From the NCBI GenBank assembly GCA_016845065.1, contig JAERTG010000175.1, positions 124,001 to 188,000 of the forward strand: a stretch of 64,000 bases of DNA. Reading direction: 5' to 3'. This DNA is from Fidelibacterota bacterium (GTDB taxonomy: Bacteria > Fidelibacterota > UBA8477 > JABMPR01). Of this stretch, positions 1 through 64,000 are shown piece by piece; the first letter of the stretch is position 1; each line of letters opens with the position of its first letter. A model generated the notes under the pieces. It was not told where the DNA came from. It searched no databases and was given only the letters and a program-made list of their open reading frames with translations. The position numbers were made by a program, and so were the translations under genes.

Positions 1-1
1 A

Positions 2-202
2 CTCATAGCTGGAGAGGAATTAGCTGATCGCCGGATTATGGATCCTGTCCTGGCTATGTGGGCTCCTAATGGGATAATGGCTGTTGCAGGAATCTGGATC
101 AGCTTCCAGGTTTCGAGAGAAAGAACAGTGATCAATATTCTCTGGTTGAAGACATTTTTAAATCCACTGAACTGGAAAATTATTCCAAGTAAAAAAACTT
201 GA
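2..202 (+). CDS. LptF/LptG family LPS export permease, C-terminal fragment
   Basis: The window opens inside a gene. Reading from base 2 gives 66 residues and a stop at 200-202. The fragment starts with the sequence LIAGEELADRR, followed by a PxLAMWxPN motif and one hydrophobic helix (roughly residues 24-38). This Gly-Glu-x-x-Ala-Asp-Arg...Ala-x-W-x-Pro-Asn pattern is typical of the last membrane segment of LptF/LptG, inner-membrane permeases that work with LptB and LptC to move lipopolysaccharide towards the outer membrane. The N-terminal part lies outside the window, so LptF and LptG cannot be told apart. It is codirectional with etfB downstream, but a good promoter separates them. Confidence 0.7.
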   Translation, partial: LIAGEELADRRIMDPVLAMWAPNGIMAVAGIWISFQVSRERTVINILWLKTFLNPLNWKIIPSKKT

Positions 203-213
203 CAAAGTAAGCA

Positions 214-242
214 TTTACAAAAGTGAGGTATCCGTCTATATT
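214..242 (+). promoter_or_regulatory. Sigma70-like promoter of the first etfBA-acd operon
   Basis: TTTACA at 214-219 and TATATT at 237-242 are separated by exactly 17 bp, each with five of six bases matching the sigma70 consensus. Transcription would begin near 249. An AGGAGAG ribosome site follows at 262-268, ahead of the ATG at 275. Found by eye; not tested. Confidence 0.5.
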
Positions 243-274
243 GCCTCAAATTTTCTGCTTAGGAGAGATGGTTA

Positions 275-1174
275 ATGTCACTTCATACAATCGTTTTAGT
301 TAAACAAGTTCCTGATACTTCAAATATTTCTGGTGACGTCATGCGTCCCGATGGAACCGTAAACAGGGCGAGACTGCCTGCTATTTTTAACCCTGAGGAT
401 CAAGAGGCTCTGGAGCTGGCTCTGCGCCTGAAGGATAAACATGGTGGCAAGGTGACTGCCTTGACTATGGGTCCCCCCAATGCTGCCAATATGCTCCGTG
501 AATGTCTTTATATGGGGGCGGACAGGGCTATCCTGGTTAGTGATCGTAGATTCGCTGCTGCTGACACTTTGGCAACCTCCTATGCTTTACACAAGGCAGT
601 GCATCGTATCGGTGACTATGACCTCATCTTTGGTGGTCGTCAGGCAATTGATGGCGATACTGCGCAGGTGGGTCCCCAAACTGCTGAAAAATTGGGTATA
701 CCCCAGATCACTTATACTCTGGAAGTTCAAGAATTGAATCTGAAGAAGAAAACGGTTCGCGCCAAACGCGCCATCAAAAATGGATATGAAATTCTTGAAT
801 CTCCACTGCCTGTTCTACTGACAGTGACCAAAGATGCAGCTGAACCGCGCCCCTTCGATGTACGAAGATTATGTACCTACAAGAGGGCACAGTCCAGATT
901 TGAAATAGAAGCAACCGTTGACGACAGCCATGACCTGGTGTGGATGGATGAATTAATGGAAAAAATCAAAGCTGACGATTTGCTCATCGAAACCTGGAAT
1001 ATTGAAGACATCGAAGCGGATGTACAATGGTGCGGGCTCGCAGGGTCGCCAACTAAGGTACATAAAGTGGAAAATGTGATACTCAGCGGAGCAGAATTCA
1101 AGAAAGTACCTGCTACCACAGAGGGTTTAAACGACATGATTACTGATCTGATGCAAGATCACATCTTTGGATGA
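275..1174 (+). CDS. etfB: Electron transfer flavoprotein beta subunit, bifurcating-type
   Basis: Small subunit of an electron transfer flavoprotein, the FAD protein that takes electrons from acyl-CoA dehydrogenases. At 299 residues it is longer than ordinary EtfB (about 250). It has the start motif VKQVPDT, the segment GGRQAIDGDTAQVGP (near residue 120) and a late block with IEDIEAD and LAGSPTKVHK. These match EtfB of the electron-bifurcating ETFs of anaerobes such as Acidaminococcus, as I recall those sequences, better than the mitochondrial-type EtfB, a second copy of which lies at 61636. It is first in an operon with etfA (6-nt gap) and an acyl-CoA dehydrogenase. The family assignment is sure; true bifurcation is inference. 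Confidence 0.92.
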   Translation: MSLHTIVLVKQVPDTSNISGDVMRPDGTVNRARLPAIFNPEDQEALELALRLKDKHGGKVTALTMGPPNAANMLRECLYMGADRAILVSDRRFAAADTLATSYALHKAVHRIGDYDLIFGGRQAIDGDTAQVGPQTAEKLGIPQITYTLEVQELNLKKKTVRAKRAIKNGYEILESPLPVLLTVTKDAAEPRPFDVRRLCTYKRAQSRFEIEATVDDSHDLVWMDELMEKIKADDLLIETWNIEDIEADVQWCGLAGSPTKVHKVENVILSGAEFKKVPATTEGLNDMITDLMQDHIFG

Positions 1175-1180
1175 TCGGAT

Positions 1181-2203
1181 ATGAATACAAAATTAAAAGA
1201 TTTGGTGTGGGTGTTTGCAGAGCAAACGGATGGTGTACTCGCTGATGTTAGCCTGGAATTACTTCATAAAGCCAGAACGCTGGCAGAGAAAATGAACTCG
1301 CAGGTGAGCGCTGTACTACTTGGGGATAATGTTGAAGGATTGTCTAAGGTCCTGTTCGCCCACGGTGCAGACAATGTCTATTTGTTAGACAATTCAGAAC
1401 TCAAAGATTTCCGTAGTATGCCCTATGCAAATCTGATAACCAATCTGGTGGAGGAAAAAAGACCCCGGGTCGTGCTTTTTGGAGCAACACATATTGGGCG
1501 GGATATCGCACCTCGAGTAGCCTCACATACTCGTTCCGGACTAACCGCAGATTGTACAGAGTTGAAGATTAAAACCCTGACCATAAGAAAAGTCGAACAT
1601 GAAGACCTCCTTCTTCAGATTCGCCCTGCATTTGGTGGAAATATCATCGCCACTATTATTTCACCCGATGTAGAAATCCAGATGGCGACCATCCGTGAAG
1701 GAGTCATGGAGATGGGTGAACCTGATTCATCGCGGAGAGGGACTATCACTCCCGTAAAGGTTGAGCTGGATCCAGTTGAAACTGCAGTAAAAATTATTGA
1801 AAAACATCAGGAAGCTTCCAGCGTTAATTTAAAAGGGGCACCAATCATTGTAGCCGGGGGTTACGGAGCTGATACACCTGAAAAATTTCAATTAGTTAAA
1901 GATCTGGCCAGGGTACTGGGTGCTGAAGTAGCTGGTTCCCGCGCTGCTGTTGATGCAGGTCTGATAGATTCTGAGCGACAGGTGGGGCAGACAGGTACAA
2001 CGGTAAGACCTAAACTGTATATCGCCATTGGTATCTCAGGAGCTATTCAACACCGTGCCGGTATGCAGGAATCTCAAAAAATAATTGCAATCAATAGTGA
2101 TGCTGAAGCTCCAATCTTTCAGGTTGCGCATTATGGGATACATGGTGACCTCACAGATGTGATCCCCAAGCTAATTGCAGCCTATAAAAGTCAACTACAC
2201 TAG
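1181..2203 (+). CDS. etfA: Electron transfer flavoprotein alpha subunit, bifurcating-type
   Basis: Large subunit of the ETF, carrying the FAD-binding C-terminal domain: a GGYGAD turn, SRAAVDAG, RQVGQTGTTVRPKLYIAIG and the SGAIQH segment are all present, so the FAD site looks intact. The N-terminal half contains ATHIGRDIAPRVA and GLTADCTEL, which fits the same bifurcating-type group as the partner EtfB and differs from the second EtfA (62401). 340 residues is normal. It starts 6 nt after etfB and is followed after 65 nt by an acyl-CoA dehydrogenase, its likely electron donor or acceptor. Confidence 0.92.
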   Translation: MNTKLKDLVWVFAEQTDGVLADVSLELLHKARTLAEKMNSQVSAVLLGDNVEGLSKVLFAHGADNVYLLDNSELKDFRSMPYANLITNLVEEKRPRVVLFGATHIGRDIAPRVASHTRSGLTADCTELKIKTLTIRKVEHEDLLLQIRPAFGGNIIATIISPDVEIQMATIREGVMEMGEPDSSRRGTITPVKVELDPVETAVKIIEKHQEASSVNLKGAPIIVAGGYGADTPEKFQLVKDLARVLGAEVAGSRAAVDAGLIDSERQVGQTGTTVRPKLYIAIGISGAIQHRAGMQESQKIIAINSDAEAPIFQVAHYGIHGDLTDVIPKLIAAYKSQLH

Positions 2204-2268
2204 ACCTGAAATTGAGATTAGTTACCACCAATTTAGAACTTTACCTCAACACTGACCGAGGATGAGAC

Positions 2269-3996
2269 ATGTCAAATTTTTTCAATGAAAACGCAGATAT
2301 CCAATTTCAGTTCAACCGTATAGATCTGGAAGAGATAATCAGAATACGCGAGCACGATTATAAACAGGCTGAGCAGTATTCTTTTGCCCCAAGGGATTAT
2401 GAGGATGCCAAAGATAACTTTAAGCGTATCCTGGAAGTCGTAGGAGACATCGCAGGGAATTTTGTTGCTGACCGTGCCCGTGAAGTTGATGAATTGGGTT
2501 CCACTTTTGAGGATGGTGTGGTGACCTATGCCAAAGGGTTGGAAGAAGCCATGACACGCCTGAATCAGGCTGGTCTTATGGGATTTATTCTGGAACGAAA
2601 ATATGGCGGTCTAAATTTACCCATTTCTCTATACATCTTTGCCATTGAAATGGTTTCAAGAGGTGATGCATCTCTGATGAACCTTTTTGGTCTTCAGGAT
2701 ATTTCTGAAACCATTGAGAACTATGCCTCCGAAGAGATAAAGGAGGAATTCCTCCCCAAATTTAGCAAGGGGGAAGTAACTGGTGCCATGGTTCTCACAG
2801 AACCAGATGCAGGTTCAGATTTACAAGCTGTCAAGACCCGTGCGTATCAGGATGAAGATGGAAATTGGTTTCTAAGTGGAGTTAAACGATTTATTACGAA
2901 TGGCAATGCTGATGTTAATCTGGTTCTTGCCAGGTCTGAAGAAGGCACCAGGGATGGACGTGGTCTCTCGCTGTTCGTCTGTTACGGTGATGATACAGTT
3001 CAGATTAGACGTATTGAACACAAGTTGGGGATCAAAGGATCGCCCACCTGTGAAATGCAATTCCACGATACACCGGCTCAGTTGATTGGATCCAGAAAAC
3101 GTGGCCTCATCTCATATGTGATGGCACTTATGAATGGTGCCCGTCTGGGGGTAGCAGCACAGGCTCTGGGGATTGCCCAGGCAGCCTATGTGGAAGCTCG
3201 TCGATATGCCCAGGAGAGAGAACAATTTGGGAAACCTATCCTGAATTTACCTGCAGTAGCTGACATGCTCATCAAAATGAAAGTGGATCTTGAGAGTTCC
3301 CGTACCTTGATATATGCTACAGCTCGCTCAGTGGATATGCATAAGGTCTGTGAAATGGAAGTAGATAGATTGAAAGCGGCAGGTGAATCATTTGCTGAAA
3401 TGAAGGCTCAAGTCAAGTACTGGAAATCTATGGCAGACTTTCTAACACCCCTTTCAAAATTTGTCATTTCAGAGAAAGCCAATCGTATTTGTTATGATGC
3501 TATCCAGATTCATGGCGGTACAGGCTATATGCAGGAGTTCAATGTTGAGCGACACTATCGAGATGTACGAATTACCAATATTTATGAAGGTACCTCTCAA
3601 CTTCAAGTTATTGCTGCCATTGGTGGTGTAATTAAAGGTGTTTGTGATGAGCAATTCGATTCTTTCGGAGCTCGTGAGTATAGACATGAAGCACGTCAAC
3701 TCGCAAACAAGTTAAAAAAGATTCGAACGCTACTTGAGAAATGCAAAATCCACGTTTTGGATAAGGAAGACAAAGCTTATCAGGAATTGCATTCTGCAGA
3801 GCTGGTAGAAATGTACGGTTCAATTTATGTGGCGTATCTGATACTTGAGGAAGCCGGTGAGGACTCACGAAAGATGTTGATAGCTAAAAAATATATTATG
3901 GATGCCCTCGCCACAGCAATGCACCATACTGAGTCGATTACTCGGGGGTTTGATACCTTATTTGCAGATGTGGAGCAGATTCTCACAAAAGAATAA
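2269..3996 (+). CDS. Acyl-CoA dehydrogenase with C-terminal extension
   Basis: FAD-dependent acyl-CoA dehydrogenase, which forms the 2,3-double bond of acyl-CoA at the start of beta-oxidation or, in bifurcating complexes, runs in the reducing direction. Visible motifs are LTEPDAGSD (near residue 178), KRFITNG, the helical domain with AREQFGKP-like AQEREQFGKP, IHGGTGYMQEF and NIYEGTSQLQ, whose Glu is the usual catalytic base. At 575 residues it is about 190 longer than a short-chain enzyme. The extra part forms a charged helical C-terminal extension, and residues 1-80 are also extra, as in the roughly 600-residue dehydrogenases common in FCB bacteria. It closes the etfBA operon. Substrate chain length cannot be read from sequence. 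Confidence 0.93.
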   Translation: MSNFFNENADIQFQFNRIDLEEIIRIREHDYKQAEQYSFAPRDYEDAKDNFKRILEVVGDIAGNFVADRAREVDELGSTFEDGVVTYAKGLEEAMTRLNQAGLMGFILERKYGGLNLPISLYIFAIEMVSRGDASLMNLFGLQDISETIENYASEEIKEEFLPKFSKGEVTGAMVLTEPDAGSDLQAVKTRAYQDEDGNWFLSGVKRFITNGNADVNLVLARSEEGTRDGRGLSLFVCYGDDTVQIRRIEHKLGIKGSPTCEMQFHDTPAQLIGSRKRGLISYVMALMNGARLGVAAQALGIAQAAYVEARRYAQEREQFGKPILNLPAVADMLIKMKVDLESSRTLIYATARSVDMHKVCEMEVDRLKAAGESFAEMKAQVKYWKSMADFLTPLSKFVISEKANRICYDAIQIHGGTGYMQEFNVERHYRDVRITNIYEGTSQLQVIAAIGGVIKGVCDEQFDSFGAREYRHEARQLANKLKKIRTLLEKCKIHVLDKEDKAYQELHSAELVEMYGSIYVAYLILEEAGEDSRKMLIAKKYIMDALATAMHHTESITRGFDTLFADVEQILTKE

Positions 3997-4116
3997 ATAG
4001 ATATACCGAAGAAAAAGTTTTCTCATTCAATCAAGGCCCTATGAATATGGGACCAATAATAAATCCTGCTTAGATTTTGGTCCAGGTCGGCAATTACCTG
4101 GGAAAGTGTTTCCTGA

Positions 4117-6042
4117 TCAATTCTCTTCGAAGTTGAGAATGATATCTTCCAGACTGGTTGTGGAGCCCATCATCGTGAGCCTATCACCTGTTTGCAAATG
4201 ATTGTAGCCATGAGAGATAAAATCCCTCCCATCCCGATGCATGGATAATATGAGAACATCCTCAGGTAGCGGGAGATCACGGACTGCCATACCATGGAAG
4301 TAGCGGTTTCTCACCTCTACATCGACGATTTCCTGGTCCGTTTCACCCATGAGCAGAGATGCTGCAGATGGTGAACGTACAAACTGATCCAAAAGACTGA
4401 CAATGGCTGTCCTGGGCTCAACGATTAGCGCACCCATTTCGTGAAATTGATCATAGTAGGTGTGATCAGCCATGCGGACAACTATGGTCTCAGTTCCGTA
4501 CGCTTCATAAAATGTTCTACAAAGGGCAAGGTTTTCTTCATCTGATAGGAGGAGAATAACAGCATCCGCTTTTTTAGCACCTACTTCCTCCAATCCCTCA
4601 AGATCGCTGGGAGCTGTGACAACCACATCCATAAGATCAGTGTGAAGCGACGGGGGCTGTTCTTTTTGGGTGCACATGAGACGAACCTTCCATCCATGCT
4701 GTGTAAGCTGTTTTGCCAGTGCTACTCCCTGGTTATCAACACCAAAAATGAGAGCGCTGTGATCCATGAGGGGATCTGTTTTACCCCGCAGGTGTGCTTC
4801 TCCCATATGTTTGATAGCCCATTTGAAAAAAGGAGGTCCGACGATCTGATTTAGAACAATAACTGAAATGATAACTGTTGCGAAGGAAGCTCCGAAATCC
4901 GGATAAGCACCTGCCACATTCTTTGCCAATCCTAAGCCAACTCCAGCCTGAGTTATATATGCCATCCATTGAATTCGGTTTTGCACCATGGAATCACCGG
5001 CAATTACTCCACCAGTAAATGAACCAATAAAAATAGCACCTAGACGTACACTAAATAGGAGGAGGGTAATTGGCCAGGTCTTAAGTAGTATATCCAGTGA
5101 CAAAGAGATACCTGTTAGCGTAAAGAATGCGATGTATATAACCGGTCCAATGATGTGAATCAGTTTTAACCATTCTCGTCGGTGAACGGTCTTATTCACA
5201 ATCCAAAAACTTGCCGCCATCGCTGTGAGAAGAGGCTCAATATGGAAATCAAAATTATATCTGGTGTGGGTATACTCCACCAGTAATTCTGAGAGATAGA
5301 AAATATTAAAACCGATAAATAATATCCCGGCAATCTTGATTTGAAAGGGCCAGTTTGTAGAAATCAGTTTTGAAAGTATATAGCTGAAAATCCACCCAAA
5401 AACCAAAGCAGAGGCGAGTTCGAAGGCAAGTATTACATGGACAAGTAGATTTATGTCTCTGCCTGTTAGCATCACGTTTGCCATCTCAGAATTGATAGTA
5501 AAGAGGATGATAACGGCTACATCAATTAATACGGTGACTCCCAGAGCAGTCCGTGTAAATGGTCCACTCGCATGCAATTCTCGAACGATTGCGATGGCAG
5601 ATGAGGGAGAGCGGGCTACCAGAATGGAGCCGGCTAGAATGCCGATAGCTATTCGTTGTGTGAATGACATGTCTACCATGAAAGGGATATAATCTCCCAT
5701 GAGAGCGAAGGCTAGGCTACCAAGTGAGAAGGTTAGGAACACAAGCCCAGCGGTGATGTACACCATACTTTTTACACGATCTCTGAAATCCTTGATATAG
5801 AATTCACCACCAGCAGAGAAGGCTATAAAAGCCAGGGCTGTTTTATCTATAAAGCTTAAATGGGGAAGTGCTTCCATGGGAACCAGGTTAAGGACGTATG
5901 GTCCCACCACGATTCCAGTGAAAAGGAAACCACTGATCAATGGGAAGTGGATTTTTGAGAAAACAGCGCCAATCTCCTTGGCAGCAAGAGAAACAATGAG
6001 AAATCCCGCTGAAAAGATCAGTAAATCAGTGTACTCAATCAA
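4117..6042 (-). CDS. CPA2-family monovalent cation/proton antiporter with RCK (TrkA) domain
   Basis: Inner-membrane antiporter of the Kef/CPA2 type, 641 residues. Residues 1 to about 410 form a dozen hydrophobic helices with the family's unwound Asp/Pro-rich segments. The C-terminal 230 residues hold a TrkA-N Rossmann domain (start IFGVDNQGVALAKQL) and a TrkA-C domain (ending LQTGDRLTMMGS). Such RCK domains bind nucleotides and gate K+ or Na+ exchange for proton. The gene is convergent with the acyl-CoA dehydrogenase and lies 67 nt downstream of the SDR gene on the same strand. Ion specificity cannot be decided. Confidence 0.85.
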   Translation of the reverse strand: MIEYTDLLIFSAGFLIVSLAAKEIGAVFSKIHFPLISGFLFTGIVVGPYVLNLVPMEALPHLSFIDKTALAFIAFSAGGEFYIKDFRDRVKSMVYITAGLVFLTFSLGSLAFALMGDYIPFMVDMSFTQRIAIGILAGSILVARSPSSAIAIVRELHASGPFTRTALGVTVLIDVAVIILFTINSEMANVMLTGRDINLLVHVILAFELASALVFGWIFSYILSKLISTNWPFQIKIAGILFIGFNIFYLSELLVEYTHTRYNFDFHIEPLLTAMAASFWIVNKTVHRREWLKLIHIIGPVIYIAFFTLTGISLSLDILLKTWPITLLLFSVRLGAIFIGSFTGGVIAGDSMVQNRIQWMAYITQAGVGLGLAKNVAGAYPDFGASFATVIISVIVLNQIVGPPFFKWAIKHMGEAHLRGKTDPLMDHSALIFGVDNQGVALAKQLTQHGWKVRLMCTQKEQPPSLHTDLMDVVVTAPSDLEGLEEVGAKKADAVILLLSDEENLALCRTFYEAYGTETIVVRMADHTYYDQFHEMGALIVEPRTAIVSLLDQFVRSPSAASLLMGETDQEIVDVEVRNRYFHGMAVRDLPLPEDVLILSMHRDGRDFISHGYNHLQTGDRLTMMGSTTSLEDIILNFEEN

Positions 6043-6109
6043 AATGGAACCGCCTTGATTTGCTAAGAAGCGCTGGGGTGGTTAGGGTCGTAATAAAGCA
6101 GACCTGGAT

Positions 6110-6895
6110 TTACCCCGCGTTGTCTTCTCCACCATCAATACCAATCACATTACCTGTAATCCAGGTGCTCATAGAAGAAAAAGTGAGCACTGCATCGGCA
6201 ACATCCTCAGGTGTGGTAAGTCTGCCACCTGGATTCACCTGAAGAGCTCTGGCAATCATTTGCTCATTGCCTGGAATTTTTCTTAAGGCTGGTGTATCAG
6301 TTACACCGGCTCTCAGTGCATTAGCGGCAATATTTTTTGGAGCAAGCTCGAATGCAATTTGACGAGTATGAGCTTCCAAGGCAGCCTTAGCAGCAGAAAC
6401 GGCTCCATAATTTGGCCATGCTGTGTGTCCACCTGAGCTGGTCATACAGAATATGTGACCACCTTCTTTCATCAATTTGTGACCAACCACATCTTGAGTC
6501 CAATAGACCAGGGAGTGACCCATAACATCTAGAGTCATATCCATCTGGTTCTTGTGAACCACACCACCTTGACCAGGATTGAGAACAACCGGGAGGAGAG
6601 TACCAAAAGCCAGAGAGTGGATCATTACCTGAACCGTACCTGCCTCTTTGGCAAAGGTATCTTCCATAACTCGGATGGCTTCTTTTCTGGCACGAGTGTC
6701 AGCGGCATTAATGTTAAAGAAAACAGCTTTTGCCCCTGCAGATTCGATGTCTTCCTTGATAGTTTCAACATTGTGCATAGTTGCTTTTCGATCGAGGTGA
6801 ACCCCGAAAATATTATATCCATTGGCAGCCAGTTTTCGGGAGATGGCTCCACCGAATCCACTTGAAGCACCTAGTATTAATGCCCATTTCTGCAT
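6110..6895 (-). CDS. Short-chain dehydrogenase resembling enoyl-ACP reductase (FabI/FabL-like)
   Basis: NAD(P)-dependent short-chain dehydrogenase. The cofactor loop GASSGFGGAISRKLA lies at the N-terminus. The catalytic pair appears as Tyr-x6-Lys in PNYGAVSAAKAALE, the spacing of FabI/FabL enoyl-ACP reductases rather than the Tyr-x3-Lys of ordinary SDRs, and IHSLAFG also matches the FabI pattern. It may therefore catalyse the last step of the fatty-acid elongation cycle, though no other fab gene adjoins it. I chose the ATG at 6895 because AAAGGAAAG sits just upstream; an ATG at 6910 is also in frame. The upstream 470 bp are non-coding. Confidence 0.75.
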   Translation of the reverse strand: MQKWALILGASSGFGGAISRKLAANGYNIFGVHLDRKATMHNVETIKEDIESAGAKAVFFNINAADTRARKEAIRVMEDTFAKEAGTVQVMIHSLAFGTLLPVVLNPGQGGVVHKNQMDMTLDVMGHSLVYWTQDVVGHKLMKEGGHIFCMTSSGGHTAWPNYGAVSAAKAALEAHTRQIAFELAPKNIAANALRAGVTDTPALRKIPGNEQMIARALQVNPGGRLTTPEDVADAVLTFSSMSTWITGNVIGIDGGEDNAG

Positions 6896-6910
6896 AATCT
6901 TTCCTTTCAT

Positions 6911-7383
6911 AAGCCCCCATTAACTTGCGGAGAATATAGATTTGAATCTAAGCATGCAAAGCAGTATATCCATTATTCACAGGGTTAATAGTATCTCAGG
7001 AAAATCTAGAAAGCTTATTAAGCATATGCTGTAGATAGTCTCTAGCATCGAATCGTTTGGACACTATAAATAGAGTTAAAGTTCATATTAATAGTCATAT
7101 ACAGGCAGAATTGGCAAAGCATTGATTAAAATATTATGAATCTATAGCTATCCGCTAGCATTATTAAATAATCGTTTTTAGATACTCTATGACACATATG
7201 GGAGACATGAAGAATGAATGAAATCATACATGAACATACTTAGTATTGGACATATGTTTCAAACTCTCAGCCAAATGGGCTGATTAACTCTTTGTCATTG
7301 TGTTCTAAAACGATAACTTCCCAATATAAAGACCAGGTAAATCGGAATTAGGTTGATAAGTCTAATAAATTTGTGAAGGATAC
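6911..7383. other. Non-coding gap of about 470 bp
   Basis: AT-rich divergent spacer between the SDR gene (minus) and the VOC gene (plus). I see no convincing reading frame, tRNA or terminator. It contains a small palindrome TAGATT-TG-AATCTA (6937-6950), just upstream of the SDR gene, and a short hairpin TCAGCC/GGCTGA (7267-7283) with no T-run. It presumably holds promoters for both genes. Confidence 0.5.
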
Positions 7384-7776
7384 ATGCGAGCACACTTACG
7401 AATAGCACGACCAACCGACAATTTAAAGGAAATCGTGTTAATGTATCGCGATGGACTGGAATTTGCCATCCTGGGGGAGTTTGTGGATCATGATGGGTTT
7501 GATGGTGTGATGCTTGGAAACCAAGAGGCAGGATACCATCTTGAATTTACCAGCAAAAATGACCATTCTGCAGGTCGAGCTCCAACCAAGGAGCACTTGT
7601 TAGTTTTTTATTTGCCAAATAGAAATGAGTGGTCACGACTATGCAAATTGGCTGAAACTTCAGGATTTGAACCTGTGAACTCCTTTAATCCATATTGGGA
7701 TCATCGCGGGAAAACATTTGAAGATCTTGATGGCTATAGAATAGTACTTCAAAATGCAGACTGTGATGCGAATTAG
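7384..7776 (+). CDS. VOC (glyoxalase/bleomycin resistance) superfamily protein
   Basis: 130-residue protein with the paired beta-alpha-beta-beta-beta layout of the vicinal oxygen chelate fold: LRIARPTDNLKEIVLMYRDGL at the N-terminus and a closing FEDLDGYRIVLQ strand with a Glu that often binds metal. Potential metal ligands are His residues near 38, 53 and 60. Members include glyoxalases, dioxygenases and antibiotic-binding proteins, so the substrate is unknown. GAAGGAT just upstream supports the ATG. Its last 23 nt overlap the start of the GNAT gene, so the two are probably translated together. Confidence 0.75.
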   Translation: MRAHLRIARPTDNLKEIVLMYRDGLEFAILGEFVDHDGFDGVMLGNQEAGYHLEFTSKNDHSAGRAPTKEHLLVFYLPNRNEWSRLCKLAETSGFEPVNSFNPYWDHRGKTFEDLDGYRIVLQNADCDAN

Positions 7777-8185
7777 ATCTTACCGGTCATCGGATGAATC
7801 AACAGTCATAGATCTATGGCATAATTGTGATCTGATTCGTCCCTGGAATGACCCGAAAAAGGATATCCAACGAAAACTAGAAGTCCAGGGGGAGTGGTTC
7901 CTGGTTGGGTTACTTGATGATGAAATCGTGGCTTCTATCATGATTGGATATGATGGTCATCGCGGATGGGTGAATTACCTTGCAGTTGCCCCTGAATATC
8001 AAAGATTAGGGTTTGGTCGTGAAATGATGGCTGAAGCTGAGACCCTGCTTAGAAAATCGGGATGTCCGAAGCTCAATTTGCAGCTAAGAGATTCTAACAC
8101 TGAGGCTGTAATATTCTATCAGAAATTGGGATACAAAGTTGATGATGTGATTAGTTTTGGTAAACGACTCGAGTCAGATGAGTAA
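7754..8185 (+). CDS. GNAT family N-acetyltransferase, YpeA-like
   Basis: 143-residue acetyltransferase of the GCN5-related family, which uses acetyl-CoA to acetylate an amine. The acetyl-CoA loop appears as QRLGFGREMM (the R/Q-x-x-G-x-G/A motif, near residue 92), preceded by the strand VNYLAVAPEY. The N-terminal LWHNCDLIRPWNDPKKDI segment closely resembles E. coli YpeA. The start may instead be the ATG four codons later (7766). It overlaps the VOC gene in another frame. Substrate unknown. Confidence 0.82.
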   Translation: MQTVMRIRSYRSSDESTVIDLWHNCDLIRPWNDPKKDIQRKLEVQGEWFLVGLLDDEIVASIMIGYDGHRGWVNYLAVAPEYQRLGFGREMMAEAETLLRKSGCPKLNLQLRDSNTEAVIFYQKLGYKVDDVISFGKRLESDE

Positions 8186-8272
8186 GTTGTCAGGTTCATT
8201 GACCCGTGGGGGGTAAAATCAATAGTAATCGGAAATACCCATAAATAACCTTTGTTATGCCCATTCTTAAGT

Positions 8273-9235
8273 TCATAACTCAAACAACCTGCCCTGCCAG
8301 GTATCTCTGTGATTCATTTCCAGATCCATGAGGTGTGTAAGCTTAGGAATGTTGTAACCCCAGCGTGGGGCGATGAGGATATCATCGGGGGCATCTCCAA
8401 ACAAACGCTGGATAACTATATTGGGGTCCAATCTTTCAAGTATGTCCGCAACCAGCTCGATGTATTCATCTGCCTGGAATAAAGGGAAGGGTTCATCTTT
8501 ATAACGCTTGGCTAGAACTGTTCCTTTAACAACATGGAGTTGATGAATCTTCAGAAAATCTAGGTCTAGATCATTTGCAGCCACACCGGTCTCCAGCATC
8601 ATTTCATTAGTTTCAACTGGAAACCCCAAAATGATATGGCCAGCGACTTTAATCCCATATTGTTTGGTTAATTCGACAGCCTTGATGACTGACTCGTAAT
8701 CATGTCCACGATTCATCCAATTCAAGGTTTTATCGTGAATTGACTCAATACCGTATTCCAGAGTAACCTGGACTTTCTCATTCAAGCCAGCGAGATACTC
8801 CAATAATGGTTCATCAATACAATCACTCCTGGTACCGATATCCAGTCCAACGACATTGGGATAATTAACGGCCTCTTCGTACATACGTTTCAATTTATCC
8901 AGTTCATCATAGGTGTTTGAGTATGCCTGGAAATAAGCGATGTACTTCTGAACATCATAGCGATCAATCATGAATGGGATGGAAGCTTCCATTTGTAGGG
9001 GAATGGACATGTCCTTATTTATGTAGTGGGGGACAAAACTGTCATTATTGCAGTATACACAGCCGCCCCTGCCTTTTGATCCATCACGATTTGGACAGGT
9101 AAATCCGCCATGAAGAGAAACCTTGCGGATTTTCTCACCATAGGTCTTCTGCAGGTAAAAATTATAGTTATGGTAACGTCTGTTTAACCAGATTTTTACT
9201 TGATTTCCCGCATCAGTTGTTGAATTTGCACTCAT
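8273..9235 (-). CDS. TIGR01212/YhcC-family radical SAM protein
   Basis: Radical S-adenosylmethionine protein of 320 residues. Its iron-sulfur cluster motif is the spaced form CPNRDGSKGRGGCVYC (three Cys), characteristic of the YhcC/TIGR01212 family instead of the usual CxxxCxxC. GLDIGTRSDC, LEYGIESIHDKTL and HIILGFPVET are further family signatures. The reaction is not established for the family. It is convergent with the GNAT gene, with about 90 nt of spacer lacking a clear terminator, and is divergent from the next gene. Confidence 0.88.
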   Translation of the reverse strand: MSANSTTDAGNQVKIWLNRRYHNYNFYLQKTYGEKIRKVSLHGGFTCPNRDGSKGRGGCVYCNNDSFVPHYINKDMSIPLQMEASIPFMIDRYDVQKYIAYFQAYSNTYDELDKLKRMYEEAVNYPNVVGLDIGTRSDCIDEPLLEYLAGLNEKVQVTLEYGIESIHDKTLNWMNRGHDYESVIKAVELTKQYGIKVAGHIILGFPVETNEMMLETGVAANDLDLDFLKIHQLHVVKGTVLAKRYKDEPFPLFQADEYIELVADILERLDPNIVIQRLFGDAPDDILIAPRWGYNIPKLTHLMDLEMNHRDTWQGRLFEL

Positions 9236-9322
9236 GGTTGTATTTAACCCCGATCACCGCGAAACAGTACTTTTTTTCAAGAGGAATTCGATGGAAATTC
9301 CGATCCTCAGGAGCATTCCTAT

Positions 9323-10240
9323 ATGTCATTAATCTACCGCTTAGTTTTTGTTTTAATCATGATTACTGGTTTGGTCGGGCAGAACAAAATCGTTGAAATA
9401 AAACACAAAGATATTGATGAACAAAGCGCTATCATCAAAAGCCAAACCTATGATAATGTCTATTGGTTATGTAACGACTCAGGTGATAAGCCCTTCATAT
9501 TTCCTGTGACAGAAAAAGGCGAAATGATAGTACCTGATTTTATGAAAAAACGGTACCTGGGAAAGAAACTTGATGATTATCCAGGTATCAAGATTAAAAA
9601 TTCCAGCCTCATCGATTGGGAAGCCATGGCAGTATTGAAGGACACGCTGGTCATTGGTGATGTAGGCAACAATGGAAATACAAGACGAGATTTGGGAGTC
9701 TACATTATTCCTGAGCCCAATCCCAGGGCGACTTATGAAACCCGCCCATTACTCTGGTTGCCAGTGCGCTATGAGGATCAACACGAGTATCCAGCAGATG
9801 AGTGGGAATTCGATTGTGAGGCCATTTTCACGTTTCAGGGTAAAATATATTTCCTTACAAAGCACAGGGCAGATAGACACATCAGGAAGCCTGCCCCAGG
9901 CACGAAACTCTATAGAATGGATACCCGTTTCACCAATAAGGTCAATGTACTGAAGCTAGTCAATCGCATAGATGACCTGGGTGGTTGGGTGACAGATGCC
10001 AGTATGGCTCAGGATGAATCGGCTATGGTGTTAATCGCACAAAACCCGTTGGCAACCATTGTTTGGTACTTTCCTAAACCCAAACGAGGTGATGATTTTT
10101 TTGCTCAAACACCCCGGAGCTATAGTCTTGTTAAGGCAGATCAGGCCGAAGGAGTATGCTTTAAGGATCCCCAGACAATTATTGTGAGTAACGAACAGCG
10201 GGAATGGTTTGAAATTCCACTCTCAGCTTTTAGTAAATAG
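9323..10240 (+). CDS. Secreted hypothetical protein, propeller-like
   Basis: 305 residues with an N-terminal signal peptide (hydrophobic 5-18, cleavage probably after GLVG). I recognise no named domain. The pattern of a Trp-x-x-Asn-Asp-Ser-Gly repeat (WLCNDSG), DWEAMAV, GDVGNNGNTRRDLGVY and later EGVCF resembles a family of secreted beta-propeller proteins common in Bacteroidetes. Acidic and aromatic residues repeat at about 45-60 residue intervals, consistent with propeller blades. It probably acts in the periplasm or outside the cell. CAGGAGC gives a good ribosome site. The M1 aminopeptidase gene follows after 19 nt. Confidence 0.6.
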   Translation: MSLIYRLVFVLIMITGLVGQNKIVEIKHKDIDEQSAIIKSQTYDNVYWLCNDSGDKPFIFPVTEKGEMIVPDFMKKRYLGKKLDDYPGIKIKNSSLIDWEAMAVLKDTLVIGDVGNNGNTRRDLGVYIIPEPNPRATYETRPLLWLPVRYEDQHEYPADEWEFDCEAIFTFQGKIYFLTKHRADRHIRKPAPGTKLYRMDTRFTNKVNVLKLVNRIDDLGGWVTDASMAQDESAMVLIAQNPLATIVWYFPKPKRGDDFFAQTPRSYSLVKADQAEGVCFKDPQTIIVSNEQREWFEIPLSAFSK

Positions 10241-10259
10241 AATTAGTCAAGGACATGAA

Positions 10260-12806
10260 ATGAAATACGAACATCTCTCTCATCGCAATCATTACAAATC
10301 GGGTGATTTCACACTAAGTGGAGCCACTAAAAATTATGCTCCTGATCTCCAATTGGAACCGGTTCATACGGAGGTGCATCTAACAGTTGATCTGAATCAG
10401 AAATCAGCCGCTGGACATGCATTAATTACTCTGCGAGCAAACGTGGACGGACAACACTCAATAAAATTGGATGCAGTTGATTTTGAGGGTGTGAAGGTTC
10501 AGGACGCGAGTGGAAAGGGCTTGGACTCCTCATATAATGATTTGACCATCAATTTGCATTTTGATCAACCCTTTACTGTAAATGAAGAATGTGTAATCCG
10601 AGTAGAGTATAGCATTCAGGATCCCATTTCAGGACTTCAGTTTTTTGCACCAGATGAAAACCGACGCGAATTCCCCTTTTATGCTATTACAGATAATGAG
10701 ACAGAGCGGGCCAGATATTGGTTTCCTTGCGTAGATTTTCCTACGGTTCGTTCAAAAATGGAATATTTCCTCACGGCAGATGAAAAACTAATCGCGCTAG
10801 CAAACGGGGCTCTGATATCTGAGGAAACCAAGGATGGAATGAAGACTTCCCATTGGAAATTGGATTACCCATGCCCCAGTTATCTCGCCTGTTTTGCCAT
10901 TGGTGAATTTTCTGTTTATGAGGACGAACCACTCAGGGATATGCCCATCGCATATTTTGCTGACAAGTCCTATACGCCAAAGCAGCTTCAACGCACTTTC
11001 GAGCCCACCCGCAAAATGCTGATCTGGATGGAGAAAAAACTTGATATGGCGTTTCCCTATCCAAAATATTTCCAAATCGCCGGGAGAGAAGTTGGTGGTG
11101 CAATGGAAAATATTTCGCTTGTATCCTGGGATGACAAATTCATGCTTGATGAGACCATGGCGAAGGAATGGAAATACATCATGGATCTGATCAACGTCCA
11201 TGAAATGTCCCATTCATATTTTGGAGACGCTGTCGTATCCTATGATTTTGCCCATGTCTGGCTTAAAGAGAGCTGGGCGACTTATATCGAGTCGGTGTGG
11301 CTGGAAGATTCAGATGGCATCGATGCCATGCACTGGCAGCTCGCTGAAGAAGCTCGGAGTTATATAGGTGAAGCCAAGAATGACTATGTACGTCCTATCA
11401 TCACAAGAGAATACGATCACAGTTGGAATATGTTTGATATGCATCTTTATCCTGGTGGTGCCTGGCGATTGCATATGTTACGTCACCTTGTTGGTGATGA
11501 CAAGTTCTGGGCAGGTGTTCAGGAATATGTGAACACATACGCGGCTCGGACTGTGAAATCCCTTGATTTTCAACGATGTATAGAAAATCGTTCCGGGTTG
11601 AATCTTGATAGTTTCTTTGATATGTGGTTTCGTTCGAAAGGATATCCCATCCTGAAAGCAAGTTTTGAATTTGATAAGAAAAAAGGACAAGGACAATTTA
11701 CTTTTGAGCAGACTCAGGTCGATGCCAAAAGGGGAATAGAGCTCTTTGATTTTGATCTCGAGGTTGGTTGGCAAGACAGTAAGGGTCTTGATCATATCGA
11801 AAATGTCCATCTCACTAAGGGCACCCAAATTGTAAAAATCAAAATGAGTGAACCTGCACAATTAATCCTTGATCCAAACATGAAGGCACTCTTTGAGGCA
11901 GAATTTAACCCTGGAGATGACAAGCTACGCCACCTCCTGGGAAATGGTAAGACGGTCCGCGGGCTAATGCAGGCCATGAGTGAATTAGCCAAGACTGGGA
12001 AACGAAAAAACCTACAGACCATCCGTGAATATCTAAAAAAAGAGAAGCGTTGGGGTCTCAGAATCCATGCTTATCGCTCTCTTGCCACAGTGGGAAATGC
12101 CTATGCATATACTCATCTCGCAGAACTACTGCCTCTTGAATCCGATCCAATGGTCATTGAAGAAGCTGCCAGAGCATGTGGTGCTCATCGTAACGATGCT
12201 ATGAGGGAAGCTATTCTCTCAAAATTGAAAGCTAAAGATCTCCCATATAGGGGAGAGATGGCTCTCCTGGAAAGTCTAGGAAAACAACGCAACGCTGATG
12301 ACATCCCTCTATTAACTGCCTATGCTAAAAAGGATGGCTGGCGGAATCTGGTCCGCGCAGGAGCTTTCCTCGGGTTGGCTGCCAGTCGCTATGAAGCCGC
12401 CTTAGAAGTCCTCCTGGATGGCATGGATGACCCAGTTCAGTTTTACGATGAAAAAATAGCCAGGGTTATGGCTCTGACATCCATGAAGGATTGGATGGCA
12501 CCCCATCTCCAAAAACAAATTACACAGGCAATTTGTACAGCCACAGAAGATCCCAGCTACCCTGTTCAAATTAATGCCGCCAGAGGCTTGGGGGCTGCAA
12601 AGGAAAATGCTGGGATTCCATTCCTGATTGCCCTTCAATCCCGATTGGCAGTACAGGATCACCCTCTCGTCAAACGTCAACTCCAGGCAATTCAAGCCTC
12701 AAGTGATGGTACTGAGACGAAGAAACTACAGAAGCAACTGGATGAGCTTGCTGAAAAGTTAGGCGGTCTGGAAAAACGACTTCAGGAGGTTGAACCTGAA
12801 AAATAG
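10260..12806 (+). CDS. M1 family metalloaminopeptidase with C-terminal HEAT-like repeats
   Basis: Zinc aminopeptidase of 848 residues that removes N-terminal residues from peptides. The exopeptidase motif GGAMENIS (near residue 277) and the zinc site HEMSH (314-318) followed 18 residues later by the Glu of LKESW are all present, so it should be active. The last 250 residues form alpha-helical repeats of the HEAT/armadillo kind (EEAARACGAHRNDAM, INAARGLGAAKENAG) ending in a short coiled coil. No signal peptide is evident. I chose the ATG at 10260, preceded by AAGGAC; an upstream TTG at 10209 would overlap the previous gene and has no ribosome site. Confidence 0.93.
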   Translation: MKYEHLSHRNHYKSGDFTLSGATKNYAPDLQLEPVHTEVHLTVDLNQKSAAGHALITLRANVDGQHSIKLDAVDFEGVKVQDASGKGLDSSYNDLTINLHFDQPFTVNEECVIRVEYSIQDPISGLQFFAPDENRREFPFYAITDNETERARYWFPCVDFPTVRSKMEYFLTADEKLIALANGALISEETKDGMKTSHWKLDYPCPSYLACFAIGEFSVYEDEPLRDMPIAYFADKSYTPKQLQRTFEPTRKMLIWMEKKLDMAFPYPKYFQIAGREVGGAMENISLVSWDDKFMLDETMAKEWKYIMDLINVHEMSHSYFGDAVVSYDFAHVWLKESWATYIESVWLEDSDGIDAMHWQLAEEARSYIGEAKNDYVRPIITREYDHSWNMFDMHLYPGGAWRLHMLRHLVGDDKFWAGVQEYVNTYAARTVKSLDFQRCIENRSGLNLDSFFDMWFRSKGYPILKASFEFDKKKGQGQFTFEQTQVDAKRGIELFDFDLEVGWQDSKGLDHIENVHLTKGTQIVKIKMSEPAQLILDPNMKALFEAEFNPGDDKLRHLLGNGKTVRGLMQAMSELAKTGKRKNLQTIREYLKKEKRWGLRIHAYRSLATVGNAYAYTHLAELLPLESDPMVIEEAARACGAHRNDAMREAILSKLKAKDLPYRGEMALLESLGKQRNADDIPLLTAYAKKDGWRNLVRAGAFLGLAASRYEAALEVLLDGMDDPVQFYDEKIARVMALTSMKDWMAPHLQKQITQAICTATEDPSYPVQINAARGLGAAKENAGIPFLIALQSRLAVQDHPLVKRQLQAIQASSDGTETKKLQKQLDELAEKLGGLEKRLQEVEPEK

Positions 12807-13149
12807 GATTCTACTCAATGCCATTTTATTTGCACTAACTCTCATATCCTGCGAGAAGGAAGCCAAGATTCTCGTATTGGAGCTGGACATTGCCGAACTG
12901 GTTTGTATTGATGGTCAGAAAATATTCGAAGGTCGCATCCTTGAGTTGGAAGGTATCAAGACAGTTTCTGCCAATATTCAAACTCACAAAGCCCAGGTTA
13001 GCCATTGGGACAACCAAGTTTCAGCGGCTGAAGTTCGGGCTCATCTTAGAGACTATGGTTTTACCATTGATCAAGTACCTGGTAATGTTATCGCTCGAGG
13101 CCGTTTACCTCAATGCTGTTTCACTTCTCAAACAGAAAGTGATGAATAA
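12790..13149 (+). CDS. Small lipoprotein with HMA-like (heavy-metal-associated) fold
   Basis: About 119 residues: a hydrophobic signal ending in the lipobox LISC, then a beta-alpha-beta-beta-alpha-beta pattern like a heavy-metal-associated domain (LELEGIKTVSANIQTHKAQV, then LRDYGFTID). The usual metal loop CxxC is reduced to a single Cys (AELVCIDGQ), and a Cys-Cys pair sits near the C-terminus (LPQCC). Metal binding is thus possible but unproven. The start is uncertain: AGGAGG at 12784-12789 directly touches the TTG at 12790, while a CTG at 12796 has ideal spacing and gives a typical MKNR lipoprotein leader. It overlaps the end of the aminopeptidase gene. Confidence 0.6.
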   Translation: MNLKNRILLNAILFALTLISCEKEAKILVLELDIAELVCIDGQKIFEGRILELEGIKTVSANIQTHKAQVSHWDNQVSAAEVRAHLRDYGFTIDQVPGNVIARGRLPQCCFTSQTESDE

Positions 13150-13158
13150 AGGAAACAT

Positions 13159-14295
13159 ATGATCACTCAAGAACAATTCAGATCCTACTTTGATGTAACC
13201 GAAAAACGTCTGTTTTTCAATCATGCTGCCTATAGTCCAATTTCCCGACCTGTGGTGAATGCCATAAATGAATTTTTTGAGCATCGTCAAAATGGCAACC
13301 CATTGTCCTGGAATATTGCCGTAGATCATATGGAAGGGCTCAGATCCAATTACGGGAAATTGGTGGGAGCACCGGCAGAACGGATTGCTCATATGCCAAA
13401 TACCGTTTCTGGTATCAACGTTCTTGCAAATGGTTTGGAATGGAAATCTGGTGATCATATTCTTCTTTATATGGATGAATTTCCATCCAACGTCATGCCT
13501 TTCCTCAATTTGAGGGATAAAGGGGTAGAGGTTGAGTTCATTAGTGCACCAGATGGCAGGGTAACTCCTGAATTATTTGAAGCAGCCCTGAAGCCCAAGA
13601 CTCGCCTTATCTCAATCAGTAGTGTCCAATATCTGACAGGTTTCCGTGCAGACATGAAAACGCTCTCAGCCCTGTGTCGTTCAAGAGATATATTGTTCTC
13701 AGTTGACGCGATTCAATCAGTAGGTGTAGTACCCACAGATGTTGTTGCTTCTGGAATTGATTTCATGGCAGTTGGCGGTCATAAATGGATGATGTCACCA
13801 CTGGGAACAGGTTTCCTCTATGTTACCGAAGAACTTCAGTCCCAACTGAAGTTAGCCAACCGTGGGTATATGGCTCACGTGAATCCCATGGATTTTGGAA
13901 ATTTTGACCAGGAACTCACTCCAGATGCCAAACGCTTTGAGTTGGGTGCTTTTAATGCCTCAGGAATGGTGGGAGCTGAGAGGGCGACTGAATTGCTATT
14001 GGATTGTGGTATCGACAGTATTTTTCGTCATATACGTAAACTAATAGGTCAATTCGAGTGGGGGTTAGAGGAATTACCGTTCTCAACCCTGTATGAATTT
14101 GAAGAGAATGAGCAGAGCAGTATTTGTATGTTTTCTCACGACGATCCTTCCCAAAATGAGTCTATGTTTGAATCACTTTCAGAATCTGGCGTAAATATCT
14201 CGCTACGTGGCGGTGGGTTACGTCTGGCACCACATTACTATAATACGTCGGATGAGGTAGACAAGATATTGGCTTTATTAAAGGGGTTTTCCTGA
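13159..14295 (+). CDS. Class V aminotransferase (cysteine desulfurase-like)
   Basis: PLP-dependent enzyme of 378 residues. The lysine that binds PLP is in the GGHKWMMSP segment (near residue 213), preceded by the SVDAIQSVG strand whose Asp contacts the pyridine nitrogen. HMPNTVSGINVLANGL forms the phosphate-binding region. The family includes cysteine desulfurases, isopenicillin-N epimerase-like and kynureninase-like enzymes. The C-terminal desulfurase loop Cys is not obvious, so I leave the substrate open. AAAGGAAAC precedes the ATG. It starts 9 nt after the HMA-like lipoprotein. Confidence 0.85.
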   Translation: MITQEQFRSYFDVTEKRLFFNHAAYSPISRPVVNAINEFFEHRQNGNPLSWNIAVDHMEGLRSNYGKLVGAPAERIAHMPNTVSGINVLANGLEWKSGDHILLYMDEFPSNVMPFLNLRDKGVEVEFISAPDGRVTPELFEAALKPKTRLISISSVQYLTGFRADMKTLSALCRSRDILFSVDAIQSVGVVPTDVVASGIDFMAVGGHKWMMSPLGTGFLYVTEELQSQLKLANRGYMAHVNPMDFGNFDQELTPDAKRFELGAFNASGMVGAERATELLLDCGIDSIFRHIRKLIGQFEWGLEELPFSTLYEFEENEQSSICMFSHDDPSQNESMFESLSESGVNISLRGGGLRLAPHYYNTSDEVDKILALLKGFS

Positions 14296-14384
14296 AAATA
14301 TTACAGGAACCAGCTTGACACCTGGGCGTAGATTAAGAAATAGTAGACGTCTATGAACAATTGGAAATGAATCGAGGATTAGCC

Positions 14385-15860
14385 ATGAACCGATCGCGAC
14401 GAAGTACCATAATTCTGGCTTTAGGGATGGGATTCTTCCTTACCCATTGTGCTAAGGAGGAAGTTGCAACCATATCTCTTGAAAAGGTTCCAGTCACCAC
14501 CAAATCTACCCTTGCTGCAGAGGAATTTCAGCGTGGGATGAACTACGCAAATACCCTCCAAACCGTAGAAGCTGCAACTCATTTTCGCTTAGCACTAGAC
14601 GCAGACCCAACCTTTGCCTCAGCCTGGCTCAATCTGGCATACGTCTCGCCAGGCACAGGATTGTTTGTATCATGCTTAGACTCAGCTAAGGCTTATGCTT
14701 CTATAGCCAGTGAAGGTGAACAACTTATTATCCTGGCTGCCAAGTATGGTTTTGAAGGGAACACCACGAAGCAAGAGAAAACCCTGCAGAAATTAGTTGA
14801 GATGTACCCGGGTGATGAGTCAGCTATTCTGCTACTAGGAAACTATTATTTTGGGTTACAGCAATATCATCAAGCGATTCAATCATACAATCAGGCGACC
14901 AGGGCAAATAATAACCTGGCAATTCTCCACAATCAGCTGGGATATTCACAACGAGCGCTTGGGAATTATGGTGAGGCTGAAAAGGCTTTTAAGTTTTCCA
15001 TCAAACTGAACTCAGAAAATCCTAATGCCTATGATTCTTATGCTGAGCTACTTATGGAGATGGGGCGTTTTAATGAGTCCATTGAGTTTTATGCCAAAGC
15101 ATTAGAGCTGGATCCGAATTTTGTAGCCAGCCATATTGGCATAGCATGCAATTACGCCTTTTTGGGTGAGCCTGGCAAAGCCCGAACTCAATTAGAGGTG
15201 CTAAAGGAAATTGCCCGAAATGATATAGATACAAGACGGGCAGTTTATACAGAAGCCTTAACTTATGTTTGTGAGGGCGAGGTCTCAAAGGCAGTACAAT
15301 CAATTCTATCAAATCTAAAACTGGCTCAAGAGCGACAGGATGTTGGAAATATAGCCAATGATTTGGTAATTTTAGGAAATCTATATTTTGAACTAAATCA
15401 GCCCTCAGAAGCATTGATCAGCTTTAACCGAGCCATTGAAGTAATTGATAAATCAAATCTTCCACAAGCAGTCAAAGTCAATGGTCATACGACACATCTA
15501 TTCAATCTTTCTCGTGTTTTTGCAGCACAAGGTGAATTTGAAAAGGCCAAGGAGACATCTGACCTCTTTGCGGAGCAGGTGGGTATTCGGAACAATCCCA
15601 TTCAAATTAAATTGATTTCTCAACTAAACGGTATTATCGCGTTGAATGAGGGAGAGTTTCAAATTGCAATCGATGAACTAGAGAAAGCCAATCAGCTAAA
15701 CCCATATAACCTTTTCCGTATTGGCCAGGCCTATGACGGCCTTGGAGACCACGAAAAAGCAGCTAGCTACACCTTAAGAGCTGAAGAGCTAAATGTTTTA
15801 AATAGTATGGATCAAGCTGTGGTATTGAGTAAAACGAAGTTCCTCAGAACCCCCTCTTAA
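14385..15860 (+). CDS. TPR-repeat lipoprotein
   Basis: 491 residues. A short basic leader and hydrophobic stretch end in the lipobox LTHC, so it should be lipid-anchored. The rest is about ten tetratricopeptide repeats, for example EEFQRGMNYANTL, GNYGEAEKAFKFSIKLN and GRFNESIEFYAKALELDP, each 34 residues, which form a protein-binding superhelix. No catalytic domain is visible. I chose the ATG at 14385 with GAGGA upstream; in-frame TTG and ATG codons at 14361 and 14367 are less likely. It overlaps the convergent TrhA gene by 4 nt. Confidence 0.8.
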   Translation: MNRSRRSTIILALGMGFFLTHCAKEEVATISLEKVPVTTKSTLAAEEFQRGMNYANTLQTVEAATHFRLALDADPTFASAWLNLAYVSPGTGLFVSCLDSAKAYASIASEGEQLIILAAKYGFEGNTTKQEKTLQKLVEMYPGDESAILLLGNYYFGLQQYHQAIQSYNQATRANNNLAILHNQLGYSQRALGNYGEAEKAFKFSIKLNSENPNAYDSYAELLMEMGRFNESIEFYAKALELDPNFVASHIGIACNYAFLGEPGKARTQLEVLKEIARNDIDTRRAVYTEALTYVCEGEVSKAVQSILSNLKLAQERQDVGNIANDLVILGNLYFELNQPSEALISFNRAIEVIDKSNLPQAVKVNGHTTHLFNLSRVFAAQGEFEKAKETSDLFAEQVGIRNNPIQIKLISQLNGIIALNEGEFQIAIDELEKANQLNPYNLFRIGQAYDGLGDHEKAASYTLRAEELNVLNSMDQAVVLSKTKFLRTPS

Positions 15861-16498
15861 GCTACTGGTGCTATGTGGAAGAACACTGCAAAAAAGTGGA
15901 AAAAACTTCCGGCCAGGACAAACCCATGCCAGATGGCATGATTATAAGGTAATTTTTCCCAGGCATAAAAAATCACACCTAGTGAATAGGCTAGACCTCC
16001 AGCAATCAGCCATACTAAACCACCTACCGGTAAGGCAGCAATGAGAGGTTTGATAGCTACAATGACCACCCAACCCATGAGTAAATAGAAAATCGTACTC
16101 AATATGTCGTATTTTGGTCCGAATATGAGTTTGAAAGTAACTCCCAGGATTGCCAATCCCCAAATGGTACCAAAAAGACTCCAACCCCAGGGACCTCTCA
16201 AAGTAACCAGTAAAAAAGGAGTATAGGAACCGGCAATCAGGAGATAAATCGCTGAGTGATCAAAGATACGTAAGACCTCTTTGATCCGTGGAGACTGAAA
16301 CCCATGATAGAGAGTAGAAGCCAGGTATAGTAGTATTAATGAAGTGCCATAAATGCTAAAACTGACCACATGCCAGACAGTTCCGTAGAGGGCAGCTCGT
16401 ACGACCAGCAGAACGAGACCAGCGATGCTTAAGCCGATGCCAATGCCATGAGTGATGGTATTGGCAAGTTCCTCATAATCTGCCCGGGATCGTCTCAT
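15857..16498 (-). CDS. Hemolysin III / TrhA family membrane protein (PAQR)
   Basis: 213-residue integral membrane protein with seven hydrophobic helices. The PAQR signature is complete: STLYHGF (Ser-x3-His), IFDHSAIYLLIAGSYTPF with its Asp, and the final HGFVLAGSFFHF His pair, which in related receptors coordinate zinc. Bacterial members are called hemolysin III or TrhA; a role in membrane energetics/homeostasis has been proposed, and a true haemolysin function is doubtful. Its ATG overlaps the stop of the M20 peptidase gene by four bases (ATGA), so translation is coupled. Confidence 0.9.
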   Translation of the reverse strand: MRRSRADYEELANTITHGIGIGLSIAGLVLLVVRAALYGTVWHVVSFSIYGTSLILLYLASTLYHGFQSPRIKEVLRIFDHSAIYLLIAGSYTPFLLVTLRGPWGWSLFGTIWGLAILGVTFKLIFGPKYDILSTIFYLLMGWVVIVAIKPLIAALPVGGLVWLIAGGLAYSLGVIFYAWEKLPYNHAIWHGFVLAGSFFHFFAVFFHIAPVA

Positions 16499-17865
16499 TT
16501 TATGTTTCCAATTTCTTCAAAAAAATAGACGATACTTTCAATACCTTTGTGGTAGTTGTACAGACTAAAATTTTCATTGGGGGCATGTGCATTCTGATCA
16601 GGGAGACCATATCCCATGAGCAGGACTGGAGCTTTGACTATATCTGCGAATACTTTTACGATGGGAATTGAACCGCCTTCACGCAGAAAATCTACTTCTT
16701 TCCCGAAAGCCTTCTCGAGGGCTCTTACTCCCGCTTGAAGTCCAGGATTATCCAGGTCTGTCACATATCCAAAACCGCCGTGCATGGCTTCAATGTTAGC
16801 TTCCATGCTATCGGGAGTTAGAGATTTGACATAGGCTATGAATTTGTTTGAGATATCCTCAGGATCTTGGTCGGCCACCAGACGCATGGATACTTTTGCA
16901 TGAGCCTCAGCGGGAATAACCGTTTTTGCACCTTCTCCCTGGAATCCACCCCAGATGCCATTGATATCAAAAGTGGGTCGTGCCCAGAGGCGTTCTAAAT
17001 CATCGTAGCCGGCTTCACCGAAAAGGGCAGGTGCATCAATGCTGTCTGCGAATTCCTTAGCGCTGAAAGGTAAGTTACTGAGTTTGTTATGTTCATTTTC
17101 TGTGATAGGCAAAACATCATCATAGAATCCTGGAATTTGAATACGTCCATCTTCATCTTTCATCTGAGCCAGAATTTCAACCAGGGCATTGATGGGATTC
17201 TTTACCAGGCCTCCAAATGAGCCAGAATGAAGGTCTGTAGAAGTCCCTTTCAGATTGACCTGGAGATATGCCAAGCCCCGCAATCCATAGGTGATTCCAG
17301 GATATCCTTCACGAAACATGGGGGTATCAGAGATGACCACATAGTCTGCTGCCAACCTTTCCTTGTGTTCCGTAATAAAATCTTCCAGATGAGCTGAGCC
17401 AACTTCTTCCTCACCTTCAAAAACCAATTTTACATTAATTGGAAGTGTTCCTTGAGTAGCCAGCCAGGCTTCAATAGCTTTGAGATGAATATAGATCTGT
17501 CCTTTATCATCTGCAGATCCACGTGCGAATATTTTACCATCTTTAATCACTGGCTCAAAGGGGGGTGAATTCCATAAATCCACAGGATCGACTGGTTGGA
17601 CATCATAGTGACCATAAATGAGGAGTGTAGGTGCCTCTGGGGCACCAAGCCATTCAGAATAAACCACTGGATGTCCATCAGTTTCAAAGATGGTGACCTC
17701 GTCCATGCCTATGCTGCGCATTTCCTTTTTCAATAGTTCAGCCATATCCCGCATATCAGCAGTATTATCTGGATTTGAACTAATACTGGGAATTTTTAGA
17801 ATATTTATTAATTCTTGCTCATACCGATCGTGGTGTTGTGATACGAACTTCAACGTTTTCTTCAT
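16495..17865 (-). CDS. M20 family metallopeptidase (dipeptidase)
   Basis: 456-residue zinc peptidase of the M20A/carnosinase group, probably cleaving di- and tripeptides in the cytoplasm. The first metal motif GHYDVQPVDP holds His86 and Asp88; the catalytic Glu lies in FEGEEEVGS (about 149-157); further ligands come from SDTP (Asp) and the C-terminal HAPNE His. A dimerisation domain is inserted at about 190-320. It starts 2 nt after the PepF gene ends and is coupled to TrhA downstream, making a minus-strand peptidase operon. Confidence 0.92.
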   Translation of the reverse strand: MKKTLKFVSQHHDRYEQELINILKIPSISSNPDNTADMRDMAELLKKEMRSIGMDEVTIFETDGHPVVYSEWLGAPEAPTLLIYGHYDVQPVDPVDLWNSPPFEPVIKDGKIFARGSADDKGQIYIHLKAIEAWLATQGTLPINVKLVFEGEEEVGSAHLEDFITEHKERLAADYVVISDTPMFREGYPGITYGLRGLAYLQVNLKGTSTDLHSGSFGGLVKNPINALVEILAQMKDEDGRIQIPGFYDDVLPITENEHNKLSNLPFSAKEFADSIDAPALFGEAGYDDLERLWARPTFDINGIWGGFQGEGAKTVIPAEAHAKVSMRLVADQDPEDISNKFIAYVKSLTPDSMEANIEAMHGGFGYVTDLDNPGLQAGVRALEKAFGKEVDFLREGGSIPIVKVFADIVKAPVLLMGYGLPDQNAHAPNENFSLYNYHKGIESIVYFFEEIGNIK

Positions 17866-17867
17866 GT

Positions 17868-19574
17868 TCAGTCCTGGAGATCATTCAATTCTTGTTGTAC
17901 AAATTCGACCAATTCCTTCAAGGTATCCGCAGAAAAATCAAACTTGATACCCATGGCCTCCCAGACCTCAGGTAAGGGTCTGGAACTTCCCAAACTCAAA
18001 CCCTTGATGTATCCCTTTAATGCAGCTTCCGGGTCTTGTTTGTAAAGTCGATAAACCTGGAGAGCACCAAGCTGAGCGATTCCATATTCAACATAATAAA
18101 AAGGCATACCAAAGATATGGAGTTGGCGCTGCCAGCCATTCCGTCTGAAATGATCATACCCGTCCCAGTTAACCAACCCGGAAGTGAAACGACCATTCAA
18201 TTCGTCAAAATAGGAGTCTCGTTCCTCTGAAGTATGGTCGGGATTTAAATACACCCAATGCTGGAATGCATCTACGGTAGCACACCATGGGAAGAAAGAA
18301 ATGATACCTTCGAGGTGTTCCCTCCGAGCTCTGATATGATCTTTTTGGTTATAGAATTTATTCCATAACTCGGCTGTCAACAGCTCCATACTCATGGAGG
18401 CAGTTTCTGCCATTTCAGCAGGTGTATCACGATAATGAATCATGGGTTCATCGTTGGTGAGGAAGGTATGGATGGCATGTCCTCCTTCATGGCACATGGT
18501 GACAACATCACGGTGGGTACCGGCAGCATTCATAAAGATGAAGGGCATACCTGTGGTCTCAAGACCGTAATTATAGCCTCCAGGTGCTTTTCCTTTTCGG
18601 GATTCAAGATCAAAAAGATCTGCTGACTTCATGGCCTTGAGGTTTTCACCAAACTGAGTATGAATTTCACTAAAGATATCAACAGCATGTTCAAGTAACT
18701 CTGATCCGGTTTTGAAAGGTTTTAAAGCTTCTTGTCCTTTTGGCTCTCCAACTCCATCCCAGGGTCGATAATCATCCTTTGCCAGACCTAGTTTATCCCG
18801 ATGTGATTCACCGATCTTTCTGGCTAGAGGAACTATATGTTCTTCGATAGCATTCTGGAAATCTACGGCATCCTGAGGTGTATAGTCAAATCGTTGGTGT
18901 TGATCATGACTGAAATCGCGATAATTGTCATAGCCTGCATTTTTAGCAGTCTGGACCCTGAGTTTTAACATGTCATTATAGATCCGATCCGCTTCCTCTT
19001 TAACTGAATACCGTTTCTCACTAATTGCCAACCAGGCTTCCCTACGCGTGTCTCGGTCAGAAGATTGCAGTCTAACAGAAGCTTTGGGCATAGGCATTTC
19101 TTCACCATCCAATGTGACGGTGAGTCCACCTGTGAGTTGGTCGTATTGCGTGCTAAGTTTTGATATTTCTGCTGATAGTTCGACGTTCTCTTCCCTGAAC
19201 AATTCGAGTTCACGTCTCAACTTCTTTTTCAATTGACCAAAACGTTCATCTGGTAATTCAGAAAATGAGGGATGATTCACGATCATCTTCTCCACCACAT
19301 TAGCAGCCTTTTCTAATTCAGGAGAGATCTTGGTAGCAAAAAGTTCGTGGCGATCGAGGTATTCCTGGTTGGTGGTTTCCCGTGACATGTTGATGTATGA
19401 CCAGGCATTCTGTTCATGGAATACACTTAGAGTTTCACTGTAATGAATGATCAACTGACCCAAAGCTTCACTACCCTTAATCTCGCTATTAGTGAGGGCA
19501 TCAAAATAAGGCTTTAAATCCGCCCAGGAATTTATTGTCAGGTCTGTTGGAATAAAATTAGTTGGATGATACAT
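17868..19574 (-). CDS. pepF: M3 family oligoendopeptidase F-type peptidase
   Basis: Zinc oligoendopeptidase of 568 residues from the chosen start. The active site MCHEGGHAIHTF supplies two zinc His and the catalytic Glu (residues 362-366); the third ligand is expected from the ETASMSMELL helix about 25 residues on. Family members degrade cytoplasmic peptides of 7-17 residues. I chose the ATG at 19574, preceded by GAGGAG at good spacing; the longer frame to 19658 lacks a ribosome site. It is first in the operon with the M20 peptidase and TrhA and is divergent from the ACR3 gene. Confidence 0.92.
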   Translation of the reverse strand: MYHPTNFIPTDLTINSWADLKPYFDALTNSEIKGSEALGQLIIHYSETLSVFHEQNAWSYINMSRETTNQEYLDRHELFATKISPELEKAANVVEKMIVNHPSFSELPDERFGQLKKKLRRELELFREENVELSAEISKLSTQYDQLTGGLTVTLDGEEMPMPKASVRLQSSDRDTRREAWLAISEKRYSVKEEADRIYNDMLKLRVQTAKNAGYDNYRDFSHDQHQRFDYTPQDAVDFQNAIEEHIVPLARKIGESHRDKLGLAKDDYRPWDGVGEPKGQEALKPFKTGSELLEHAVDIFSEIHTQFGENLKAMKSADLFDLESRKGKAPGGYNYGLETTGMPFIFMNAAGTHRDVVTMCHEGGHAIHTFLTNDEPMIHYRDTPAEMAETASMSMELLTAELWNKFYNQKDHIRARREHLEGIISFFPWCATVDAFQHWVYLNPDHTSEERDSYFDELNGRFTSGLVNWDGYDHFRRNGWQRQLHIFGMPFYYVEYGIAQLGALQVYRLYKQDPEAALKGYIKGLSLGSSRPLPEVWEAMGIKFDFSADTLKELVEFVQQELNDLQD

Positions 19575-19766
19575 ATCTGGCTCCTCATTATGAAATCGTT
19601 CAAACTGTGGGCATGTTACACGCGTCCCCTCCTGAAGCAAGGGCATTTTCCATGCCAATGAGCAGAAGAGGGGTCGTGCTCACTAATATCTCATCTTTGG
19701 TGAAAGCATTTATTGGTTAACATGATAGCAACGAGAATCAGTCGAACTTTTGAGGGAAATGCATAT

Positions 19767-20810
19767 ATGAAGATAAGCGGAAAAAAACTCAGTTTTCTTG
19801 ACCGATACTTAACACTCTGGATACTCTTGTTTATGGCTGCTGGTGTCCTGGCAGGATACAGCATGCCGGATCTACGTAGCTTCTGGAATAGCATGCAATC
19901 TGGTACCACCAATATTCCTATTGCCATTGGTCTTATTATCATGATGTATCCACCTCTGGCGAAAGTTCGCTATGAGCGTCTCGGGAGTCTCTTCAAAGAT
20001 GTGCCTGTATTAAGTTTCTCACTGATTCTCAACTGGCTTATTGGTCCCTTGCTGATGTTTGTTTTGGCCATCATTTTTCTTCAGGGACATCCCCATTATA
20101 TGACAGGATTGATTCTGATCGGTTTGGCCCGATGTATCGCCATGGTAATTGTATGGAGTGATTTAGCCGGAGGAGATAGAGAATACACAGCAGGTTTAGT
20201 GGCTCTAAATTCAATTTTTCAGATCTTATTCTTCTCACTATTTGCCTATCTCTATTTGACAGTCTTTCCAGCATGGTTCGGCTTTAAATTAGAAGCTGCC
20301 AGCATATCCATGCTGGCGATTGCTAAAAGCGTAGGTATTTATCTGGGTATTCCCTTTATTGCTGGTCTTCTTTCACGCTTGGTTCTCATGCGAATCAAAG
20401 GGGAGCAATGGTATAACAAAGTTTTTATCAAGCGCATCAGTCCTCTCACACTCATTGCCCTGCTTTTCACAATCTTCGTCATGTTTTCTCTGAAGGGTGA
20501 ACTCATTGTAGAAATTCCCATGGATGTTTTAAGAATTGCTCTTCCCCTGGTTATTTATTTCCTACTCATGTTTTTTGTATCCTTTTTTCTGGGTAAAAGA
20601 ATTAGCAACTCATATGAAAAAGTTACCTCCCTGGCTTTTACCGCTGCCAGCAATAATTTTGAATTGGCCATAGCAGTGGCAGTCGCAGTATTTGGAATTA
20701 ATTCAGGGGAGGCATTTGCTGCAGTTATTGGTCCCCTGGTAGAAGTGCCTGTACTAATAGCTCTGGTAAAAGTTTCCCTGCGATTAAAATCCTCGTTTAA
20801 TATGTCCTAG
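19767..20810 (+). CDS. arsB: ACR3-type arsenite efflux transporter
   Basis: About 347 residues with ten hydrophobic helices. The segments [20 protein letters not shown] and [12 protein letters not shown] match the conserved region of ACR3 arsenite/proton antiporters, although the Cys usual at CGDREY is Gly here. A changed Cys could alter substrate choice, so arsenite export is likely rather than sure. No ArsR repressor or ArsC operon surrounds it; the ArsC-like gene at 39107 is far away. The ATG at 19767 with GAGGGA upstream is preferred over TTG 19713. Confidence 0.8.
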
Positions 20811-20831
20811 TCCATTTTTGAAAGGAATCCC

Positions 20832-21674
20832 ATGCAAATTGGTGCCTATAAATTAACGTCCCTCATCACATCCACTTTTGCCCTCGATGGGGGGGCCATG
20901 TTTGGTGTTGTTCCAAAAACTCTCTGGTCAAAGCAGGTCGAAGTGGACGAATTAAACCGCATTGAAATGGTTACTCGCACCCTGCTATTAGAATCCAAAG
21001 ACAAAAAAATTCTCATCGACACAGGTAATGGAGATAAGTGGAAACCACGCCATAGGGAAATCTTCAAGATTGAATTAGATCCTTATGTACTTCCGCAGAG
21101 TTTGGCTACATACGGTGTCAGTGTGGATGATATAACCGATGTTATTTGTACCCACCTGCATTTTGATCATGTTGGAGGCAACACCAGAATAGAAGATGGA
21201 AAAGTGGTTCCCGTTTTCCCCAACGCGAAGTATTGGATTCAATCTGAAAATTGGAAATTGGCGAATAGCCCTTCTGAGAAGGATAGGGCGAGCTATTTGG
21301 CAGAAAACTGGGAGGTTCTCGAGGAAAATGGGATGCTTCAGATACTGGACTCAGAGCGAGAGTTGTTTGATGATATCAAGCTGGAAATCGTACATGGGCA
21401 CACACAGGGTCAGCAGTTGCCCATTATATCAGACGGAAACTCAACACTCATCTATGGTGCGGATCTCTTCCCTATGAAGGCCCATATTCCGCTCCCCTGG
21501 GTTATGGCCTACGACAATGAACCCATGCGCAGCATCGCTGAGAAAAAACGGATATTACCGGATCTCCTGGAAAAAGATGCCATAATATTTTTTGAACATG
21601 ATCCCAAATCCATCGCCTGCAAACTGACCTCTTCTGAGAAAGGAATATTTGGTGGTGAGGATATTGTCATCTAG
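20832..21674 (+). CDS. MBL-fold metallohydrolase (lactonase-like)
   Basis: 280-residue metallo-beta-lactamase-fold hydrolase. The di-metal motif THLHFDHVGGN (HxHxDH, near residue 110) is intact, with the later ligands in HGHTQGQQ, GADLFP (Asp) and FFEHDP (His). The layout resembles AHL lactonases of the AttM/AiiA type and related esterases, but quenching activity cannot be inferred. It begins 21 nt after the ACR3 gene and ends 10 nt before queG, so all three may be cotranscribed. Confidence 0.88.
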   Translation: MQIGAYKLTSLITSTFALDGGAMFGVVPKTLWSKQVEVDELNRIEMVTRTLLLESKDKKILIDTGNGDKWKPRHREIFKIELDPYVLPQSLATYGVSVDDITDVICTHLHFDHVGGNTRIEDGKVVPVFPNAKYWIQSENWKLANSPSEKDRASYLAENWEVLEENGMLQILDSERELFDDIKLEIVHGHTQGQQLPIISDGNSTLIYGADLFPMKAHIPLPWVMAYDNEPMRSIAEKKRILPDLLEKDAIIFFEHDPKSIACKLTSSEKGIFGGEDIVI

Positions 21675-21684
21675 GTGATTTACC

Positions 21685-22632
21685 ATGCTTAAGTATGAGG
21701 ATCTGCAACGAGTCGGTGCAGAGCTGGGAATCCACAAGCTTGGAGTAGCTGCTGTTGATGGCATCGCCTCTGAGCGTCTTGATGAATGGCTCAACCGGGG
21801 CTATCACGGGAAGATGTCCTACATGAATAGAAACCAGGAGAAGCGACTGAATCCAGGGGAACTTTTGCCTGGGGCTCATTCCGTTATCTCTATATTTGTA
21901 AATTACCACCAGGACCAAATATTGCCTGAACTGGATGGTGTTATTTCCAAATATGCCAGAAGTGTGGATTATCATGTCGTACTCAAGGATTTTCTGCATG
22001 AATTAGCGAATCAATTACATGCTGATCAGGTGAAGAATCTATCGAGAAAGCAGAGAGCGAAAGTGTATCGCGTATTCGTAGATTCTGCTCCAGTCATGGA
22101 GAAGCACTGGGCCACTGCTGCAGGTCTTGGGTGGCAAGGCAAGCACAGCAATATCATTACCCGCGAGTTTGGCAGTTGGGGCTTTCTTGGTGAAATTGTA
22201 ACAGTTGAAAAATTTGATCAGTACAGTGTAGAGGTCCCTGATCTTTGTGGATCATGTACCGCATGTATCGATTCCTGCCCAACCCAGGCCATCACTGAAC
22301 CCTATGTTGTCGATGGCTCAAAGTGTATCTCCTATGTTACTATTGAACTTGATCCAGAGCATCCCATTCCAATTGACCTGCAGGAAAATATGGGGGACTG
22401 GATTTTTGGCTGTGATGTTTGTCAGGATGTCTGTCCCTGGAATCGATTTGCAAAAGCTTCAGATGTTAAAGCTTTTATCCCTGTAGATGATTTGAGGAGT
22501 GGGGGAGTCCCAGATTTTTCAGGGATTGACGGAGATACTTTTCAGGATATGTTCGGATCTACCCCTCTAGACCGGCCAGGTTTAAGGGGTTTGAAACGAA
22601 ATCAGGCAGTCAAGCATCAATTGAAGAAATAA
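21685..22632 (+). CDS. queG: Epoxyqueuosine reductase
   Basis: Cobalamin-dependent iron-sulfur enzyme that reduces epoxyqueuosine to queuosine in tRNA wobble position 34. Two [4Fe-4S] motifs are visible: Cys188-x2-Cys191-x2-Cys194-x3-Cys198 in LCGSCTACIDSCP, and GCDVCQDVCPWN near 240-250. VDSAPVMEKHWA and GLGWQGKHSN match the QueG N-terminal domain. It is 315 residues, lacking the C-terminal repeat domain of E. coli QueG, as in Bacteroidetes. Its last 23 nt overlap the opposing carbonic anhydrase-like gene. Confidence 0.93.
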   Translation: MLKYEDLQRVGAELGIHKLGVAAVDGIASERLDEWLNRGYHGKMSYMNRNQEKRLNPGELLPGAHSVISIFVNYHQDQILPELDGVISKYARSVDYHVVLKDFLHELANQLHADQVKNLSRKQRAKVYRVFVDSAPVMEKHWATAAGLGWQGKHSNIITREFGSWGFLGEIVTVEKFDQYSVEVPDLCGSCTACIDSCPTQAITEPYVVDGSKCISYVTIELDPEHPIPIDLQENMGDWIFGCDVCQDVCPWNRFAKASDVKAFIPVDDLRSGGVPDFSGIDGDTFQDMFGSTPLDRPGLRGLKRNQAVKHQLKK

Positions 22633-22996
22633 GCTCAACTTTCCAATTTTCATCCACCCATAACATAAGAATGGTCATACCTAGATTCCATGTTGCCATA
22701 ATCTTAGCTGAGTGCGCGAGGTGTTCCAAATGTGTATCCTTGGAGACCGGGTTGCCGGCACAATCATGATGTGCTACAAGAGCAAGGTGTGTTGAATGGT
22801 GCTTATCTCTTGACACCAAAATCCTTTTAAGAATGAGTCTGGATGCAGTCGCTGTGGATGCCATAATCCTGTCCGGACCAGCTTCAGTAATGACGTCTAT
22901 ATAGGTAGCGCCGGTGTAATCCTTCATCCACTCATTTACCGGGTCCTGGACGCGACCATCCATGCAATTAATAACAGCTGCAAACTGGGGCTTCAT
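22610..22996 (-). CDS. Small beta-carbonic-anhydrase-like protein
   Basis: 128 residues. The beta-carbonic anhydrase zinc ligands and catalytic dyad are recognisable: Cys11, Asp13 and Arg15 in NCMDGR, and His76 and Cys79 in AHHDC. It is much shorter than the usual 180-220 residues and resembles small archaeal and clostridial members annotated as carbonic anhydrase. Activity is uncertain, because the central helices that shape the dimer are reduced. AAGGAA precedes the ATG. It lies 10 nt downstream of the NagZ-like gene on the same strand and overlaps the end of queG. Confidence 0.75.
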   Translation of the reverse strand: MKPQFAAVINCMDGRVQDPVNEWMKDYTGATYIDVITEAGPDRIMASTATASRLILKRILVSRDKHHSTHLALVAHHDCAGNPVSKDTHLEHLAHSAKIMATWNLGMTILMLWVDENWKVELISSIDA

Positions 22997-23006
22997 TAGA
23001 ATTTCC

Positions 23007-24164
23007 TTAATCTGAAGTTGGATTCAGGCCAGGTGATAGCCTGCTTTTGAGATCAATGATACGATCATAGGACTCGTGTATTCGTTGGGGATCCACTTCA
23101 CCGTCCTCTATAGCTTGAACAACAATTTCGCGAATTCGTTGGGATAGATTTTCATCCAGATCGAGTGGATCAGAGAATTGGAGGATATCGCAACCGGCAT
23201 TGATTGCGGCCATGACAATCTCTTCCAACTCAAAACGCTTGATGATTGCACCCATCTGTAGGTCGTCAGTTATAACCACGCCTGAATAGCCCATTTCATC
23301 CCTGAGAGTAACCTGGATATGAGCCCTGGAAATTGAAGCAGGATACTTTGAATCAACACCCTTATCCATGAGATGGCCTGCCATAATCATATCAACCCTT
23401 GTGGAATCAATTAAACGTTGAAATGGGACCTGCTCTGAAGACCTCCATGTACTGGTGATGTCTGTGATACCATTGTGTGAGTCTTCTCTTGAACTTCCAT
23501 GACCAGGATAATGTTTAAGGGTGGTTAGAACATTGGAATCATTGTGAGCTCTTATAAATGCTTCACTATAGTCGAACACATCTCCGGGGTTTCTCGAAAA
23601 ACTCCGATTGAGCTGACCAATAGCAGGTGATATACGGTTGATGTTTACGTCGATAACAGGCGCGAGGTTCACATTGAGACCCGTTTTGTGAATCTGATTC
23701 GCCATGCGGGAATAAAGGTCATAAGATTCATCGGTACTCATGTTTGCGCCCACATGGGCAGCTGAGGGGAACTCCTCAAAGCCCTGGGTCTTGCGGAGTC
23801 TTCTAACCAGACCACCTTCTTCATCAACTGCCAGAAGTAGTGGTTGATCGACAGGTAGAGCTTTAAGGCTTTTTACAAAAATGCGAAACTGTCGACTATT
23901 CTTGATATTGTGTTTGAAGAATAATATCCCACCAATATCACCATCTAAAATCTGTGAGCGTGTTAGCTCCATGGCATCCGCATTCAGGTGGGTTCCTCGA
24001 ATACCGACCATGATCATTTGACCAATTTTCTGCTCAAGAGATATTGGATCCATCGAATCTGAAACAGTTCGTGATTGACCAATAGCCGCCTGGCTGAAAA
24101 GACCAAGGAGTACGAGTTGGACAGTCACCTTTGATAGGTATGAGAGCTTAGCGTAACGATTCAT
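23007..24164 (-). CDS. nagZ: Family 3 glycoside hydrolase, beta-N-acetylhexosaminidase (NagZ-like)
   Basis: 385 residues with an N-terminal signal sequence (hydrophobic about 11-28), so it is exported. The family 3 motifs are present: KHYPGHGSSREDSH, containing the Asp/His catalytic pair of NagZ-type enzymes, and VITDDLQMGAI, whose first Asp after Thr is the nucleophile. Such enzymes remove N-acetylglucosamine from peptidoglycan fragments. Periplasmic placement differs from the cytoplasmic NagZ of E. coli but is common in other phyla. The upstream 250 bp are shared with the hsp20 gene. Confidence 0.9.
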   Translation of the reverse strand: MNRYAKLSYLSKVTVQLVLLGLFSQAAIGQSRTVSDSMDPISLEQKIGQMIMVGIRGTHLNADAMELTRSQILDGDIGGILFFKHNIKNSRQFRIFVKSLKALPVDQPLLLAVDEEGGLVRRLRKTQGFEEFPSAAHVGANMSTDESYDLYSRMANQIHKTGLNVNLAPVIDVNINRISPAIGQLNRSFSRNPGDVFDYSEAFIRAHNDSNVLTTLKHYPGHGSSREDSHNGITDITSTWRSSEQVPFQRLIDSTRVDMIMAGHLMDKGVDSKYPASISRAHIQVTLRDEMGYSGVVITDDLQMGAIIKRFELEEIVMAAINAGCDILQFSDPLDLDENLSQRIREIVVQAIEDGEVDPQRIHESYDRIIDLKSRLSPGLNPTSD

Positions 24165-24289
24165 GAGGGCATGAAACTAGACGAGTTTATGAATACTATC
24201 AAGTAATTGCAGTCATGTCGGGATATTAATTATGGAATAAAAAGTCTGCCATTCCGACCATCAACCAAAACACAACGAAGCCTTTCAGG

Positions 24290-24317
24290 TCATTATGACA
24301 GACTTATGTCATAATGA
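24290..24317. promoter_or_regulatory. Perfect inverted repeat upstream of hsp20
   Basis: TCATTATGAC (24290-24299) and GTCATAATGA (24308-24317) are exact reverse complements separated by 8 nt. A third related core lies in GCCATTATGGC (24341-24351), itself a 5-bp palindrome, directly before a TATAAT at 24353-24358. Three CATWATG cores beside the promoter suggest an operator for a regulator of the small heat-shock gene 120 nt downstream, or of the divergent NagZ-like gene. It is not the CIRCE element. Confidence 0.5.
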
Positions 24318-24439
24318 ATCTTGCGATAATGTAAATATAAGCCATTATGGCATATAATATCCTCTGGCACAGGATTCGAATATAGAAGAGCCGTGTTTGA
24401 GTGAATGATAAGAATTAAACAATAAAAGGAGAAAACACC

Positions 24440-24871
24440 ATGACACTAGTAAAAGTAGCCCGCCCAAGAATAAATAGAAGTTTCGACAACATGTTGAACA
24501 ATTTTTTTGAAGATATGAATTTTGACCATCAGAGAACTAGTCTCTGGCGTCCAGCAATGGATGCAGTGGAAGCAGAAAAGAACTTCGAATTATCCTTCTC
24601 ATTACCTGGTTTTGAAAAGGATGATATCACTGTCTCAGTGAAAAACAACACGCTCAACCTCAAAGCAACAAAGGCAGAGGTCAAAGAGGATGAGAGTCCG
24701 AAGTACCTAACCCGTGAGATCGCCAGGGGAAGTTACGAAAGGAATATTGAACTTCCCGAGAACGTGAACACTGATAAGATCGCTGCCGAATACAAGAGCG
24801 GCATTCTGACCTTGAGCATACCTAAGACCAAGGAAGCTCTTCCCAAGGAGATTGCTGTCACAGTTAAATAA
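24440..24871 (+). CDS. Small heat-shock protein, Hsp20/alpha-crystallin family
   Basis: 143-residue ATP-independent chaperone that holds unfolding proteins. The alpha-crystallin domain spans about residues 40-140: WRPAMDAVEAEKNFELSFSL, LPGFEKDDITVSVKNNTL, REIARGSYERNIELPENV and the GILTLSIPK strand are typical. The C-terminal I-x-I/V anchor appears as EIAVTVK. AAAGGAG precedes the ATG. The upstream region carries inverted repeats and a hairpin terminator follows at 24922, so this is a single-gene transcript. Confidence 0.95.
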   Translation: MTLVKVARPRINRSFDNMLNNFFEDMNFDHQRTSLWRPAMDAVEAEKNFELSFSLPGFEKDDITVSVKNNTLNLKATKAEVKEDESPKYLTREIARGSYERNIELPENVNTDKIAAEYKSGILTLSIPKTKEALPKEIAVTVK

Positions 24872-24921
24872 AGGGAGTGAGTTCAGAATAAAACGAATTT
24901 ACCTCTAAGGTCAAACCAAGT

Positions 24922-24960
24922 CACAGGGCTCCACAGATCGTGCGAGCCCTGTGTTGTGTT
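24922..24960 (+). terminator. Rho-independent terminator after hsp20
   Basis: Perfect 10-bp stem CACAGGGCTC / GAGCCCTGTG (24922-24931 with 24944-24953) and a 12-nt loop, followed by a T-rich run (TTGTGTT). Confidence 0.7.
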
Positions 24961-24985
24961 AACCAATCCCATCAGAAAGAATATC

Positions 24986-25321
24986 ATGCAATCAATTAAA
25001 GACGACTTTGTGATACGCCAGATTGAGATGATCGGTGAATTGATAAGCCGTGCACTTAAGTTGAAGGTTGAAAGAAGATTTGAAGAAGCACTCGATATCC
25101 TGGATGAAGCAATGGAAGAGATGTTTGGTCATCAAGCTGACTTACTTGAAATGGTTGATGCACACACAGCTGCCACTTTGATTGGTGACGCCATGAAAAT
25201 CAGAGCATATGCTGATCTCTTGAAGACAAGAGTTGACCTTCTCTCTGGTGTTCTAACCATGACCAGATTAAAAGCGCGATATGAAAAGCTTTATGATGAA
25301 GCTCTCAAACTGAGCAACTAA
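24986..25321 (+). CDS. Small alpha-helical protein, DUF6483-like
   Basis: About 111 residues, entirely predicted helix, without signal or membrane segment. The start MQSIKDDFVIRQIEMIGELI and the body ERRFEEALDILDEAMEEMFG are reminiscent of the uncharacterised DUF6483 family and of a single TPR-like hairpin. Function unknown. I place the start at the ATG at 24986; an upstream frame to TTG 24956 would run out of the hsp20 terminator. It is followed by a strong hairpin terminator. Confidence 0.6.
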   Translation: MQSIKDDFVIRQIEMIGELISRALKLKVERRFEEALDILDEAMEEMFGHQADLLEMVDAHTAATLIGDAMKIRAYADLLKTRVDLLSGVLTMTRLKARYEKLYDEALKLSN

Positions 25322-25342
25322 TTCTTGATAGACATATCTGAC

Positions 25343-25377
25343 AAAAAAAGCCATCCCGAAGGATGGCTTTTTTTCTT
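25343..25377. terminator. Bidirectional terminator between the helical protein and acs
   Basis: GCCATCC-CGAA-GGATGGC flanked by seven A on the left and seven or more T on the right (25343-25374). The A and T flanks let it serve both the plus-strand gene and the convergent acs gene ending at 25396. Confidence 0.9.
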
Positions 25378-25395
25378 TATATCAGTGGAGTACTA

Positions 25396-27336
25396 TTATT
25401 TACGTTCCGCAACCAGACTATCAACAACAGATGGATCGGCCAGTGTTGAAGTATCACCCAGACTATCCAATTCATTCTCAGCGATCTTTCGCAGAATTCT
25501 ACGCATGATCTTACCGGAACGCGTCTTGGGCAGAGCAGGGGTGAATTGAACCTTATCTGGTTTAGCGTGAGGTCCGATTTCCTTTTTAACTGAAGCAGCG
25601 ATGCTTGTCAGGATTTCATCTGAACCTTCGACTCCTGCCATGAGGGTAACATAGGCGTAAATACCCTGGCCCTTGATATCATGTGGGAATCCTACCACAG
25701 CAGCCTCTGCAACGCCATTCGCTTTTCCAATGGCACCTTCGACCTCAGCAGTCCCGATTCTGTGACCGGAGACGTTTAGTACGTCATCAACACGACCGGT
25801 AATCCAATAATCTCCGTCCGCATCACGGCGAGCACCATCACCACTAAAGTAGTAGCCGGGGTACATTGAAAAGTAGGCCATCTTAAAACGCTCATGATCG
25901 CCATATAGGGTTCTCATCATGCCTGGCCAGGCAGCTTTCATGGCCAATAAACCTGATTTATCATTTCCTTCAATCTCTTTACCTTCTTCAGTAAGCAGTA
26001 CTGGCTGTACACCAAAGAAAGGAATTGTAGCGCTACCAGGTTTTAAGGGGGTAATACCTGGTAATGGTGTAATGAGAATTCCACCAGTTTCTGTTTGCCA
26101 CCATGTATCAACAATTGGACATTTTCCCTTGCCTACAATATTGTAGTACCAGTTCCATTCAGGTTCCTTGATAGTTTCACCCACAGTACCAAGAAGTCGC
26201 AGCGTTGATAAATCACGAGTTTCGACCCATTCGTTCCCTTCACGCATGAGAGCACGGAGAGCAGTTGGCGCTGTATAGAAGAGATTTACTTTATGTTTGT
26301 CCACAACATCCCAGAAACGACCAAAATCGGGATAGTTTGGTACACCCTCAAACATCATGGTTGTGGCACGGTTGGCCAGAGGACCGTAAACGATATAGGA
26401 ATGACCGGTAACCCAGCCGATATCAGCTGTACACCAGTAGATATCATCTTGATGATAATCAAAAACGATTTCATGTGTCATCGAGGCATATACAAGATAA
26501 CCACCTGTTGTATGGAGGACACCCTTTGGCTTTCCAGTTGAACCAGATGTATACAGAATGAACAGTGGATCTTCAGCATCCATCTCTTCAGGAGGACACA
26601 CTGCATCTGCTTTAGCCATACCATCATGCCACCAAACATCCCGATCAGCAACCATATTGACTTCTGCACCTGTTCTTTTAACCACAAAACAGGTCTCGAT
26701 TGAAGGTGTTTCAGCCAGCGCTTTGTCTGCGTTTGACTTCATTGGAATATCAAGTTTTGTTCCGCGTACACCAGTGTCCTGTGTGATTAGAGCAATACAT
26801 TTGGAATCATTGATACGATCACGCAGAGATTCTGGACTAAAGGCACCGAAAACGATTGAGTGAATGGCTCCAATACGAGAGCAAGCCAGCATTGCAACAG
26901 ATAGTTCAGGGATCATTTGCATATAGATACAGACACGATCACCCTTCTTGACACCATGATCTTTCAAGACGTTGGCGAATTGCTGAACATCATTTAATAG
27001 CTCATTATATGTAAACTTTTTGTCCTCACTAGGGTTGTTGCCTTCCCAGATCAGGGCAGTTCTATCCCCATGACCATCTTCAACATGACGATCCAGACAG
27101 TTATAACTCACATTGAGTTTTCCGCCTTCATACCATTTAATATCAGCATTTGTTAAATCATAATTGGCAACCGTATCCCATTTCTTAAACCATGTTAAAC
27201 GCTCTGCCTGCTCAGCCCAGAACCCATCCTGATCATTGACGGAACGATCATACATTTCCTGATATTGTTCCATTGATTTGATGTGTGCGTTGGCTGTGAA
27301 TTCAGCGGCTGGGTTAAATTTTTTTACCTCACTCAT
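25396..27336 (-). CDS. acs: Acetyl-CoA synthetase (AMP-forming)
   Basis: Activates acetate to acetyl-CoA through acetyl-AMP in the cytoplasm. 646 residues, the normal length. The AMP-binding loop [15 protein letters not shown], the WWQTETGG motif, [17 protein letters not shown] and the C-terminal [12 protein letters not shown], whose last Lys is the regulatory acetylation site in Acs enzymes, are all present. ATG 27336 is preferred over GTG 27342 because GGGAG is correctly spaced. A promoter-like element lies at 27366-27394. It lies downstream of the membrane-NTPase fusion gene but has its own spacer. Confidence 0.97.
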
Positions 27337-27365
27337 TTCCACTCCCTTATAATCATATTTCCAAG

Positions 27366-27394
27366 ATAATATTAGACTGCTTTGGCATGTGCAA
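27366..27394 (-). promoter_or_regulatory. Possible sigma70 promoter of acs
   Basis: On the minus strand TTGCAC (27394-27389) and TATTAT (27371-27366) are 17 bp apart, 30 nt before the acs start codon. Matches are four and five of six bases. Tentative. Confidence 0.4.
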
Positions 27395-27494
27395 ACAATG
27401 CGCCAAAAATTTCATTACCAACTCATGATGGCATTAATATTTACCATTGCGCAACTAAAATGGTGGCTCAGATAGAATGGAGGATGGATGAATT

Positions 27495-29303
27495 CTACAT
27501 CAGAAATGACTTGATTGAGCCACTTATCTGTGCTTCGGAATATTTCTTAACGTCAAAGACTTTGTAATCTAATCCCCACTTGGCGATGACGGCATCAAGA
27601 AGACTCGGCCGCACCGTCCAAATCATCCTTCTTTTACTCTTAACCAGTTCATTCATACAGATTCCCCAGCCCTCATCCTTCAATTCGAGGTGTCCAATTT
27701 CATCGATTATGACGATATTCCCTGATAGCTGCGGAGGAATTGAATTCAAGATTTTACATCCAAAATCAAGCCCAGGACGTCTAAAATTAAAAGGTCCAGC
27801 CTGCCATTCTGATACAGGTCCCGATCTCTCACACAGGAGTTCAGATGCTTGACTTCTAATATCAACGATCCGATAGGCATCTCTTTCATTCTCAACCCAA
27901 TCACCTATTGAATAAAAGCCATGAATATCAATTCCTTCTAAACTCTCATTCTCTATAATTGATTTAATCATGTTGGTTTTGCCATCACCAGAATTGCCAG
28001 TTAAAATGATGACTCTGGGATTATCCGAATGATGCTCCACCCGAAGATCTTCAAGTGCGGCAAGTAATTGACTCAAGGTTTGGAATGGATGTCGCCAGAT
28101 ACCATCGATTTCAGAAACACGTTTCAGGAGTTGTGGTAAAACTTCAAACGCCAGGGAAATGGAATCAAAGAGTACACCCATCCCGATGCGAGTAAACCAA
28201 TCTATGATTCGGGGATTTCGCATCTCAATACTAAGGGCTGAAAACGCAAAAATTACCAGCAATGCCCTGATCGCCATTGAGATACCGGTTTCAAGTCCAA
28301 TAAGTAACGAAGCGACACTATCCCACCCTCCTAGCAGGAGCCCGGACAAAGCCATCATGGCAATAAGCTGGATCCAGAGCTGGGGTCGTTTCAAACGTTT
28401 TAATGATCTGTTATACCTGAAGATGTTAACAGTGACATAGGCGATGACCAGAAACCCTCCGAGTGGAATCGAAAAATCACTGAGATAAGTGAGGCCCAGG
28501 ATAAGGATTATCAGATTAAACATGAGGAGAAGCACGGAATATGGCTGTCTAGCTGAAGCTACCAGGAGGCTTTCCTGATTGGAGGATGTTTCAAGTTTTG
28601 TATCGGGAAAGGAAATTGATTTCTGAGATCGGATATTTCTATACGATAGCCCCGCCACCAATGCGCCGAAGCTTAAATCAATGATGAATATGGCTCGGAC
28701 TAGATCAAAAGGAGCATCGCCCTCAAATCCAAAACTTCTTGATGCCATAAAATAGAGTTGCTCATAAAGCTTGATGAAATCAGGACCATAGGTCATGAGG
28801 AGGACAAATATTTTTTGAAATAGGCTCCATGAAACTGCTATAGCACCTCCCAGCACAAAGCCAGGCCACTTCCCCCGAAATAGCCGCACAAATAATTCCA
28901 GGATCACGCCTTCCATAAAGATACCAATCATGGGTCCAAAGATGATGGCTGAGGGAGATATGGATTTCATTGTGGCAGTAACAAGAGCAGTCCGCCAAAA
29001 TAATCCTTTGACTGGCCATAACTTGTAGCCATTGATCATGAGAATCAATCCTACTGAAGCCAGAAAGGTTCCCGAAAAGGGGATATGTAAATTATGGAGA
29101 AAACTACCCAGGATGATTTCAATGGAAGCCCAAAGACTACCTAACATAGCAGCCTTAAGCCAGGTGTCAGGTAAAACCTTGCGGTTCCTTTGTGCAGCCC
29201 CTAAAGGGCTATGATCCTTCATACTAGATTCATTGAAGGATGAATATTTTGTTTCAACATGACTTCTCTTTCCAAATACGGGAGCTGATTTCCTCATTTC
29301 CAA
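27495..29303 (-). CDS. Three-part fusion: ECF-type S-like and T-like membrane domains plus THEP1-like NTPase
   Basis: 602 residues, three regions. Residues 45-225 are about six hydrophobic helices (LGSLWASIEIILGSFLHNL, then FGPMIGIFMEGVILELF) resembling a substrate-binding S component of energy-coupling-factor vitamin transporters. Residues 255-420 form further helices ending in SISLAFEVLPQLLKRVSEID, which looks like the EcfT/CbiQ coupling region. Residues 430-602 are a P-loop NTPase with Walker A GNSGDGKT (436-443) and Walker B IVIIDEIGHLEL, like THEP1 nucleoside triphosphatases, not an ABC ATPase (no LSGGQ). Role unknown; a transporter energised by an unusual NTPase is one reading. Starts at TTG 29303 or ATG 29297; ATG 29222 is also possible. 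Confidence 0.65.
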   Translation of the reverse strand: MEMRKSAPVFGKRSHVETKYSSFNESSMKDHSPLGAAQRNRKVLPDTWLKAAMLGSLWASIEIILGSFLHNLHIPFSGTFLASVGLILMINGYKLWPVKGLFWRTALVTATMKSISPSAIIFGPMIGIFMEGVILELFVRLFRGKWPGFVLGGAIAVSWSLFQKIFVLLMTYGPDFIKLYEQLYFMASRSFGFEGDAPFDLVRAIFIIDLSFGALVAGLSYRNIRSQKSISFPDTKLETSSNQESLLVASARQPYSVLLLMFNLIILILGLTYLSDFSIPLGGFLVIAYVTVNIFRYNRSLKRLKRPQLWIQLIAMMALSGLLLGGWDSVASLLIGLETGISMAIRALLVIFAFSALSIEMRNPRIIDWFTRIGMGVLFDSISLAFEVLPQLLKRVSEIDGIWRHPFQTLSQLLAALEDLRVEHHSDNPRVIILTGNSGDGKTNMIKSIIENESLEGIDIHGFYSIGDWVENERDAYRIVDIRSQASELLCERSGPVSEWQAGPFNFRRPGLDFGCKILNSIPPQLSGNIVIIDEIGHLELKDEGWGICMNELVKSKRRMIWTVRPSLLDAVIAKWGLDYKVFDVKKYSEAQISGSIKSFLM

Positions 29304-29574
29304 GAAAACCGTGTCGGTCTCAGATCATATCCATAAAGAACTTAGATCCTTTGACTAGGAGATTAATGTTTTTAAAAATTGAAAACCTACAATATTATAA
29401 AAAGCTTGATAAATCTAAGGTAGGATTGCACTGATCAAAATATTTCAAACACAATGGAAGATTAATTCTTCTGCTCGACTTGAATGGGAGTGCAAAATTT
29501 TTGTTGAATACCGTGTTTGGCAGAATTTATGCACACCAGTAGATGTACAAAATAATCAAACGAAGGAGACATAA

Positions 29575-30153
29575 ATGGCTAAAAGTGTGAGGGGTACTCA
29601 AACTGAAAAGAACTTGCTGGTCGCTTTTGCAGGTGAATCTCAAGCAAGAAATCGATACAACTATTTCGCAAGTGCTGCGAAAAAAGAAGGCTTGGTTCAG
29701 ATCTCTCAAATATTTGCTGAAACAGCAGATCAGGAGAAAGAACATGCTAAACGATTTTTCAAATTTTTGGAAGGTGGTGAGATAGAGATCACTGAAACCT
29801 TTCCAGCTGGTGCGATTGGATCTACCCTCGAGAATCTAAAAGCTGCTGCTGCAGGTGAAGAATATGAGTGGACTACCATGTACCCCGAGTTTGCCAAAAT
29901 AGCACGAGATGAAGGTTTCAATGCCATCGCAAAGGCTTTTGAAAGCATTGCAATCGCAGAGAAACAACATGGGAAACGTTATGCAGATTTGGCCAAGAAT
30001 CTTGAGGAGGGTAAAGTCTTCAAGCGTAATGGCAAGGTAGTATGGCGCTGCATCAATTGTGGATACCTCCACGAAGGCGATGATGCTCCTAAAATGTGTC
30101 CAGCCTGTCTCCACCCACAGGAGTATTTCGAGCTCTTAGGTGAAAACTGGTAG
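29575..30153 (+). CDS. rbr: Rubrerythrin
   Basis: 192-residue non-haem iron protein that reduces hydrogen peroxide in anaerobes and microaerophiles. The ferritin-like di-iron domain (1-145) shows the Glu/His motifs GESQARNRY, DQEKEHAKR, EYEWTTMYPEF and IAIAEKQHGKRY. The C-terminal rubredoxin-like iron site is CINCGY...CPACLH. GAAGGAG precedes the ATG. The gene is monocistronic, ending in a clear terminator. Confidence 0.97.
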   Translation: MAKSVRGTQTEKNLLVAFAGESQARNRYNYFASAAKKEGLVQISQIFAETADQEKEHAKRFFKFLEGGEIEITETFPAGAIGSTLENLKAAAAGEEYEWTTMYPEFAKIARDEGFNAIAKAFESIAIAEKQHGKRYADLAKNLEEGKVFKRNGKVVWRCINCGYLHEGDDAPKMCPACLHPQEYFELLGENW

Positions 30154-30176
30154 GTAGCTGGATTATAGAAAATCAA

Positions 30177-30207
30177 AGAGCCCTCTATATGCAGGGCTCT
30201 TTTTTTG
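30177..30207 (+). terminator. Rho-independent terminator after rubrerythrin
   Basis: AGAGCCCT (30177-30184) pairs with AGGGCTCT (30193-30200) and is followed by seven T. Confidence 0.88.
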
Positions 30208-30217
30208 TGAGATAAAC

Positions 30218-30592
30218 TTAAGAAGTTCCGGGATGTTCGTCCAGGTCCAGCCAGGCCCAGCCCACCAGAATAAAAACGAAGACAACAATTACCATAAAGG
30301 GTTGCGACAGCAATTCAGGGAATTGAATACCATAACTTAAAATGGTGCGGGAAATGGTTAGTATCGATACTTCAATAGGTCTCCAGAAGTAGATTAACAT
30401 TCCAGCACCCCACAAAATAAGAATTGTATTTAGCATTAAGGCGAACCTATCCATGAAGAATAGCTTTTCAGGATTGAGTGAAGCTGGTATTGCCAGTAAT
30501 TGATGCTCAAGATGAGCTGGTGGATCCTCCCAGGATTTTTCAAGTAATTTGTCGATACCATCTTGTGAGTCAAAATTTTCAGGTCTCATCAT
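30218..30592 (-). CDS. Small membrane protein, putative anti-sigma factor
   Basis: 124 residues: a hydrophilic, acidic N-terminus of about 45 residues, then two membrane helices (roughly 52-70 and 98-116). No zinc-finger Cys/His motif of classical anti-sigma factors is seen. It begins inside the 3' end of the ECF sigma factor gene (14-nt overlap), with GGAGG five bases before its ATG. Position, size and topology fit a membrane-bound anti-sigma factor, with the N-terminus binding the sigma factor; this is inference from context, since the sequence itself is not one I recognise. Confidence 0.55.
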   Translation of the reverse strand: MMRPENFDSQDGIDKLLEKSWEDPPAHLEHQLLAIPASLNPEKLFFMDRFALMLNTILILWGAGMLIYFWRPIEVSILTISRTILSYGIQFPELLSQPFMVIVVFVFILVGWAWLDLDEHPGTS

Positions 30593-31130
30593 AGACCTCC
30601 AATAATAGTTTCCGTAAGTTTTGTTTTGCTCTTCGGATATGTGATTTCACGGTATTCAAGGGAATCTCCATGATATCAGCAACTTCAGAGTATTGAAATT
30701 CCTTTAAATAGTACAGGGTAATAGCATCAGACTGAAGCTTTGGTAAATTTGAGATAGCCTGTCTGATCTGGTTTTTCTGAACGTCCTGATAAAAAATCGC
30801 TTCAACATCACCTTTCTCCTCCACCAACTCTAGGTCCTCACGATCATCCAACGATACCATATTCAATGAATTCCGAGCTTCCCTTGAGATCATGGTGTGA
30901 CAAACATTAAGTGCAATTCGATAGATCCAGGTACCTAATTGGGAATCATTCCGAAAATTGCCTAATCCCTTGTAGACGCGCATAAAAGTCACTTGGCATA
31001 TGTCTTCAGCCAAAGTGGTCTGATTACTTTTCATGAGCGCTAGATTGTAAATTCGGTCGCTATGATCTCTAACAATCTCCTGAAAAGTTTGCTCTATTTT
31101 ACTTGAGCGATTGGTAATCATATTGATCAT
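30579..31130 (-). CDS. ECF (group 4) RNA polymerase sigma factor
   Basis: Sigma-70 region 2 begins at TFQEIVRDHSDRIYNLAL with the core-binding LAEDICQVTFMRVYKGL, and region 4 at AISNLPKLQSDAITLYYLKEFQYSEVADIM-type sequence, with the helix-turn-helix completed by PLNTVKSHIRRAKQNLRKLL. I place the start at ATG 31130 (183 residues; ATG 31121 also possible). Longer frames to GTG 31169 would run through a promoter-like element whose transcript should begin near 31132, so the mRNA may be leaderless. The next gene is a candidate anti-sigma factor, and the divergent neighbour carries the same promoter signature, implying autoregulation. Confidence 0.88.
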   Translation of the reverse strand: MINMITNRSSKIEQTFQEIVRDHSDRIYNLALMKSNQTTLAEDICQVTFMRVYKGLGNFRNDSQLGTWIYRIALNVCHTMISREARNSLNMVSLDDREDLELVEEKGDVEAIFYQDVQKNQIRQAISNLPKLQSDAITLYYLKEFQYSEVADIMEIPLNTVKSHIRRAKQNLRKLLLEVYDET

Positions 31131-31138
31131 ATTAATAC

Positions 31139-31168
31139 TTAGACCCATAAAGATGACATTTTGTTGCA
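31139..31168 (-). promoter_or_regulatory. Candidate ECF-sigma promoter of the sigma factor gene
   Basis: On the minus strand TGCAACA (31168-31162), a 17-bp gap, then GTCTAA (31144-31139). The same two elements with the same gap occur on the plus strand at 31212-31241. The -35 AAC core and GTC-containing -10 fit ECF sigma promoters. Confidence 0.6.
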
Positions 31169-31211
31169 CATTCCTGAAACATTTCTTTTAGTAAAAATAT
31201 TATCAAATAAC

Positions 31212-31241
31212 TGCAACAAATGTGATTCGGAAGTGGTCTAA
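31212..31241 (+). promoter_or_regulatory. Candidate ECF-sigma promoter of the divergent membrane protein gene
   Basis: TGCAACA (31212-31218), a 17-bp gap, GTCTAA (31236-31241), matching the divergent element at 31139-31168 in both boxes and in spacing. Transcription would start near 31248, ahead of the AGGAG site and the ATG at 31281. Confidence 0.6.
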
Positions 31242-31280
31242 TAACACGATGAAACAAAAACCAATTACAGGAGCATTATA

Positions 31281-31628
31281 ATGGAAGAAATGATTCCCAT
31301 CAGCATGTTTTTATCAGCCGCAGCCATAACGATTGTGGCTCTATACTTGAAACTTCAAAAAAGAAGAGTTGAAAGTGCAGAAATATTGGCCGCTATCGAG
31401 AAGGGCATCGAAGTCAAATTCCCTGATGAAAATAAATCCCGATTATTACCTGGTCTCATATGGCTTTTTCTGGGAATAATTATGACCCTAGGTATGGCTT
31501 TGGCCATCCCAGCTGACGCACCGTCCGGAATGTGGGTTTGGGGTTTAATCCCATCGGCTGTCGGAGCAGCTTATCTCATCGTCTATCGCATCGAACAACA
31601 AAAGGGAGATTCTGAAGAGAACTCCTAA
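31281..31628 (+). CDS. Small membrane protein, DUF6249-like
   Basis: 115 residues with an N-terminal membrane helix (about 5-23), a charged cytoplasmic segment with EILAAIEKGIEVKFP, and two further helices (about 53-70 and 79-97). The layout and the AIEKG motif resemble DUF6249 proteins, which often lie beside ECF sigma factors. Function unknown. It is transcribed away from the sigma factor from an apparently identical promoter, so it is a likely member of that regulon, possibly a second sensor or modulator. A strong terminator follows. Confidence 0.6.
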   Translation: MEEMIPISMFLSAAAITIVALYLKLQKRRVESAEILAAIEKGIEVKFPDENKSRLLPGLIWLFLGIIMTLGMALAIPADAPSGMWVWGLIPSAVGAAYLIVYRIEQQKGDSEENS

Positions 31629-31656
31629 TCTCTAATTAATCTTCCATTTTCATGAA

Positions 31657-31687
31657 AAGAAGGCAGGGGGTCCTGCCTTCTTTTTTT
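31657..31687 (+). terminator. Rho-independent terminator
   Basis: AAGAAGGCAGG (31657-31667), loop GGGT, CCTGCCTTCTT (31672-31682), then T-run to 31687. Ends the small membrane protein transcript. Confidence 0.9.
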
Positions 31688-31837
31688 ATACCCTTCTTTT
31701 GATCGTTTATCGCATTCTCACCACACTTATCGAAAACCAGCCATCACACCACAATAAGCGATTACATTGTTGGACGTGAACATTTCACCTGCCAGCAGGT
31801 TGATGTATAAGAGAATTAAACCGGAGAGTTACCAAGA

Positions 31838-34195
31838 ATGCGATATTACTATAAATGTTTTCTTTTTCTGATGTTAACCCTTGCCTCGCTCTCTACGGTG
31901 TTTGGTCAAAAAAACTCTGGTAGGATAAACGGATTTCTGAGAGATGCAGAGACGGGTGAGCCATTGCTCTATGCGAACGTTAGCTTGAAAAATTCAGGTA
32001 TTGGTGCCGCCACAAACAATACAGGATACTACATCATCACGAACATCCCTGCTGGAAACTATACGCTCCAGATCATGATGATGGGCTATGAAAGAACTGA
32101 GAAGGAAATCTCAGTGGTTGGAGGTTTGGAGGAGCGTCATGATTTTGAAATCAAGCCTGCTTCAATCGAAGGGGAGGAGGTAATTGTCACCGGTGACAGA
32201 CAGCGCTTTGAAAAAGAGATCGAAGTGAGTGCTGTAAGCCTGAGTATGCGTGATGTGAAAACCATGCCTGCATTTGTTGAGGCAGATATTTTTAGGACAA
32301 TTCAACTACTTCCTGGTGTGCAAGCCTCTAGCGATTTTTCCTCTGCTTTAGTTGTTAGGGGAGGTAGTCCTGACGAAAACCTCATCATGCTTGATGGAAT
32401 CGAAATCTATAACCCCTTTCATCTCGGAGGAGTGTTTTCAACCTTTAATGCTGATGCTATCGCAGATGCTGAATTTCTTGCTGGTGGTTTCCCCGCAAAG
32501 TATGGGAATCGCATATCCTCGGTGCTGAGTATTACTGGCAGGGAGGGTAATTCAAAAAACCATAAACTTTTCAAGGATAAAAAGCTGGGTCAATTTGTTG
32601 ATGTGAGCCAGGTTCGTGGTGAAGTAAACCTTTTAAGTTCTAAACTCCTTGCTGAAGGACCACTCTACAGGGGATCCTGGATGCTGTCAGGTCGTAGGAC
32701 TTACTTCGATCAAGTCGCCCGATTGTACTACTGGTACAATGATGAGCCTATGGAATGGAAGTATTACTTCTACGATGTCCAAGGGAAAATAGTCCAGAAC
32801 ATTAACTCCACGAACCAACTGATTTTGTCTCATTATGCTGGCCAGGATAAGATTTCTTTTGATCTAGGTCGATCTGATAACGAGGTGAATTTCAACTGGG
32901 ATTGGGGAAATACTACTAATAGCGCCCTATGGCGTTGGATCCCCAACTCCAAAGTCGTTTCCAAGTTGTCCTTTGCTAATACAAGCTATGAGTTCGATGT
33001 GAATATGGAGCTTACTGCTACTGATACTTCAGGACAGTCATCTTCCACCAGCTTTGTCATTTTTAACAAAATTGACGACTGGACATTGAAGGAAAGTCTC
33101 GAGTTTTTTATCTCCAATGAACACACCTTTACCACGGGTCTCGAAATAAAGGATCTTGGAATTGATTTTGAATTGGCACAGGGGGATCAAAAGCTGTTGG
33201 ACCAACACCAGAAAAATATGATCTACAGTGGGATTGTGCAGGAACGCTGGCAGCCAAATCCGGTTATCATGATGCAAACGGGGCTGAGAATCTCAAAATA
33301 CTCAGCACATGATAATCTCTACTATGAGCCAAGATTGGGTTTCAAATATTTACTCTCCACAAATATCGCATTAAAAGGAGCTTGGGGTAAATACAATCAG
33401 TTTCTCTTCACAGCTCAGGATGAGGATGCAATTTTGAGTATTGTGGATTTTTGGAATCCCATTCCTGAAAATTACAAAGCTAAATCGGTGGAACATTTTA
33501 TTCTTGGTATTGAGCAGTGGATAGGTGAAGGCTGGTTTACTAGTCTCGAAGGGTATTATAAACCTTACTCAAATACTCTTGTTATTAACCCCAATCAAAA
33601 TTTTTTAAACCAGGATGATGACTATACAGAGGGTACTGCTGAAATCTATGGCGCTGAGGTCCTGTTAAAGAAAAACAGTGGAAAACTGACGGGGTGGTTG
33701 GGTTATTCATATATGAAAAGTACTCAGAATTTCGATTTTAACGGTGATGGAGACATAATTGAGAGCGATGGAGAAATCTACAGCTCAAAATATGACCAGC
33801 CCCATAGTTTGAATTTGGTAGTCAATTACGCCCTGAATAAAAAAAACTCATTTGGTCTCACGGTGACCAATAGCAGTTCCAACCTGTACACCCCAACAGT
33901 TGGCTCAGTTTACACCCAGAATGGTGCCTTTGAATTGGCAAATCCTTACACCAATCAAACTGACTTAATGGGAACGAGAAACTCAGCTCGTTATCCAGAT
34001 TATTTCCGAATGGACGTGAGTTATTCAAGGCAGATCACTCCATTTGGGATTGATGGATTGTTTAAAATCCAGGTTATTAACACCACAAATCATTTTAATA
34101 CCTTTGTCTACAATTGGGATTTTGAAGCTGGTACTGTTGAAGGTATTGGCATGTTTCCCTTCTTTCCCACATTTGGCATCGAGTTCAAATTATAG
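31838..34195 (+). CDS. TonB-dependent outer-membrane receptor with CarboxypepD_reg-like domain
   Basis: 785 residues with a signal peptide (cleavage after VFGQ, near 24). Residues 28-112 form the carboxypeptidase-regulatory-like beta-sandwich (GRINGFLRDAETGEPLLYAN, GYYIITNIPAGNYTL). The plug domain follows at about 125-235 (LLPGVQAS, VVRGGSPDENLIMLDGIEIYNP split by the NPFHLGGVFSTFN segment), then a beta-barrel to the C-terminal Phe-Lys-Leu. It moves an unknown ligand through the outer membrane using TonB energy. The lipoprotein encoded next starts at the very next base, suggesting a receptor/lipoprotein pair. Confidence 0.93.
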   Translation: MRYYYKCFLFLMLTLASLSTVFGQKNSGRINGFLRDAETGEPLLYANVSLKNSGIGAATNNTGYYIITNIPAGNYTLQIMMMGYERTEKEISVVGGLEERHDFEIKPASIEGEEVIVTGDRQRFEKEIEVSAVSLSMRDVKTMPAFVEADIFRTIQLLPGVQASSDFSSALVVRGGSPDENLIMLDGIEIYNPFHLGGVFSTFNADAIADAEFLAGGFPAKYGNRISSVLSITGREGNSKNHKLFKDKKLGQFVDVSQVRGEVNLLSSKLLAEGPLYRGSWMLSGRRTYFDQVARLYYWYNDEPMEWKYYFYDVQGKIVQNINSTNQLILSHYAGQDKISFDLGRSDNEVNFNWDWGNTTNSALWRWIPNSKVVSKLSFANTSYEFDVNMELTATDTSGQSSSTSFVIFNKIDDWTLKESLEFFISNEHTFTTGLEIKDLGIDFELAQGDQKLLDQHQKNMIYSGIVQERWQPNPVIMMQTGLRISKYSAHDNLYYEPRLGFKYLLSTNIALKGAWGKYNQFLFTAQDEDAILSIVDFWNPIPENYKAKSVEHFILGIEQWIGEGWFTSLEGYYKPYSNTLVINPNQNFLNQDDDYTEGTAEIYGAEVLLKKNSGKLTGWLGYSYMKSTQNFDFNGDGDIIESDGEIYSSKYDQPHSLNLVVNYALNKKNSFGLTVTNSSSNLYTPTVGSVYTQNGAFELANPYTNQTDLMGTRNSARYPDYFRMDVSYSRQITPFGIDGLFKIQVINTTNHFNTFVYNWDFEAGTVEGIGMFPFFPTFGIEFKL

Positions 34196-35347
34196 GTGAT
34201 GATGATGAGAATATTTTACTATATAGCAACCAGGTTGATCAATCTTTTTTTGATTCCCATTTCCATCATATTTGTCCAATCGTGTACCGAAGAGCTAAGT
34301 ATTGCGGACTTTGCCGATGACTTCAAGAATTATGAGCAAGAGCTACGGATTGAAGGAGTCTTGAACTTAAGTGATTTTTCTGAATCAGTAATACGAGTGG
34401 ATAAAACTATTCTGGTAACTGATACCAGCCTTTACAACGGTATTGATGATAATGGTGACTGGGAAACTTTCTCTGATATAAACGGAAATGGTGTCTGGGA
34501 TGAAGGGGAACCTCTGAATGATGATATTGGGATCAAACAGCCTGGTCCAAATGATGTATACGAAGGTCGCGGGAATGGGATAGCTGATCCAGGTGAGCCA
34601 CATGTTGACGATTACATCGAAATTTTACCGCAAATTCATGATGCAACACTTCAGTCTGTTGTATTGAGGGAAACAGCAAGCCAGACTTTGATAGCTGAGT
34701 TTATATGGTCTGATAGTGCCGCCTGTTTTGATGAGGGTTTTGGAGATCAGGGTCCACCTTCTGAAATTGCTGAGGCGACTTTCATCAGATATTACTATGG
34801 TGGCTATGTTCCTGATGACAATTGGCAAGATGTTGAATTGACAGTTGGGACTGAATACACAGTCGAACTGACTACGTCAGATGGCCGTATTATTTCTGCA
34901 ACTACCACTACAGTGGCACCTCCCCTCAATATTGAATGGCCAGAAACAACTCAAGACGTCGATACCATCATCGTCACCAAAAATAATTATGCCTCCCTGA
35001 GCTGGAATACACCAATTGAGACGAATTTTTGTGGTGTTATCATGGATGAAGTGTTCCCTGGTGATTCCCTGCGAAGTTTTTATTCCAGTATGGCAGTGGC
35101 AATCAATCTGGACCAGGAAACCGGACTCCCACATTATCCCGCTAATTTCGTAGGTATCCCTTTGGGTCTCTATAAACTTTCAATTGAGTCCTATAGTTAC
35201 AATTATGGTAATTATGTGTATTCCGGGCTACCACTGAGAGATAGGGCACTTTCTAATTGGCGGGATGAAGCGGGAATTGTTGTACTGGGTGCTCTTGGAG
35301 CAAAGGCTCCAATTGATCTTTATCTCCGTTTTGTCGCAGCTGATTAA
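34196..35347 (+). CDS. Surface lipoprotein partnered with the TonB-dependent receptor (DUF4249-like)
   Basis: 383 residues; signal peptide ending in the lipobox FVQSC. Residues 75-135 contain acidic Gly/Asn repeats, DINGNGVWDEGEP and GRGNGIADPGEP, resembling calcium-binding loops. The C-terminal half is beta-rich (TVELTTSDGRIISATTTT). Order and size match the DUF4249 lipoproteins encoded directly after TonB-dependent receptors in Bacteroidetes, but the sequence match is loose. It starts at a GTG directly after the receptor stop and is followed by three ATG codons, so the exact start is uncertain. Overlaps the opposing epmA-like gene by 4 nt. Confidence 0.65.
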   Translation: MMMMRIFYYIATRLINLFLIPISIIFVQSCTEELSIADFADDFKNYEQELRIEGVLNLSDFSESVIRVDKTILVTDTSLYNGIDDNGDWETFSDINGNGVWDEGEPLNDDIGIKQPGPNDVYEGRGNGIADPGEPHVDDYIEILPQIHDATLQSVVLRETASQTLIAEFIWSDSAACFDEGFGDQGPPSEIAEATFIRYYYGGYVPDDNWQDVELTVGTEYTVELTTSDGRIISATTTTVAPPLNIEWPETTQDVDTIIVTKNNYASLSWNTPIETNFCGVIMDEVFPGDSLRSFYSSMAVAINLDQETGLPHYPANFVGIPLGLYKLSIESYSYNYGNYVYSGLPLRDRALSNWRDEAGIVVLGALGAKAPIDLYLRFVAAD

Positions 35348-36318
35348 TCTAAGGGGTGTAGAAAGAATTGACGGATATCCGTCTCACCTGTAAGCGCCAT
35401 TAATAAGCGCTCCACACCTATTGCAATGCCTCCTGTCGGGGGCATTTTGCCAACTGACTCTACAAAATCGAAGTCAATAGGGTGAGGTGGATAACCCAGG
35501 GTTTCACGTTCCCGGTTTGCATCTTCAAATCGCATAAGCTGCTCGCTAGAATCAGTTAACTCACTAAAAGCATTGCCTATTTCAAGGCCACAGATATAAA
35601 GCTCGAATCGTTCAGCCCAAATATTCTCAGGTGCCTTGAGTTTTGATAGAGCTGCCATGGAAGCAGGGTAATCATAAACAATTTCTGGTTGATTTATTCC
35701 AAGTCGAGGTTCGATTAATTTGAGCCATATCCTAAAGAAAATATCTTCAAAGCTATCATCTTCTGGGATGCTCTCATCCAACGCAGTAGCAGCTTCAGCT
35801 CGCCAGTACCCGGCATCCTTGATCCCTTTTTGAAGATCAAGCTTTGCATATATCAAAAAGCAGTTCTGTATTGATGTTCTTTTAACCTCACCCCAGGTAA
35901 AACCCTGTTTAAGATAGGGCACATCAAAAAGCTCATTCAAATACAGAAGTAAATTTTCCACATCGTCCATGATCTCTGTGTAAGAACCAGGTCTGTACCA
36001 TTCCAACATATTGAATTCAGGGTGATGCTGGGAACCAAGTTCGCCCTGGTTCCGAAAGACTCGCGCAATTTCAAATACCTTTTCGAAACCATCACCCAAA
36101 GCGCGCTTGATAGAAAATTCTGGGGAAGTTGGTAGATGAAACGTCTTCTCCAGACCATCATGCTGAACGTACTTTGTTGTAAAGCTGTGTAGATGTACTT
36201 CCATACCAGGTGATGATACCAGAAGGGGAGTTTCTATTTCAACGAAACCCATCTTCGTAAAAAACTTGCGTATCAGATTGATAAGTTGACGCTTCTGTTG
36301 TAACCTCAGCTGATTCAT
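35344..36318 (-). CDS. epmA: EpmA-like lysyl-tRNA synthetase paralogue (EF-P lysine ligase)
   Basis: 324 residues equal to a class II aminoacyl-tRNA synthetase core without the N-terminal anticodon-binding domain. Motif 2 is visible as VFEIARVFRNQGELGSQHHPEFNMLEWY and motif 3 as GIAIGVERLLMAL. EpmA attaches beta-lysine to elongation factor P so that ribosomes do not stall at polyproline. The partner aminomutase EpmB and EF-P are not in this window. An alternative is a truncated LysRS-like protein of other role. It is divergent from the polX-like gene. Confidence 0.88.
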   Translation of the reverse strand: MNQLRLQQKRQLINLIRKFFTKMGFVEIETPLLVSSPGMEVHLHSFTTKYVQHDGLEKTFHLPTSPEFSIKRALGDGFEKVFEIARVFRNQGELGSQHHPEFNMLEWYRPGSYTEIMDDVENLLLYLNELFDVPYLKQGFTWGEVKRTSIQNCFLIYAKLDLQKGIKDAGYWRAEAATALDESIPEDDSFEDIFFRIWLKLIEPRLGINQPEIVYDYPASMAALSKLKAPENIWAERFELYICGLEIGNAFSELTDSSEQLMRFEDANRERETLGYPPHPIDFDFVESVGKMPPTGGIAIGVERLLMALTGETDIRQFFLHPLD

Positions 36319-36421
36319 GCCGGCAATATGTCAAATCCTCATTCAATTTCAAACATTCATGACTTCAAAAAGATCGGAGTGATTTTTCTTCGTGAATGAC
36401 ATATCTGATTTATTTTGAGAA

Positions 36422-38110
36422 ATGAATAATTCTCAAATCAGTATTCGAATAAATCGTCTCGCAGCCATGATGTCCCTTCTCGAGGAAAATCCCTTCAAGA
36501 CACGGAGTTTTGAAAGGGCAGCACGTATCGTCAGAGATCATGAGGAAGATATGGGTATCCTCGTGGATGAAGATCGCCTCAAAGATGTGCCAGGAATTGG
36601 TCCAAAGTTAGCGTATGTGATCATGTATTATGCTAAAGCTGGCACCGCCGGGCTAGAAAAAGAGCTGGAAGCACAACTTCCACGAGGTTTAGCAGATCTT
36701 CTTGATCTTCCTGGTCTGGGTATGAAGAAGGTTCAACTTCTCTGGAAAAAATATGATGTCACTAGTATTGAAGCCTTGAAACAAGCCTGTGACAAGGATG
36801 CATTATCTGGGATGAAGGGGTTTGGCCCAAAACTCCAGGCGAGGTTATTGAAAGCGATCGCCTTTCAGAAAAAACATGCCAGAGATTTTTATCTCGATTC
36901 TGCCTTATCTGTTGCGCAAAACTGGGTGGATCAATTATCACCCCATAAGAGTATCTCACGAATCGAACTGACTGGGAGAATAAGGAGAGGTGACAAATTA
37001 ATACAAGCAGTTGAGTTGCTCATCGAAGCAGATTCATCTGAATTATTGGCTGATTTAAATGAAAATATTGATTGTACTGTGTCTGAATCGGGTTCCATAA
37101 TGGTTAAGGACATATCTGGATTAGAGGTCCATTTTTGGCTATCGACAAAGGAAGCCTTCAGCGCTCAACAACTCATCCGAACTGGGGGTGAGGCGTATTC
37201 TGAACAGCTAAATGCAATGTACGGAGATGATCCTGAAGCCGCTATCCAAACACTCAGTCAGGTTGGAGGCTCTACAATTCTCTCTGAAAAAGCTCTCTGC
37301 GAATCAGTTAACATTCAGTGGATAGAACCTGAGCTGAGAGATACGTATGCTACTTTTCCTGAGGATGTTCGGCTGGTGGAGCAAGGGGATATTAAGGGCG
37401 TATTTCATGCACATTCCACCTGGAGTGATGGCCGAAATTCTCTTGAGGAACTTGCTGAAGCGGTTCGAATTAATGGATACCAATATCTTGGCATCAGTGA
37501 ACATTCGCAAGCGGCTTACTACGCAAATGGCTTGAAACCTGAACGTGTAAAAGCTCAATGGGAGCTGATAGATCAACTCAATGATACCTATTCTGATTTT
37601 CATATTTTTAAGGGAATCGAAGCTGATATCCTGAGTGATGGAAGTATCGATTACGATGAGGAACTATTGTCTGGTTTTGATTTTGTGATCGCATCAATCC
37701 ATAGCCACTTTCAGCTAGATCCAAACAAACAAACTGAGCGCATTGTCCGTGCACTACAAAGCCCCTATACAACCATGCTTGGCCATCCGACTGGGAGAAT
37801 GCTTATGGCCCGACCGGGCTATAATCCTGATTTGCCAACAATAATAAATGCTGCAGCAGAGAATAATAAACTGATCGAAATAAACACAACTCCCAAACGA
37901 CTCGATCTGGATTGGCGATATCTCAAGTATGCCCGAGAACAGGGTGTAAGTATCTCAATTAATCCTGATGCTCACAGTATTTCTGGGCTTAAATCCATTC
38001 CATTGGGGGTTCGCATGGCTAGAAAAGGGGGCTACTCATCAGGTGGGGTGATTAATACAATGGATGTGGCGGATATGAAAACTTACCTACAAACACGGAA
38101 AGTATCATGA
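36422..38110 (+). CDS. PolX-like protein with intact PHP domain but degenerate polymerase site
   Basis: 562 residues laid out as bacterial PolX: helix-hairpin-helix motifs (DVPGIGPKLA, LPGLGMKKV, MKGFGPKLQ), a vestigial polymerase palm (about 180-300) and a C-terminal PHP phosphoesterase. The palm motif that normally reads GSxRRG...DxD is TGRIRRG...VEL here, and the third Asp (usually xVDLR) is His in GLEVHFW; polymerase activity is therefore unlikely. The PHP ligands His329, His331, Asp336, His361, Glu400, His427, His429, Asp516 and His518 are all present, so 3'-5' exonuclease or AP-endonuclease activity may remain. Its stop overlaps the nth start (ATGA), which favours a role in base-excision repair. 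Confidence 0.8.
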   Translation: MNNSQISIRINRLAAMMSLLEENPFKTRSFERAARIVRDHEEDMGILVDEDRLKDVPGIGPKLAYVIMYYAKAGTAGLEKELEAQLPRGLADLLDLPGLGMKKVQLLWKKYDVTSIEALKQACDKDALSGMKGFGPKLQARLLKAIAFQKKHARDFYLDSALSVAQNWVDQLSPHKSISRIELTGRIRRGDKLIQAVELLIEADSSELLADLNENIDCTVSESGSIMVKDISGLEVHFWLSTKEAFSAQQLIRTGGEAYSEQLNAMYGDDPEAAIQTLSQVGGSTILSEKALCESVNIQWIEPELRDTYATFPEDVRLVEQGDIKGVFHAHSTWSDGRNSLEELAEAVRINGYQYLGISEHSQAAYYANGLKPERVKAQWELIDQLNDTYSDFHIFKGIEADILSDGSIDYDEELLSGFDFVIASIHSHFQLDPNKQTERIVRALQSPYTTMLGHPTGRMLMARPGYNPDLPTIINAAAENNKLIEINTTPKRLDLDWRYLKYAREQGVSISINPDAHSISGLKSIPLGVRMARKGGYSSGGVINTMDVADMKTYLQTRKVS

Positions 38111-38775
38111 GTGAATCTTTAAAAAACAAGCAACTCCGGATGCAGAGGATAATGACTACTTTGTATGAGACTTATCCTGATTCCAAATGTAGTCTCGAAC
38201 ACCAATCACCCTTCCAGCTACTTATCTCTACCATGCTTTCTGCTCAGTGTACAGATGAGAGAGTAAACAAAGTTACCCCTGAATTATTCAACCATTATCC
38301 AACTGCGCAAAGCATGGCAAGTGCCCCAGTGGAACATCTCGCCGAATTGGTTCGATCCACTGGATTTTTCAATAGCAAATCAAGAAACATGAGCGCATGC
38401 GCACAAACCCTCATGCAAGAGCATAAGGGTGAAGTACCTGTGGATTTGGATGCTCTGGTTAAGCTACCCGGTGTCGGTCGAAAAACGGCAAATGTTGTAC
38501 TGGGAACTGGATTTCATATCCCTGGTTTAGTAGTTGATACTCATGTGATTCGAATTGCGAATCTTTTACGAATGACCAATCAAAAAGATGCAGTTAAAAT
38601 TGAGATGGAGCTCCAGAAGATTATTGAAAAGGAGCATTGGGTCATGTTTACCCATCTAATCATCGATCATGGACGTGCTGTATGTATTGCGCGTCGACCC
38701 CAATGCCACCAATGTGTACTCGCTGAATTTTGTCCAAGCGTGCTTCCCGAAGAAGCAGTAAACAAGAAGAAATGA
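38107..38775 (+). CDS. nth: Endonuclease III
   Basis: DNA glycosylase/AP lyase that removes oxidised pyrimidines, 222 residues. The helix-hairpin-helix LPGVGRKTANVVLG supplies the catalytic Lys, and VVDTHVIRIANLL the catalytic Asp. The [4Fe-4S] site CIARRPQCHQCVLAEFC (Cys-x6-Cys-x2-Cys-x5-Cys) is complete. Translation is coupled by a 4-nt overlap to the PolX-like gene upstream and by another to the acylphosphatase downstream. Confidence 0.97.
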   Translation: MSESLKNKQLRMQRIMTTLYETYPDSKCSLEHQSPFQLLISTMLSAQCTDERVNKVTPELFNHYPTAQSMASAPVEHLAELVRSTGFFNSKSRNMSACAQTLMQEHKGEVPVDLDALVKLPGVGRKTANVVLGTGFHIPGLVVDTHVIRIANLLRMTNQKDAVKIEMELQKIIEKEHWVMFTHLIIDHGRAVCIARRPQCHQCVLAEFCPSVLPEEAVNKKK

Positions 38776-39053
38776 CCATGGAAACCGCCACTGCTTTCAA
38801 AATATCCGGAAAGGTTCAAGGAGTTGGATTCAGGTATTTTGTTAGCTCAACTGCGCAACAATTAGGATTGAAAGACTGGGTAAAAAATCACCCAGATGGC
38901 TCTGTTGTGGGACTTGTAGAGGGAGATTATGGTTTGATTGCTTCCTTCATGAAAGAACTAAAAATAGGTAACCGATGGTCACAGGTTGAGGGGGTCGAGG
39001 GGCAGTCACAATCATATAGCGGAGAATTTGAAAGTTTCGAAATTCGGTATTAG
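38772..39053 (+). CDS. acyP: Acylphosphatase
   Basis: 93-residue enzyme that hydrolyses acyl phosphates. The signature GKVQGVGFRYFV contains the substrate-binding Arg and WVKNHPDGSV the catalytic Asn. I use the ATG at 38772, which overlaps the nth stop (ATGA); a longer frame from 38730 would lie inside nth. An ATG at 38778 is equally possible. Confidence 0.93.
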   Translation: MTMETATAFKISGKVQGVGFRYFVSSTAQQLGLKDWVKNHPDGSVVGLVEGDYGLIASFMKELKIGNRWSQVEGVEGQSQSYSGEFESFEIRY

Positions 39054-39106
39054 GAAAGTGCGTGACCTATAATTATTTATGATGAAGATTTGGAAAGGGA
39101 CAAGCA

Positions 39107-39463
39107 ATGAAGCCAATATTTTTTGATAAGAAAACATGTGGAACCTGTAAAAAAGCTCAGGCATACCTGAATGAGAGTCAGGTTGAATTTGAAAAGGTAG
39201 ATATTATTAATAACCCCCCAAGTCGTGAACTTCTGGATAAGTTTATTGATGCAGACAATGTCAAGCCACACTTAAACTCCCGATCAGCAATTTACCGTGA
39301 TTTAAAGCTAGGCCAAAACCTACCTGAAAAAGCAAGAGCCATCGATTTGATGTTACAAGATTCCAACCTCATCAAAAGACCCTTTATTGTGCAGGGCGAT
39401 GTGGGTTCATTCGGTTTTTCCACAGGTGAATTCGATGAAAAGTGGGGTACTTCAGGTAAATAA
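39107..39463 (+). CDS. ArsC/Spx-family thioredoxin-fold protein
   Basis: 118 residues. N-terminal FFDKKTCGTCKKAQAYL has the CxxC redox pair, and the C-terminal LIKRPFIVQGD matches the Arg-Pro segment of ArsC and Spx proteins. The usual ArsC arginine triad is only partly visible, so arsenate reduction is not assured; YffB/Spx-like redox or regulatory roles are as likely. AAGGGA precedes the ATG. The PC4-like gene follows after 27 nt. Confidence 0.8.
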   Translation: MKPIFFDKKTCGTCKKAQAYLNESQVEFEKVDIINNPPSRELLDKFIDADNVKPHLNSRSAIYRDLKLGQNLPEKARAIDLMLQDSNLIKRPFIVQGDVGSFGFSTGEFDEKWGTSGK

Positions 39464-39490
39464 AATTGAAACTAAGAAAAGGATAAATAC

Positions 39491-39721
39491 ATGGAAAAGA
39501 TTATTGGTGAAGTAGAGCGAAGTGAAACTGAAAAAATCCTGATTCAGGTAAAAGAGTTCAAGGGTCGTACCTATGTAGATTTTAGGATTCATTATCTGGC
39601 CGATGAAGACGAGTGGCGTCCAACCCAGAAAGGCATTACGGTTGCACCAGCTTTATGGGAAGACTTTAAAAATCACGTTGAAGAAGCCAATAAGTTCCTC
39701 GGTGAGGAAGGATTAATCTAA
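39491..39721 (+). CDS. PC4/YdbC-type single-strand DNA-binding protein
   Basis: 76 residues matching the core of the transcriptional coactivator PC4 and bacterial YdbC: curved beta-sheet strands KILIQVKEFKGRTYVDFRI and DEWRPTQKGITVAPALW, then a C-terminal helix. Such proteins dimerise and bind single-stranded nucleic acid; the bacterial role is unclear. AAAAGGAT precedes the ATG. Converges with fetB, overlapping by 4 nt. Confidence 0.85.
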   Translation: MEKIIGEVERSETEKILIQVKEFKGRTYVDFRIHYLADEDEWRPTQKGITVAPALWEDFKNHVEEANKFLGEEGLI

Positions 39722-40521
39722 CCCTTATTCTCCCTCAATAGCTCAAGCCTGAGCTGTAGTCTTGAAGTAAAATATTGACGGTAGACAATGGCCAGCATAA
39801 TCATGTTGGCCAGAGTTGCTGTTGTGAACCACATATACATAATCATAATTTGATATCGGACGGCAATGATCGGATCAATTCCTGCTAGAATTTGTCCTGT
39901 CATTACGCCAGGAAGCTGCACAAGTCCAACGGTCATCATGGCATTGATGTTTGGAATTAATGCAGCATGAATGGAAGCTTTCATAGCATCATAGACCGCC
40001 AGTTTGGGTGTGGCACCTAGTGCAAGCAAGGTTTCTATCTCCTTCTCCCTATGTTTCAACTCACCAACAAATCTGTTTGCTGTCAATGCAGTTGAATTGA
40101 GTCCATTACCAATAATCATCCCACCGATTGGAATGGCTGCATAGGGTGAAAACCAGGGTTCTACATCCAGGATGAAAAGCAGAATAGTTCCCAAAATGAG
40201 AAGAGCAGAACCCAGAAGTGCCACCAACATGGCAGGAAAGAAGTGGGGGATTGCATTCTTCTGTCGTCGAGTTCCTTCATAACTGGCTATCAAAATCATT
40301 AGAAAGAGTAGCATGAGCATAAATGCCCAATGCTGTTGATCAAAAAACCAGGTCAGCACATAACCCATAAGCGTTAACTGAACGAAGGTGCGGAGCGTAC
40401 CAACCAGGAGTGTGTTTTCCAGGCCTAATTTCCATTTTTTGATTAAAAAAAGCGAAAAGGCAATAAAGAGGAGTGACACAAGTAAATCATTCCAACTCAA
40501 CACATAAAAATCAGGTCGCAT
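39718..40521 (-). CDS. fetB: FetB-like ABC transporter permease (UPF0014)
   Basis: 267-residue inner-membrane permease with about seven helices. The cytoplasmic segment LLALGATPKLAVYDAMKASIHAALIPNIN is shortened here to its key parts LALGATP and AALIPNINAMMTVGLV, the hallmark of FetB/UPF0014, followed by GMMTGQIL-like LPGVMTGQILAG. FetAB in E. coli exports iron and protects from peroxide. The ATG at 40521 has GAGG at good spacing. It overlaps the end of fetA by 11 nt. Confidence 0.9.
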   Translation of the reverse strand: MRPDFYVLSWNDLLVSLLFIAFSLFLIKKWKLGLENTLLVGTLRTFVQLTLMGYVLTWFFDQQHWAFMLMLLFLMILIASYEGTRRQKNAIPHFFPAMLVALLGSALLILGTILLFILDVEPWFSPYAAIPIGGMIIGNGLNSTALTANRFVGELKHREKEIETLLALGATPKLAVYDAMKASIHAALIPNINAMMTVGLVQLPGVMTGQILAGIDPIIAVRYQIMIMYMWFTTATLANMIMLAIVYRQYFTSRLQLRLELLRENKG

Positions 40522-41248
40522 TATTGACCTCATTCTTTAACAAACCTGCATCTTCAAAGGCGTGGGATTTATCCAGAGTATGAAAATCACCATCACCGAT
40601 AATTTTCCCCTCTGATAGAATAATGACTCGTTTGGCATAGCGACGCATGAGCAGGTGATCATGTGATACGGCAATGACTGTCAAATTTAAAGCTTCCCTG
40701 AGTTCCTCGACCTGATCCATTATCTCCCGCGCGAGTTTTGGATCCAAACTGGAAGTTGGCTCATCGAGAAGGAGAACCTGCGGGTGGTTGAGTAGGGTCC
40801 GAGCCAGGGCAAGTCGTTGTTGCTCACCACCTGATAGATCCCGTGCATGATGGGTCAACTCGATGTTTATCAGTCCCACCTGGTCGAGGGCTGCAAGAAT
40901 TTCATGATCCAGCGTTTGAGAAATAGTCTGATCCCAACGACCAGCTATCAACAAATTTTCTCGGACAGTACCTTCGAAGACTACAGGATTCTGAAATAGG
41001 ATACCAACATTTCGTCTGAGTGATTGAACATCTGAATCAATATCATTTCCCCGAAAGGTGATACGCCCACTGCTGGGACTGGCTAGCGCATTAAACATCC
41101 TGAGTAGCGAGCTTTTTCCGGCTCCTGAAGCGCCTATAACAGCCACAAACTCACCCTTATTGATACTAAAATCAAGACCTTGAAGGATGTGTTTGCCCTC
41201 GACGTCGAGTTGCACATCTTCAAACTGAAACAATGTGGAATTTTCCAT
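40511..41248 (-). CDS. fetA: FetA-like ABC transporter ATP-binding protein
   Basis: 245-residue ATPase partner of FetB. Walker A is GASGAGKSS, the Q-loop LFQNP, the ABC signature LSGGEQQRLALARTLL, Walker B VLLLDEPTSSLDP, and the switch His is in IAVSHD. I chose the ATG at 41248 because the family starts shortly before the FQFEDVQL strand; a longer frame to 41296 adds an unlikely Cys-rich leader. Confidence 0.9.
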   Translation of the reverse strand: MENSTLFQFEDVQLDVEGKHILQGLDFSINKGEFVAVIGASGAGKSSLLRMFNALASPSSGRITFRGNDIDSDVQSLRRNVGILFQNPVVFEGTVRENLLIAGRWDQTISQTLDHEILAALDQVGLINIELTHHARDLSGGEQQRLALARTLLNHPQVLLLDEPTSSLDPKLAREIMDQVEELREALNLTVIAVSHDHLLMRRYAKRVIILSEGKIIGDGDFHTLDKSHAFEDAGLLKNEVNNAT

Positions 41249-41477
41249 GGACCAAGTATATATGACGCAATCACAGAAAGAAATGATATATGACATTTAC
41301 CTCGGGGTGTTTTTTGTTTGCCTGATTTTTAAAGTGTTTACCTTTGCTGCTGAAAGTGGAGAACCTTCTTGGCTTCAAATAGTTAGACTAAAGATACTTG
41401 ATTTATAAGCGTTACTCCCTGAGAAGGAAGTCGCTACTCAAAAACCAAATGTTGTGTATTAGATAGAAAGAACATTT

Positions 41478-42497
41478 ATGTCTACGATACTGGTAACTGG
41501 TGGTGCGGGATACATAGGTAGTCATACTGCCCTGGAATTACTCACACAGGGAGATGAGGTTATCGTTGTTGATAATCTTAGTAACAGCAGTCGGGAATCG
41601 CTTAGACGTGTGGAATCTCTCACTGGCAAAGCACCTGTGTTTTACCAGATAGACCTTCTGGATCAGGAAGCTCTATCAACTCCCTTCCTCAATCACTCGA
41701 TTCATGCAGTTATCCACTTTGCTGGATTAAAAGCGGTTGGGGAATCGGTGGAACTCCCACTTGAATATTACCAGAACAATCTAGCTGGGACCCTTAATTT
41801 GTTAGAAGTAATGAAAACAAATAACGTAAAACGATTGGTATTCTCATCCTCTGCAACTGTATATGGGGATCCAAACTCAGTACCAATAACGGAAGATTTT
41901 CCGGTCTCGGCCACCAACCCCTACGGTCGATCAAAACTGATCATTGAAGAAATGTTAGGCGATCTCTACGTTTCAGATGCAAGTTGGGATATTGCTTTAT
42001 TGAGATATTTCAATCCAGTTGGAGCCCATGGAAGCGGGGAAATTGGTGAGGATCCCAATGGCGTCCCCAACAATCTGATGCCTTACATATCCCAGGTTGC
42101 AGTTGGCAAGTTGGAAAAATTATCAGTATACGGTAACGATTATGAAACACATGATGGGACTGGTGTACGGGACTATATCCATGTCGTTGATCTGGCTCAA
42201 GGGCATCTAAAAGCACTGGATCATTTGATGACAAAACCTGGCCTTGTAACTGTAAACTTGGGTACAGGCCAAGGGTATAGCGTCCTGGAAATGGTCAAAG
42301 CTTTTGAATCAGCTTCCGGGCAACCCATTGCATATCAAATAGTAGATCGACGCTCAGGTGACATAGCAGAATGTTATGCTGATACCCAAAAGGCAGCTGA
42401 TGTTCTGGGATGGAGAGCGACCAGAGGATTAAGAGACATGTGTGCGGATGCCTGGCATTGGCAATCAAAAAATCCACATGGATATAGCGATGATTAG
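41478..42497 (+). CDS. galE: UDP-glucose 4-epimerase
   Basis: 339-residue SDR enzyme that interconverts UDP-glucose and UDP-galactose using bound NAD. The NAD loop [14 protein letters not shown], the SSSATVYG strand with catalytic Ser/Thr, and [13 protein letters not shown] with the Tyr-x3-Lys pair are intact; [16 protein letters not shown] is the GalE C-terminal signature. It is a stand-alone gene between fetA and topA. Confidence 0.95.
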
Positions 42498-42732
42498 GAC
42501 GATTCTGCCAAATACCCTCGCCTGAGTGATCCACGATTGAAAAAAGTCTATTCTGTTCGGAAAATATAAATTCTTTTTCTCGTCATTATTAGCACTACAA
42601 ATAATAGACGTAGTCTATATATGAAAACTCTGGTAGAATAAATGCCGAAACCGGTATATACGAGGTGTTGCATTTTGGTAGGTGGCTGAATATTATTTGC
42701 GACTTGAAATAATGGAACACTAAAGGAAAAGT

Positions 42733-44982
42733 ATGTCACAATACCTCGTCATCGTCGAATCACCTTCTAAAGCAGGGACAATCAAAAAATATTTGGGAGA
42801 AGAGTATAAAGTCCTCTCTACTGTCGGACATATACGAGATTTACCTCGAACTCAGCTTGGTGTAGACTTGAAGGACAACTTCAAGCCACTCTATGTAACT
42901 ATTCCAGGGAAGAAAAAAAATGTAGAGGCACTTCGAGATGCTGCCAAACAAGCTGCCCACATTTTTGTCGCAACTGATCCCGATCGTGAAGGAGAAGCTA
43001 TTGGCTGGCATGTCACACGATTGCTGAAGAATTTGAACAAACCCATTTCCCGTGTCATGTTTTTTGAAATTACAAAAGCTGGTGTTCTGGAAGGAATGCG
43101 CAAAGCTACTGAACTCGATATGAACATGGTCAACGCTCAACAAGCCAGGCGGATCATTGACCGTCTCGTTGGTTTTAAAGTAAGCCCATTTTTATGGCGG
43201 GTGCTTTATTCAGGACTCAGTGCAGGTCGTGTCCAATCGGTTGCTCTCAGACTTATTTGTGAACGTCAGGAGGAGATTGATCGATTTGAACCTCAGGAAT
43301 ACTGGACCATCAAAGCAGAGGTGGAAACCGCAAAAAAGAAATCCTTTGAGGCCGAACTCCAGAAAGTTGATGGCAAAAAGGCATATATACCCAATGAAAC
43401 AATTGCCGTGGAACTCAGAAACACACTGAAGGATGAACAGTATCTGGTTTCTAAGGTTACAAAAAAACGGGTCCGTAGAAATCCACATGCACCTTTTACC
43501 ACCTCTACTCTCCAACAAGCAGCTTTTCAGAAACTAGGATTTACTACAAAACGTACTATGACTCTGGCCCAACAGCTCTATGAAGGAGTCACACTGGCAG
43601 ACGGAGAAGCAACTGGTTTAATCACCTATATGCGAACAGATTCAACCCGTGTTGCAGATTCTGCTGTAGAAACGGCTCGGGCCCAAATAGAGTCTAAATA
43701 CGGTGCCGATTATTTACCACCATCACCTCGCCAGTTTGGGAAAAAGAGTGGAAAAATTCAGGATGCTCACGAAGCGATTCGTCCAGCCAATCCTGACTTA
43801 TCTCCTGATGATTTAAAAGCCTCGTTGACTGCACCTCAGGCAAAACTGTATGATCTTATCTGGAGACGTTTCGTCGCCTCACAAATGGCAGTAGCAGTTT
43901 TTGATCAATCCACAGTTGATGTGAAAGCTGGGACGAGGTTTGATTTGAGAGCATCTGGTTCTGACCTGGTTTTTGATGGATATCGAGTGGTTTATTTTGA
44001 AAATGTTGAGGAACAGGACAGCCATCTTCCTGCAGATTTGAATAAAGATGAGAAACTTCAACCCTTAGAAGTGAATGCGGATCAACACTTCACAAAACCA
44101 CCCGCTCCATATACTGAAAGCAGTCTGGTGAAAGTTTTGGATAAAGAGGGCATTGGTCGTCCCTCAACATATGCGAATATCATCTCGGTGGTACAAACCA
44201 GAAATTATGTTCAATCGGAAAAACGCAAACTTTATCCCACGGAATTAGGAAAAGTAACCAATAAGCTTCTAGTAGAAAATTTTTCAGAGTTGGTAAATAA
44301 GACCTTTACCCGGGAAATGGAGCTAAACCTTGACAAGGTCGAGGAAGGTGAGAGCACCTACCTGGAAGTCATGGAGGAGTTCTGGTCACATCTAGAAAAA
44401 TGGTTGGAGGAATCTTCAAAGTCATATAGTGAGCTTAAGAAATCACTACAAGAGGATACTGGTGAAGCCTGTGACAAGTGTGGCAAACCCATGATTATAA
44501 AGTGGAGTAAAAACGGACGATTTATGGCGTGCTCAGGATTCCCATCATGTAAGAATGCCAGACCTTTAGATTCACCTACAAGTAATGAAGGTGGAGAAGA
44601 AAAAGTTGTCGAGGATCATGGGAAGTGTGAGAAATGTGAGTCACCACTTGTTCTGCGAGATGGCAGATATGGAAAATTTTATGCCTGCTCGGCCTACCCT
44701 AAATGCAAATTCACCAAACCTTTTACCATATTAATGCCCTGCCCAAAACCTGACTGTAAAGGAGATATTTCTCCGAGACGATCTAAAAGAGGTAGGACTT
44801 TTTATGGCTGTACAAAATATCCGGATTGTGATTTTGTGAGCTGGGACCCCCCTATTGCACACAAATGTCCAGCTTGTGAGAATCCGTACATGGTTGCCAA
44901 ATCAACAAAAAAGAAGGGTGATTATGCCCTTTGCCCGAATTGTAAGCATGAAGTAAACGTCAACGAGACGGAAGCTTCCTAG
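42733..44982 (+). CDS. topA: DNA topoisomerase I
   Basis: 749 residues. The TOPRIM domain (LVIVESPSKAGTIKKYLG, ATDPDREGEAIGWH) and the catalytic Tyr in GLITYMRTDSTRV are present. EGIGRPSTYANII is the type IA signature. The C-terminus has four Cys4 zinc ribbons from about residue 580: CDKCGKPM, CEKCESPL, CPKPDCKGD and CPACENPY with paired second halves. It relaxes negative supercoils behind transcription. AAAGGAA precedes the ATG. Confidence 0.97.
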   Translation: MSQYLVIVESPSKAGTIKKYLGEEYKVLSTVGHIRDLPRTQLGVDLKDNFKPLYVTIPGKKKNVEALRDAAKQAAHIFVATDPDREGEAIGWHVTRLLKNLNKPISRVMFFEITKAGVLEGMRKATELDMNMVNAQQARRIIDRLVGFKVSPFLWRVLYSGLSAGRVQSVALRLICERQEEIDRFEPQEYWTIKAEVETAKKKSFEAELQKVDGKKAYIPNETIAVELRNTLKDEQYLVSKVTKKRVRRNPHAPFTTSTLQQAAFQKLGFTTKRTMTLAQQLYEGVTLADGEATGLITYMRTDSTRVADSAVETARAQIESKYGADYLPPSPRQFGKKSGKIQDAHEAIRPANPDLSPDDLKASLTAPQAKLYDLIWRRFVASQMAVAVFDQSTVDVKAGTRFDLRASGSDLVFDGYRVVYFENVEEQDSHLPADLNKDEKLQPLEVNADQHFTKPPAPYTESSLVKVLDKEGIGRPSTYANIISVVQTRNYVQSEKRKLYPTELGKVTNKLLVENFSELVNKTFTREMELNLDKVEEGESTYLEVMEEFWSHLEKWLEESSKSYSELKKSLQEDTGEACDKCGKPMIIKWSKNGRFMACSGFPSCKNARPLDSPTSNEGGEEKVVEDHGKCEKCESPLVLRDGRYGKFYACSAYPKCKFTKPFTILMPCPKPDCKGDISPRRSKRGRTFYGCTKYPDCDFVSWDPPIAHKCPACENPYMVAKSTKKKGDYALCPNCKHEVNVNETEAS

Positions 44983-45003
44983 TTAAGAAATTGAGAGAGC
45001 AAA

Positions 45004-46329
45004 ATGGCACGTTTAGAAAGTTTTGATAAACTCGTATCCCTGTCTAAAAGACGGGGGTTCATATTTCAATCGAGTGAGATTTATGGCGGGATAAATGCCT
45101 GTTATGACTACGGACCTTTGGGGGTTGAACTCAAAAGAAACGTAAAACAGACATGGTGGAATGCCATGACACGGGAGTATGATAATATTGTCGGTCTTGA
45201 TGCTGCCATTCTCATGCATCCCAAGGTTTGGGAAGCCAGTGGTCATGTTGGAGGATTTACCGATCCTCTGGTAGATTGCAAGGAGTGTAAAACCAGGTTT
45301 CGTGAAGATACACTCCCTGAAGCAAACATGACCAACAAGGAATGTCCTGAATGTGGTGGCGAATTAACAGAATCCAGGCAGTTCAACCTTATGTTCAAGA
45401 CTCAAATGGGTGCTGTAGAGGAATCGGCCTCAACTATCTATCTTCGTCCTGAAACAGCTCAAGGTATTTTTGTTAATTTCCCGAACGTTGTTGATACTTC
45501 CCGTCAGCAGATTCCATTTGGAATTGCTCAGATTGGAAAAGCCTTTCGCAATGAAATTACACCAGGAAACTTCATCTTTAGAACTCGTGAATTTGAACAG
45601 ATGGAAATGCAATTTTTTGTAAAGCCAGAGGAGTCGGATGAATGGTTCGAAACCTGGAAGGAACGTCGCAAGGCTTTCTATGATACGATTGGGATTGACC
45701 CGGACAATCTCCGTTTTCACGAGCACGGTCCAGATGAACTCGCCCACTACGCCCTCGCAGCCTTTGATGTTGAATACAAATTCCCCATTGGGTGGAGTGA
45801 GCTGGAGGGAATTCATAACAGGTCAGACTTTGATTTGAAGCAGCACGCTGAATTCTCAGGTAAAAACATGAGTTATCGAGATCCACAGACCAATCAGGTA
45901 TACACGCCATTTATTATTGAGACCTCGGCTGGGTGTGACCGCACCACTCTGGCAGTCATGTGTGAAGCCTATGAAGAGGAAACTCTGGAAGACGGCTCAG
46001 TTCGGACAGTTATGCATTTTCACCCCAGGCTAGCTCCGATCAAGGTAGCTATACTGCCTCTGGTTAAAAAAGGTGGTCTAAGAGAATTAGCGACAGAGTT
46101 AAAGGATGACCTTAAGCGGCATTTTAATGTGTTTTATGATGAAAAGGGAGCCATTGGCCGCCGTTATCGCCGCATGGATGAAGCTGGAACTCCATACTGT
46201 GTGACCGTCGATTTCGATACATTGGATGACAAAGCAGTGACTGTTCGTGACAGAGATTCCATGGAGCAGATTCGTGTACCCATCGGGGAGCTTCAAAGCT
46301 GGTTGGCAGAGCGCATACTTATCAGCTAA
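45004..46329 (+). CDS. glyS: Glycyl-tRNA synthetase, single-chain alpha2 type
   Basis: 441-residue class II synthetase that charges tRNA-Gly. Motif 2 appears in [23 protein letters not shown] (given here as key residues FRNE and RTREFEQ), the glycine motif in [11 protein letters not shown], and motif 3 in [14 protein letters not shown]-terminal anticodon-binding domain begins near [11 protein letters not shown]. An internal zinc site CKECKTRF...CPECGG is retained. This is the eukaryotic/archaeal-like dimeric form, common in Bacteroidetes and Gram-positives. It starts 21 nt after topA and ends in a terminator. Confidence 0.97.
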
Positions 46330-46371
46330 AACATAAATCAAATCTATACAACACTTCTTCAATTTGAGTTA

Positions 46372-46407
46372 AACAGGCTGTGGGTTCATCCTCAGCCTGT
46401 TTTGTTA
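46372..46407 (+). terminator. Terminator after the glycyl-tRNA synthetase gene
   Basis: AACAGGCTG pairs with CAGCCTGTT (about 46372-46380 with 46393-46401), and the stem is followed by TTTGTT. Confidence 0.75.
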
Positions 46408-46563
46408 ACATGAACCATTTGTAAAAAAAATGCACAATCTATTTATAGCCGCTTGATGTACCTTAGATGCTATTTATATTGTGGGACGTGATTAGGCGAG
46501 TATCAAAGCAACCATTCTTTTATAAACAGCAATCTTCTGATCCAATTCGAACAAAATTTATAT

Positions 46564-46585
46564 GTGCACTTCAAGGTGCACTTTT
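46564..46585 (+). other. Leader hairpin upstream of the zinc-ribbon protein gene
   Basis: GTGCACT (46564-46570) and GGTGCAC (46575-46581) form a compact hairpin followed by TTTT, about 30 nt before the start codon. A promoter-like pair TTGATG/TATTGT with an 18-bp gap lies at 46453-46482. Could be a weak terminator or attenuator of a short leader; uncertain. Confidence 0.35.
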
Positions 46586-46614
46586 CATATGATATACCCA
46601 GAGAGTAGGTGTGA

Positions 46615-47328
46615 ATGAACAATACGTTAAAATTTTTGATTGAGCTTCAGGAGATTGATCGACAACTTTTTGAAATCGATGAAAAAAAGGGGAGCCTTCC
46701 TCAACAAGTTGAAAAATTAGAGTCTCAAGCTGAAAGCGTTAAATCTGAACTAGAGACAACCCGATCAACACTTATAGAAAATCAGAAAGAGTTGGTAAGT
46801 ATCAAGGGTGCTCTCATGGATTCTGAGGAGAAGGTTAAGAAATACCAGGATCAGCTCTATCTGGTAACAACCAATCGCGAATACGATGCTTTAACCAATG
46901 AGATTGAAACTGTTAAATCTGAAATGGCTGAAGGGGAGGGACGACAATTATTTCTTGAATCGGAGATTGAGAAATTAGAAGAAATAATTACTACTTCTGA
47001 AGAACAGAGTACAGCTTTTGTAGAGCAACTCGATGCAAACCGTGATGAGTTGAAAGAAAAATCAGATCTCACTGATGCTCGCCAGGAAGAGCTTGAAGCT
47101 AAGCGGGTTGAACTGATTAAGAATATTGGGCAAAGGTATTTACGCAAATACGATAGAATTCTAAAAGCTCGTAGACGTGCTGTAGTTCCACTCGATCGAG
47201 GATCCTGTTCAGGTTGCCATAAACAACTGAATCCGCAGACTATTTATGAAATTCAGCAAATGGATGCCTTTATTGAATGTGAGAACTGTGGTCGGATTCT
47301 AGTCGATTTACCTGGAGATGACGAATAG
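46615..47328 (+). CDS. Coiled-coil protein with C4-type zinc ribbon (CT398-like)
   Basis: 237 residues. About residues 5-185 are one long coiled coil, rich in Glu, Lys and Leu. The C-terminal zinc ribbon is GSCSGCHKQLNP...CENCGRIL, with four Cys. This matches the family typified by Chlamydia CT398 and H. pylori HP0958, the latter linked to RpoN and flagellar mRNA. No flagellar gene is seen here, so the role is open. It sits directly before the RNase P RNA, an arrangement seen in several bacteria. Confidence 0.85.
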   Translation: MNNTLKFLIELQEIDRQLFEIDEKKGSLPQQVEKLESQAESVKSELETTRSTLIENQKELVSIKGALMDSEEKVKKYQDQLYLVTTNREYDALTNEIETVKSEMAEGEGRQLFLESEIEKLEEIITTSEEQSTAFVEQLDANRDELKEKSDLTDARQEELEAKRVELIKNIGQRYLRKYDRILKARRRAVVPLDRGSCSGCHKQLNPQTIYEIQQMDAFIECENCGRILVDLPGDDE

Positions 47329-47362
47329 AGATTTCTCCATATTCAAGATAGATTGATTCTGC

Positions 47363-47396
47363 AAAAATGATCCGAGAATTTGGATCATTTTTCTTT
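47363..47396 (+). terminator. Terminator after the zinc-ribbon protein gene
   Basis: AAAAATGATCC (47363-47373) pairs with GGATCATTTTT (47382-47392), followed by a T-rich stretch. Confidence 0.8.
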
Positions 47397-47437
47397 TAGT
47401 CCACTAACAATGACTTAGTTTTACATCGCTTTTTTTT

Positions 47438-47855
47438 AAATGGGTGGATTGGGCAGTCGCCTGGCATAAGCTGGGAGGAAAGTCCGGACTCCGCAGGACA
47501 GATTGCCCATGTTAGGAGCATGGGGCTCTACTCCAGGGTAGAGATGGAAAGTGCCACAGAAAAGATACCGCCTTTCTGCGTTATTCAGCCTTGATACTTC
47601 AGGACTGAATAACGCAGAGGGGTAAGGGTGAAAACGTGAGGTAAGAGCTCACGCCGGTGTTAGGCAACTGATGCTGAGGGTAAACCCCAATTGGAGCAAT
47701 TTCAAGCAGAAGAGCTTGGTCGTCCGCCATTCACTGCAAGGTGAAACTCTTCGGGTAGGAAGCTAGTATCTCTATGCAAATGGAGGTCCAGATCAATGGC
47801 TGCCTCACTCTCTTCGGAGGGTAAGACAGAATCCGGCTTATAGATCCACCCATTT
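47438..47855 (+). ncRNA. rnpB: RNase P RNA (bacterial class A)
   Basis: The catalytic RNA that trims tRNA 5' ends. The outer helix P1 is a perfect 12-bp match between AAATGGGTGGAT (47438-47449) and ATCCACCCATTT (47844-47855). Conserved segments are GAGGAAAGTCCGGACTCC near 47476, AGGGTGAAAACGTGAGGTAAGAGCTC-type P10/P11 sequence around 47625-47652, and ACAGAATCCGGCTTATAGA near the 3' end. Length about 418 nt is normal. Lies between the zinc-ribbon gene and recJ. Confidence 0.95.
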
Positions 47856-47969
47856 ATTTGCCTACCACTGGCACCAACCAGTCTCAAATGTTGTGATATC
47901 AGGTTAAAACAAAGACGTTTTTACCGTGAATTAATCCAATCTGAAGCTTATACTATAGACCAATTAATT

Positions 47970-49676
47970 ATGGAAAAAATCTGGATCATTCAAGATAGTC
48001 CCCAAGGGGAAATAGAGAATCTCACAAACTCTCTAGGCGTTTTACCGGTAGTTGGTGGGATGCTTTGGCGCCGTGAATTACGCACGCTTGATGCAGCTCG
48101 TGAATTCTTCAATCCTTCCATATCCCACCTACTTGATCCCTTCCTCATGTTGAATATGGACACTGCAGTGGAGGTGGTTTCTAAGTGCCTGGATGAGCAT
48201 GCTCCCATCCTGGTTTATGGTGACTATGATGTGGATGGCACAACTGCTGCATCTTTGTTACACCTATTTTTGCAATCAATCGGTGCAAAATCGGAATTTT
48301 ACATTCCTGACAGAAATACTGAAGGATATGGTGTTTCCCATAAAGGCATTGAGTATGCCGCTGAGATTGGAGCAAAGTTGATCATCACCTGTGATTGTGG
48401 TATCACAGCAGTTGAGCAGGTTGAATATGCCAAAACACTCGGTGTGAATATGATGATTACAGATCATCATATCCCGGACGAAAAACTACCTGATGCAGTA
48501 GCGATTTTGAACCCCAAACAGTCAGATTGTGAATATCCGAATAAAAATTTATGTGGGGCCGGTGTGGCTTTTAAGCTCACCCAGGCGCTCGCGAAAAAAC
48601 GTAATCACTCCTCTGAGCAAGCGCTGCAGTTTCTTGACCTTGCTGCGATTGGTACTGCCGCAGATATCGTCAAGGTGACCGGCGAAAATAGAATAATCGT
48701 TGGTGAGGGGTTGAAACTAATAAGCAAGGGGAGCCGTCCTGGAATAAAAGCTCTGAAGAAGGTCGCTGGTATAACTCGGGATGATGTTACAGTCTCAGAT
48801 GTTCTGTTTGGATTGGGCCCCCGAATTAACGCTGTTGGTCGCCTAGGTGAAGCTATGCGTGCCGTGCGGCTAATGACTTCAACCACCCAGACAGAGGCCA
48901 AAGAATTATCAGCTGTACTCAACTCTGAAAATGAAGCCAGGAAGACAGTTGAAGGTAAAATATTCGATGAAGCTGTGCGACTCTCCAATGCAAAGTATGA
49001 TCCAAGAGAGAAACGCTCGCTGGTTCTTTACCATGAGGGCTGGCATCATGGAGTTATTGGGATTGTTGCCTCAAAGTTGAAAGAGAGATATTACGTCCCG
49101 ACTGTGATTATTGCTGTAAATGACGGTGTAGGTAAAGCCTCGGCCAGGAGTATTGGCGGTTTCGATCTTCATGCGGCCTTCTCAGAATGTGCTGATCTAT
49201 TACTAAGCTTTGGTGGTCATACAATGGCGGCAGGAATGTCCATTGATCCTGCAAACCTGGAAGCATTTGAGAAACGGTTTCAGGAAGTGGCTATGGCACA
49301 GGTTACTGAAGAAATGATGCGCCCCAGGTTAAAAATTGAATCAATCATCGAGTTTTCAGAGATTAACTCTCAACTGATGGAAACTTTAAGGCGTTTAGCA
49401 CCGTATGGACCTGGTAATATGCGACCCCTATTTGCTAGCCAAAAACTGGAAGTTATCGGTTACCCCAGGCCTAAGATTGTGGGCAAGAATCATTTAAAAT
49501 TTAAAGTGCGCCAGGGACGAACCGTGTTGGATGCTATTGGTTTCGGCATGGCCGAGTCTCTTGAGTTGTTGTATTCTCAGAAAAGTCTTGAAATGGCTTA
49601 TGTCCTGGCTGAAAATGAATGGCAGGGTCGAAAAACTATCCAGCTAGAACTAAAAGATATTAGAGTAATGGATTAG
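47970..49676 (+). CDS. recJ: Single-strand DNA exonuclease RecJ
   Basis: 568-residue DHH-family 5'-3' exonuclease used in recombination and mismatch repair. Motif I YGDYDVDGTTAASLL (Asp85, 87, 89), the TCDCGI strand, motif III ITDHHIPDEKLP and the ILNPKQSDCEYP segment are present. The DHHA1 domain has FGGHTMAAGMSI. A C-terminal OB-fold follows from about residue 455. Directly followed by fabH after 9 nt. Confidence 0.96.
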   Translation: MEKIWIIQDSPQGEIENLTNSLGVLPVVGGMLWRRELRTLDAAREFFNPSISHLLDPFLMLNMDTAVEVVSKCLDEHAPILVYGDYDVDGTTAASLLHLFLQSIGAKSEFYIPDRNTEGYGVSHKGIEYAAEIGAKLIITCDCGITAVEQVEYAKTLGVNMMITDHHIPDEKLPDAVAILNPKQSDCEYPNKNLCGAGVAFKLTQALAKKRNHSSEQALQFLDLAAIGTAADIVKVTGENRIIVGEGLKLISKGSRPGIKALKKVAGITRDDVTVSDVLFGLGPRINAVGRLGEAMRAVRLMTSTTQTEAKELSAVLNSENEARKTVEGKIFDEAVRLSNAKYDPREKRSLVLYHEGWHHGVIGIVASKLKERYYVPTVIIAVNDGVGKASARSIGGFDLHAAFSECADLLLSFGGHTMAAGMSIDPANLEAFEKRFQEVAMAQVTEEMMRPRLKIESIIEFSEINSQLMETLRRLAPYGPGNMRPLFASQKLEVIGYPRPKIVGKNHLKFKVRQGRTVLDAIGFGMAESLELLYSQKSLEMAYVLAENEWQGRKTIQLELKDIRVMD

Positions 49677-49685
49677 GAGTACACT

Positions 49686-50678
49686 ATGCGTAAAGCTTAC
49701 ATCGATTCCATCGGCATGTATGTCCCAGAAAATGTGGTTACCAATCAGGATTTAGAAAAACTAATGGATACATCCGATGAGTGGATCCGTGAGAGAAGCG
49801 GTATTCAAGAGCGTCATCATGTAGATGGGGAATGTACAACTGACCTGGCGTTAAAAGCTGCGGAGGAAGCATTAGAGAAGGCTGGAATGCGAGCAGAGGA
49901 CGTGGAGCACATCATCTTCTCAACCATGGCCAGTGACTACTTTGCCCCAGGAGGTGGTCCTATGATGACTCGGCGCTTGGGAATCCCAGGGACACCAGCA
50001 TTGGATATTCGAATGGCTTGTTCAGGTTTTCTATATGGTCTCTCAATTTCAAAAGCCTTCATTGAATCAGGAGCATACGATAATATTCTGCTGATTACTT
50101 CTGAGGTGCAGTCAGTAGCCCTTGATTTCACTACGAGAGGCCGGGATACCGCAGTTCTCTTTGGTGACGGGGCTGCCGCAACAGTCATAAAGGGCACAGA
50201 CGATGATAGAGGTCTTTTATCTGTGAGAACCCACTCAGATGGTCGTTATGCCGAAGATCTGATGCTTCGAACACCGTCAACTCTGGATAATCCTTTTTTG
50301 ACAAAAGAATTATTGGATAAGGGTTATGGGCATGTTGTGATGAACGGCCGGACCGTCTTCAAACACGCGGTTACAAAATTTCCTCAAGTTATAGTCGAGG
50401 CATTAGAAGCTGCAGGGGTGGAGAAATCGGAAGTGAAATTGGTTGTTCCACACCAGGCCAATCTGCGAATTACCGAGGCAGTTGCCAATCGCCTGGAGCT
50501 TAAAATGCATGACGTGGTGTTTTCCAATATCCACAAGTACGGAAATACGACATCTGCTTCAATACCAATTGCCCTTTATGAATCGATACAAGAAGGTAAG
50601 GTCAATCGTGGAGATACAATCGTGGTTGCCTCGTTTGGAGCTGGATTTACGTGGGGTGCTTCTGTAATGAGGTGGTAG
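49686..50678 (+). CDS. fabH: 3-oxoacyl-ACP synthase III (KASIII)
   Basis: 330-residue condensing enzyme that starts fatty-acid synthesis from acyl-CoA and malonyl-ACP. The catalytic triad is visible: Cys112 in RMACSGFLYG, His256 in VPHQANLR, Asn287 in KYGNTTSAS. The C-terminal GAGFTWGA glycine motif is normal. GGAG lies five bases before the ATG. Its neighbour is an acyl-CoA dehydrogenase, and the isolated position away from other fab genes leaves open an OleC- or PqsB-like special role, but FabH is most likely. Confidence 0.93.
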   Translation: MRKAYIDSIGMYVPENVVTNQDLEKLMDTSDEWIRERSGIQERHHVDGECTTDLALKAAEEALEKAGMRAEDVEHIIFSTMASDYFAPGGGPMMTRRLGIPGTPALDIRMACSGFLYGLSISKAFIESGAYDNILLITSEVQSVALDFTTRGRDTAVLFGDGAAATVIKGTDDDRGLLSVRTHSDGRYAEDLMLRTPSTLDNPFLTKELLDKGYGHVVMNGRTVFKHAVTKFPQVIVEALEAAGVEKSEVKLVVPHQANLRITEAVANRLELKMHDVVFSNIHKYGNTTSASIPIALYESIQEGKVNRGDTIVVASFGAGFTWGASVMRW

Positions 50679-50713
50679 ATTAATTGTTTTAGTCAAATTC
50701 AGGGGGACATATA

Positions 50714-51862
50714 ATGAAACAATATTTTCAGGAAGAGCATTACATGCTCCAGGATATGGTTCGGGACTTTGCTGCCAACGAAATTGCTCCAATTGCGGAA
50801 GCACTTGACAAGGAAGAGCGATTCCCGATTGAGCTTATTCCAAAGCTGGCAGAACTGGGACTATTGGGAATACCCTTTCCAGAAGAGTATGGTGGTGCTG
50901 GGATGGATACCCTGGCCTATGCCCTTGTTATCGAAGAACTGGCAAAAGTTGATTCCTCAGTTGCCATAACGGTAGCGGCTCACATTTCCTTGGGTACAAG
51001 TCCGATTTATTTGTTTGGCAACGAGGACCAAAAAAACGCGCATTTACCAAACCTGATTGCCGGGAAATATCTAGCCTGTTTTGGATTGACAGAACCAGAA
51101 GCTGGCTCTGATGCTGGTGGAACCAAAACGACTGCAGTTCGCGATGGAGATGAGTGGGTCATAAATGGTTCAAAGAATTTTATTACGAATGCAGGTTACT
51201 CTGGAGTCTGTAATCTAACGGCGGTCACGGATCCTGAGGCGAAGCGGCCTGGTGGCGTTTCAGTATTCATGGTTGACCCTCAAACACCTGGCTTCATTAT
51301 CAGTCCTCCCGAGAAGAAAATGGGTTGGCGCGGATCGGACACCAGAGCATTGACATTTGAAAATATGAGGGTTCCAGCTGATGCACTACTTGGAGAGTTG
51401 GATGTGGGATTTAGTCAGATGATGACTGCATTGATCGGTGGACGGATCAGCGTAGCAGCCCTGGCTCTGGGGTTGGCCGAAGGTGCATTGCAGGCCGCCC
51501 TAAAATATGCGGATGAGCGCGAAGCCTTTGGCAAAAAGATTTATCGTTTCCAGGGGATAGGGTTACAGTTGGCAGAGATCGCAACAGAAATTGAGGCAGC
51601 GAGACATTTGGTTTACCAAGCGAGTTATGTGAAAGATCATGGCGGAAATGTAGTAAAAGCTGCTGCCATGGCTAAGTTAAAGGCTTCCGAGACTGCAGTG
51701 AGAGCGGCTAATATGGCTGTTCAGGTTCATGGTGGTTATGGATACATAAAGGAATTCCAGGTTGAACGATTTTTTCGTGATGCTAAAGTGCTCACCATTG
51801 GTGAAGGGACGTCTGAAGTTCAAAAACTTGTGATTTTGAAGCAGCTTATGAAAGGGTTATAA
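50714..51862 (+). CDS. Short-chain type acyl-CoA dehydrogenase
   Basis: 382 residues, the standard size. Motifs LTEPEAGSDAGGTKT, SKNFITNA, EREAFGKKI-like DEREAFGKKIY, QVHGGYGYIKEFQVERFFRDAK (key residues VHGGYGY and FRDAK) and TIGEGTSEVQ are present. The catalytic Glu of short-chain enzymes is expected at IGEGTS. It would pass electrons to an ETF, the nearest being the canonical pair at 61636. A clear AGGGGGA site precedes the ATG. Confidence 0.95.
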   Translation: MKQYFQEEHYMLQDMVRDFAANEIAPIAEALDKEERFPIELIPKLAELGLLGIPFPEEYGGAGMDTLAYALVIEELAKVDSSVAITVAAHISLGTSPIYLFGNEDQKNAHLPNLIAGKYLACFGLTEPEAGSDAGGTKTTAVRDGDEWVINGSKNFITNAGYSGVCNLTAVTDPEAKRPGGVSVFMVDPQTPGFIISPPEKKMGWRGSDTRALTFENMRVPADALLGELDVGFSQMMTALIGGRISVAALALGLAEGALQAALKYADEREAFGKKIYRFQGIGLQLAEIATEIEAARHLVYQASYVKDHGGNVVKAAAMAKLKASETAVRAANMAVQVHGGYGYIKEFQVERFFRDAKVLTIGEGTSEVQKLVILKQLMKGL

Positions 51863-51869
51863 TTAATAC

Positions 51870-54173
51870 ATGTTGCCACAATCAAAAAAGGTCGTCAGTG
51901 ACGAGAAGAAATATCACCTCTGGCTAAGAATCAGTCAGATAACTCTTATTGTTCTGCTCCTCGTTGTAACTGCTCTATTCTTCCCTCGTGGGAAGATGTT
52001 TCAGTTTAACTATAATGTTGATCAGATTACGACGGAGACGATTATTGCTCCTTTTGATTTTGACATCCTTAAAACAAGCGAAGCGCTTGAGACTGATCGC
52101 AATGCCCGTGAAAGTACCGTCCAACCCGTGTTTATCTGGGATAACACAAGTCGGGATAAGGTAAATACTGCTGTGGATGAGATACGTCAACAGCTAGCCC
52201 TTTGGTACCAGGCAGAAAAAGATTTGGCCGCCAAGAAAAACTATTGGAACACCATTACTGACACCCTCGCTGCAGACTCTATGATTTTCAAACTGCAAGA
52301 AGATTCGTTGCATGTTCTCAACATAAAGCTTGAACTACAGAATAGAGGACTGAAAAATTTAGGCACTCCACGTTGGGATTATTTTTTGGAAAAAGGCCCC
52401 TCTACAAGGCAACTTGCCAATTCAGTAAAACAAGCTCTCCTGCCACAGTATATGCTGGGAATTATTGGTGATCTTCCCACAGATATTGATGTCGCCCGGA
52501 TAACGATGATCATGCGGGGAAAAGAATCCAGCCGAAATCCTAAGGACTTTAGAAATATGGAGCAGTCTTGGGAGGGTGTCAAGAAGGTACTTAGCTCCAA
52601 TTATTTTGATCGAAACCCAAGTCTACAGCAGCTCGCCGAAGACATTGCCAAAGCTGTCATGATTCCGAATTTGAACTATTCAGCGGAACTTACTGATAAC
52701 CGGATTGCCGAAGCTCGCAATTTAGTACCTATCAGTGTAGGTAAAGTTTTCAAAAACGAGCGTATAGTTGATGCCAATACCAGGGTAACCCCTCAGATTA
52801 AACAAAAACTGAATTCTCTGGAGAGGGAATATATCCGTAAAGGGTATGGCGAATCAGCTGCTAATAAAGTGACCACTTTCATGGGTAAAATTATGCTTTC
52901 CGCATTTTTACTCTTCTTCTTTTTTGCTTATCTCCAGACATATCGTAGCCAGATTTATAATGATATAAAACTCATTGCTCTGGTTGGTGTGATTTTCATT
53001 ATGCTCCTTGCCTTGGCTCACTTGATAGTCTATAAACTGGGCTGGTCAGAATTTTTTGTTCCCATGAGCATTGCCGCCATGATATTTACAGTCGTTTTTG
53101 ACGGTAGAATTGCATTTATCATTATGGTGACTCTAACTCTGCTTACTGGTATCATTCTTAGCAATAACATTCCTTTTATTGTTGCTAATCTTTTTGTCTC
53201 CTCACTGGCTATATATACAGTAAGACGTCTGCGATCTAGAACACAAATATTGTGGAGTATTCTTGCTGTTACCTCAGGTTATGTGGCAGTAATAGCTGTT
53301 TTCGAAATGATCAAGTTCAGTAATTGGGAATCTGTCATGGAGCATATGGTCTTTGCAGCAGCTAACGGTATCTTATCGCCACTCCTCTCATACGGTCTTC
53401 TGGTCTTGATTGAGAGAGTTTTCAAGATCACTACCAATTTAACCTTGCTAGAACTACTGGATTTTAATAACAAACTGTTAAGCAAGCTGGCAATGAAGGC
53501 TCCGGGTACATTTAAGCATAGTATTGATGTTGGGAATTTAGCTGTTGCAGCAGCTGAAGCAGTAGGAGGTAATTCTCTTTTGGCTAGGGTTGGGGCTTAT
53601 TACCATGATATCGGCAAGGCTGAAAAACCAGAGTATTTTATTGAGAATCAACTAAGAGGTACAAATAAACATGAGAAACTCTCACCTCGACTAAGTGCAA
53701 CTGTCATCGTGGCTCATGTGAAAGATGGTATTAAACTAGCTGATGAAAATCGTTTGCCTTCAATCGTGGCTGATTTTATTCCAATGCATCATGGTAGGAC
53801 CAGGGTAGAGTTCTTCTATCAGCAAGCTTTGGAACGCGCAAAAGAAACTGACTCGGAAATTAATGAGGCAGATTTTAAATATCCTGGACCTCGGCCCAAC
53901 ACTAAGGAAACAGGTATTTTGATGATTGCAGAAGCAGTGGAAGCTGCTTCACGCAGTCTAAAAAATCCAAATCCGCAGCGACTCGAATCATTGATGGATA
54001 CAATAATCGAAAGTAGGATCAAAGGTGGCGAATTAATTAATTGTCCACTTACATTTCGCGATCTTGAGATTATTAAAGGTGCCATGATGCCTGTTTTAAC
54101 TGGAAGTATGCATGAAAGAATTGAATACCCCGGTCAGAGGGAAAAATTGCATATGATGGATGATGAAACCTGA
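51870..54173 (+). CDS. 7TM-HD (PgpH/YqfF-type) membrane HD phosphodiesterase
   Basis: 767 residues. One N-terminal membrane helix (about 20-38) is followed by an extracytoplasmic 7TMR-HDED domain (about 50-335), seven membrane helices (340-530) and a cytoplasmic HD domain with AYYHDIGKAEKPEYF and FIPMHHGRTRVEFF. In Listeria, PgpH degrades cyclic di-AMP; that substrate is likely but unproven here. It begins 7 nt after the acyl-CoA dehydrogenase gene and lies just before ybeY, a pairing seen in many bacteria. Confidence 0.92.
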   Translation: MLPQSKKVVSDEKKYHLWLRISQITLIVLLLVVTALFFPRGKMFQFNYNVDQITTETIIAPFDFDILKTSEALETDRNARESTVQPVFIWDNTSRDKVNTAVDEIRQQLALWYQAEKDLAAKKNYWNTITDTLAADSMIFKLQEDSLHVLNIKLELQNRGLKNLGTPRWDYFLEKGPSTRQLANSVKQALLPQYMLGIIGDLPTDIDVARITMIMRGKESSRNPKDFRNMEQSWEGVKKVLSSNYFDRNPSLQQLAEDIAKAVMIPNLNYSAELTDNRIAEARNLVPISVGKVFKNERIVDANTRVTPQIKQKLNSLEREYIRKGYGESAANKVTTFMGKIMLSAFLLFFFFAYLQTYRSQIYNDIKLIALVGVIFIMLLALAHLIVYKLGWSEFFVPMSIAAMIFTVVFDGRIAFIIMVTLTLLTGIILSNNIPFIVANLFVSSLAIYTVRRLRSRTQILWSILAVTSGYVAVIAVFEMIKFSNWESVMEHMVFAAANGILSPLLSYGLLVLIERVFKITTNLTLLELLDFNNKLLSKLAMKAPGTFKHSIDVGNLAVAAAEAVGGNSLLARVGAYYHDIGKAEKPEYFIENQLRGTNKHEKLSPRLSATVIVAHVKDGIKLADENRLPSIVADFIPMHHGRTRVEFFYQQALERAKETDSEINEADFKYPGPRPNTKETGILMIAEAVEAASRSLKNPNPQRLESLMDTIIESRIKGGELINCPLTFRDLEIIKGAMMPVLTGSMHERIEYPGQREKLHMMDDET

Positions 54174-54217
54174 TCCGCTCCCAGGCCAACCTCAAAAAGA
54201 AAAACTCTATCTCATCC

Positions 54218-54652
54218 ATGAAGATTGATGTAATCGATCCGCCCGATGGTATTGATGTATCAGGGTTCAAAGCAAGTGTGATTGAAGTTTTCTCAGGTGA
54301 GAATAAAACAGGCAACTATGTCAACGTGGTCTTTTTAGCACGGGATGATTTACGTCTCATGAAAAAAGAATATTTCGAGATGGATGTTTTCACAGATGTG
54401 ATAGCCTTTAATCTAAATGATCCAGGTGAGACTATAGAAGGCGAGATATATCTTTCGCATGAACAAATTCTTGAGAATGCTATTTCCTTTAATACAAAAC
54501 CGAAAGATGAACTATTTCGAGTACTTATCCATGGATGCTTACATTTATGTGGATATGAGGATGATACACAAACACTGAAAGAGCAAATGACAAATCTAGA
54601 GAATCAGTATATGAGAAAACTCAAGGATCGGATGGATAATGGAAATGTCTGA
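54218..54652 (+). CDS. ybeY: Endoribonuclease YbeY
   Basis: 144-residue metal-dependent RNase for 16S rRNA maturation and ribosome quality control. The motif is HGCLHLCGYED: His105 and His109 are present, but the third metal ligand, usually His at the eleventh position, is Asp115. This substitution is usual in Bacteroidetes YbeY. DVITFxx-type FTDVIAFNLND and the GEIYLSHEQ strand complete the family pattern. It lies 44 nt after the HD protein gene and overlaps the next gene by 14 nt. Confidence 0.93.
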   Translation: MKIDVIDPPDGIDVSGFKASVIEVFSGENKTGNYVNVVFLARDDLRLMKKEYFEMDVFTDVIAFNLNDPGETIEGEIYLSHEQILENAISFNTKPKDELFRVLIHGCLHLCGYEDDTQTLKEQMTNLENQYMRKLKDRMDNGNV

Positions 54653-55937
54653 ATTCATTGAGTCTACCCTCATTTGGCAAATGATTGGTTTTGTTCTTTT
54701 ATTAGGAATGTCAGCCTTCTTCTCAGGTTCCGAAACTGCCTTATTCAATTTGAAACGAAATGATGTTGAAAAATTAAAACATGATCTAGCTCCATCATCC
54801 AGGCTCATTGTAAGGTTGTTGACTGCTCCCAAAAGACTACTCATTACAATTTTAACGGGTAATACCATCGTTAATGTCGCTCTGGCCTCCATGGCAGCAT
54901 TAATTACAGCCGAAATCGCCAGCCAGAGCGGTGTGAATCAGGTTTTAGCTCTGGTAATAGAAACTATAGTCCTTACGATAATTTTGGTCATTTTGGGTGA
55001 GATTACACCAAAAGTGATGGCCATGCGACATTCATTGGGTTTTGCCTCTAGAATAATTGGTATGCTCTCGATCATTTTCAAATTGTTCTCTCCTATCGCA
55101 CAGGTTGTTTATAATCTAGTCGAAAAGATGGTAAATTTTACCGGGATCCAGCCCGAGGAAAACTTCACATCAGATGAAGAAATTAAAGAATTGGTGGAAT
55201 TGGGACAAGATCAAGGCGTTATCGGAGAAGACGAAAAGGAAATGATTCATTCAGTTATTGAAATTGGTGATACACAAGCCAAGGAAATAATGATCCCACG
55301 GCCAGATGTACTTATGTTTCATACCGAGATGAGTTGGGAAGAAGTTTTAACCGTTATCAGAGAAAGTGGTTATTCAAAGTATCCACTTTATAAAGACCAA
55401 ATCGATCAGATTAGAGGCATCGTATTTATTAAAGACATTCTGCCATATCTGCACAGTAGTTCGCATCGCATTAATCTAGAGCGGCTCGCGCGACAGGCAA
55501 TGTTTGTCCCTGAGCATCAACATGTCGATGATCTTTTGCGTGAAATGCAACGTGAAAAGCAAAAACTCGCTATTGTGGTTGATGAATATGGAGGATTCTC
55601 AGGGATGGTCGCAGTTGAAGATATCATCGAGGAAGTTCTTGGTGACATTAAAGATGAAATTGACAATTCTGGAGATGAAACTGAAATCGTGGCGATTGAA
55701 AAACATGTATACATGATTGAAGCCTCTACTCACCTTGATGATGTTGCAGAAGTATTAGGAATTGAATTTGCTGAGGATAGGGATTTTGATTCCATCGGTG
55801 GATTTATTTATTCCAGTCTTGGGACCATACCTGAACGAGGTGAAATAATCGAATATGCAAACTTTAAGTTTGAAGTTTTATCAGTTGAGAAGAATCGCAT
55901 AGAAAAAGTTAAAGTTTCTAAAATTGGAATTGGATAA
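54639..55937 (+). CDS. CNNM/CorC-family membrane protein (HlyC/CorC)
   Basis: 432 residues: a DUF21 membrane domain with four helices (1-190; FFSGSETALFNLKR is the signature), two CBS domains (about 205-330; IMIPRPDVL, VVDEYGGFSGMVAVEDIIEE) and a CorC_HlyC C-terminal domain (345-430). Such proteins are linked to Mg2+/Co2+ efflux; the haemolysin name is historical. It overlaps ybeY and abuts mazG (stop and start adjacent), so the three form one operon. Confidence 0.93.
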   Translation: MEMSEFIESTLIWQMIGFVLLLGMSAFFSGSETALFNLKRNDVEKLKHDLAPSSRLIVRLLTAPKRLLITILTGNTIVNVALASMAALITAEIASQSGVNQVLALVIETIVLTIILVILGEITPKVMAMRHSLGFASRIIGMLSIIFKLFSPIAQVVYNLVEKMVNFTGIQPEENFTSDEEIKELVELGQDQGVIGEDEKEMIHSVIEIGDTQAKEIMIPRPDVLMFHTEMSWEEVLTVIRESGYSKYPLYKDQIDQIRGIVFIKDILPYLHSSSHRINLERLARQAMFVPEHQHVDDLLREMQREKQKLAIVVDEYGGFSGMVAVEDIIEEVLGDIKDEIDNSGDETEIVAIEKHVYMIEASTHLDDVAEVLGIEFAEDRDFDSIGGFIYSSLGTIPERGEIIEYANFKFEVLSVEKNRIEKVKVSKIGIG

Positions 55938-56744
55938 ATGACGGATAAACTCAAGACCTCTCCGGAGCAGGAGCTGCGTCGATTGATAGATATCGTGTCT
56001 AAATTGAGGAGTCCTGAAGGTTGTCCATGGGATTTAGATCAGACTCCAGAATCTATGATACCCTTTCTCATTGAGGAAGCTTATGAAGTAGTGGAGAGCA
56101 TTGAGGATGGTAAACAAGAGGATATTCTAGCTGAGCTGGGAGACCTGATGTTACATATTGTCATGCAGGCACAAATGGCTGAGGAAAACAATCATTTTGA
56201 ACTTCGGGATTCAATTTACTCAATTAATGAAAAACTAATACGACGCCACCCTCATGTCTTTGGTCAAGACAACAGCCAGAGCAAACGGTTAGAAGATGCC
56301 AAGGAGAATTGGGAAAAAACAAAGAAAAGCGAGGGCCGTAAAAGTTGGATTGATGGTGTACCCAAAAACTTGCCTGGATTAATTCGCGCGCAACGTGTAC
56401 AAGAAAAAGCCTCAACTGTGGGATTTGACTGGGATGACGTTGCTCCTGCATTGGCAAAGTCACATGAAGAGATTGATGAGTTGCTGGAAGTATGGCTTGA
56501 AGGTGATCAGGAGCGGTCCAGGGAGGAGTTCGGTGATGTTCTATTCAGTATTGTCAATGTAGGCAGGTTGATGAAACTGGATAGTGAAACATCAATGCGT
56601 CAGGCAATTGATAAATTTGATGCCAGATTTCGGGCCTTAGAAAAAGTGTTTGAAGATGAAAAACGTGATATCGAAGCTGCCACCCTGCAAGAGATGGATG
56701 AAGTGTGGGATAGAATAAAACATGATGTAGCTTTCCGAAAGTAA
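55938..56744 (+). CDS. mazG: Nucleoside triphosphate pyrophosphohydrolase MazG
   Basis: 268 residues with the tandem MazG fold. The first site has SPEGCPWDLDQTPES and EEAYEVVESIEDG with ELGDLMLHIVMQAQM; the second half repeats the EEIDELLEVWLEG and EEFGDVLFSIVNVGR pattern. It hydrolyses NTPs and dNTPs to monophosphates, clearing damaged or signalling nucleotides. Starts immediately after the CorC-like gene stop codon. Confidence 0.95.
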   Translation: MTDKLKTSPEQELRRLIDIVSKLRSPEGCPWDLDQTPESMIPFLIEEAYEVVESIEDGKQEDILAELGDLMLHIVMQAQMAEENNHFELRDSIYSINEKLIRRHPHVFGQDNSQSKRLEDAKENWEKTKKSEGRKSWIDGVPKNLPGLIRAQRVQEKASTVGFDWDDVAPALAKSHEEIDELLEVWLEGDQERSREEFGDVLFSIVNVGRLMKLDSETSMRQAIDKFDARFRALEKVFEDEKRDIEAATLQEMDEVWDRIKHDVAFRK

Positions 56745-56906
56745 TCTTGTTTTAACAGAACATATAACTCTTTTTATGCTTAAATGTTAGCTGTAAAGTT
56801 TAGTATTGTTCACACAACATAGTCCAATAATTAACACTTGATAATAGCAACTTAAAACTATAGCTTAATTCGAATTATTCAATCACACAACCCGGGAGGT
56901 TTTTTA

Positions 56907-57266
56907 ATGGCTGACAAATCAGCGACAGGTAAACAGGGGAAACGCTATTCCGTCGAGGAAAAAGCTGAGATAGTCTCATTTATCGAGGCTTTTGATGCAA
57001 AGAATAAGCGGGGTGGTATGAAAGCGGCCAGTGATAAGTACGGTGTCTCCGTGGTCACTCTAAGTAATTGGAAGAAAAAAGGTAAAGGTCCCAAGAAACG
57101 GAGAGCTAAGGCTAAAAAAGTTTCTGCAAAGAGAACCGTTAAAACTGCAGCGCTAGCTAAGGTTGTTACCGATAGTCCCGAAGCAATATTAACTCGATTG
57201 CAAGCCATACGTTCTGAAATTCATAAGCTTGAGAAGGAATATGATGGCCTAAAGAAAAAGCTATAA
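56907..57266 (+). CDS. HTH DNA-binding protein with basic linker and coiled-coil tail
   Basis: 119 residues. Residues 12-60 form a helix-turn-helix like the one at the N-terminus of IS3-type transposase orfA proteins (YSVEEKAEIVSFIEAFDAKN, then AASDKYGVSVVTLSNWKK). Residues 60-85 are a histone-like Lys/Arg/Ala stretch (KKRRAKAKKVSAKRTVK). The end is a short coiled coil (IRSEIHKLEKEYDGLKKKL). No transposase orfB, inverted repeats or target duplication are around it, so it looks like a domesticated or nucleoid-type DNA-binding protein. Strong GGGAGG ribosome site; followed by a terminator. Function unknown. Confidence 0.7.
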   Translation: MADKSATGKQGKRYSVEEKAEIVSFIEAFDAKNKRGGMKAASDKYGVSVVTLSNWKKKGKGPKKRRAKAKKVSAKRTVKTAALAKVVTDSPEAILTRLQAIRSEIHKLEKEYDGLKKKL

Positions 57267-57300
57267 TTACTTCTACCCTCAATTGAGGTACATAGTTTAA

Positions 57301-57333
57301 AAAAGAGGTAGGGTAGCCTACCTCTTTTTTTTT
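57301..57333 (+). terminator. Rho-independent terminator after the HTH gene
   Basis: AAAAGAGGTAGG (57301-57312), loop GTAG, CCTACCTCTTTT (57317-57328) and a nine-base T-run. It may also serve the convergent PAP2 gene. Confidence 0.92.
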
Positions 57334-57371
57334 GCACAAAATTTAATCCAGTAAACGTATGAGATAGAAAA

Positions 57372-57908
57372 TTATAGAATGTATATCAAACTATAGAATA
57401 TAGCACTCCATGACCCTCCAATGAGCCATCCTCCAACTACATCCAGTGGAAAGTGAGCCCCACAATATATCCTTGAGTATCCCACGAGGAGCGAAAGTGG
57501 AATCAAAAACCAGCCTGCCCATGAAAACATAAAACTAAACGAAATAGCAAAAGCCATCGTGTTTGATGCATGATTAGATGGAAAGGATTTCTTACCGTAG
57601 TTCATTACACCAAGTGATCTAATTTCTTCAAACTGTTTACCTGGTCTGATGCGATCCGTCCTTTTTTTTAGAAATCGGGAATTGAGCGCATCAGCTACAC
57701 CCGCGCTGATACCTCCTAATATGAGAGCGGAAATGCCAGCCTTCCAATCCAGGTAGATGACTACCAGGGCAAAGGTAAACATTGGGAGAAGCCAACGGTA
57801 GGGGTTGGAAATAGTGATCATGATATTGTCAAAGCGCTTGTGGGACCACCTGCGCGAAATGAGAAATGTCAAATCCAGCTCTGCCTTGGATACTGGTAGT
57901 TTAATCAT
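57372..57908 (-). CDS. PAP2-family membrane phosphatase
   Basis: 178-residue membrane protein with five or six helices. The three phosphatase motifs are present: KKRTDRIRP (K-x6-RP), FPSNHASN (PSxH) and YSRIYCGAHFPLDVVGG (SR-x5-H-x3-D). Substrates of the family include undecaprenyl diphosphate, phosphatidic acid and phosphatidylglycerophosphate; which one applies is unknown. Faces the acid phosphatase gene divergently. Confidence 0.92.
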   Translation of the reverse strand: MIKLPVSKAELDLTFLISRRWSHKRFDNIMITISNPYRWLLPMFTFALVVIYLDWKAGISALILGGISAGVADALNSRFLKKRTDRIRPGKQFEEIRSLGVMNYGKKSFPSNHASNTMAFAISFSFMFSWAGWFLIPLSLLVGYSRIYCGAHFPLDVVGGWLIGGSWSAIFYSLIYIL

Positions 57909-58028
57909 GCTTTAAAAATGAATACTCCTACACTGAATTGCTACTAATTTATGCCATATCCCTAGAGGATATGTTATAGAAGAAATGTGAAGGTTTAACT
58001 CGAATTGAATACAGTGGAGTGAGTGACA

Positions 58029-58751
58029 ATGAGATCAATAAATCTATTAGTTTTAACCGTAACAGTATTACTAACTGCTTGTACCACCCCCAAAGTTTCC
58101 AGTGATCCGAAACCTGTTCTGGGTCAATTAAAAGTAGGTTTTGATATCGATGACACAGTCTTGTTTTCCCGGGATAATTTTCTCAAGGCTCCACATATGA
58201 GTGATGATCCAGATCATGTTGATTTTGGTTGGGTCAATATGCATGACAGTCTTTATTCTGTTGTCATCCAGCCAATTGCTGATTTAATCGGATTCTTACA
58301 TTCCGGTGGACATGAAGTATACTTTATTACTGCCCGTCCTGGTACAAATGGCGAGACAGTCGGTCGATTTCTTACTTCTAAGCTGGGTTTCCCCATCGTG
58401 CTGGGTGATAATTTATTTTTCTCTACCAAAAAGAAGGATCCTTTCAGTGGACAGAGATTCACAACCAAACATGAACTCATCTCTAAATTAGGACTACATA
58501 TATTTTATGGTGATTCTGACACAGATATGATTGCTGCAAGCGTTGCTGGAGTTCGCGGTGTTAGAGTTGTACGAGATGCACGCTCCGTAGAGGCTTACAG
58601 TAAGAATTATTTTGGTAATACTCGATCGGAATTTGAACCCAAAGCACCTTTTTCTGAGGAACTGTATCAGAAATTTTTATCCAGTGGTGTGGGACCTTAT
58701 GGTGAAACCATTTATCCCATCTATTTTGTAGAGCCTGCTGGAACTGATTAA
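58029..58751 (+). CDS. Class B acid phosphatase-like lipoprotein (AphA-type HAD)
   Basis: 240 residues with a signal peptide ending in the lipobox LLTAC. The HAD motif 1 GFDIDDTVLFS supplies the nucleophile Asp, motif 2 FITARPG, and motif 4 IFYGDSDTDM. The closing AGVRGVRVVRDARS and YGETIYP segments match AphA-like class B acid phosphatases. It should release phosphate from nucleotides or sugars in the periplasm. ATG 58029 has GGAG at 58016-58019; GTG 58023 is an alternative. It overlaps the convergent glycosidase gene by 4 nt. Confidence 0.88.
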   Translation: MRSINLLVLTVTVLLTACTTPKVSSDPKPVLGQLKVGFDIDDTVLFSRDNFLKAPHMSDDPDHVDFGWVNMHDSLYSVVIQPIADLIGFLHSGGHEVYFITARPGTNGETVGRFLTSKLGFPIVLGDNLFFSTKKKDPFSGQRFTTKHELISKLGLHIFYGDSDTDMIAASVAGVRGVRVVRDARSVEAYSKNYFGNTRSEFEPKAPFSEELYQKFLSSGVGPYGETIYPIYFVEPAGTD

Positions 58752-61369
58752 TTCTGAAGTGGGATTATCTCCACATTATATACTCTGAATAAATTCTGAT
58801 TTGCACTCATGTTGGTAACAGGAAGTGTTTCCTGATTGAGCATGAGAGAGTTCTTTCCTTGCTTGAAATGAGCTTTTGCCCACGAGGTTGTAGATAGAAT
58901 CTCCCAACCTGCTGTATGAGGGAAACTTACCATCTGTTCCAACCACCAGTCATTGATCATCAAATTGGCTAAACCGCAGGTATTTCCTGTATTAATAGGT
59001 CCTGCACCATTACTGTAAACCAAACGGACAAGATAATTACCTTCTGAAGGCACTTCGAAATCCATATCAACGAAAGCATTATCCCTACCTAGCTCAATAT
59101 AATAAGGCGCTTTTGCACTCAACATCAAGGTTGCAGAGGGCCCCAGATAATGGGGCTTTGTTGGCAAGCTCATCTGACCTAGTGAATCAATTGCCCGTAT
59201 CGTGAAGAATCCATTTACTGAGTCTGGGATGATGATGGTGGGTTGCTGGAGTGTATCTAAGAATCGACCATTCAGCTCAATGATGTTATTGAATGAGTTT
59301 GATGTCCAAGTCAATGTGTCATTGGACCAGAAAATATCAGGTGTATCCGGTAACAAATGGTCTGTGAGTTCGATGTGATCGCTGGATGGAGCAACATCGT
59401 TCTCCAATTCAATGGAAATGCTCAACGCTTCACCAAGCAGCCTAATTGGATCACCAGCTTCATGGGGCGTGTTATTCACTGTTATTGACCGTACTGATGC
59501 TCCTGTTCCATTTATCATTATGGTTAGAGGTGTTTCATGAAGGCTGAGATTCGAGAGGATAAACTTATCCCATTCAAATGGATTATTCGGCTCAAGTAAT
59601 AAATCGAAACCTTTGCTATCAAAATCGTAGCTGACAGTTATTCCAAACAGACCCTTATAAATTGCACCTAACCAACCTGCGACGCTCCATAGCTGACGAT
59701 CTGAATTGATTTGTGTTTCATCAGGCCGCCCAGACCTGTACTCAAAATTTTCACGATGGGACAAGAATAATCCAGCAGATCGAATGAGACTGTTAAAACC
59801 GTGAGCATAAGCAAGGCTATTTCCAGCTTGTTTTGCAGCAAGAAGCCCATAGGTCTCTACAAACGGCCAAATCGCTTTATTATGGTAAGGAGGAGAGTGA
59901 GGCAGCTGATGAGAGATAATGGGGGTACCAAATTGAGTTCGTGGGTAAGTCGCAACGAGTTGGGAGTCAATGTCTCCAAAAGAATTCAGATACATAATAC
60001 CCAATGACTCACCCAGAATATCTCTATGGGAGGCTGGAGTCCATGTAGGGTTCGTCATGACATAACTAGCTGGTGCACTGAGAGATGTACTCCAAAAATG
60101 CTGCAAAATATTATGATCGAGACGTTGAATAAGTTGAGGCCAGGACCTTATGATGTCCCGTCGATTTTCTGACAAAGCCAGACCAATTTCCATTGCTCTT
60201 TTGAAAATAATATTCGTAGATAAGGCATGAGAGGAATGGATGTTTGATGGTGTCATCCATAAAGGGTAAGTCTGCTCTCTCCAATCCTCAAAACTGGTTT
60301 CTCCCTGAAGCATTCCCGAGACAGGGTCTCTATTCCAGAGTAGATCTTCCTGAATGGCAAGCAAAATAGGATCTCTGATTTCATTGAGCCAGTCCTCATC
60401 TCCTGTTGCCAGAAATACTTCCCACGCAGCCAAGGTCCAGACGTGGCGATCACTTGACACGGGCCATGAACCACCAGTACCCGTGTCCTGTATGATTCTA
60501 CCAGTATCACTGAGTTTAGCACGGAGGCTGGCTTTCATGTTTTCTGGAAAGAGATATGCCAGTGAAAGTTGACCAGCGAAAGACAGGTCGCGTGTCCAAA
60601 CACCATGCCATTCTTTCCCAGCGGAAAAGGCACCGTCTTCACGGATATTCAAAATAGCTTCTTCCAGTGCGAGGTTGGTGAGCGTCTCCAATAAAGGAGC
60701 TTCAGGGCTTGAAAATTTTGGCAAATGGGAGATGTCTTGACTGAGAGTCCAGCTTCGATCTATGGCACTGGGGTCGGCGGGTTCGAAAGTAATGGTCAGG
60801 TCATAAATCGAATCCTGATCAAGATCCTGAAAACGAAGATGCTCTGGAGGCTGAGACATATCCCATACCCATCGGAGGGGAGGACTGCCACCAGCTAGAT
60901 ACAGTCCAGTAAAATCACTAGCAATTATGGTATCATTAGTAGCTGTGATAAAATAATTCTGTGTCTCAAAAGCTTTCAGGACAGGACGTAAATCTACGCG
61001 GAAGTATACGTTGGTAGCTTGTTGTATCGAAGGCGACTCTCCCAGTGGAACGGGAGTTGGGACACCAAATTTTAAGGTAGGTGCGTAAAACTCAGAGATA
61101 CCCTCTGGGACGACAAGGTGATGATCCTGCCCGAATCCAGCTTCATTGTCCTCCCCATTCAGACTTAGTTTAAAGATGATTGGCTGTGGGATTGACGTGT
61201 CCAGTTCCATGGGGTAATTGGATTCCAATTGAGTAGGGCTAAGGGCAATGGCGATGTGTTCACCCTCTTCAACTGAAGTTGAATCAATTTTAAATGCTGA
61301 GTCCTTGGACTCACAACTTACGAGTAAGGCCAGTATTAAGCATACAAGTGGGATATTTCTAGATTTCAT
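58748..61369 (-). CDS. Large six-hairpin glycosidase lipoprotein
   Basis: 873 residues; signal peptide with lipobox LLVSC. The N-terminal 210 residues are beta-rich. Residues about 220-580 form an alpha/alpha six-hairpin glycosidase fold: EWHGVWTRDLSFAG, DRHVWTLAAWEVFLATGD and QGETSFEDWREQTYP with candidate acid residues Asp and Glu, as in GH15/GH37/GH63 and MGH-type hydrolases. The C-terminal 250 residues are beta-sandwich, probably carbohydrate-binding (GNYLVRLVYSNGAGP). Likely a surface enzyme acting on an alpha-linked oligosaccharide; the family is not firmly assigned. ATG 61369 fits the leader better than ATG 61378. Confidence 0.7.
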   Translation of the reverse strand: MKSRNIPLVCLILALLVSCESKDSAFKIDSTSVEEGEHIAIALSPTQLESNYPMELDTSIPQPIIFKLSLNGEDNEAGFGQDHHLVVPEGISEFYAPTLKFGVPTPVPLGESPSIQQATNVYFRVDLRPVLKAFETQNYFITATNDTIIASDFTGLYLAGGSPPLRWVWDMSQPPEHLRFQDLDQDSIYDLTITFEPADPSAIDRSWTLSQDISHLPKFSSPEAPLLETLTNLALEEAILNIREDGAFSAGKEWHGVWTRDLSFAGQLSLAYLFPENMKASLRAKLSDTGRIIQDTGTGGSWPVSSDRHVWTLAAWEVFLATGDEDWLNEIRDPILLAIQEDLLWNRDPVSGMLQGETSFEDWREQTYPLWMTPSNIHSSHALSTNIIFKRAMEIGLALSENRRDIIRSWPQLIQRLDHNILQHFWSTSLSAPASYVMTNPTWTPASHRDILGESLGIMYLNSFGDIDSQLVATYPRTQFGTPIISHQLPHSPPYHNKAIWPFVETYGLLAAKQAGNSLAYAHGFNSLIRSAGLFLSHRENFEYRSGRPDETQINSDRQLWSVAGWLGAIYKGLFGITVSYDFDSKGFDLLLEPNNPFEWDKFILSNLSLHETPLTIMINGTGASVRSITVNNTPHEAGDPIRLLGEALSISIELENDVAPSSDHIELTDHLLPDTPDIFWSNDTLTWTSNSFNNIIELNGRFLDTLQQPTIIIPDSVNGFFTIRAIDSLGQMSLPTKPHYLGPSATLMLSAKAPYYIELGRDNAFVDMDFEVPSEGNYLVRLVYSNGAGPINTGNTCGLANLMINDWWLEQMVSFPHTAGWEILSTTSWAKAHFKQGKNSLMLNQETLPVTNMSANQNLFRVYNVEIIPLQN

Positions 61370-61478
61370 GTCTTCCATCCTTTTCGAGGTCCTAAACTAA
61401 TTACTACAGGAGTGATGGCTATTTTCTTTGTTGTGATTTGGCCTGGATTTATAATTATATCAAAGCATAAAGCAGTTA

Positions 61479-61506
61479 TTGAATTTTTAAAAACAAACTA
61501 TATATT
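61479..61506 (+). promoter_or_regulatory. Sigma70-like promoter of the canonical etfBA operon
   Basis: TTGAAT (61479-61484) and TATATT (61501-61506) are 16 bp apart. The start of transcription would fall near 61513, inside the palindrome at 61507-61528. Confidence 0.5.
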
Positions 61507-61528
61507 ACATACCGACCAGTCGGTATGT
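61507..61528. promoter_or_regulatory. TetR-type operator upstream of etfBA
   Basis: ACATACCGAC and GTCGGTATGT are perfect 10-bp inverted repeats separated by CA. The ACCGAC..GTCGGT core is a classic TetR-family operator. It starts at the base right after the TATATT box and covers the expected transcription start, so bound repressor would block the etfBA promoter. No tetR gene is in the window. TetR proteins of the FadR/PsrA kind often control acyl-CoA oxidation genes. Confidence 0.75.
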
Positions 61529-61635
61529 TGAATCATTTTGCTTATTGACCTTTAGATTATAATTTGATGTATTATATGTAATCGTTGAATATTTGATTTA
61601 AATAAATGTTTTGATCAATTGAGAAGGAGCTAATA

Positions 61636-62391
61636 ATGAAGATTGTTGTCTGTGTCAAGCAGGTGCCTGATACTGAAACAAAAGTAGTCATTGGTGATGA
61701 TGGATTATCCATTGAATCGGCTGATGTTAAATATGTAATGAACCCCTATGACGAGTTTGCCGTTGAAGAAGCTCTTAAGCTCAAAGAGGCTGCAGGTGAG
61801 GGAGAAGTCATTGTACTCACATTAGGTAGTGAGGATGCCCAACCTGTCATGCGAACTGCCATGGCAATGGGTGCAGATAGTGGTATCCTTCTTAAGACAG
61901 ATAACGGTGCATTGGCCGATGGATTATCCATAGCCAAAGCCCTGGCTGATGAGATCAAAACTCTCGAAGCAGATCTTATACTTACCGGGAAAATAGCGAT
62001 TGATGGTTATGGGCACCAGGTAGCCAGCATGCTTGGTGAACTGCTTGGTATGCCTGTTTTACCCACAGCCAAAACACTGGAAATTGCTGAGGGTGTTGCT
62101 ACGATTCACAGAGATATAGAAGGTGGCAAAGAAACAGTAACTGCTAAAACTCCCTGCGTTATAACGGCTGAAAAAGGTTTAAACGATCCAAGATATCCTG
62201 CCTTAAAGGGCATTATGCAAGCCAAGCGTAAGCCATTGGAGGTCAAGGATATTGAGCTCGATTCAGGTGGTATTGAAATTCTGGAAATGAGCTATCCCGC
62301 TAAGAAGCCTGAAGGGCGAATAGTTGGTGAAGGTCCAGAGGCAGCAACAGAATTGGTCAAATTGCTTCGTGATGAAGCTCAGGTCATATAG
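61636..62391 (+). CDS. etfB: Electron transfer flavoprotein beta subunit, canonical type
   Basis: 251 residues, the usual length. MKIVVCVKQVPDTETKV, MNPYDEFAVEEALKLKE, LTGKIAIDGYGHQVASML and the flavoprotein signature region VITAEKGLNDPRYPALKGIMQAK (key residues LNDPRYP and KGIM) match mitochondrial-type EtfB, distinct from the copy at 275. GAAGGAG precedes the ATG. It pairs with etfA 9 nt downstream and is probably repressed by the TetR-type site upstream. Confidence 0.96.
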   Translation: MKIVVCVKQVPDTETKVVIGDDGLSIESADVKYVMNPYDEFAVEEALKLKEAAGEGEVIVLTLGSEDAQPVMRTAMAMGADSGILLKTDNGALADGLSIAKALADEIKTLEADLILTGKIAIDGYGHQVASMLGELLGMPVLPTAKTLEIAEGVATIHRDIEGGKETVTAKTPCVITAEKGLNDPRYPALKGIMQAKRKPLEVKDIELDSGGIEILEMSYPAKKPEGRIVGEGPEAATELVKLLRDEAQVI

Positions 62392-62400
62392 GGGGTCATC

Positions 62401-63375
62401 ATGAGTAATATTCTAGTTTTCGCTGAACAACGTGATGGAAAATTAAAATCGTATGCCCTTGAGTCAATTTCTGAAGGTAGGCGATTAGCTGATAGAGCAG
62501 GGGGAACTCTATCAGTATGTGTGATAGGTTCCGGGATTGCAGATCTTTCTGCTCCAGTAGGCAAATATGGTGCTGATAAGATTCTCATGGCAGATGATGC
62601 TGGTCTTGCAGTTTATAGTCCGGGTGCATATGCAAAAATATTAAAAGATGCCCTGGCCTCGAGCGCAGCCGAAGTGGTACTGCTCAGTTCTTCAGCCATG
62701 GGTAGAGAGTTGGGAGGAATTCTGGCTGCAAAAGCCGATGCCAGCCTTCTAAGTGATGTGGTTGAAACCACATGGGATGGTGACCATCTCGTGGTGAAAA
62801 GACCGGTCTATGCAGGTAAAGCTTTCCTCAAGGTTGCCGCCAAAAAAGCGCCAGTCATTGTAACCCTGCGACCCAATGTTTTCCCCGCAGAGGAGAATCC
62901 CAATGCAGGAGTAGTTGAAAATATGGCTGTAGCAATTGGTGATGCTGAATCACAAGTACTGGTAACAGAAACAGTTATGAAAGCTAGTTCCCGTCCCGAA
63001 CTCACTGAAGCAAGTATCATTGTTTCAGGTGGTCGTGGAATAGGGGGACCTGAGAATTTTAACATTATTGAAGAATTGGCAGATAGCCTGGGTGCTGCAG
63101 TTGGTGCCTCTCGTGCCACAGTTGATGCAGGATGGCGTTCTCACGCCGATCAGGTTGGTCAGACAGGCAAAACCGTCTCACCCAATTTATATATCGCCTG
63201 CGGAATTTCAGGAGCGATCCAGCATTTGGCTGGGATGAACTCATCCAAATGTATCGTGGCAATCAATACTGATCCAGAGGCTCCCATCTTTAAGGTTGCC
63301 AATTATGGTATTGTTGCTGATCTATTTGATGTAGTACCAGCTCTCAATACTGCATTTAAGGAGCTTCTCGCTTAA
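62401..63375 (+). CDS. etfA: Electron transfer flavoprotein alpha subunit, canonical type
   Basis: 324 residues. The FAD-binding C-terminal domain shows SGGRGIGGPENF, SRATVDAGW, DQVGQTGKTVSPNLYIACG and SGAIQHLAGM, all intact. SSSAMGRELGGILAAK in the N-terminal domain is typical of canonical EtfA. It accepts electrons from acyl-CoA dehydrogenases such as that at 50714 and should deliver them to an ETF:quinone oxidoreductase, which is not in the window. A weak hairpin follows at 63401. Confidence 0.96.
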   Translation: MSNILVFAEQRDGKLKSYALESISEGRRLADRAGGTLSVCVIGSGIADLSAPVGKYGADKILMADDAGLAVYSPGAYAKILKDALASSAAEVVLLSSSAMGRELGGILAAKADASLLSDVVETTWDGDHLVVKRPVYAGKAFLKVAAKKAPVIVTLRPNVFPAEENPNAGVVENMAVAIGDAESQVLVTETVMKASSRPELTEASIIVSGGRGIGGPENFNIIEELADSLGAAVGASRATVDAGWRSHADQVGQTGKTVSPNLYIACGISGAIQHLAGMNSSKCIVAINTDPEAPIFKVANYGIVADLFDVVPALNTAFKELLA

Positions 63376-63400
63376 ACTGTTTTTCCTTGTTCTACCTGAA

Positions 63401-63436
63401 AAGAGGCTGGCTTTTTGCTGGCCTCTTCTATTTTGT
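63401..63436 (+). terminator. Possible terminator after the second etfA
   Basis: AAGAGGC (63401-63407) pairs with GCCTCTT (63421-63427), loop of 13 nt, followed by CTATTTTGT. The T-run is short, so this is tentative. Confidence 0.5.
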
Positions 63437-63466
63437 AGCCTCAATGAATTCAATGAAAGTGAACCT

Positions 63467-64000
63467 ATGCTAAATCCCCGCGGAATATTGTTTGACCTCG
63501 ATGGAACTCTGGTTGATACCAGTCGTGATATCACTGCAAATATTAATAGAGCCTTTGTGTCAATGGGATATCAACGATTACCCCATGAAACTATCCTTTC
63601 CCATGTTGGTCATGGAGCACATTTCCTGGTTCAGAAATGTTTAGAGGAGAACTATTCTGATATCACAGTAGATGAAAAATTAGTCTCCACCATATGGGAA
63701 AAATTTCGTGAATTCTATCGAGACCATATCATCGATGAAGCTCAACCATATCCCGGAGTAGTTGAATTTCTTCAGAATGATAATCGACCCATGGGTGTGG
63801 TATCAAATAAGCCAGAGGAGATGGTGAGAGCTGTTCTGAGAGAGCTCAATTTGGATAACCATTTCAAGTTCATGTGGGGGCGGGATACTTTGCCTGTATC
63901 AAAACCTGACCCTGAAGTAATCAGATATGGCATACATGAACTCGGGATATCTTTTCCTGGGGATGTCTGCATGCTAGGTGATAATCCAGTGGATACTATC
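63467..64000 (+). CDS. gph: Phosphoglycolate phosphatase-like HAD hydrolase, cut by window end
   Basis: The frame opens at ATG 63467 and runs off the window after 178 residues. HAD motif 1 is ILFDLDGTLVDTS, motif 2 MGVVSNKP, motif 3 the Lys of VSKPDPEV, and motif 4 MLGDNPVDT. The GHGAHFLV cap region and overall pattern match phosphoglycolate phosphatase, which clears 2-phosphoglycolate from DNA repair or metabolism, but pyrophosphatase PpaX-like activity is possible. Nearly complete: only the last 30-40 residues are missing. Confidence 0.88.
   Translation, partial: MLNPRGILFDLDGTLVDTSRDITANINRAFVSMGYQRLPHETILSHVGHGAHFLVQKCLEENYSDITVDEKLVSTIWEKFREFYRDHIIDEAQPYPGVVEFLQNDNRPMGVVSNKPEEMVRAVLRELNLDNHFKFMWGRDTLPVSKPDPEVIRYGIHELGISFPGDVCMLGDNPVDTI

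Follow-up and report, generated by a model that had tools for sequence, protein, structure and literature searches.

Background

Energy-coupling factor (ECF) transporters consist of an S component, the coupling protein EcfT and two EcfA ABC ATPases, and we know of no ECF S family for the molybdenum cofactor (Moco) or for molybdopterin (MPT). The known proteins of the THEP1 type are soluble. In the known pathway of Moco synthesis MoaE turns cPMP into MPT, and the known members of the Moco riboswitch family (RF01055) control genes for Moco synthesis, for molybdenum or tungsten uptake, or for molybdoenzymes. Molybdenum and tungsten transporters are listed among the functions under RNA control (PMC3766115), and a MOT1-type gene of Caldithrix abyssi has a Moco RNA 1130 nt upstream of it (PMC5317091). 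One census of molybdenum utilization found Moco enzymes but less than a full Moco pathway in 292 bacteria that lack nitrogenase and in another 13 that possess it; these "orphan" molybdoenzymes were left unexplained, and the Marinimicrobia were listed as having no molybdenum trait (PMC6147048). Research on how C. elegans uses Moco from its diet likewise treats the route by which Moco crosses cell membranes as an open question (PMC9793310). Our literature search, with most subscription journals outside its coverage, returned no report of Moco import by a bacterium and none of a THEP1-driven transporter.

Here we analyze a gene from a 64,000-nucleotide stretch of DNA of an uncultured marine bacterium (the window, meaning the whole of that stretch) and its relatives in other genomes. 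We think it rather likely that these genes encode an ECF-like importer that salvages MPT or finished Moco and in which a THEP1 NTPase replaces the ABC ATPases. In what follows, S, T and N stand for the S-like, T-like and NTPase parts, wherever they are encoded, and the handles beginning with L, G and C are our own labels for loci, genomes and contigs, respectively.

The fusion gene, its riboswitch and its probable start

The open reading frame of 602 codons at 27495-29303 (-) that was named in a preliminary description of this DNA is present, and the Walker A (GNSGDGKT) and Walker B motifs claimed for it are confirmed in the sequence. The features of the locus are these, with residues numbered on the frame as originally called:

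27495..29222, minus strand: main gene from its corrected, probable start (codons 28-602 of the called frame), S-T-NTPase fusion protein of 575 aa
28620..29174, minus strand: S-like membrane domain, called residues 44-228, from alignments, PF09819 in relatives and the fold match to 5edl
28014..28586, minus strand: T-like membrane domain, called residues 240-430, from alignment and weak CbiQ matches in relatives
27546..28010, minus strand: THEP1-type NTPase domain, called residues 432-586, PF03266 NTPase_1
27975-27998, minus strand: Walker A GNSGDGKT, called residues 436-443
27693-27713, minus strand: Walker B VIIDEIG, called residues 531-537
29219..29260, minus strand: putative leader ORF of 13 codons, MLKQNIHPSMNLV followed by a stop, from the sequence and the ATGA overlap in relatives
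29249..29373, minus strand: Moco (molybdenum/tungsten cofactor) riboswitch aptamer, RF01055, 43.9 bits over the full model (1-135)

The fusion is a real gene. A search of genome contigs found relatives of its product encoded at 14 loci; within the genus, across which the fusion is conserved, the proteins are 60-84% identical over their full length, and the gene keeps an acetyl-CoA synthetase gene on one side and a rubrerythrin gene on the other. In most of the homologous loci the gene is also adjoined by a large protein with CarboxypepD_reg domains, TonB-receptor-like by appearance (31838-35347 (+) in the window), and by its 383-aa downstream partner. Elsewhere in the window are a bacterial RNase P class A RNA at 47441-47856 (+), scoring 245.6 bits, and a Peptidase M1 with HEAT repeats at 10209-12806 (+).

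The leader of the fusion gene scores above the 36-bit cut-off of RF01055, as does the same place upstream of 10 of 11 further fusion-gene loci in the Neomarinimicrobiota. Moco riboswitches also stand at the head of gene groups in which the parts are arranged differently: a TonB-S-S-TN group (L047, 70 bits), Bacteroidota groups with the order S-T-TonB-N (L121-L123, at 53-70 bits) and KSB1 groups of the S or S-N type (L143, L144, L146 and L148, at 75-82 bits). In all, the regions searched hold 19 matches to RF01055, every one of them heading an S gene or its gene group, and no riboswitch of another class was found in those regions. When the 19 RNAs from the three phyla are aligned, 16 of the 23 predicted pairs show two-sided changes that keep the pair.

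The riboswitch in the window overlaps the TTG at which the frame had been called to begin, and that start is wrong: since the RNA covers 29249-29373 (-), the first called residues fall within regulatory RNA. At the 3' end of the riboswitch lies AAAGAGAAG, which resembles a ribosome-binding site; the leader ORF begins after it, with the ATG at 29260, and its TGA overlaps, as ATGA, a second ATG (29222) that is in frame with the main gene. The same overlap, with leaders of 13-24 codons, occurs in L002-L005, L009, L010, L012 and L015, giving this coupling of leader to main gene at 9 of the 12 loci compared; among those 12, the leader is joined in frame to the main gene in L006 and L007, and L008 has no ATGA overlap. 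Upstream of the corresponding ATG the frame is closed in L002 and L003. Translation probably starts at the ATG at 29222, and because of the position of the riboswitch, the closed frame in two relatives and the ATGA overlap, the fusion protein is probably 575 aa long.

The NTPase and the two membrane domains

PF03266 (NTPase_1) matches the NTPase domain with an E value of 6.4e-15 and 55.8 bits, above the curated Pfam cut-off of 23.9, in support of the THEP1-like domain that had been proposed; the NCBI equivalog model NF010248 reaches 54.8 bits, below its cut-off of 156. The proposed absence of an ABC signature agrees with a Pfam scan of the fusion protein in which no ABC-transporter model matched at E values up to 10.

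Within the fusion group the S domain has two strongly conserved stretches in the alignments, GSFLHN and MKSISPS..I.GPM.GIFME. Six of 30 members of the S family match PF09819 (best E 1.7e-4), whose annotation is for the permease component of an ABC-type system that transports cobalt and which we take to be an ECF S family. An AlphaFold model of the domain (pLDDT 85, pTM 0.79) has as its first Foldseek match in the PDB an ECF S component, 5edl, with a probability of 0.97, TM scores of 0.55/0.52 and an E value of 0.57; the other 49 of the 50 matches listed have probabilities of 0.16 or less. A sequence search of the PDB with the S profile gave no match, and an NCBIfam scan of S gave no informative family. 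For the T domain, CbiQ matches 2 of 25 members weakly (best E 8.6e-4) and matches seven further stand-alone T proteins not at all or with E near 0.5; its model (pLDDT 75, pTM 0.60) found no match in a fold search of the PDB, and the matches of the T profile in a PDB sequence search looked like chance and were dropped. Given the PF09819 and 5edl matches, the N-terminal block is probably ECF-like, as had been suggested, though its likeness is moderate, and we treat the weak likeness of the second block to EcfT as a lead, since its CbiQ matches come with no fold match.

Relatives of the fusion protein in three phyla and beyond

A profile of the membrane part matches 39 of 245 Neomarinimicrobiota genomes, and an S profile matches 32 of 346 genomes in the Bacteroidota and 21 of 82 in the KSB1 phylum. 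The fusion form is carried by most genomes of the source genus, in which one genome (G241) has been placed that has a split form (L060). In other genera S has a gene to itself (about 200 aa), and the gene that follows or overlaps it encodes T joined to the NTPase (about 370 aa); an Acidobacteria metagenome-assembled genome (MAG) encodes the membrane part and the NTPase as two ORFs that overlap by 7 bases. The parts occur as S-T-N, S-T, S|T|N, N-S-T or N-S, or as S followed by an N gene; T is detectable in some of the last kind and not in others, and at several KSB1 loci S and N are present with no T detected. Fused, split and reordered, these forms point to one putative machine, and a single functional unit is supported both by the conservation of the fusion and by the relatives in which neighboring genes encode these parts.

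In a tree of the S domain the fused forms of three phyla, together with Acidobacteria and Bacteroidales members, make up one group (98/97) that stands apart from the other S proteins of Neomarinimicrobiota, a grouping that suggests transfer between phyla. Two loci deserve separate mention. L047 has a second, very divergent S-like protein (7061-7642), without the usual motifs, between its TonB receptor and its S gene, and in L011, from a KSB1 MAG, a TonB-receptor-like gene, a methyltransferase-like gene and an S-T-N fusion follow nearly back to back (6890-11854), with no Moco riboswitch above the cut-off.

Molybdenum genes beside S and Moco synthesis across genomes

The preliminary description had looked to nearby vitamin genes for the context of the protein, and had overlooked the riboswitch, the relatives with split genes and the molybdenum connection; the context is instead one of Moco riboswitches and molybdoenzyme genes. 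A gene for a molybdoenzyme, MobA, MoeA or MobB lies within the fetched stretch at 30 of 59 S loci, to be read against an informally expected level of a few per cent (with 0-5 PF00384 genes per genome). These neighbors include NapA-like, polysulfide-reductase-like and xanthine-dehydrogenase-like enzymes as well as MobA-like proteins, MoeA and MobB. S shares its gene group with a TonB receptor in L047 and L148. A DUF4213/DUF364 protein, described as "putative heavy-metal chelation", adjoins S in a xanthine-dehydrogenase gene group (L063, 3238-3963).

Across genomes, the S module and the genes of Moco synthesis avoid each other. MoaC was found in 2 of 39 S-carrying Neomarinimicrobiota versus 76 of 206 without S (p 2e-5), in 3 of 21 versus 29 of 61 KSB1 genomes (p 0.006) and in 11 of 32 versus 197 of 314 Bacteroidota (p 0.002), these and the following p value being from Fisher tests that treat genomes, among them many incomplete MAGs, as independent and ignore shared ancestry; that the trend is the same in three phyla is a stronger point than the p values. 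MoaE is found in none of 63 carriers and in 13 of 16 MoaC-containing genomes without S, and among MoaC-containing genomes alone the counts are 0 of 7 with S versus 13 of 16 without (p 5e-4). A molybdopterin-oxidoreductase match (PF00384) occurs in 22 of 28 S-carrying Neomarinimicrobiota, and MoeA in two of the 28. The cross-genome survey covered MoaC, MoaE, MoeA, ModA and the PF00384 oxidoreductases.

Molybdopterin oxidoreductases with cofactor-binding domains number at least three in the source genome; one of them, on a 194-kb contig, is polysulfide-reductase-like and has neighbors of the polysulfide-reductase type. The genome gave no match to MoaC, MoaE or ModA (TIGR01256). It is one of the two MoeA-positive genomes just counted, but we rejected this MoeA as its own: it is encoded on two 4.4-kb contigs about 88% alike (L174 and L175; C123 and C126), which are likely contamination of the MAG because their MoeA is closer to a Bacteroidota MoeA (56-57% identical) than to those of Neomarinimicrobiota (about 29-34%), a question that the sorting-domain gene beside it does not decide.

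The loss of synthesis is not absolute, since some genomes (G230, G247, G395 and G632) carry S yet keep MoaA, MoaC and MoeA, and the moa clusters of G230 and G632 include a MOT1-type molybdate transporter. Clusters of the form moaA - MOT1-like - moaC - moeA are seen at L164, L165, L169 and L173, in genomes with no MoaE match. Some KSB1 genomes that lack MoaC have kept MoeA beside S (L142 and L143).

What the system may import

The simplest account of this distribution is that the cofactor is taken up after the MoaE step. The data show the parts and their conservation, the homology of the riboswitch, the surrounding genes and the complementary distribution of S and Moco synthesis; from these we infer transport, its substrate, the action of the riboswitch and the NTPase as motor. 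In the importer that we favor, the pterin would be bound within the membrane by the S-like domain and coupled by the T-like domain to the cytoplasmic THEP1-type NTPase, and the NTP cycle of the latter would drive release, the task of the two ABC ATPases in ECF transporters; the NTPase may instead have a trapping or chaperone role. In several relatives the TonB-dependent receptor of the same gene group would take the cofactor across the outer membrane, and Moco, when plentiful in the cell, would lower translation by binding the riboswitch and thereby shutting off the leader's ribosome-binding site. Cells without Moco synthesis could in this manner run molybdoenzymes of the nitrate, polysulfide and xanthine types. 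As to the form imported, MoeA beside S in L142 and L143 suggests import of metal-free MPT there, and the loss of MoeA from most carriers among the Neomarinimicrobiota suggests import of finished Moco. A stronger version of the proposal is that, in lineages belonging to several phyla, Moco synthesis has given way to a dedicated route by which bacteria take up finished Moco as a vitamin, with a THEP1-type NTPase instead of ABC ATPases supplying the drive; on this we are closely divided and lean slightly toward doubt. Free Moco is unstable (PMC9793310), for which reason an outside supply of it is not obvious.

Other readings have to be set against these observations. Were molybdate or tungstate imported and Moco synthesized in the cell, whether by known enzymes or by unknown ones, the riboswitch would be where it is known from other genomes, at genes of Moco synthesis and of molybdate/tungstate uptake. 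We nevertheless regard this as unlikely, because with MoaC missing from most carriers and MoaE from all of those tested, molybdate alone would be useless by known pathways, and because the two carriers whose moa clusters include MOT1 already have a transporter for it. The lack of any ModA above cut-off in the 28 S-carrying Neomarinimicrobiota tested might seem to favor molybdate uptake; it says little, since the MoaC-containing Neomarinimicrobiota without S that were tested also lack ModA, and we dropped the argument. A still earlier stage of the pathway, such as cPMP, or some other pterin might be imported and converted to MPT, the first steps having been lost along with MoaC, but that conversion is the work of the very enzyme absent from 63 of 63 carriers, which makes this reading very unlikely.

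It is also conceivable, though in our judgment quite unlikely, that the protein is no transporter but a Moco chaperone or sensor, bound to the membrane and driven by NTP, which loads membrane-associated molybdoenzymes or matures them: the neighboring enzymes are often of a periplasmic or membrane-bound type (NapA-like, polysulfide-reductase-like) and the NTPase is not an ABC ATPase, but this reading would leave unexplained both the absence of Moco synthesis from the carriers and the TonB receptors encoded in these gene groups. Finally, three Bacteroidota fusions of the form N-S(-T) (L126, L129 and L132) have no molybdenum gene nearby and may carry another substrate. To extend this to the whole family, so that it would carry an unrelated vitamin and owe its molybdenum link to lineage or chance, strikes us as highly improbable, given that S loci of three phyla have Moco riboswitches and that about half of the S loci (30/59) have molybdenum genes nearby.

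If the proposal of a cofactor importer is true, it would explain the published "orphan" molybdoenzymes, reveal a way for Moco to cross membranes and offer a genetic handle on that passage, imply the sharing of a cofactor within microbial communities and add a type of membrane transporter energized by a P-loop NTPase that is not of the ABC kind.

Comparison with known systems

The preliminary description's reading of the protein, as ECF-S-like, EcfT-like and THEP1-like NTPase parts forming an unusual transporter, is partly supported and a good fit to what we find, with molybdenum taking the place of its vitamin context. The fusion protein likely works like an ECF transporter; we do not file it as one because the scan of it gave no match to the ABC ATPases by which such transporters are defined. 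As in those transporters, S-like and T-like membrane proteins and a cytoplasmic nucleotidase are encoded together, but here the nucleotidase is of the THEP1 type in place of the two ABC ATPases (EcfA and EcfA'), all three parts are in one chain, and the likeness of S and T to their ECF counterparts is sub-threshold. With THEP1 proteins it shares an above-cut-off NTPase_1 domain (PF03266) with both Walker motifs, from which it differs in that the domain is fused to, or adjoins, membrane blocks. The ModABC and MOT1 molybdate transporters would likewise serve molybdenum supply, but no sequence relation to them was seen, and MOT1 was met only inside moa clusters. Finally, an above-cut-off riboswitch in the leader of the fusion gene is what the Moco-riboswitch regulons (RF01055) have in common with this locus, the difference being that what it precedes here is a putative uptake system, and that most of the genomes concerned lack Moco synthesis.

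Follow-up and report, generated by a model that had tools for sequence, protein, structure and literature searches.

A conserved ECF sigma factor unit with matching divergent promoters and a DUF6249 membrane protein in Candidatus Neomarinimicrobiota: a probable autoregulated circuit

Organization of the locus

The window, that is, the whole stretch of 64,000 nucleotides of a marine bacterium analysed here, carries a short gene for a stress-type (ECF) sigma factor and a divergently oriented gene for a small membrane protein, separated by an intergenic region with two promoter-like sequences. The segment 31128–31281 runs from just within the sigma gene up to the DUF6249 start. The features of the locus are the following:

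30175–30202 (no strand assigned): terminator-like hairpin separating the end of the operon from the convergent rubrerythrin gene
30218–30592 (−): ORF for a 124-aa protein with two predicted membrane helices, putative shortened anti-sigma factor; 14-nt overlap with the sigma gene
30579–31130 (−): ECF sigma factor, 183 aa, identified with Pfam and TIGR02937; putative leaderless start at ATG 31130
31139–31168 (−): predicted promoter of the sigma/anti-sigma operon, TGCAACAAAATGTCATCTTTATGGGTCTAA; −35 TGCAACA 31168–31162, N17, −10 GTCTAA 31144–31139
31169–31211: A+T-rich stretch of 43 bp separating the two −35 boxes
31212–31241 (+): predicted promoter of the DUF6249 gene, TGCAACAAATGTGATTCGGAAGTGGTCTAA; −35 TGCAACA 31212–31218, N17, −10 GTCTAA 31236–31241
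31281–31628 (+): DUF6249 membrane protein, 115 aa, three predicted helices; narrowly over the curated cut-off of PF19762 (33.4 bits, cut-off 33)
31665–31681 (+): terminator-like hairpin past DUF6249 and ahead of a TonB-receptor-like gene

The rubrerythrin and TonB-receptor-like neighbour genes are outside the unit. An inverted repeat of the kind GAAGGCAGG..CCTGCCTTC also lies downstream of DUF6249 in relatives. Further along the minus strand, positions 27495–29303 encode a predicted protein of 602 aa that starts with a hydrophobic portion and ends in an NTPase_1 domain (55.8 bits), an unusual combination.

The sigma factor is a short protein in which regions 2 and 4 are present (PF04542, Sigma70_r2, residues 19–86; PF08281, Sigma70_r4_2, residues 120–172 of 183), and it scores 96.6 bits against the sigma70-ECF model TIGR02937, for which the cut-off is 42.9. 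With regions 2 and 4 only, it belongs to the ECF (group 4) sigma factors. Judged by sequence, its own promoter has the AAC-containing −35 and GTC-type −10 boxes expected for this group.

Relatives of the locus belong to Candidatus Neomarinimicrobiota, nearly all of them assembled environmental genomes. Fifteen of the 19 genus genomes contain the sigma gene, and the same 15 contain DUF6249 (one cut by a contig end); the other four (G001, G002, G014 and G017) have neither. Across the phylum, 29 of 245 genomes gave a DUF6249 match over the cut-off. A sigma gene is in reach at 25 of the 29 DUF6249 loci found with the Pfam model in the phylum. In another set of 25 DUF6249 loci, the sigma gene lies within 1.5 kb of DUF6249 in all 25 and is divergent from it in 24. 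Genome G010 (records JABIFX01) contains three sigma/anti-sigma/DUF6249 units (L032, L053 and L055), with sigma factors 66–75% identical to that of the window, which may reflect either duplication or a mixed assembly (contamination 5%).

Conservation of the paired promoters

An earlier note on this DNA had reported identical boxes with the same spacing on both strands between the ECF sigma gene and the membrane-protein gene, and spacers alike in length and unlike in sequence. Both statements proved exact: a pattern search of the 64-kb window for TGCAACA-N17-GTCTAA returned exactly two matches, one per strand and each with 0 mismatches, and the two 17-base spacers are identical at 6 of 17 positions. 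The shuffle figure for the window (53 of 100 shuffles reaching 2 matches) refers to matches with up to 2 mismatches and does not cover the exact pair. In the organism's own assembly of 4,048,860 bases the window pair constitutes the only exact matches, and the reversed-pattern control gave 0.

An exact search of the 19 genus genomes gave 28 matches (control 0). Twenty-seven of these matches fall in the sigma/DUF6249 intergenic region, as 13 pairs and one single match in G016, where the sigma side reads CGCAACA; the 28th lies inside an ORF of G017, a genome lacking a sigma hit, that is TrkH-like on reading of its translation. Sequence conservation over 16 genus units is concentrated in the boxes: per position, the −35, the −10 and the spacer hold 1.88, 2.0 and 0.62 bits on the sigma side and 2.0, 1.88 and 0.54 bits on the DUF6249 side. 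In the same 16 units, the two spacers of one unit have on average 5.8 of 17 positions in common, the mean for sigma-side against DUF6249-side spacers of different units being 5.0. As spacers within a unit share so little, the promoter pair is not simply a recent duplication of DNA.

For the wider comparison 92 loci were examined, from which we left out six without DUF6249 by profile (one cut by a contig end), three without a sigma gene and two that are not divergent. The remaining 81 units gave 41 distinct divergent sigma/DUF6249 units after merging repeats of the same places, comprising 36 from Neomarinimicrobiota and five from other phyla. GCAAC-N17/18-GTC was present on both sides in 35 of the 41 units, all of them among the 36 of Neomarinimicrobiota; sets of dinucleotide-shuffled sequences contained on average 0.0 two-sided units, and reversal of the sequences left 0. 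The earlier note had made conservation of the boxes in relatives a test of its proposal, and these counts uphold it. The boxes of L112 pass on one side only, its sigma-side −10 reading CTCTAA, and the five units of other phyla fail this pattern. With the looser G[CA]AAC-N17-19-GTC, 37 of the 41 units qualified on both sides (shuffle mean 0.005). Taken together, the paired promoters are real and conserved, and the adjacent sigma factor very probably reads both.

Lineage-specific boxes and promoter geometry

Several lineages depart from the window sequence in the same way on both sides. GTCTTA serves as the −10 box on both sides of L045 and L046, and TGCAACT as the −35 box on both sides of L048, L051 and L122. 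In L050 both promoters have GTCTTC and a spacer shortened by one base, and L052 has a shortened spacer with GTCTTT/GTCTTC. In Acidobacteria-type genomes the spacing is longer, and both promoters read TGAAAC-N19-GTC in L151 (Bryobacteraceae) and CGAAAC-N19-GTC in L157 (Terriglobia), the latter with overlapping −35 boxes. L152 and L163 fit the pattern poorly. The two sides differ in the −10 box in L040–L042 (GTCTAA vs GTCAAA) and in L047 (GTCTTA vs GTCAAA), with GTCAAA on the DUF6249 side only. Judging by counts, changes of the boxes by lineage thus appear often to be shared by both sides.

The gap between the −35 boxes varies far more. It measures 40–45 bp in 14 of 16 genus units and 32 and 104 bp in the other two, 22–35 bp in most other families and 14 bp in L112, and it is zero or overlapping in L122, L048 and L157. 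Because the distance between the promoters is free, each half goes with the gene it precedes rather than with its counterpart.

Three individual cases merit description. A GC-rich palindromic insertion accounts for the 104-bp gap of L044/L116 (G018) and leaves both promoters intact. The −35 boxes of L157 (2780–3010) overlap in GTTTCGAAAC, so that the two promoters could exclude each other. The DUF6249 genes of L160 and L161 have no sigma gene in reach, yet AGTAAC-N18-GTCTAA stands in front of both.

Search for a wider regulon

The earlier note had offered the pattern as a lead to the rest of the regulon and had suggested a genome-wide check for enrichment near other gene starts. Neither expectation was borne out. 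Exact matches in the own assembly occur only at the unit; with up to 2 mismatches the assembly gave 94 matches vs 71 for the control, not clearly above it, and the 92 beyond the exact pair all carry 2 mismatches, none carrying 1. In the 19 genus genomes the looser pattern TGCAACW-N17-GTCWAA gave 31 matches (control 4), of which 30 are the unit itself. Exact or near-exact boxes in these genomes are found only at the unit, apart from the match within the TrkH-like ORF.

Eight genomes of a distant family yielded 15 matches, 14 of them at units (control 1). The remaining match, L170 (G069:C1:585881-585910, −), is intergenic, lies upstream of a secreted Peptidase_M1-like gene and represents the third promoter-like site of its type in the one-contig genome G069. 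The Peptidase_M1-like protein scores 17.4 bits, under the cut-off, and is a weak candidate target, the control likewise giving 1. Two further genomes gave eight matches, four at units and four inside ORFs (control 1). The circuit therefore looks closed on itself in these pattern searches, which leave room for weakly matching targets.

Start codons of the two predicted transcripts

The longest reading of the sigma ORF begins at GTG 31169 and overlaps its own promoter; the plausible start is ATG 31130, 8 nt past the −10 box. The first usable sigma ATG lies 8–10 nt past the −10 box in 12 of 16 genus units. In L040–L042 it lies at 17 nt, preceded by AGGAG in L040 and L041, and L044 has a TTG at 9 nt and an ATG at 27 nt past the −10 box. 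In all 20 units measured for the first in-frame sigma start, two of them in the genus, this start is 3–13 nt past the −10 box. ECF transcripts usually begin about 6–9 nt after the −10 box, so most sigma mRNAs would be leaderless, and the sigma start codon should be at the predicted transcript start in most units.

The DUF6249 side was measured in 22 units in which the start either opens directly onto DUF6249 or is situated well downstream, past another gene. Here the first in-frame start is at least 20 nt past the −10 box in 20 units (L164, at 9 nt, is an exception), and a Shine-Dalgarno-like sequence is present in most of the measured units.

In 13 of the 16 genus units an ATG occurs 7 nt past the DUF6249-side −10 box, in a conserved stretch like ACGATGAA. 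In the window (31242–31280) this ATG opens an ORF of 10 codons whose stop overlaps the DUF6249 start (TAATG). We considered a conserved upstream peptide and rejected it, as inspection by eye showed that the first codons alone are common and the ends vary.

The anti-sigma candidate

A gene overlapping or abutting the sigma end was found in 29 of 36 loci. Three of the 36 have no sigma gene in reach and four have no listed candidate (L151 does show one elsewhere); the non-abutting extra ORFs of L152 and L153 were set aside. The window's 124-aa protein shares about 38–44% identity with homologues in the same place (L032–L038, L053 and L055) and has no match in Pfam or NCBIfam. Its predicted structure (mean pLDDT 75.1, pTM 0.34) places two short helices (residues 10–19 and 26–34) before the membrane with low confidence.

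Among the sigma-overlapping or abutting genes, those of L155, L163 and L164 encode the zinc motif Hx3Cx2C, and the L164 protein is a zf-HC2 protein (37.7 bits). The window protein does not have this motif, nor do 26 of the 29 loci in which a candidate was identified. The window protein likewise lacks a recognizable class I (ASDI) four-helix N-terminal domain, having two short helices in a weak model and no Pfam match. In the alignment, it and most Neomarinimicrobiota proteins lack the zinc-type N-terminal part and keep a PPxLxxxLxxIP-like segment before the membrane. A profile of this alignment run against PDB sequences returned two chance-level matches only.

According to excerpts of PMC7406223, class I anti-sigma domains contact region 2 through helix 4, and CnrY binds sigma in the same two places through its first and last helices. 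The alignment lacking the N-terminal part, this mode of helix binding as excerpted there and the two short helices of the model lead us to read the 124-aa protein as shortened. It is most likely a shortened anti-sigma factor, as suggested by its position, the gene overlap and its partial similarity to zf-HC2 proteins.

The DUF6249 protein

The AlphaFold model of DUF6249 (mean pLDDT 82.2) comprises helices at residues 4–40, 55–75 and 84–113. The protein is 74–88% identical in close relatives, far better kept than the anti-sigma candidate, and the segment that follows helix 1 contains an invariant A/E/K/G core. A fold search of the model against the PDB gave no match at E ≤0.001 (best E 1.7), and a search of plasmids gave no match to the DUF6249 protein of L151. 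In the open-access literature we found no published function for the family, the single paper listed with the word being one on a plant kinase.

In the small-genome relatives L156 (2080–2403) and L048/L051, a gene for a 107-aa lipoprotein-like protein lies between the divergent promoter and DUF6249, and a DUF4097 protein is encoded 3′ of DUF6249 in L160 (over the cut-off) and L164 (under it). These neighbours hint at the cell envelope. We think that DUF6249 may act in the membrane as an effector or feedback partner.

Proposed circuit and alternative explanations

We assign a probability of roughly 0.87 to a closed autoregulated ECF sigma circuit in which the sigma factor would read both divergent promoters. 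The earlier note had proposed an autoregulated unit in which sigma and a putative anti-sigma lie opposite a second membrane protein, and phylum-wide conservation and frequent two-sided lineage changes argue strongly for it. We infer the reading of both promoters by the sigma factor, the anti-sigma function, the leaderless sigma mRNA, an envelope signal and a role for DUF6249, which would fit together as follows. At rest, the 124-aa membrane protein would hold sigma at the membrane via two short cytoplasmic helices, and an envelope signal would free it. Freed sigma would then direct RNA polymerase to the two outward-facing promoters with the same boxes. The sigma-side promoter would yield more sigma together with the co-encoded membrane anti-sigma factor, a positive loop damped by the latter, and the other promoter would yield the inner-membrane protein DUF6249, the sole further output that is conserved.

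The same intergenic sequence could be read as an operator: TGTTGCA...TGCAACA would be a dyad to which a dimeric transcription factor binds in the space separating the divergent genes, GTCTAA being incidental. The two −35 boxes do form an inverted repeat, and those of L151 and L157 are close or overlapping as a palindrome. A two-site operator should, however, have a conserved geometry of its own. The half-sites range from overlapping to 104 bp apart, whereas the AAC-to-GTC distance stays at 17–18 bp in 35 of 41 units; what is preserved is only how far apart the two boxes of each promoter lie. The −10 boxes are conserved as much as the −35 boxes, and within the unit no protein other than the sigma factor is predicted to bind DNA. 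On these grounds we rejected the operator, which we consider most improbable. Real promoters might also be served by another sigma factor encoded in the same genome, the local one having other targets. A first look at the own genome with the sigma query gave 14 candidates, and it may therefore encode several ECF-type sigma factors. Against this, the four genus genomes without the sigma gene also lack the promoter pair, the G017 match lying inside a gene, and box changes follow the adjacent sigma factor across lineages, which makes such a sigma factor very unlikely as the reader of these promoters. That the two promoters are read by the adjacent sigma factor is thus well supported at the level of sequence.

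Roles within the circuit are less firmly assigned. DUF6249 could itself be the anti-sigma or a co-anti-sigma factor providing negative feedback, with the overlapping 124-aa protein as an accessory; its much higher identity among relatives and its invariant core after helix 1 would suit such a part. The overlapping gene, however, matches zinc-type anti-sigma factors in position and partly in sequence, and DUF6249 occurs without an adjacent sigma gene in 4 of 29 loci, and we judge this assignment unlikely. Returning to the circuit with the 124-aa protein as anti-sigma factor, we tentatively raise an extension that is conceivable but rather doubtful: a phylum-spanning ECF switch lacking a regulon, in which DUF6249 would be a dedicated membrane feedback partner helping to set sigma activity, the anti-sigma factor would keep only the last helix region of a class I domain, and a leaderless sigma mRNA would stand against a Shine-Dalgarno-led DUF6249 mRNA.

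Comparison with known systems and significance

An autoregulated ECF locus is a known kind of system. Operons of the SigW-RsiW and RpoE-RseA type have in common with the window unit a sigma factor of regions 2 and 4 only, an AAC-type −35 box, a self-promoter and an overlapping membrane-protein gene downstream of sigma, and PDB sequence relatives of the window sigma include SigH, SigW, SigE and CnrH. Unlike those operons, the window unit shows one divergent conserved target and no wider regulon in our searches, and the putative anti-sigma factor of the genus has no recognizable zinc or class I domain. The alphaproteobacterial general stress locus, EcfG-NepR with divergent phyR, likewise pairs a sigma operon with a divergent regulator gene under matching promoters; there, in contrast to the window unit, the divergent product is a response regulator and not a membrane DUF6249 protein, and no general regulon was seen here. 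The class II pair CnrH/CnrY offers a further parallel, since CnrY binds via two short helices according to excerpts of PMC7406223 and the model of the window protein likewise shows two short helices. The window protein nevertheless has no sequence match to any solved anti-sigma factor, and its relatives suggest that a zinc-type domain lost its first part, and not descent from CnrY.

The open-access literature yielded nothing relevant on Marinimicrobia with ECF sigma or anti-sigma factors and no description of this system, although an earlier mention in an ECF re-classification is possible. The features that make this variant worth describing are the conserved DUF6249 pairing, a wider regulon not being found, the putative shortened anti-sigma factor and the probable leaderless sigma start. 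They raise the question of the purpose of a sigma factor with a one-gene output. As a natural ECF circuit with matched paired promoters and boxes varying by lineage, the unit is useful for the study of ECF specificity and as a source of orthogonal promoter parts. For this phylum it supplies a concrete promoter specificity, and for the DUF6249 family a first functional context.
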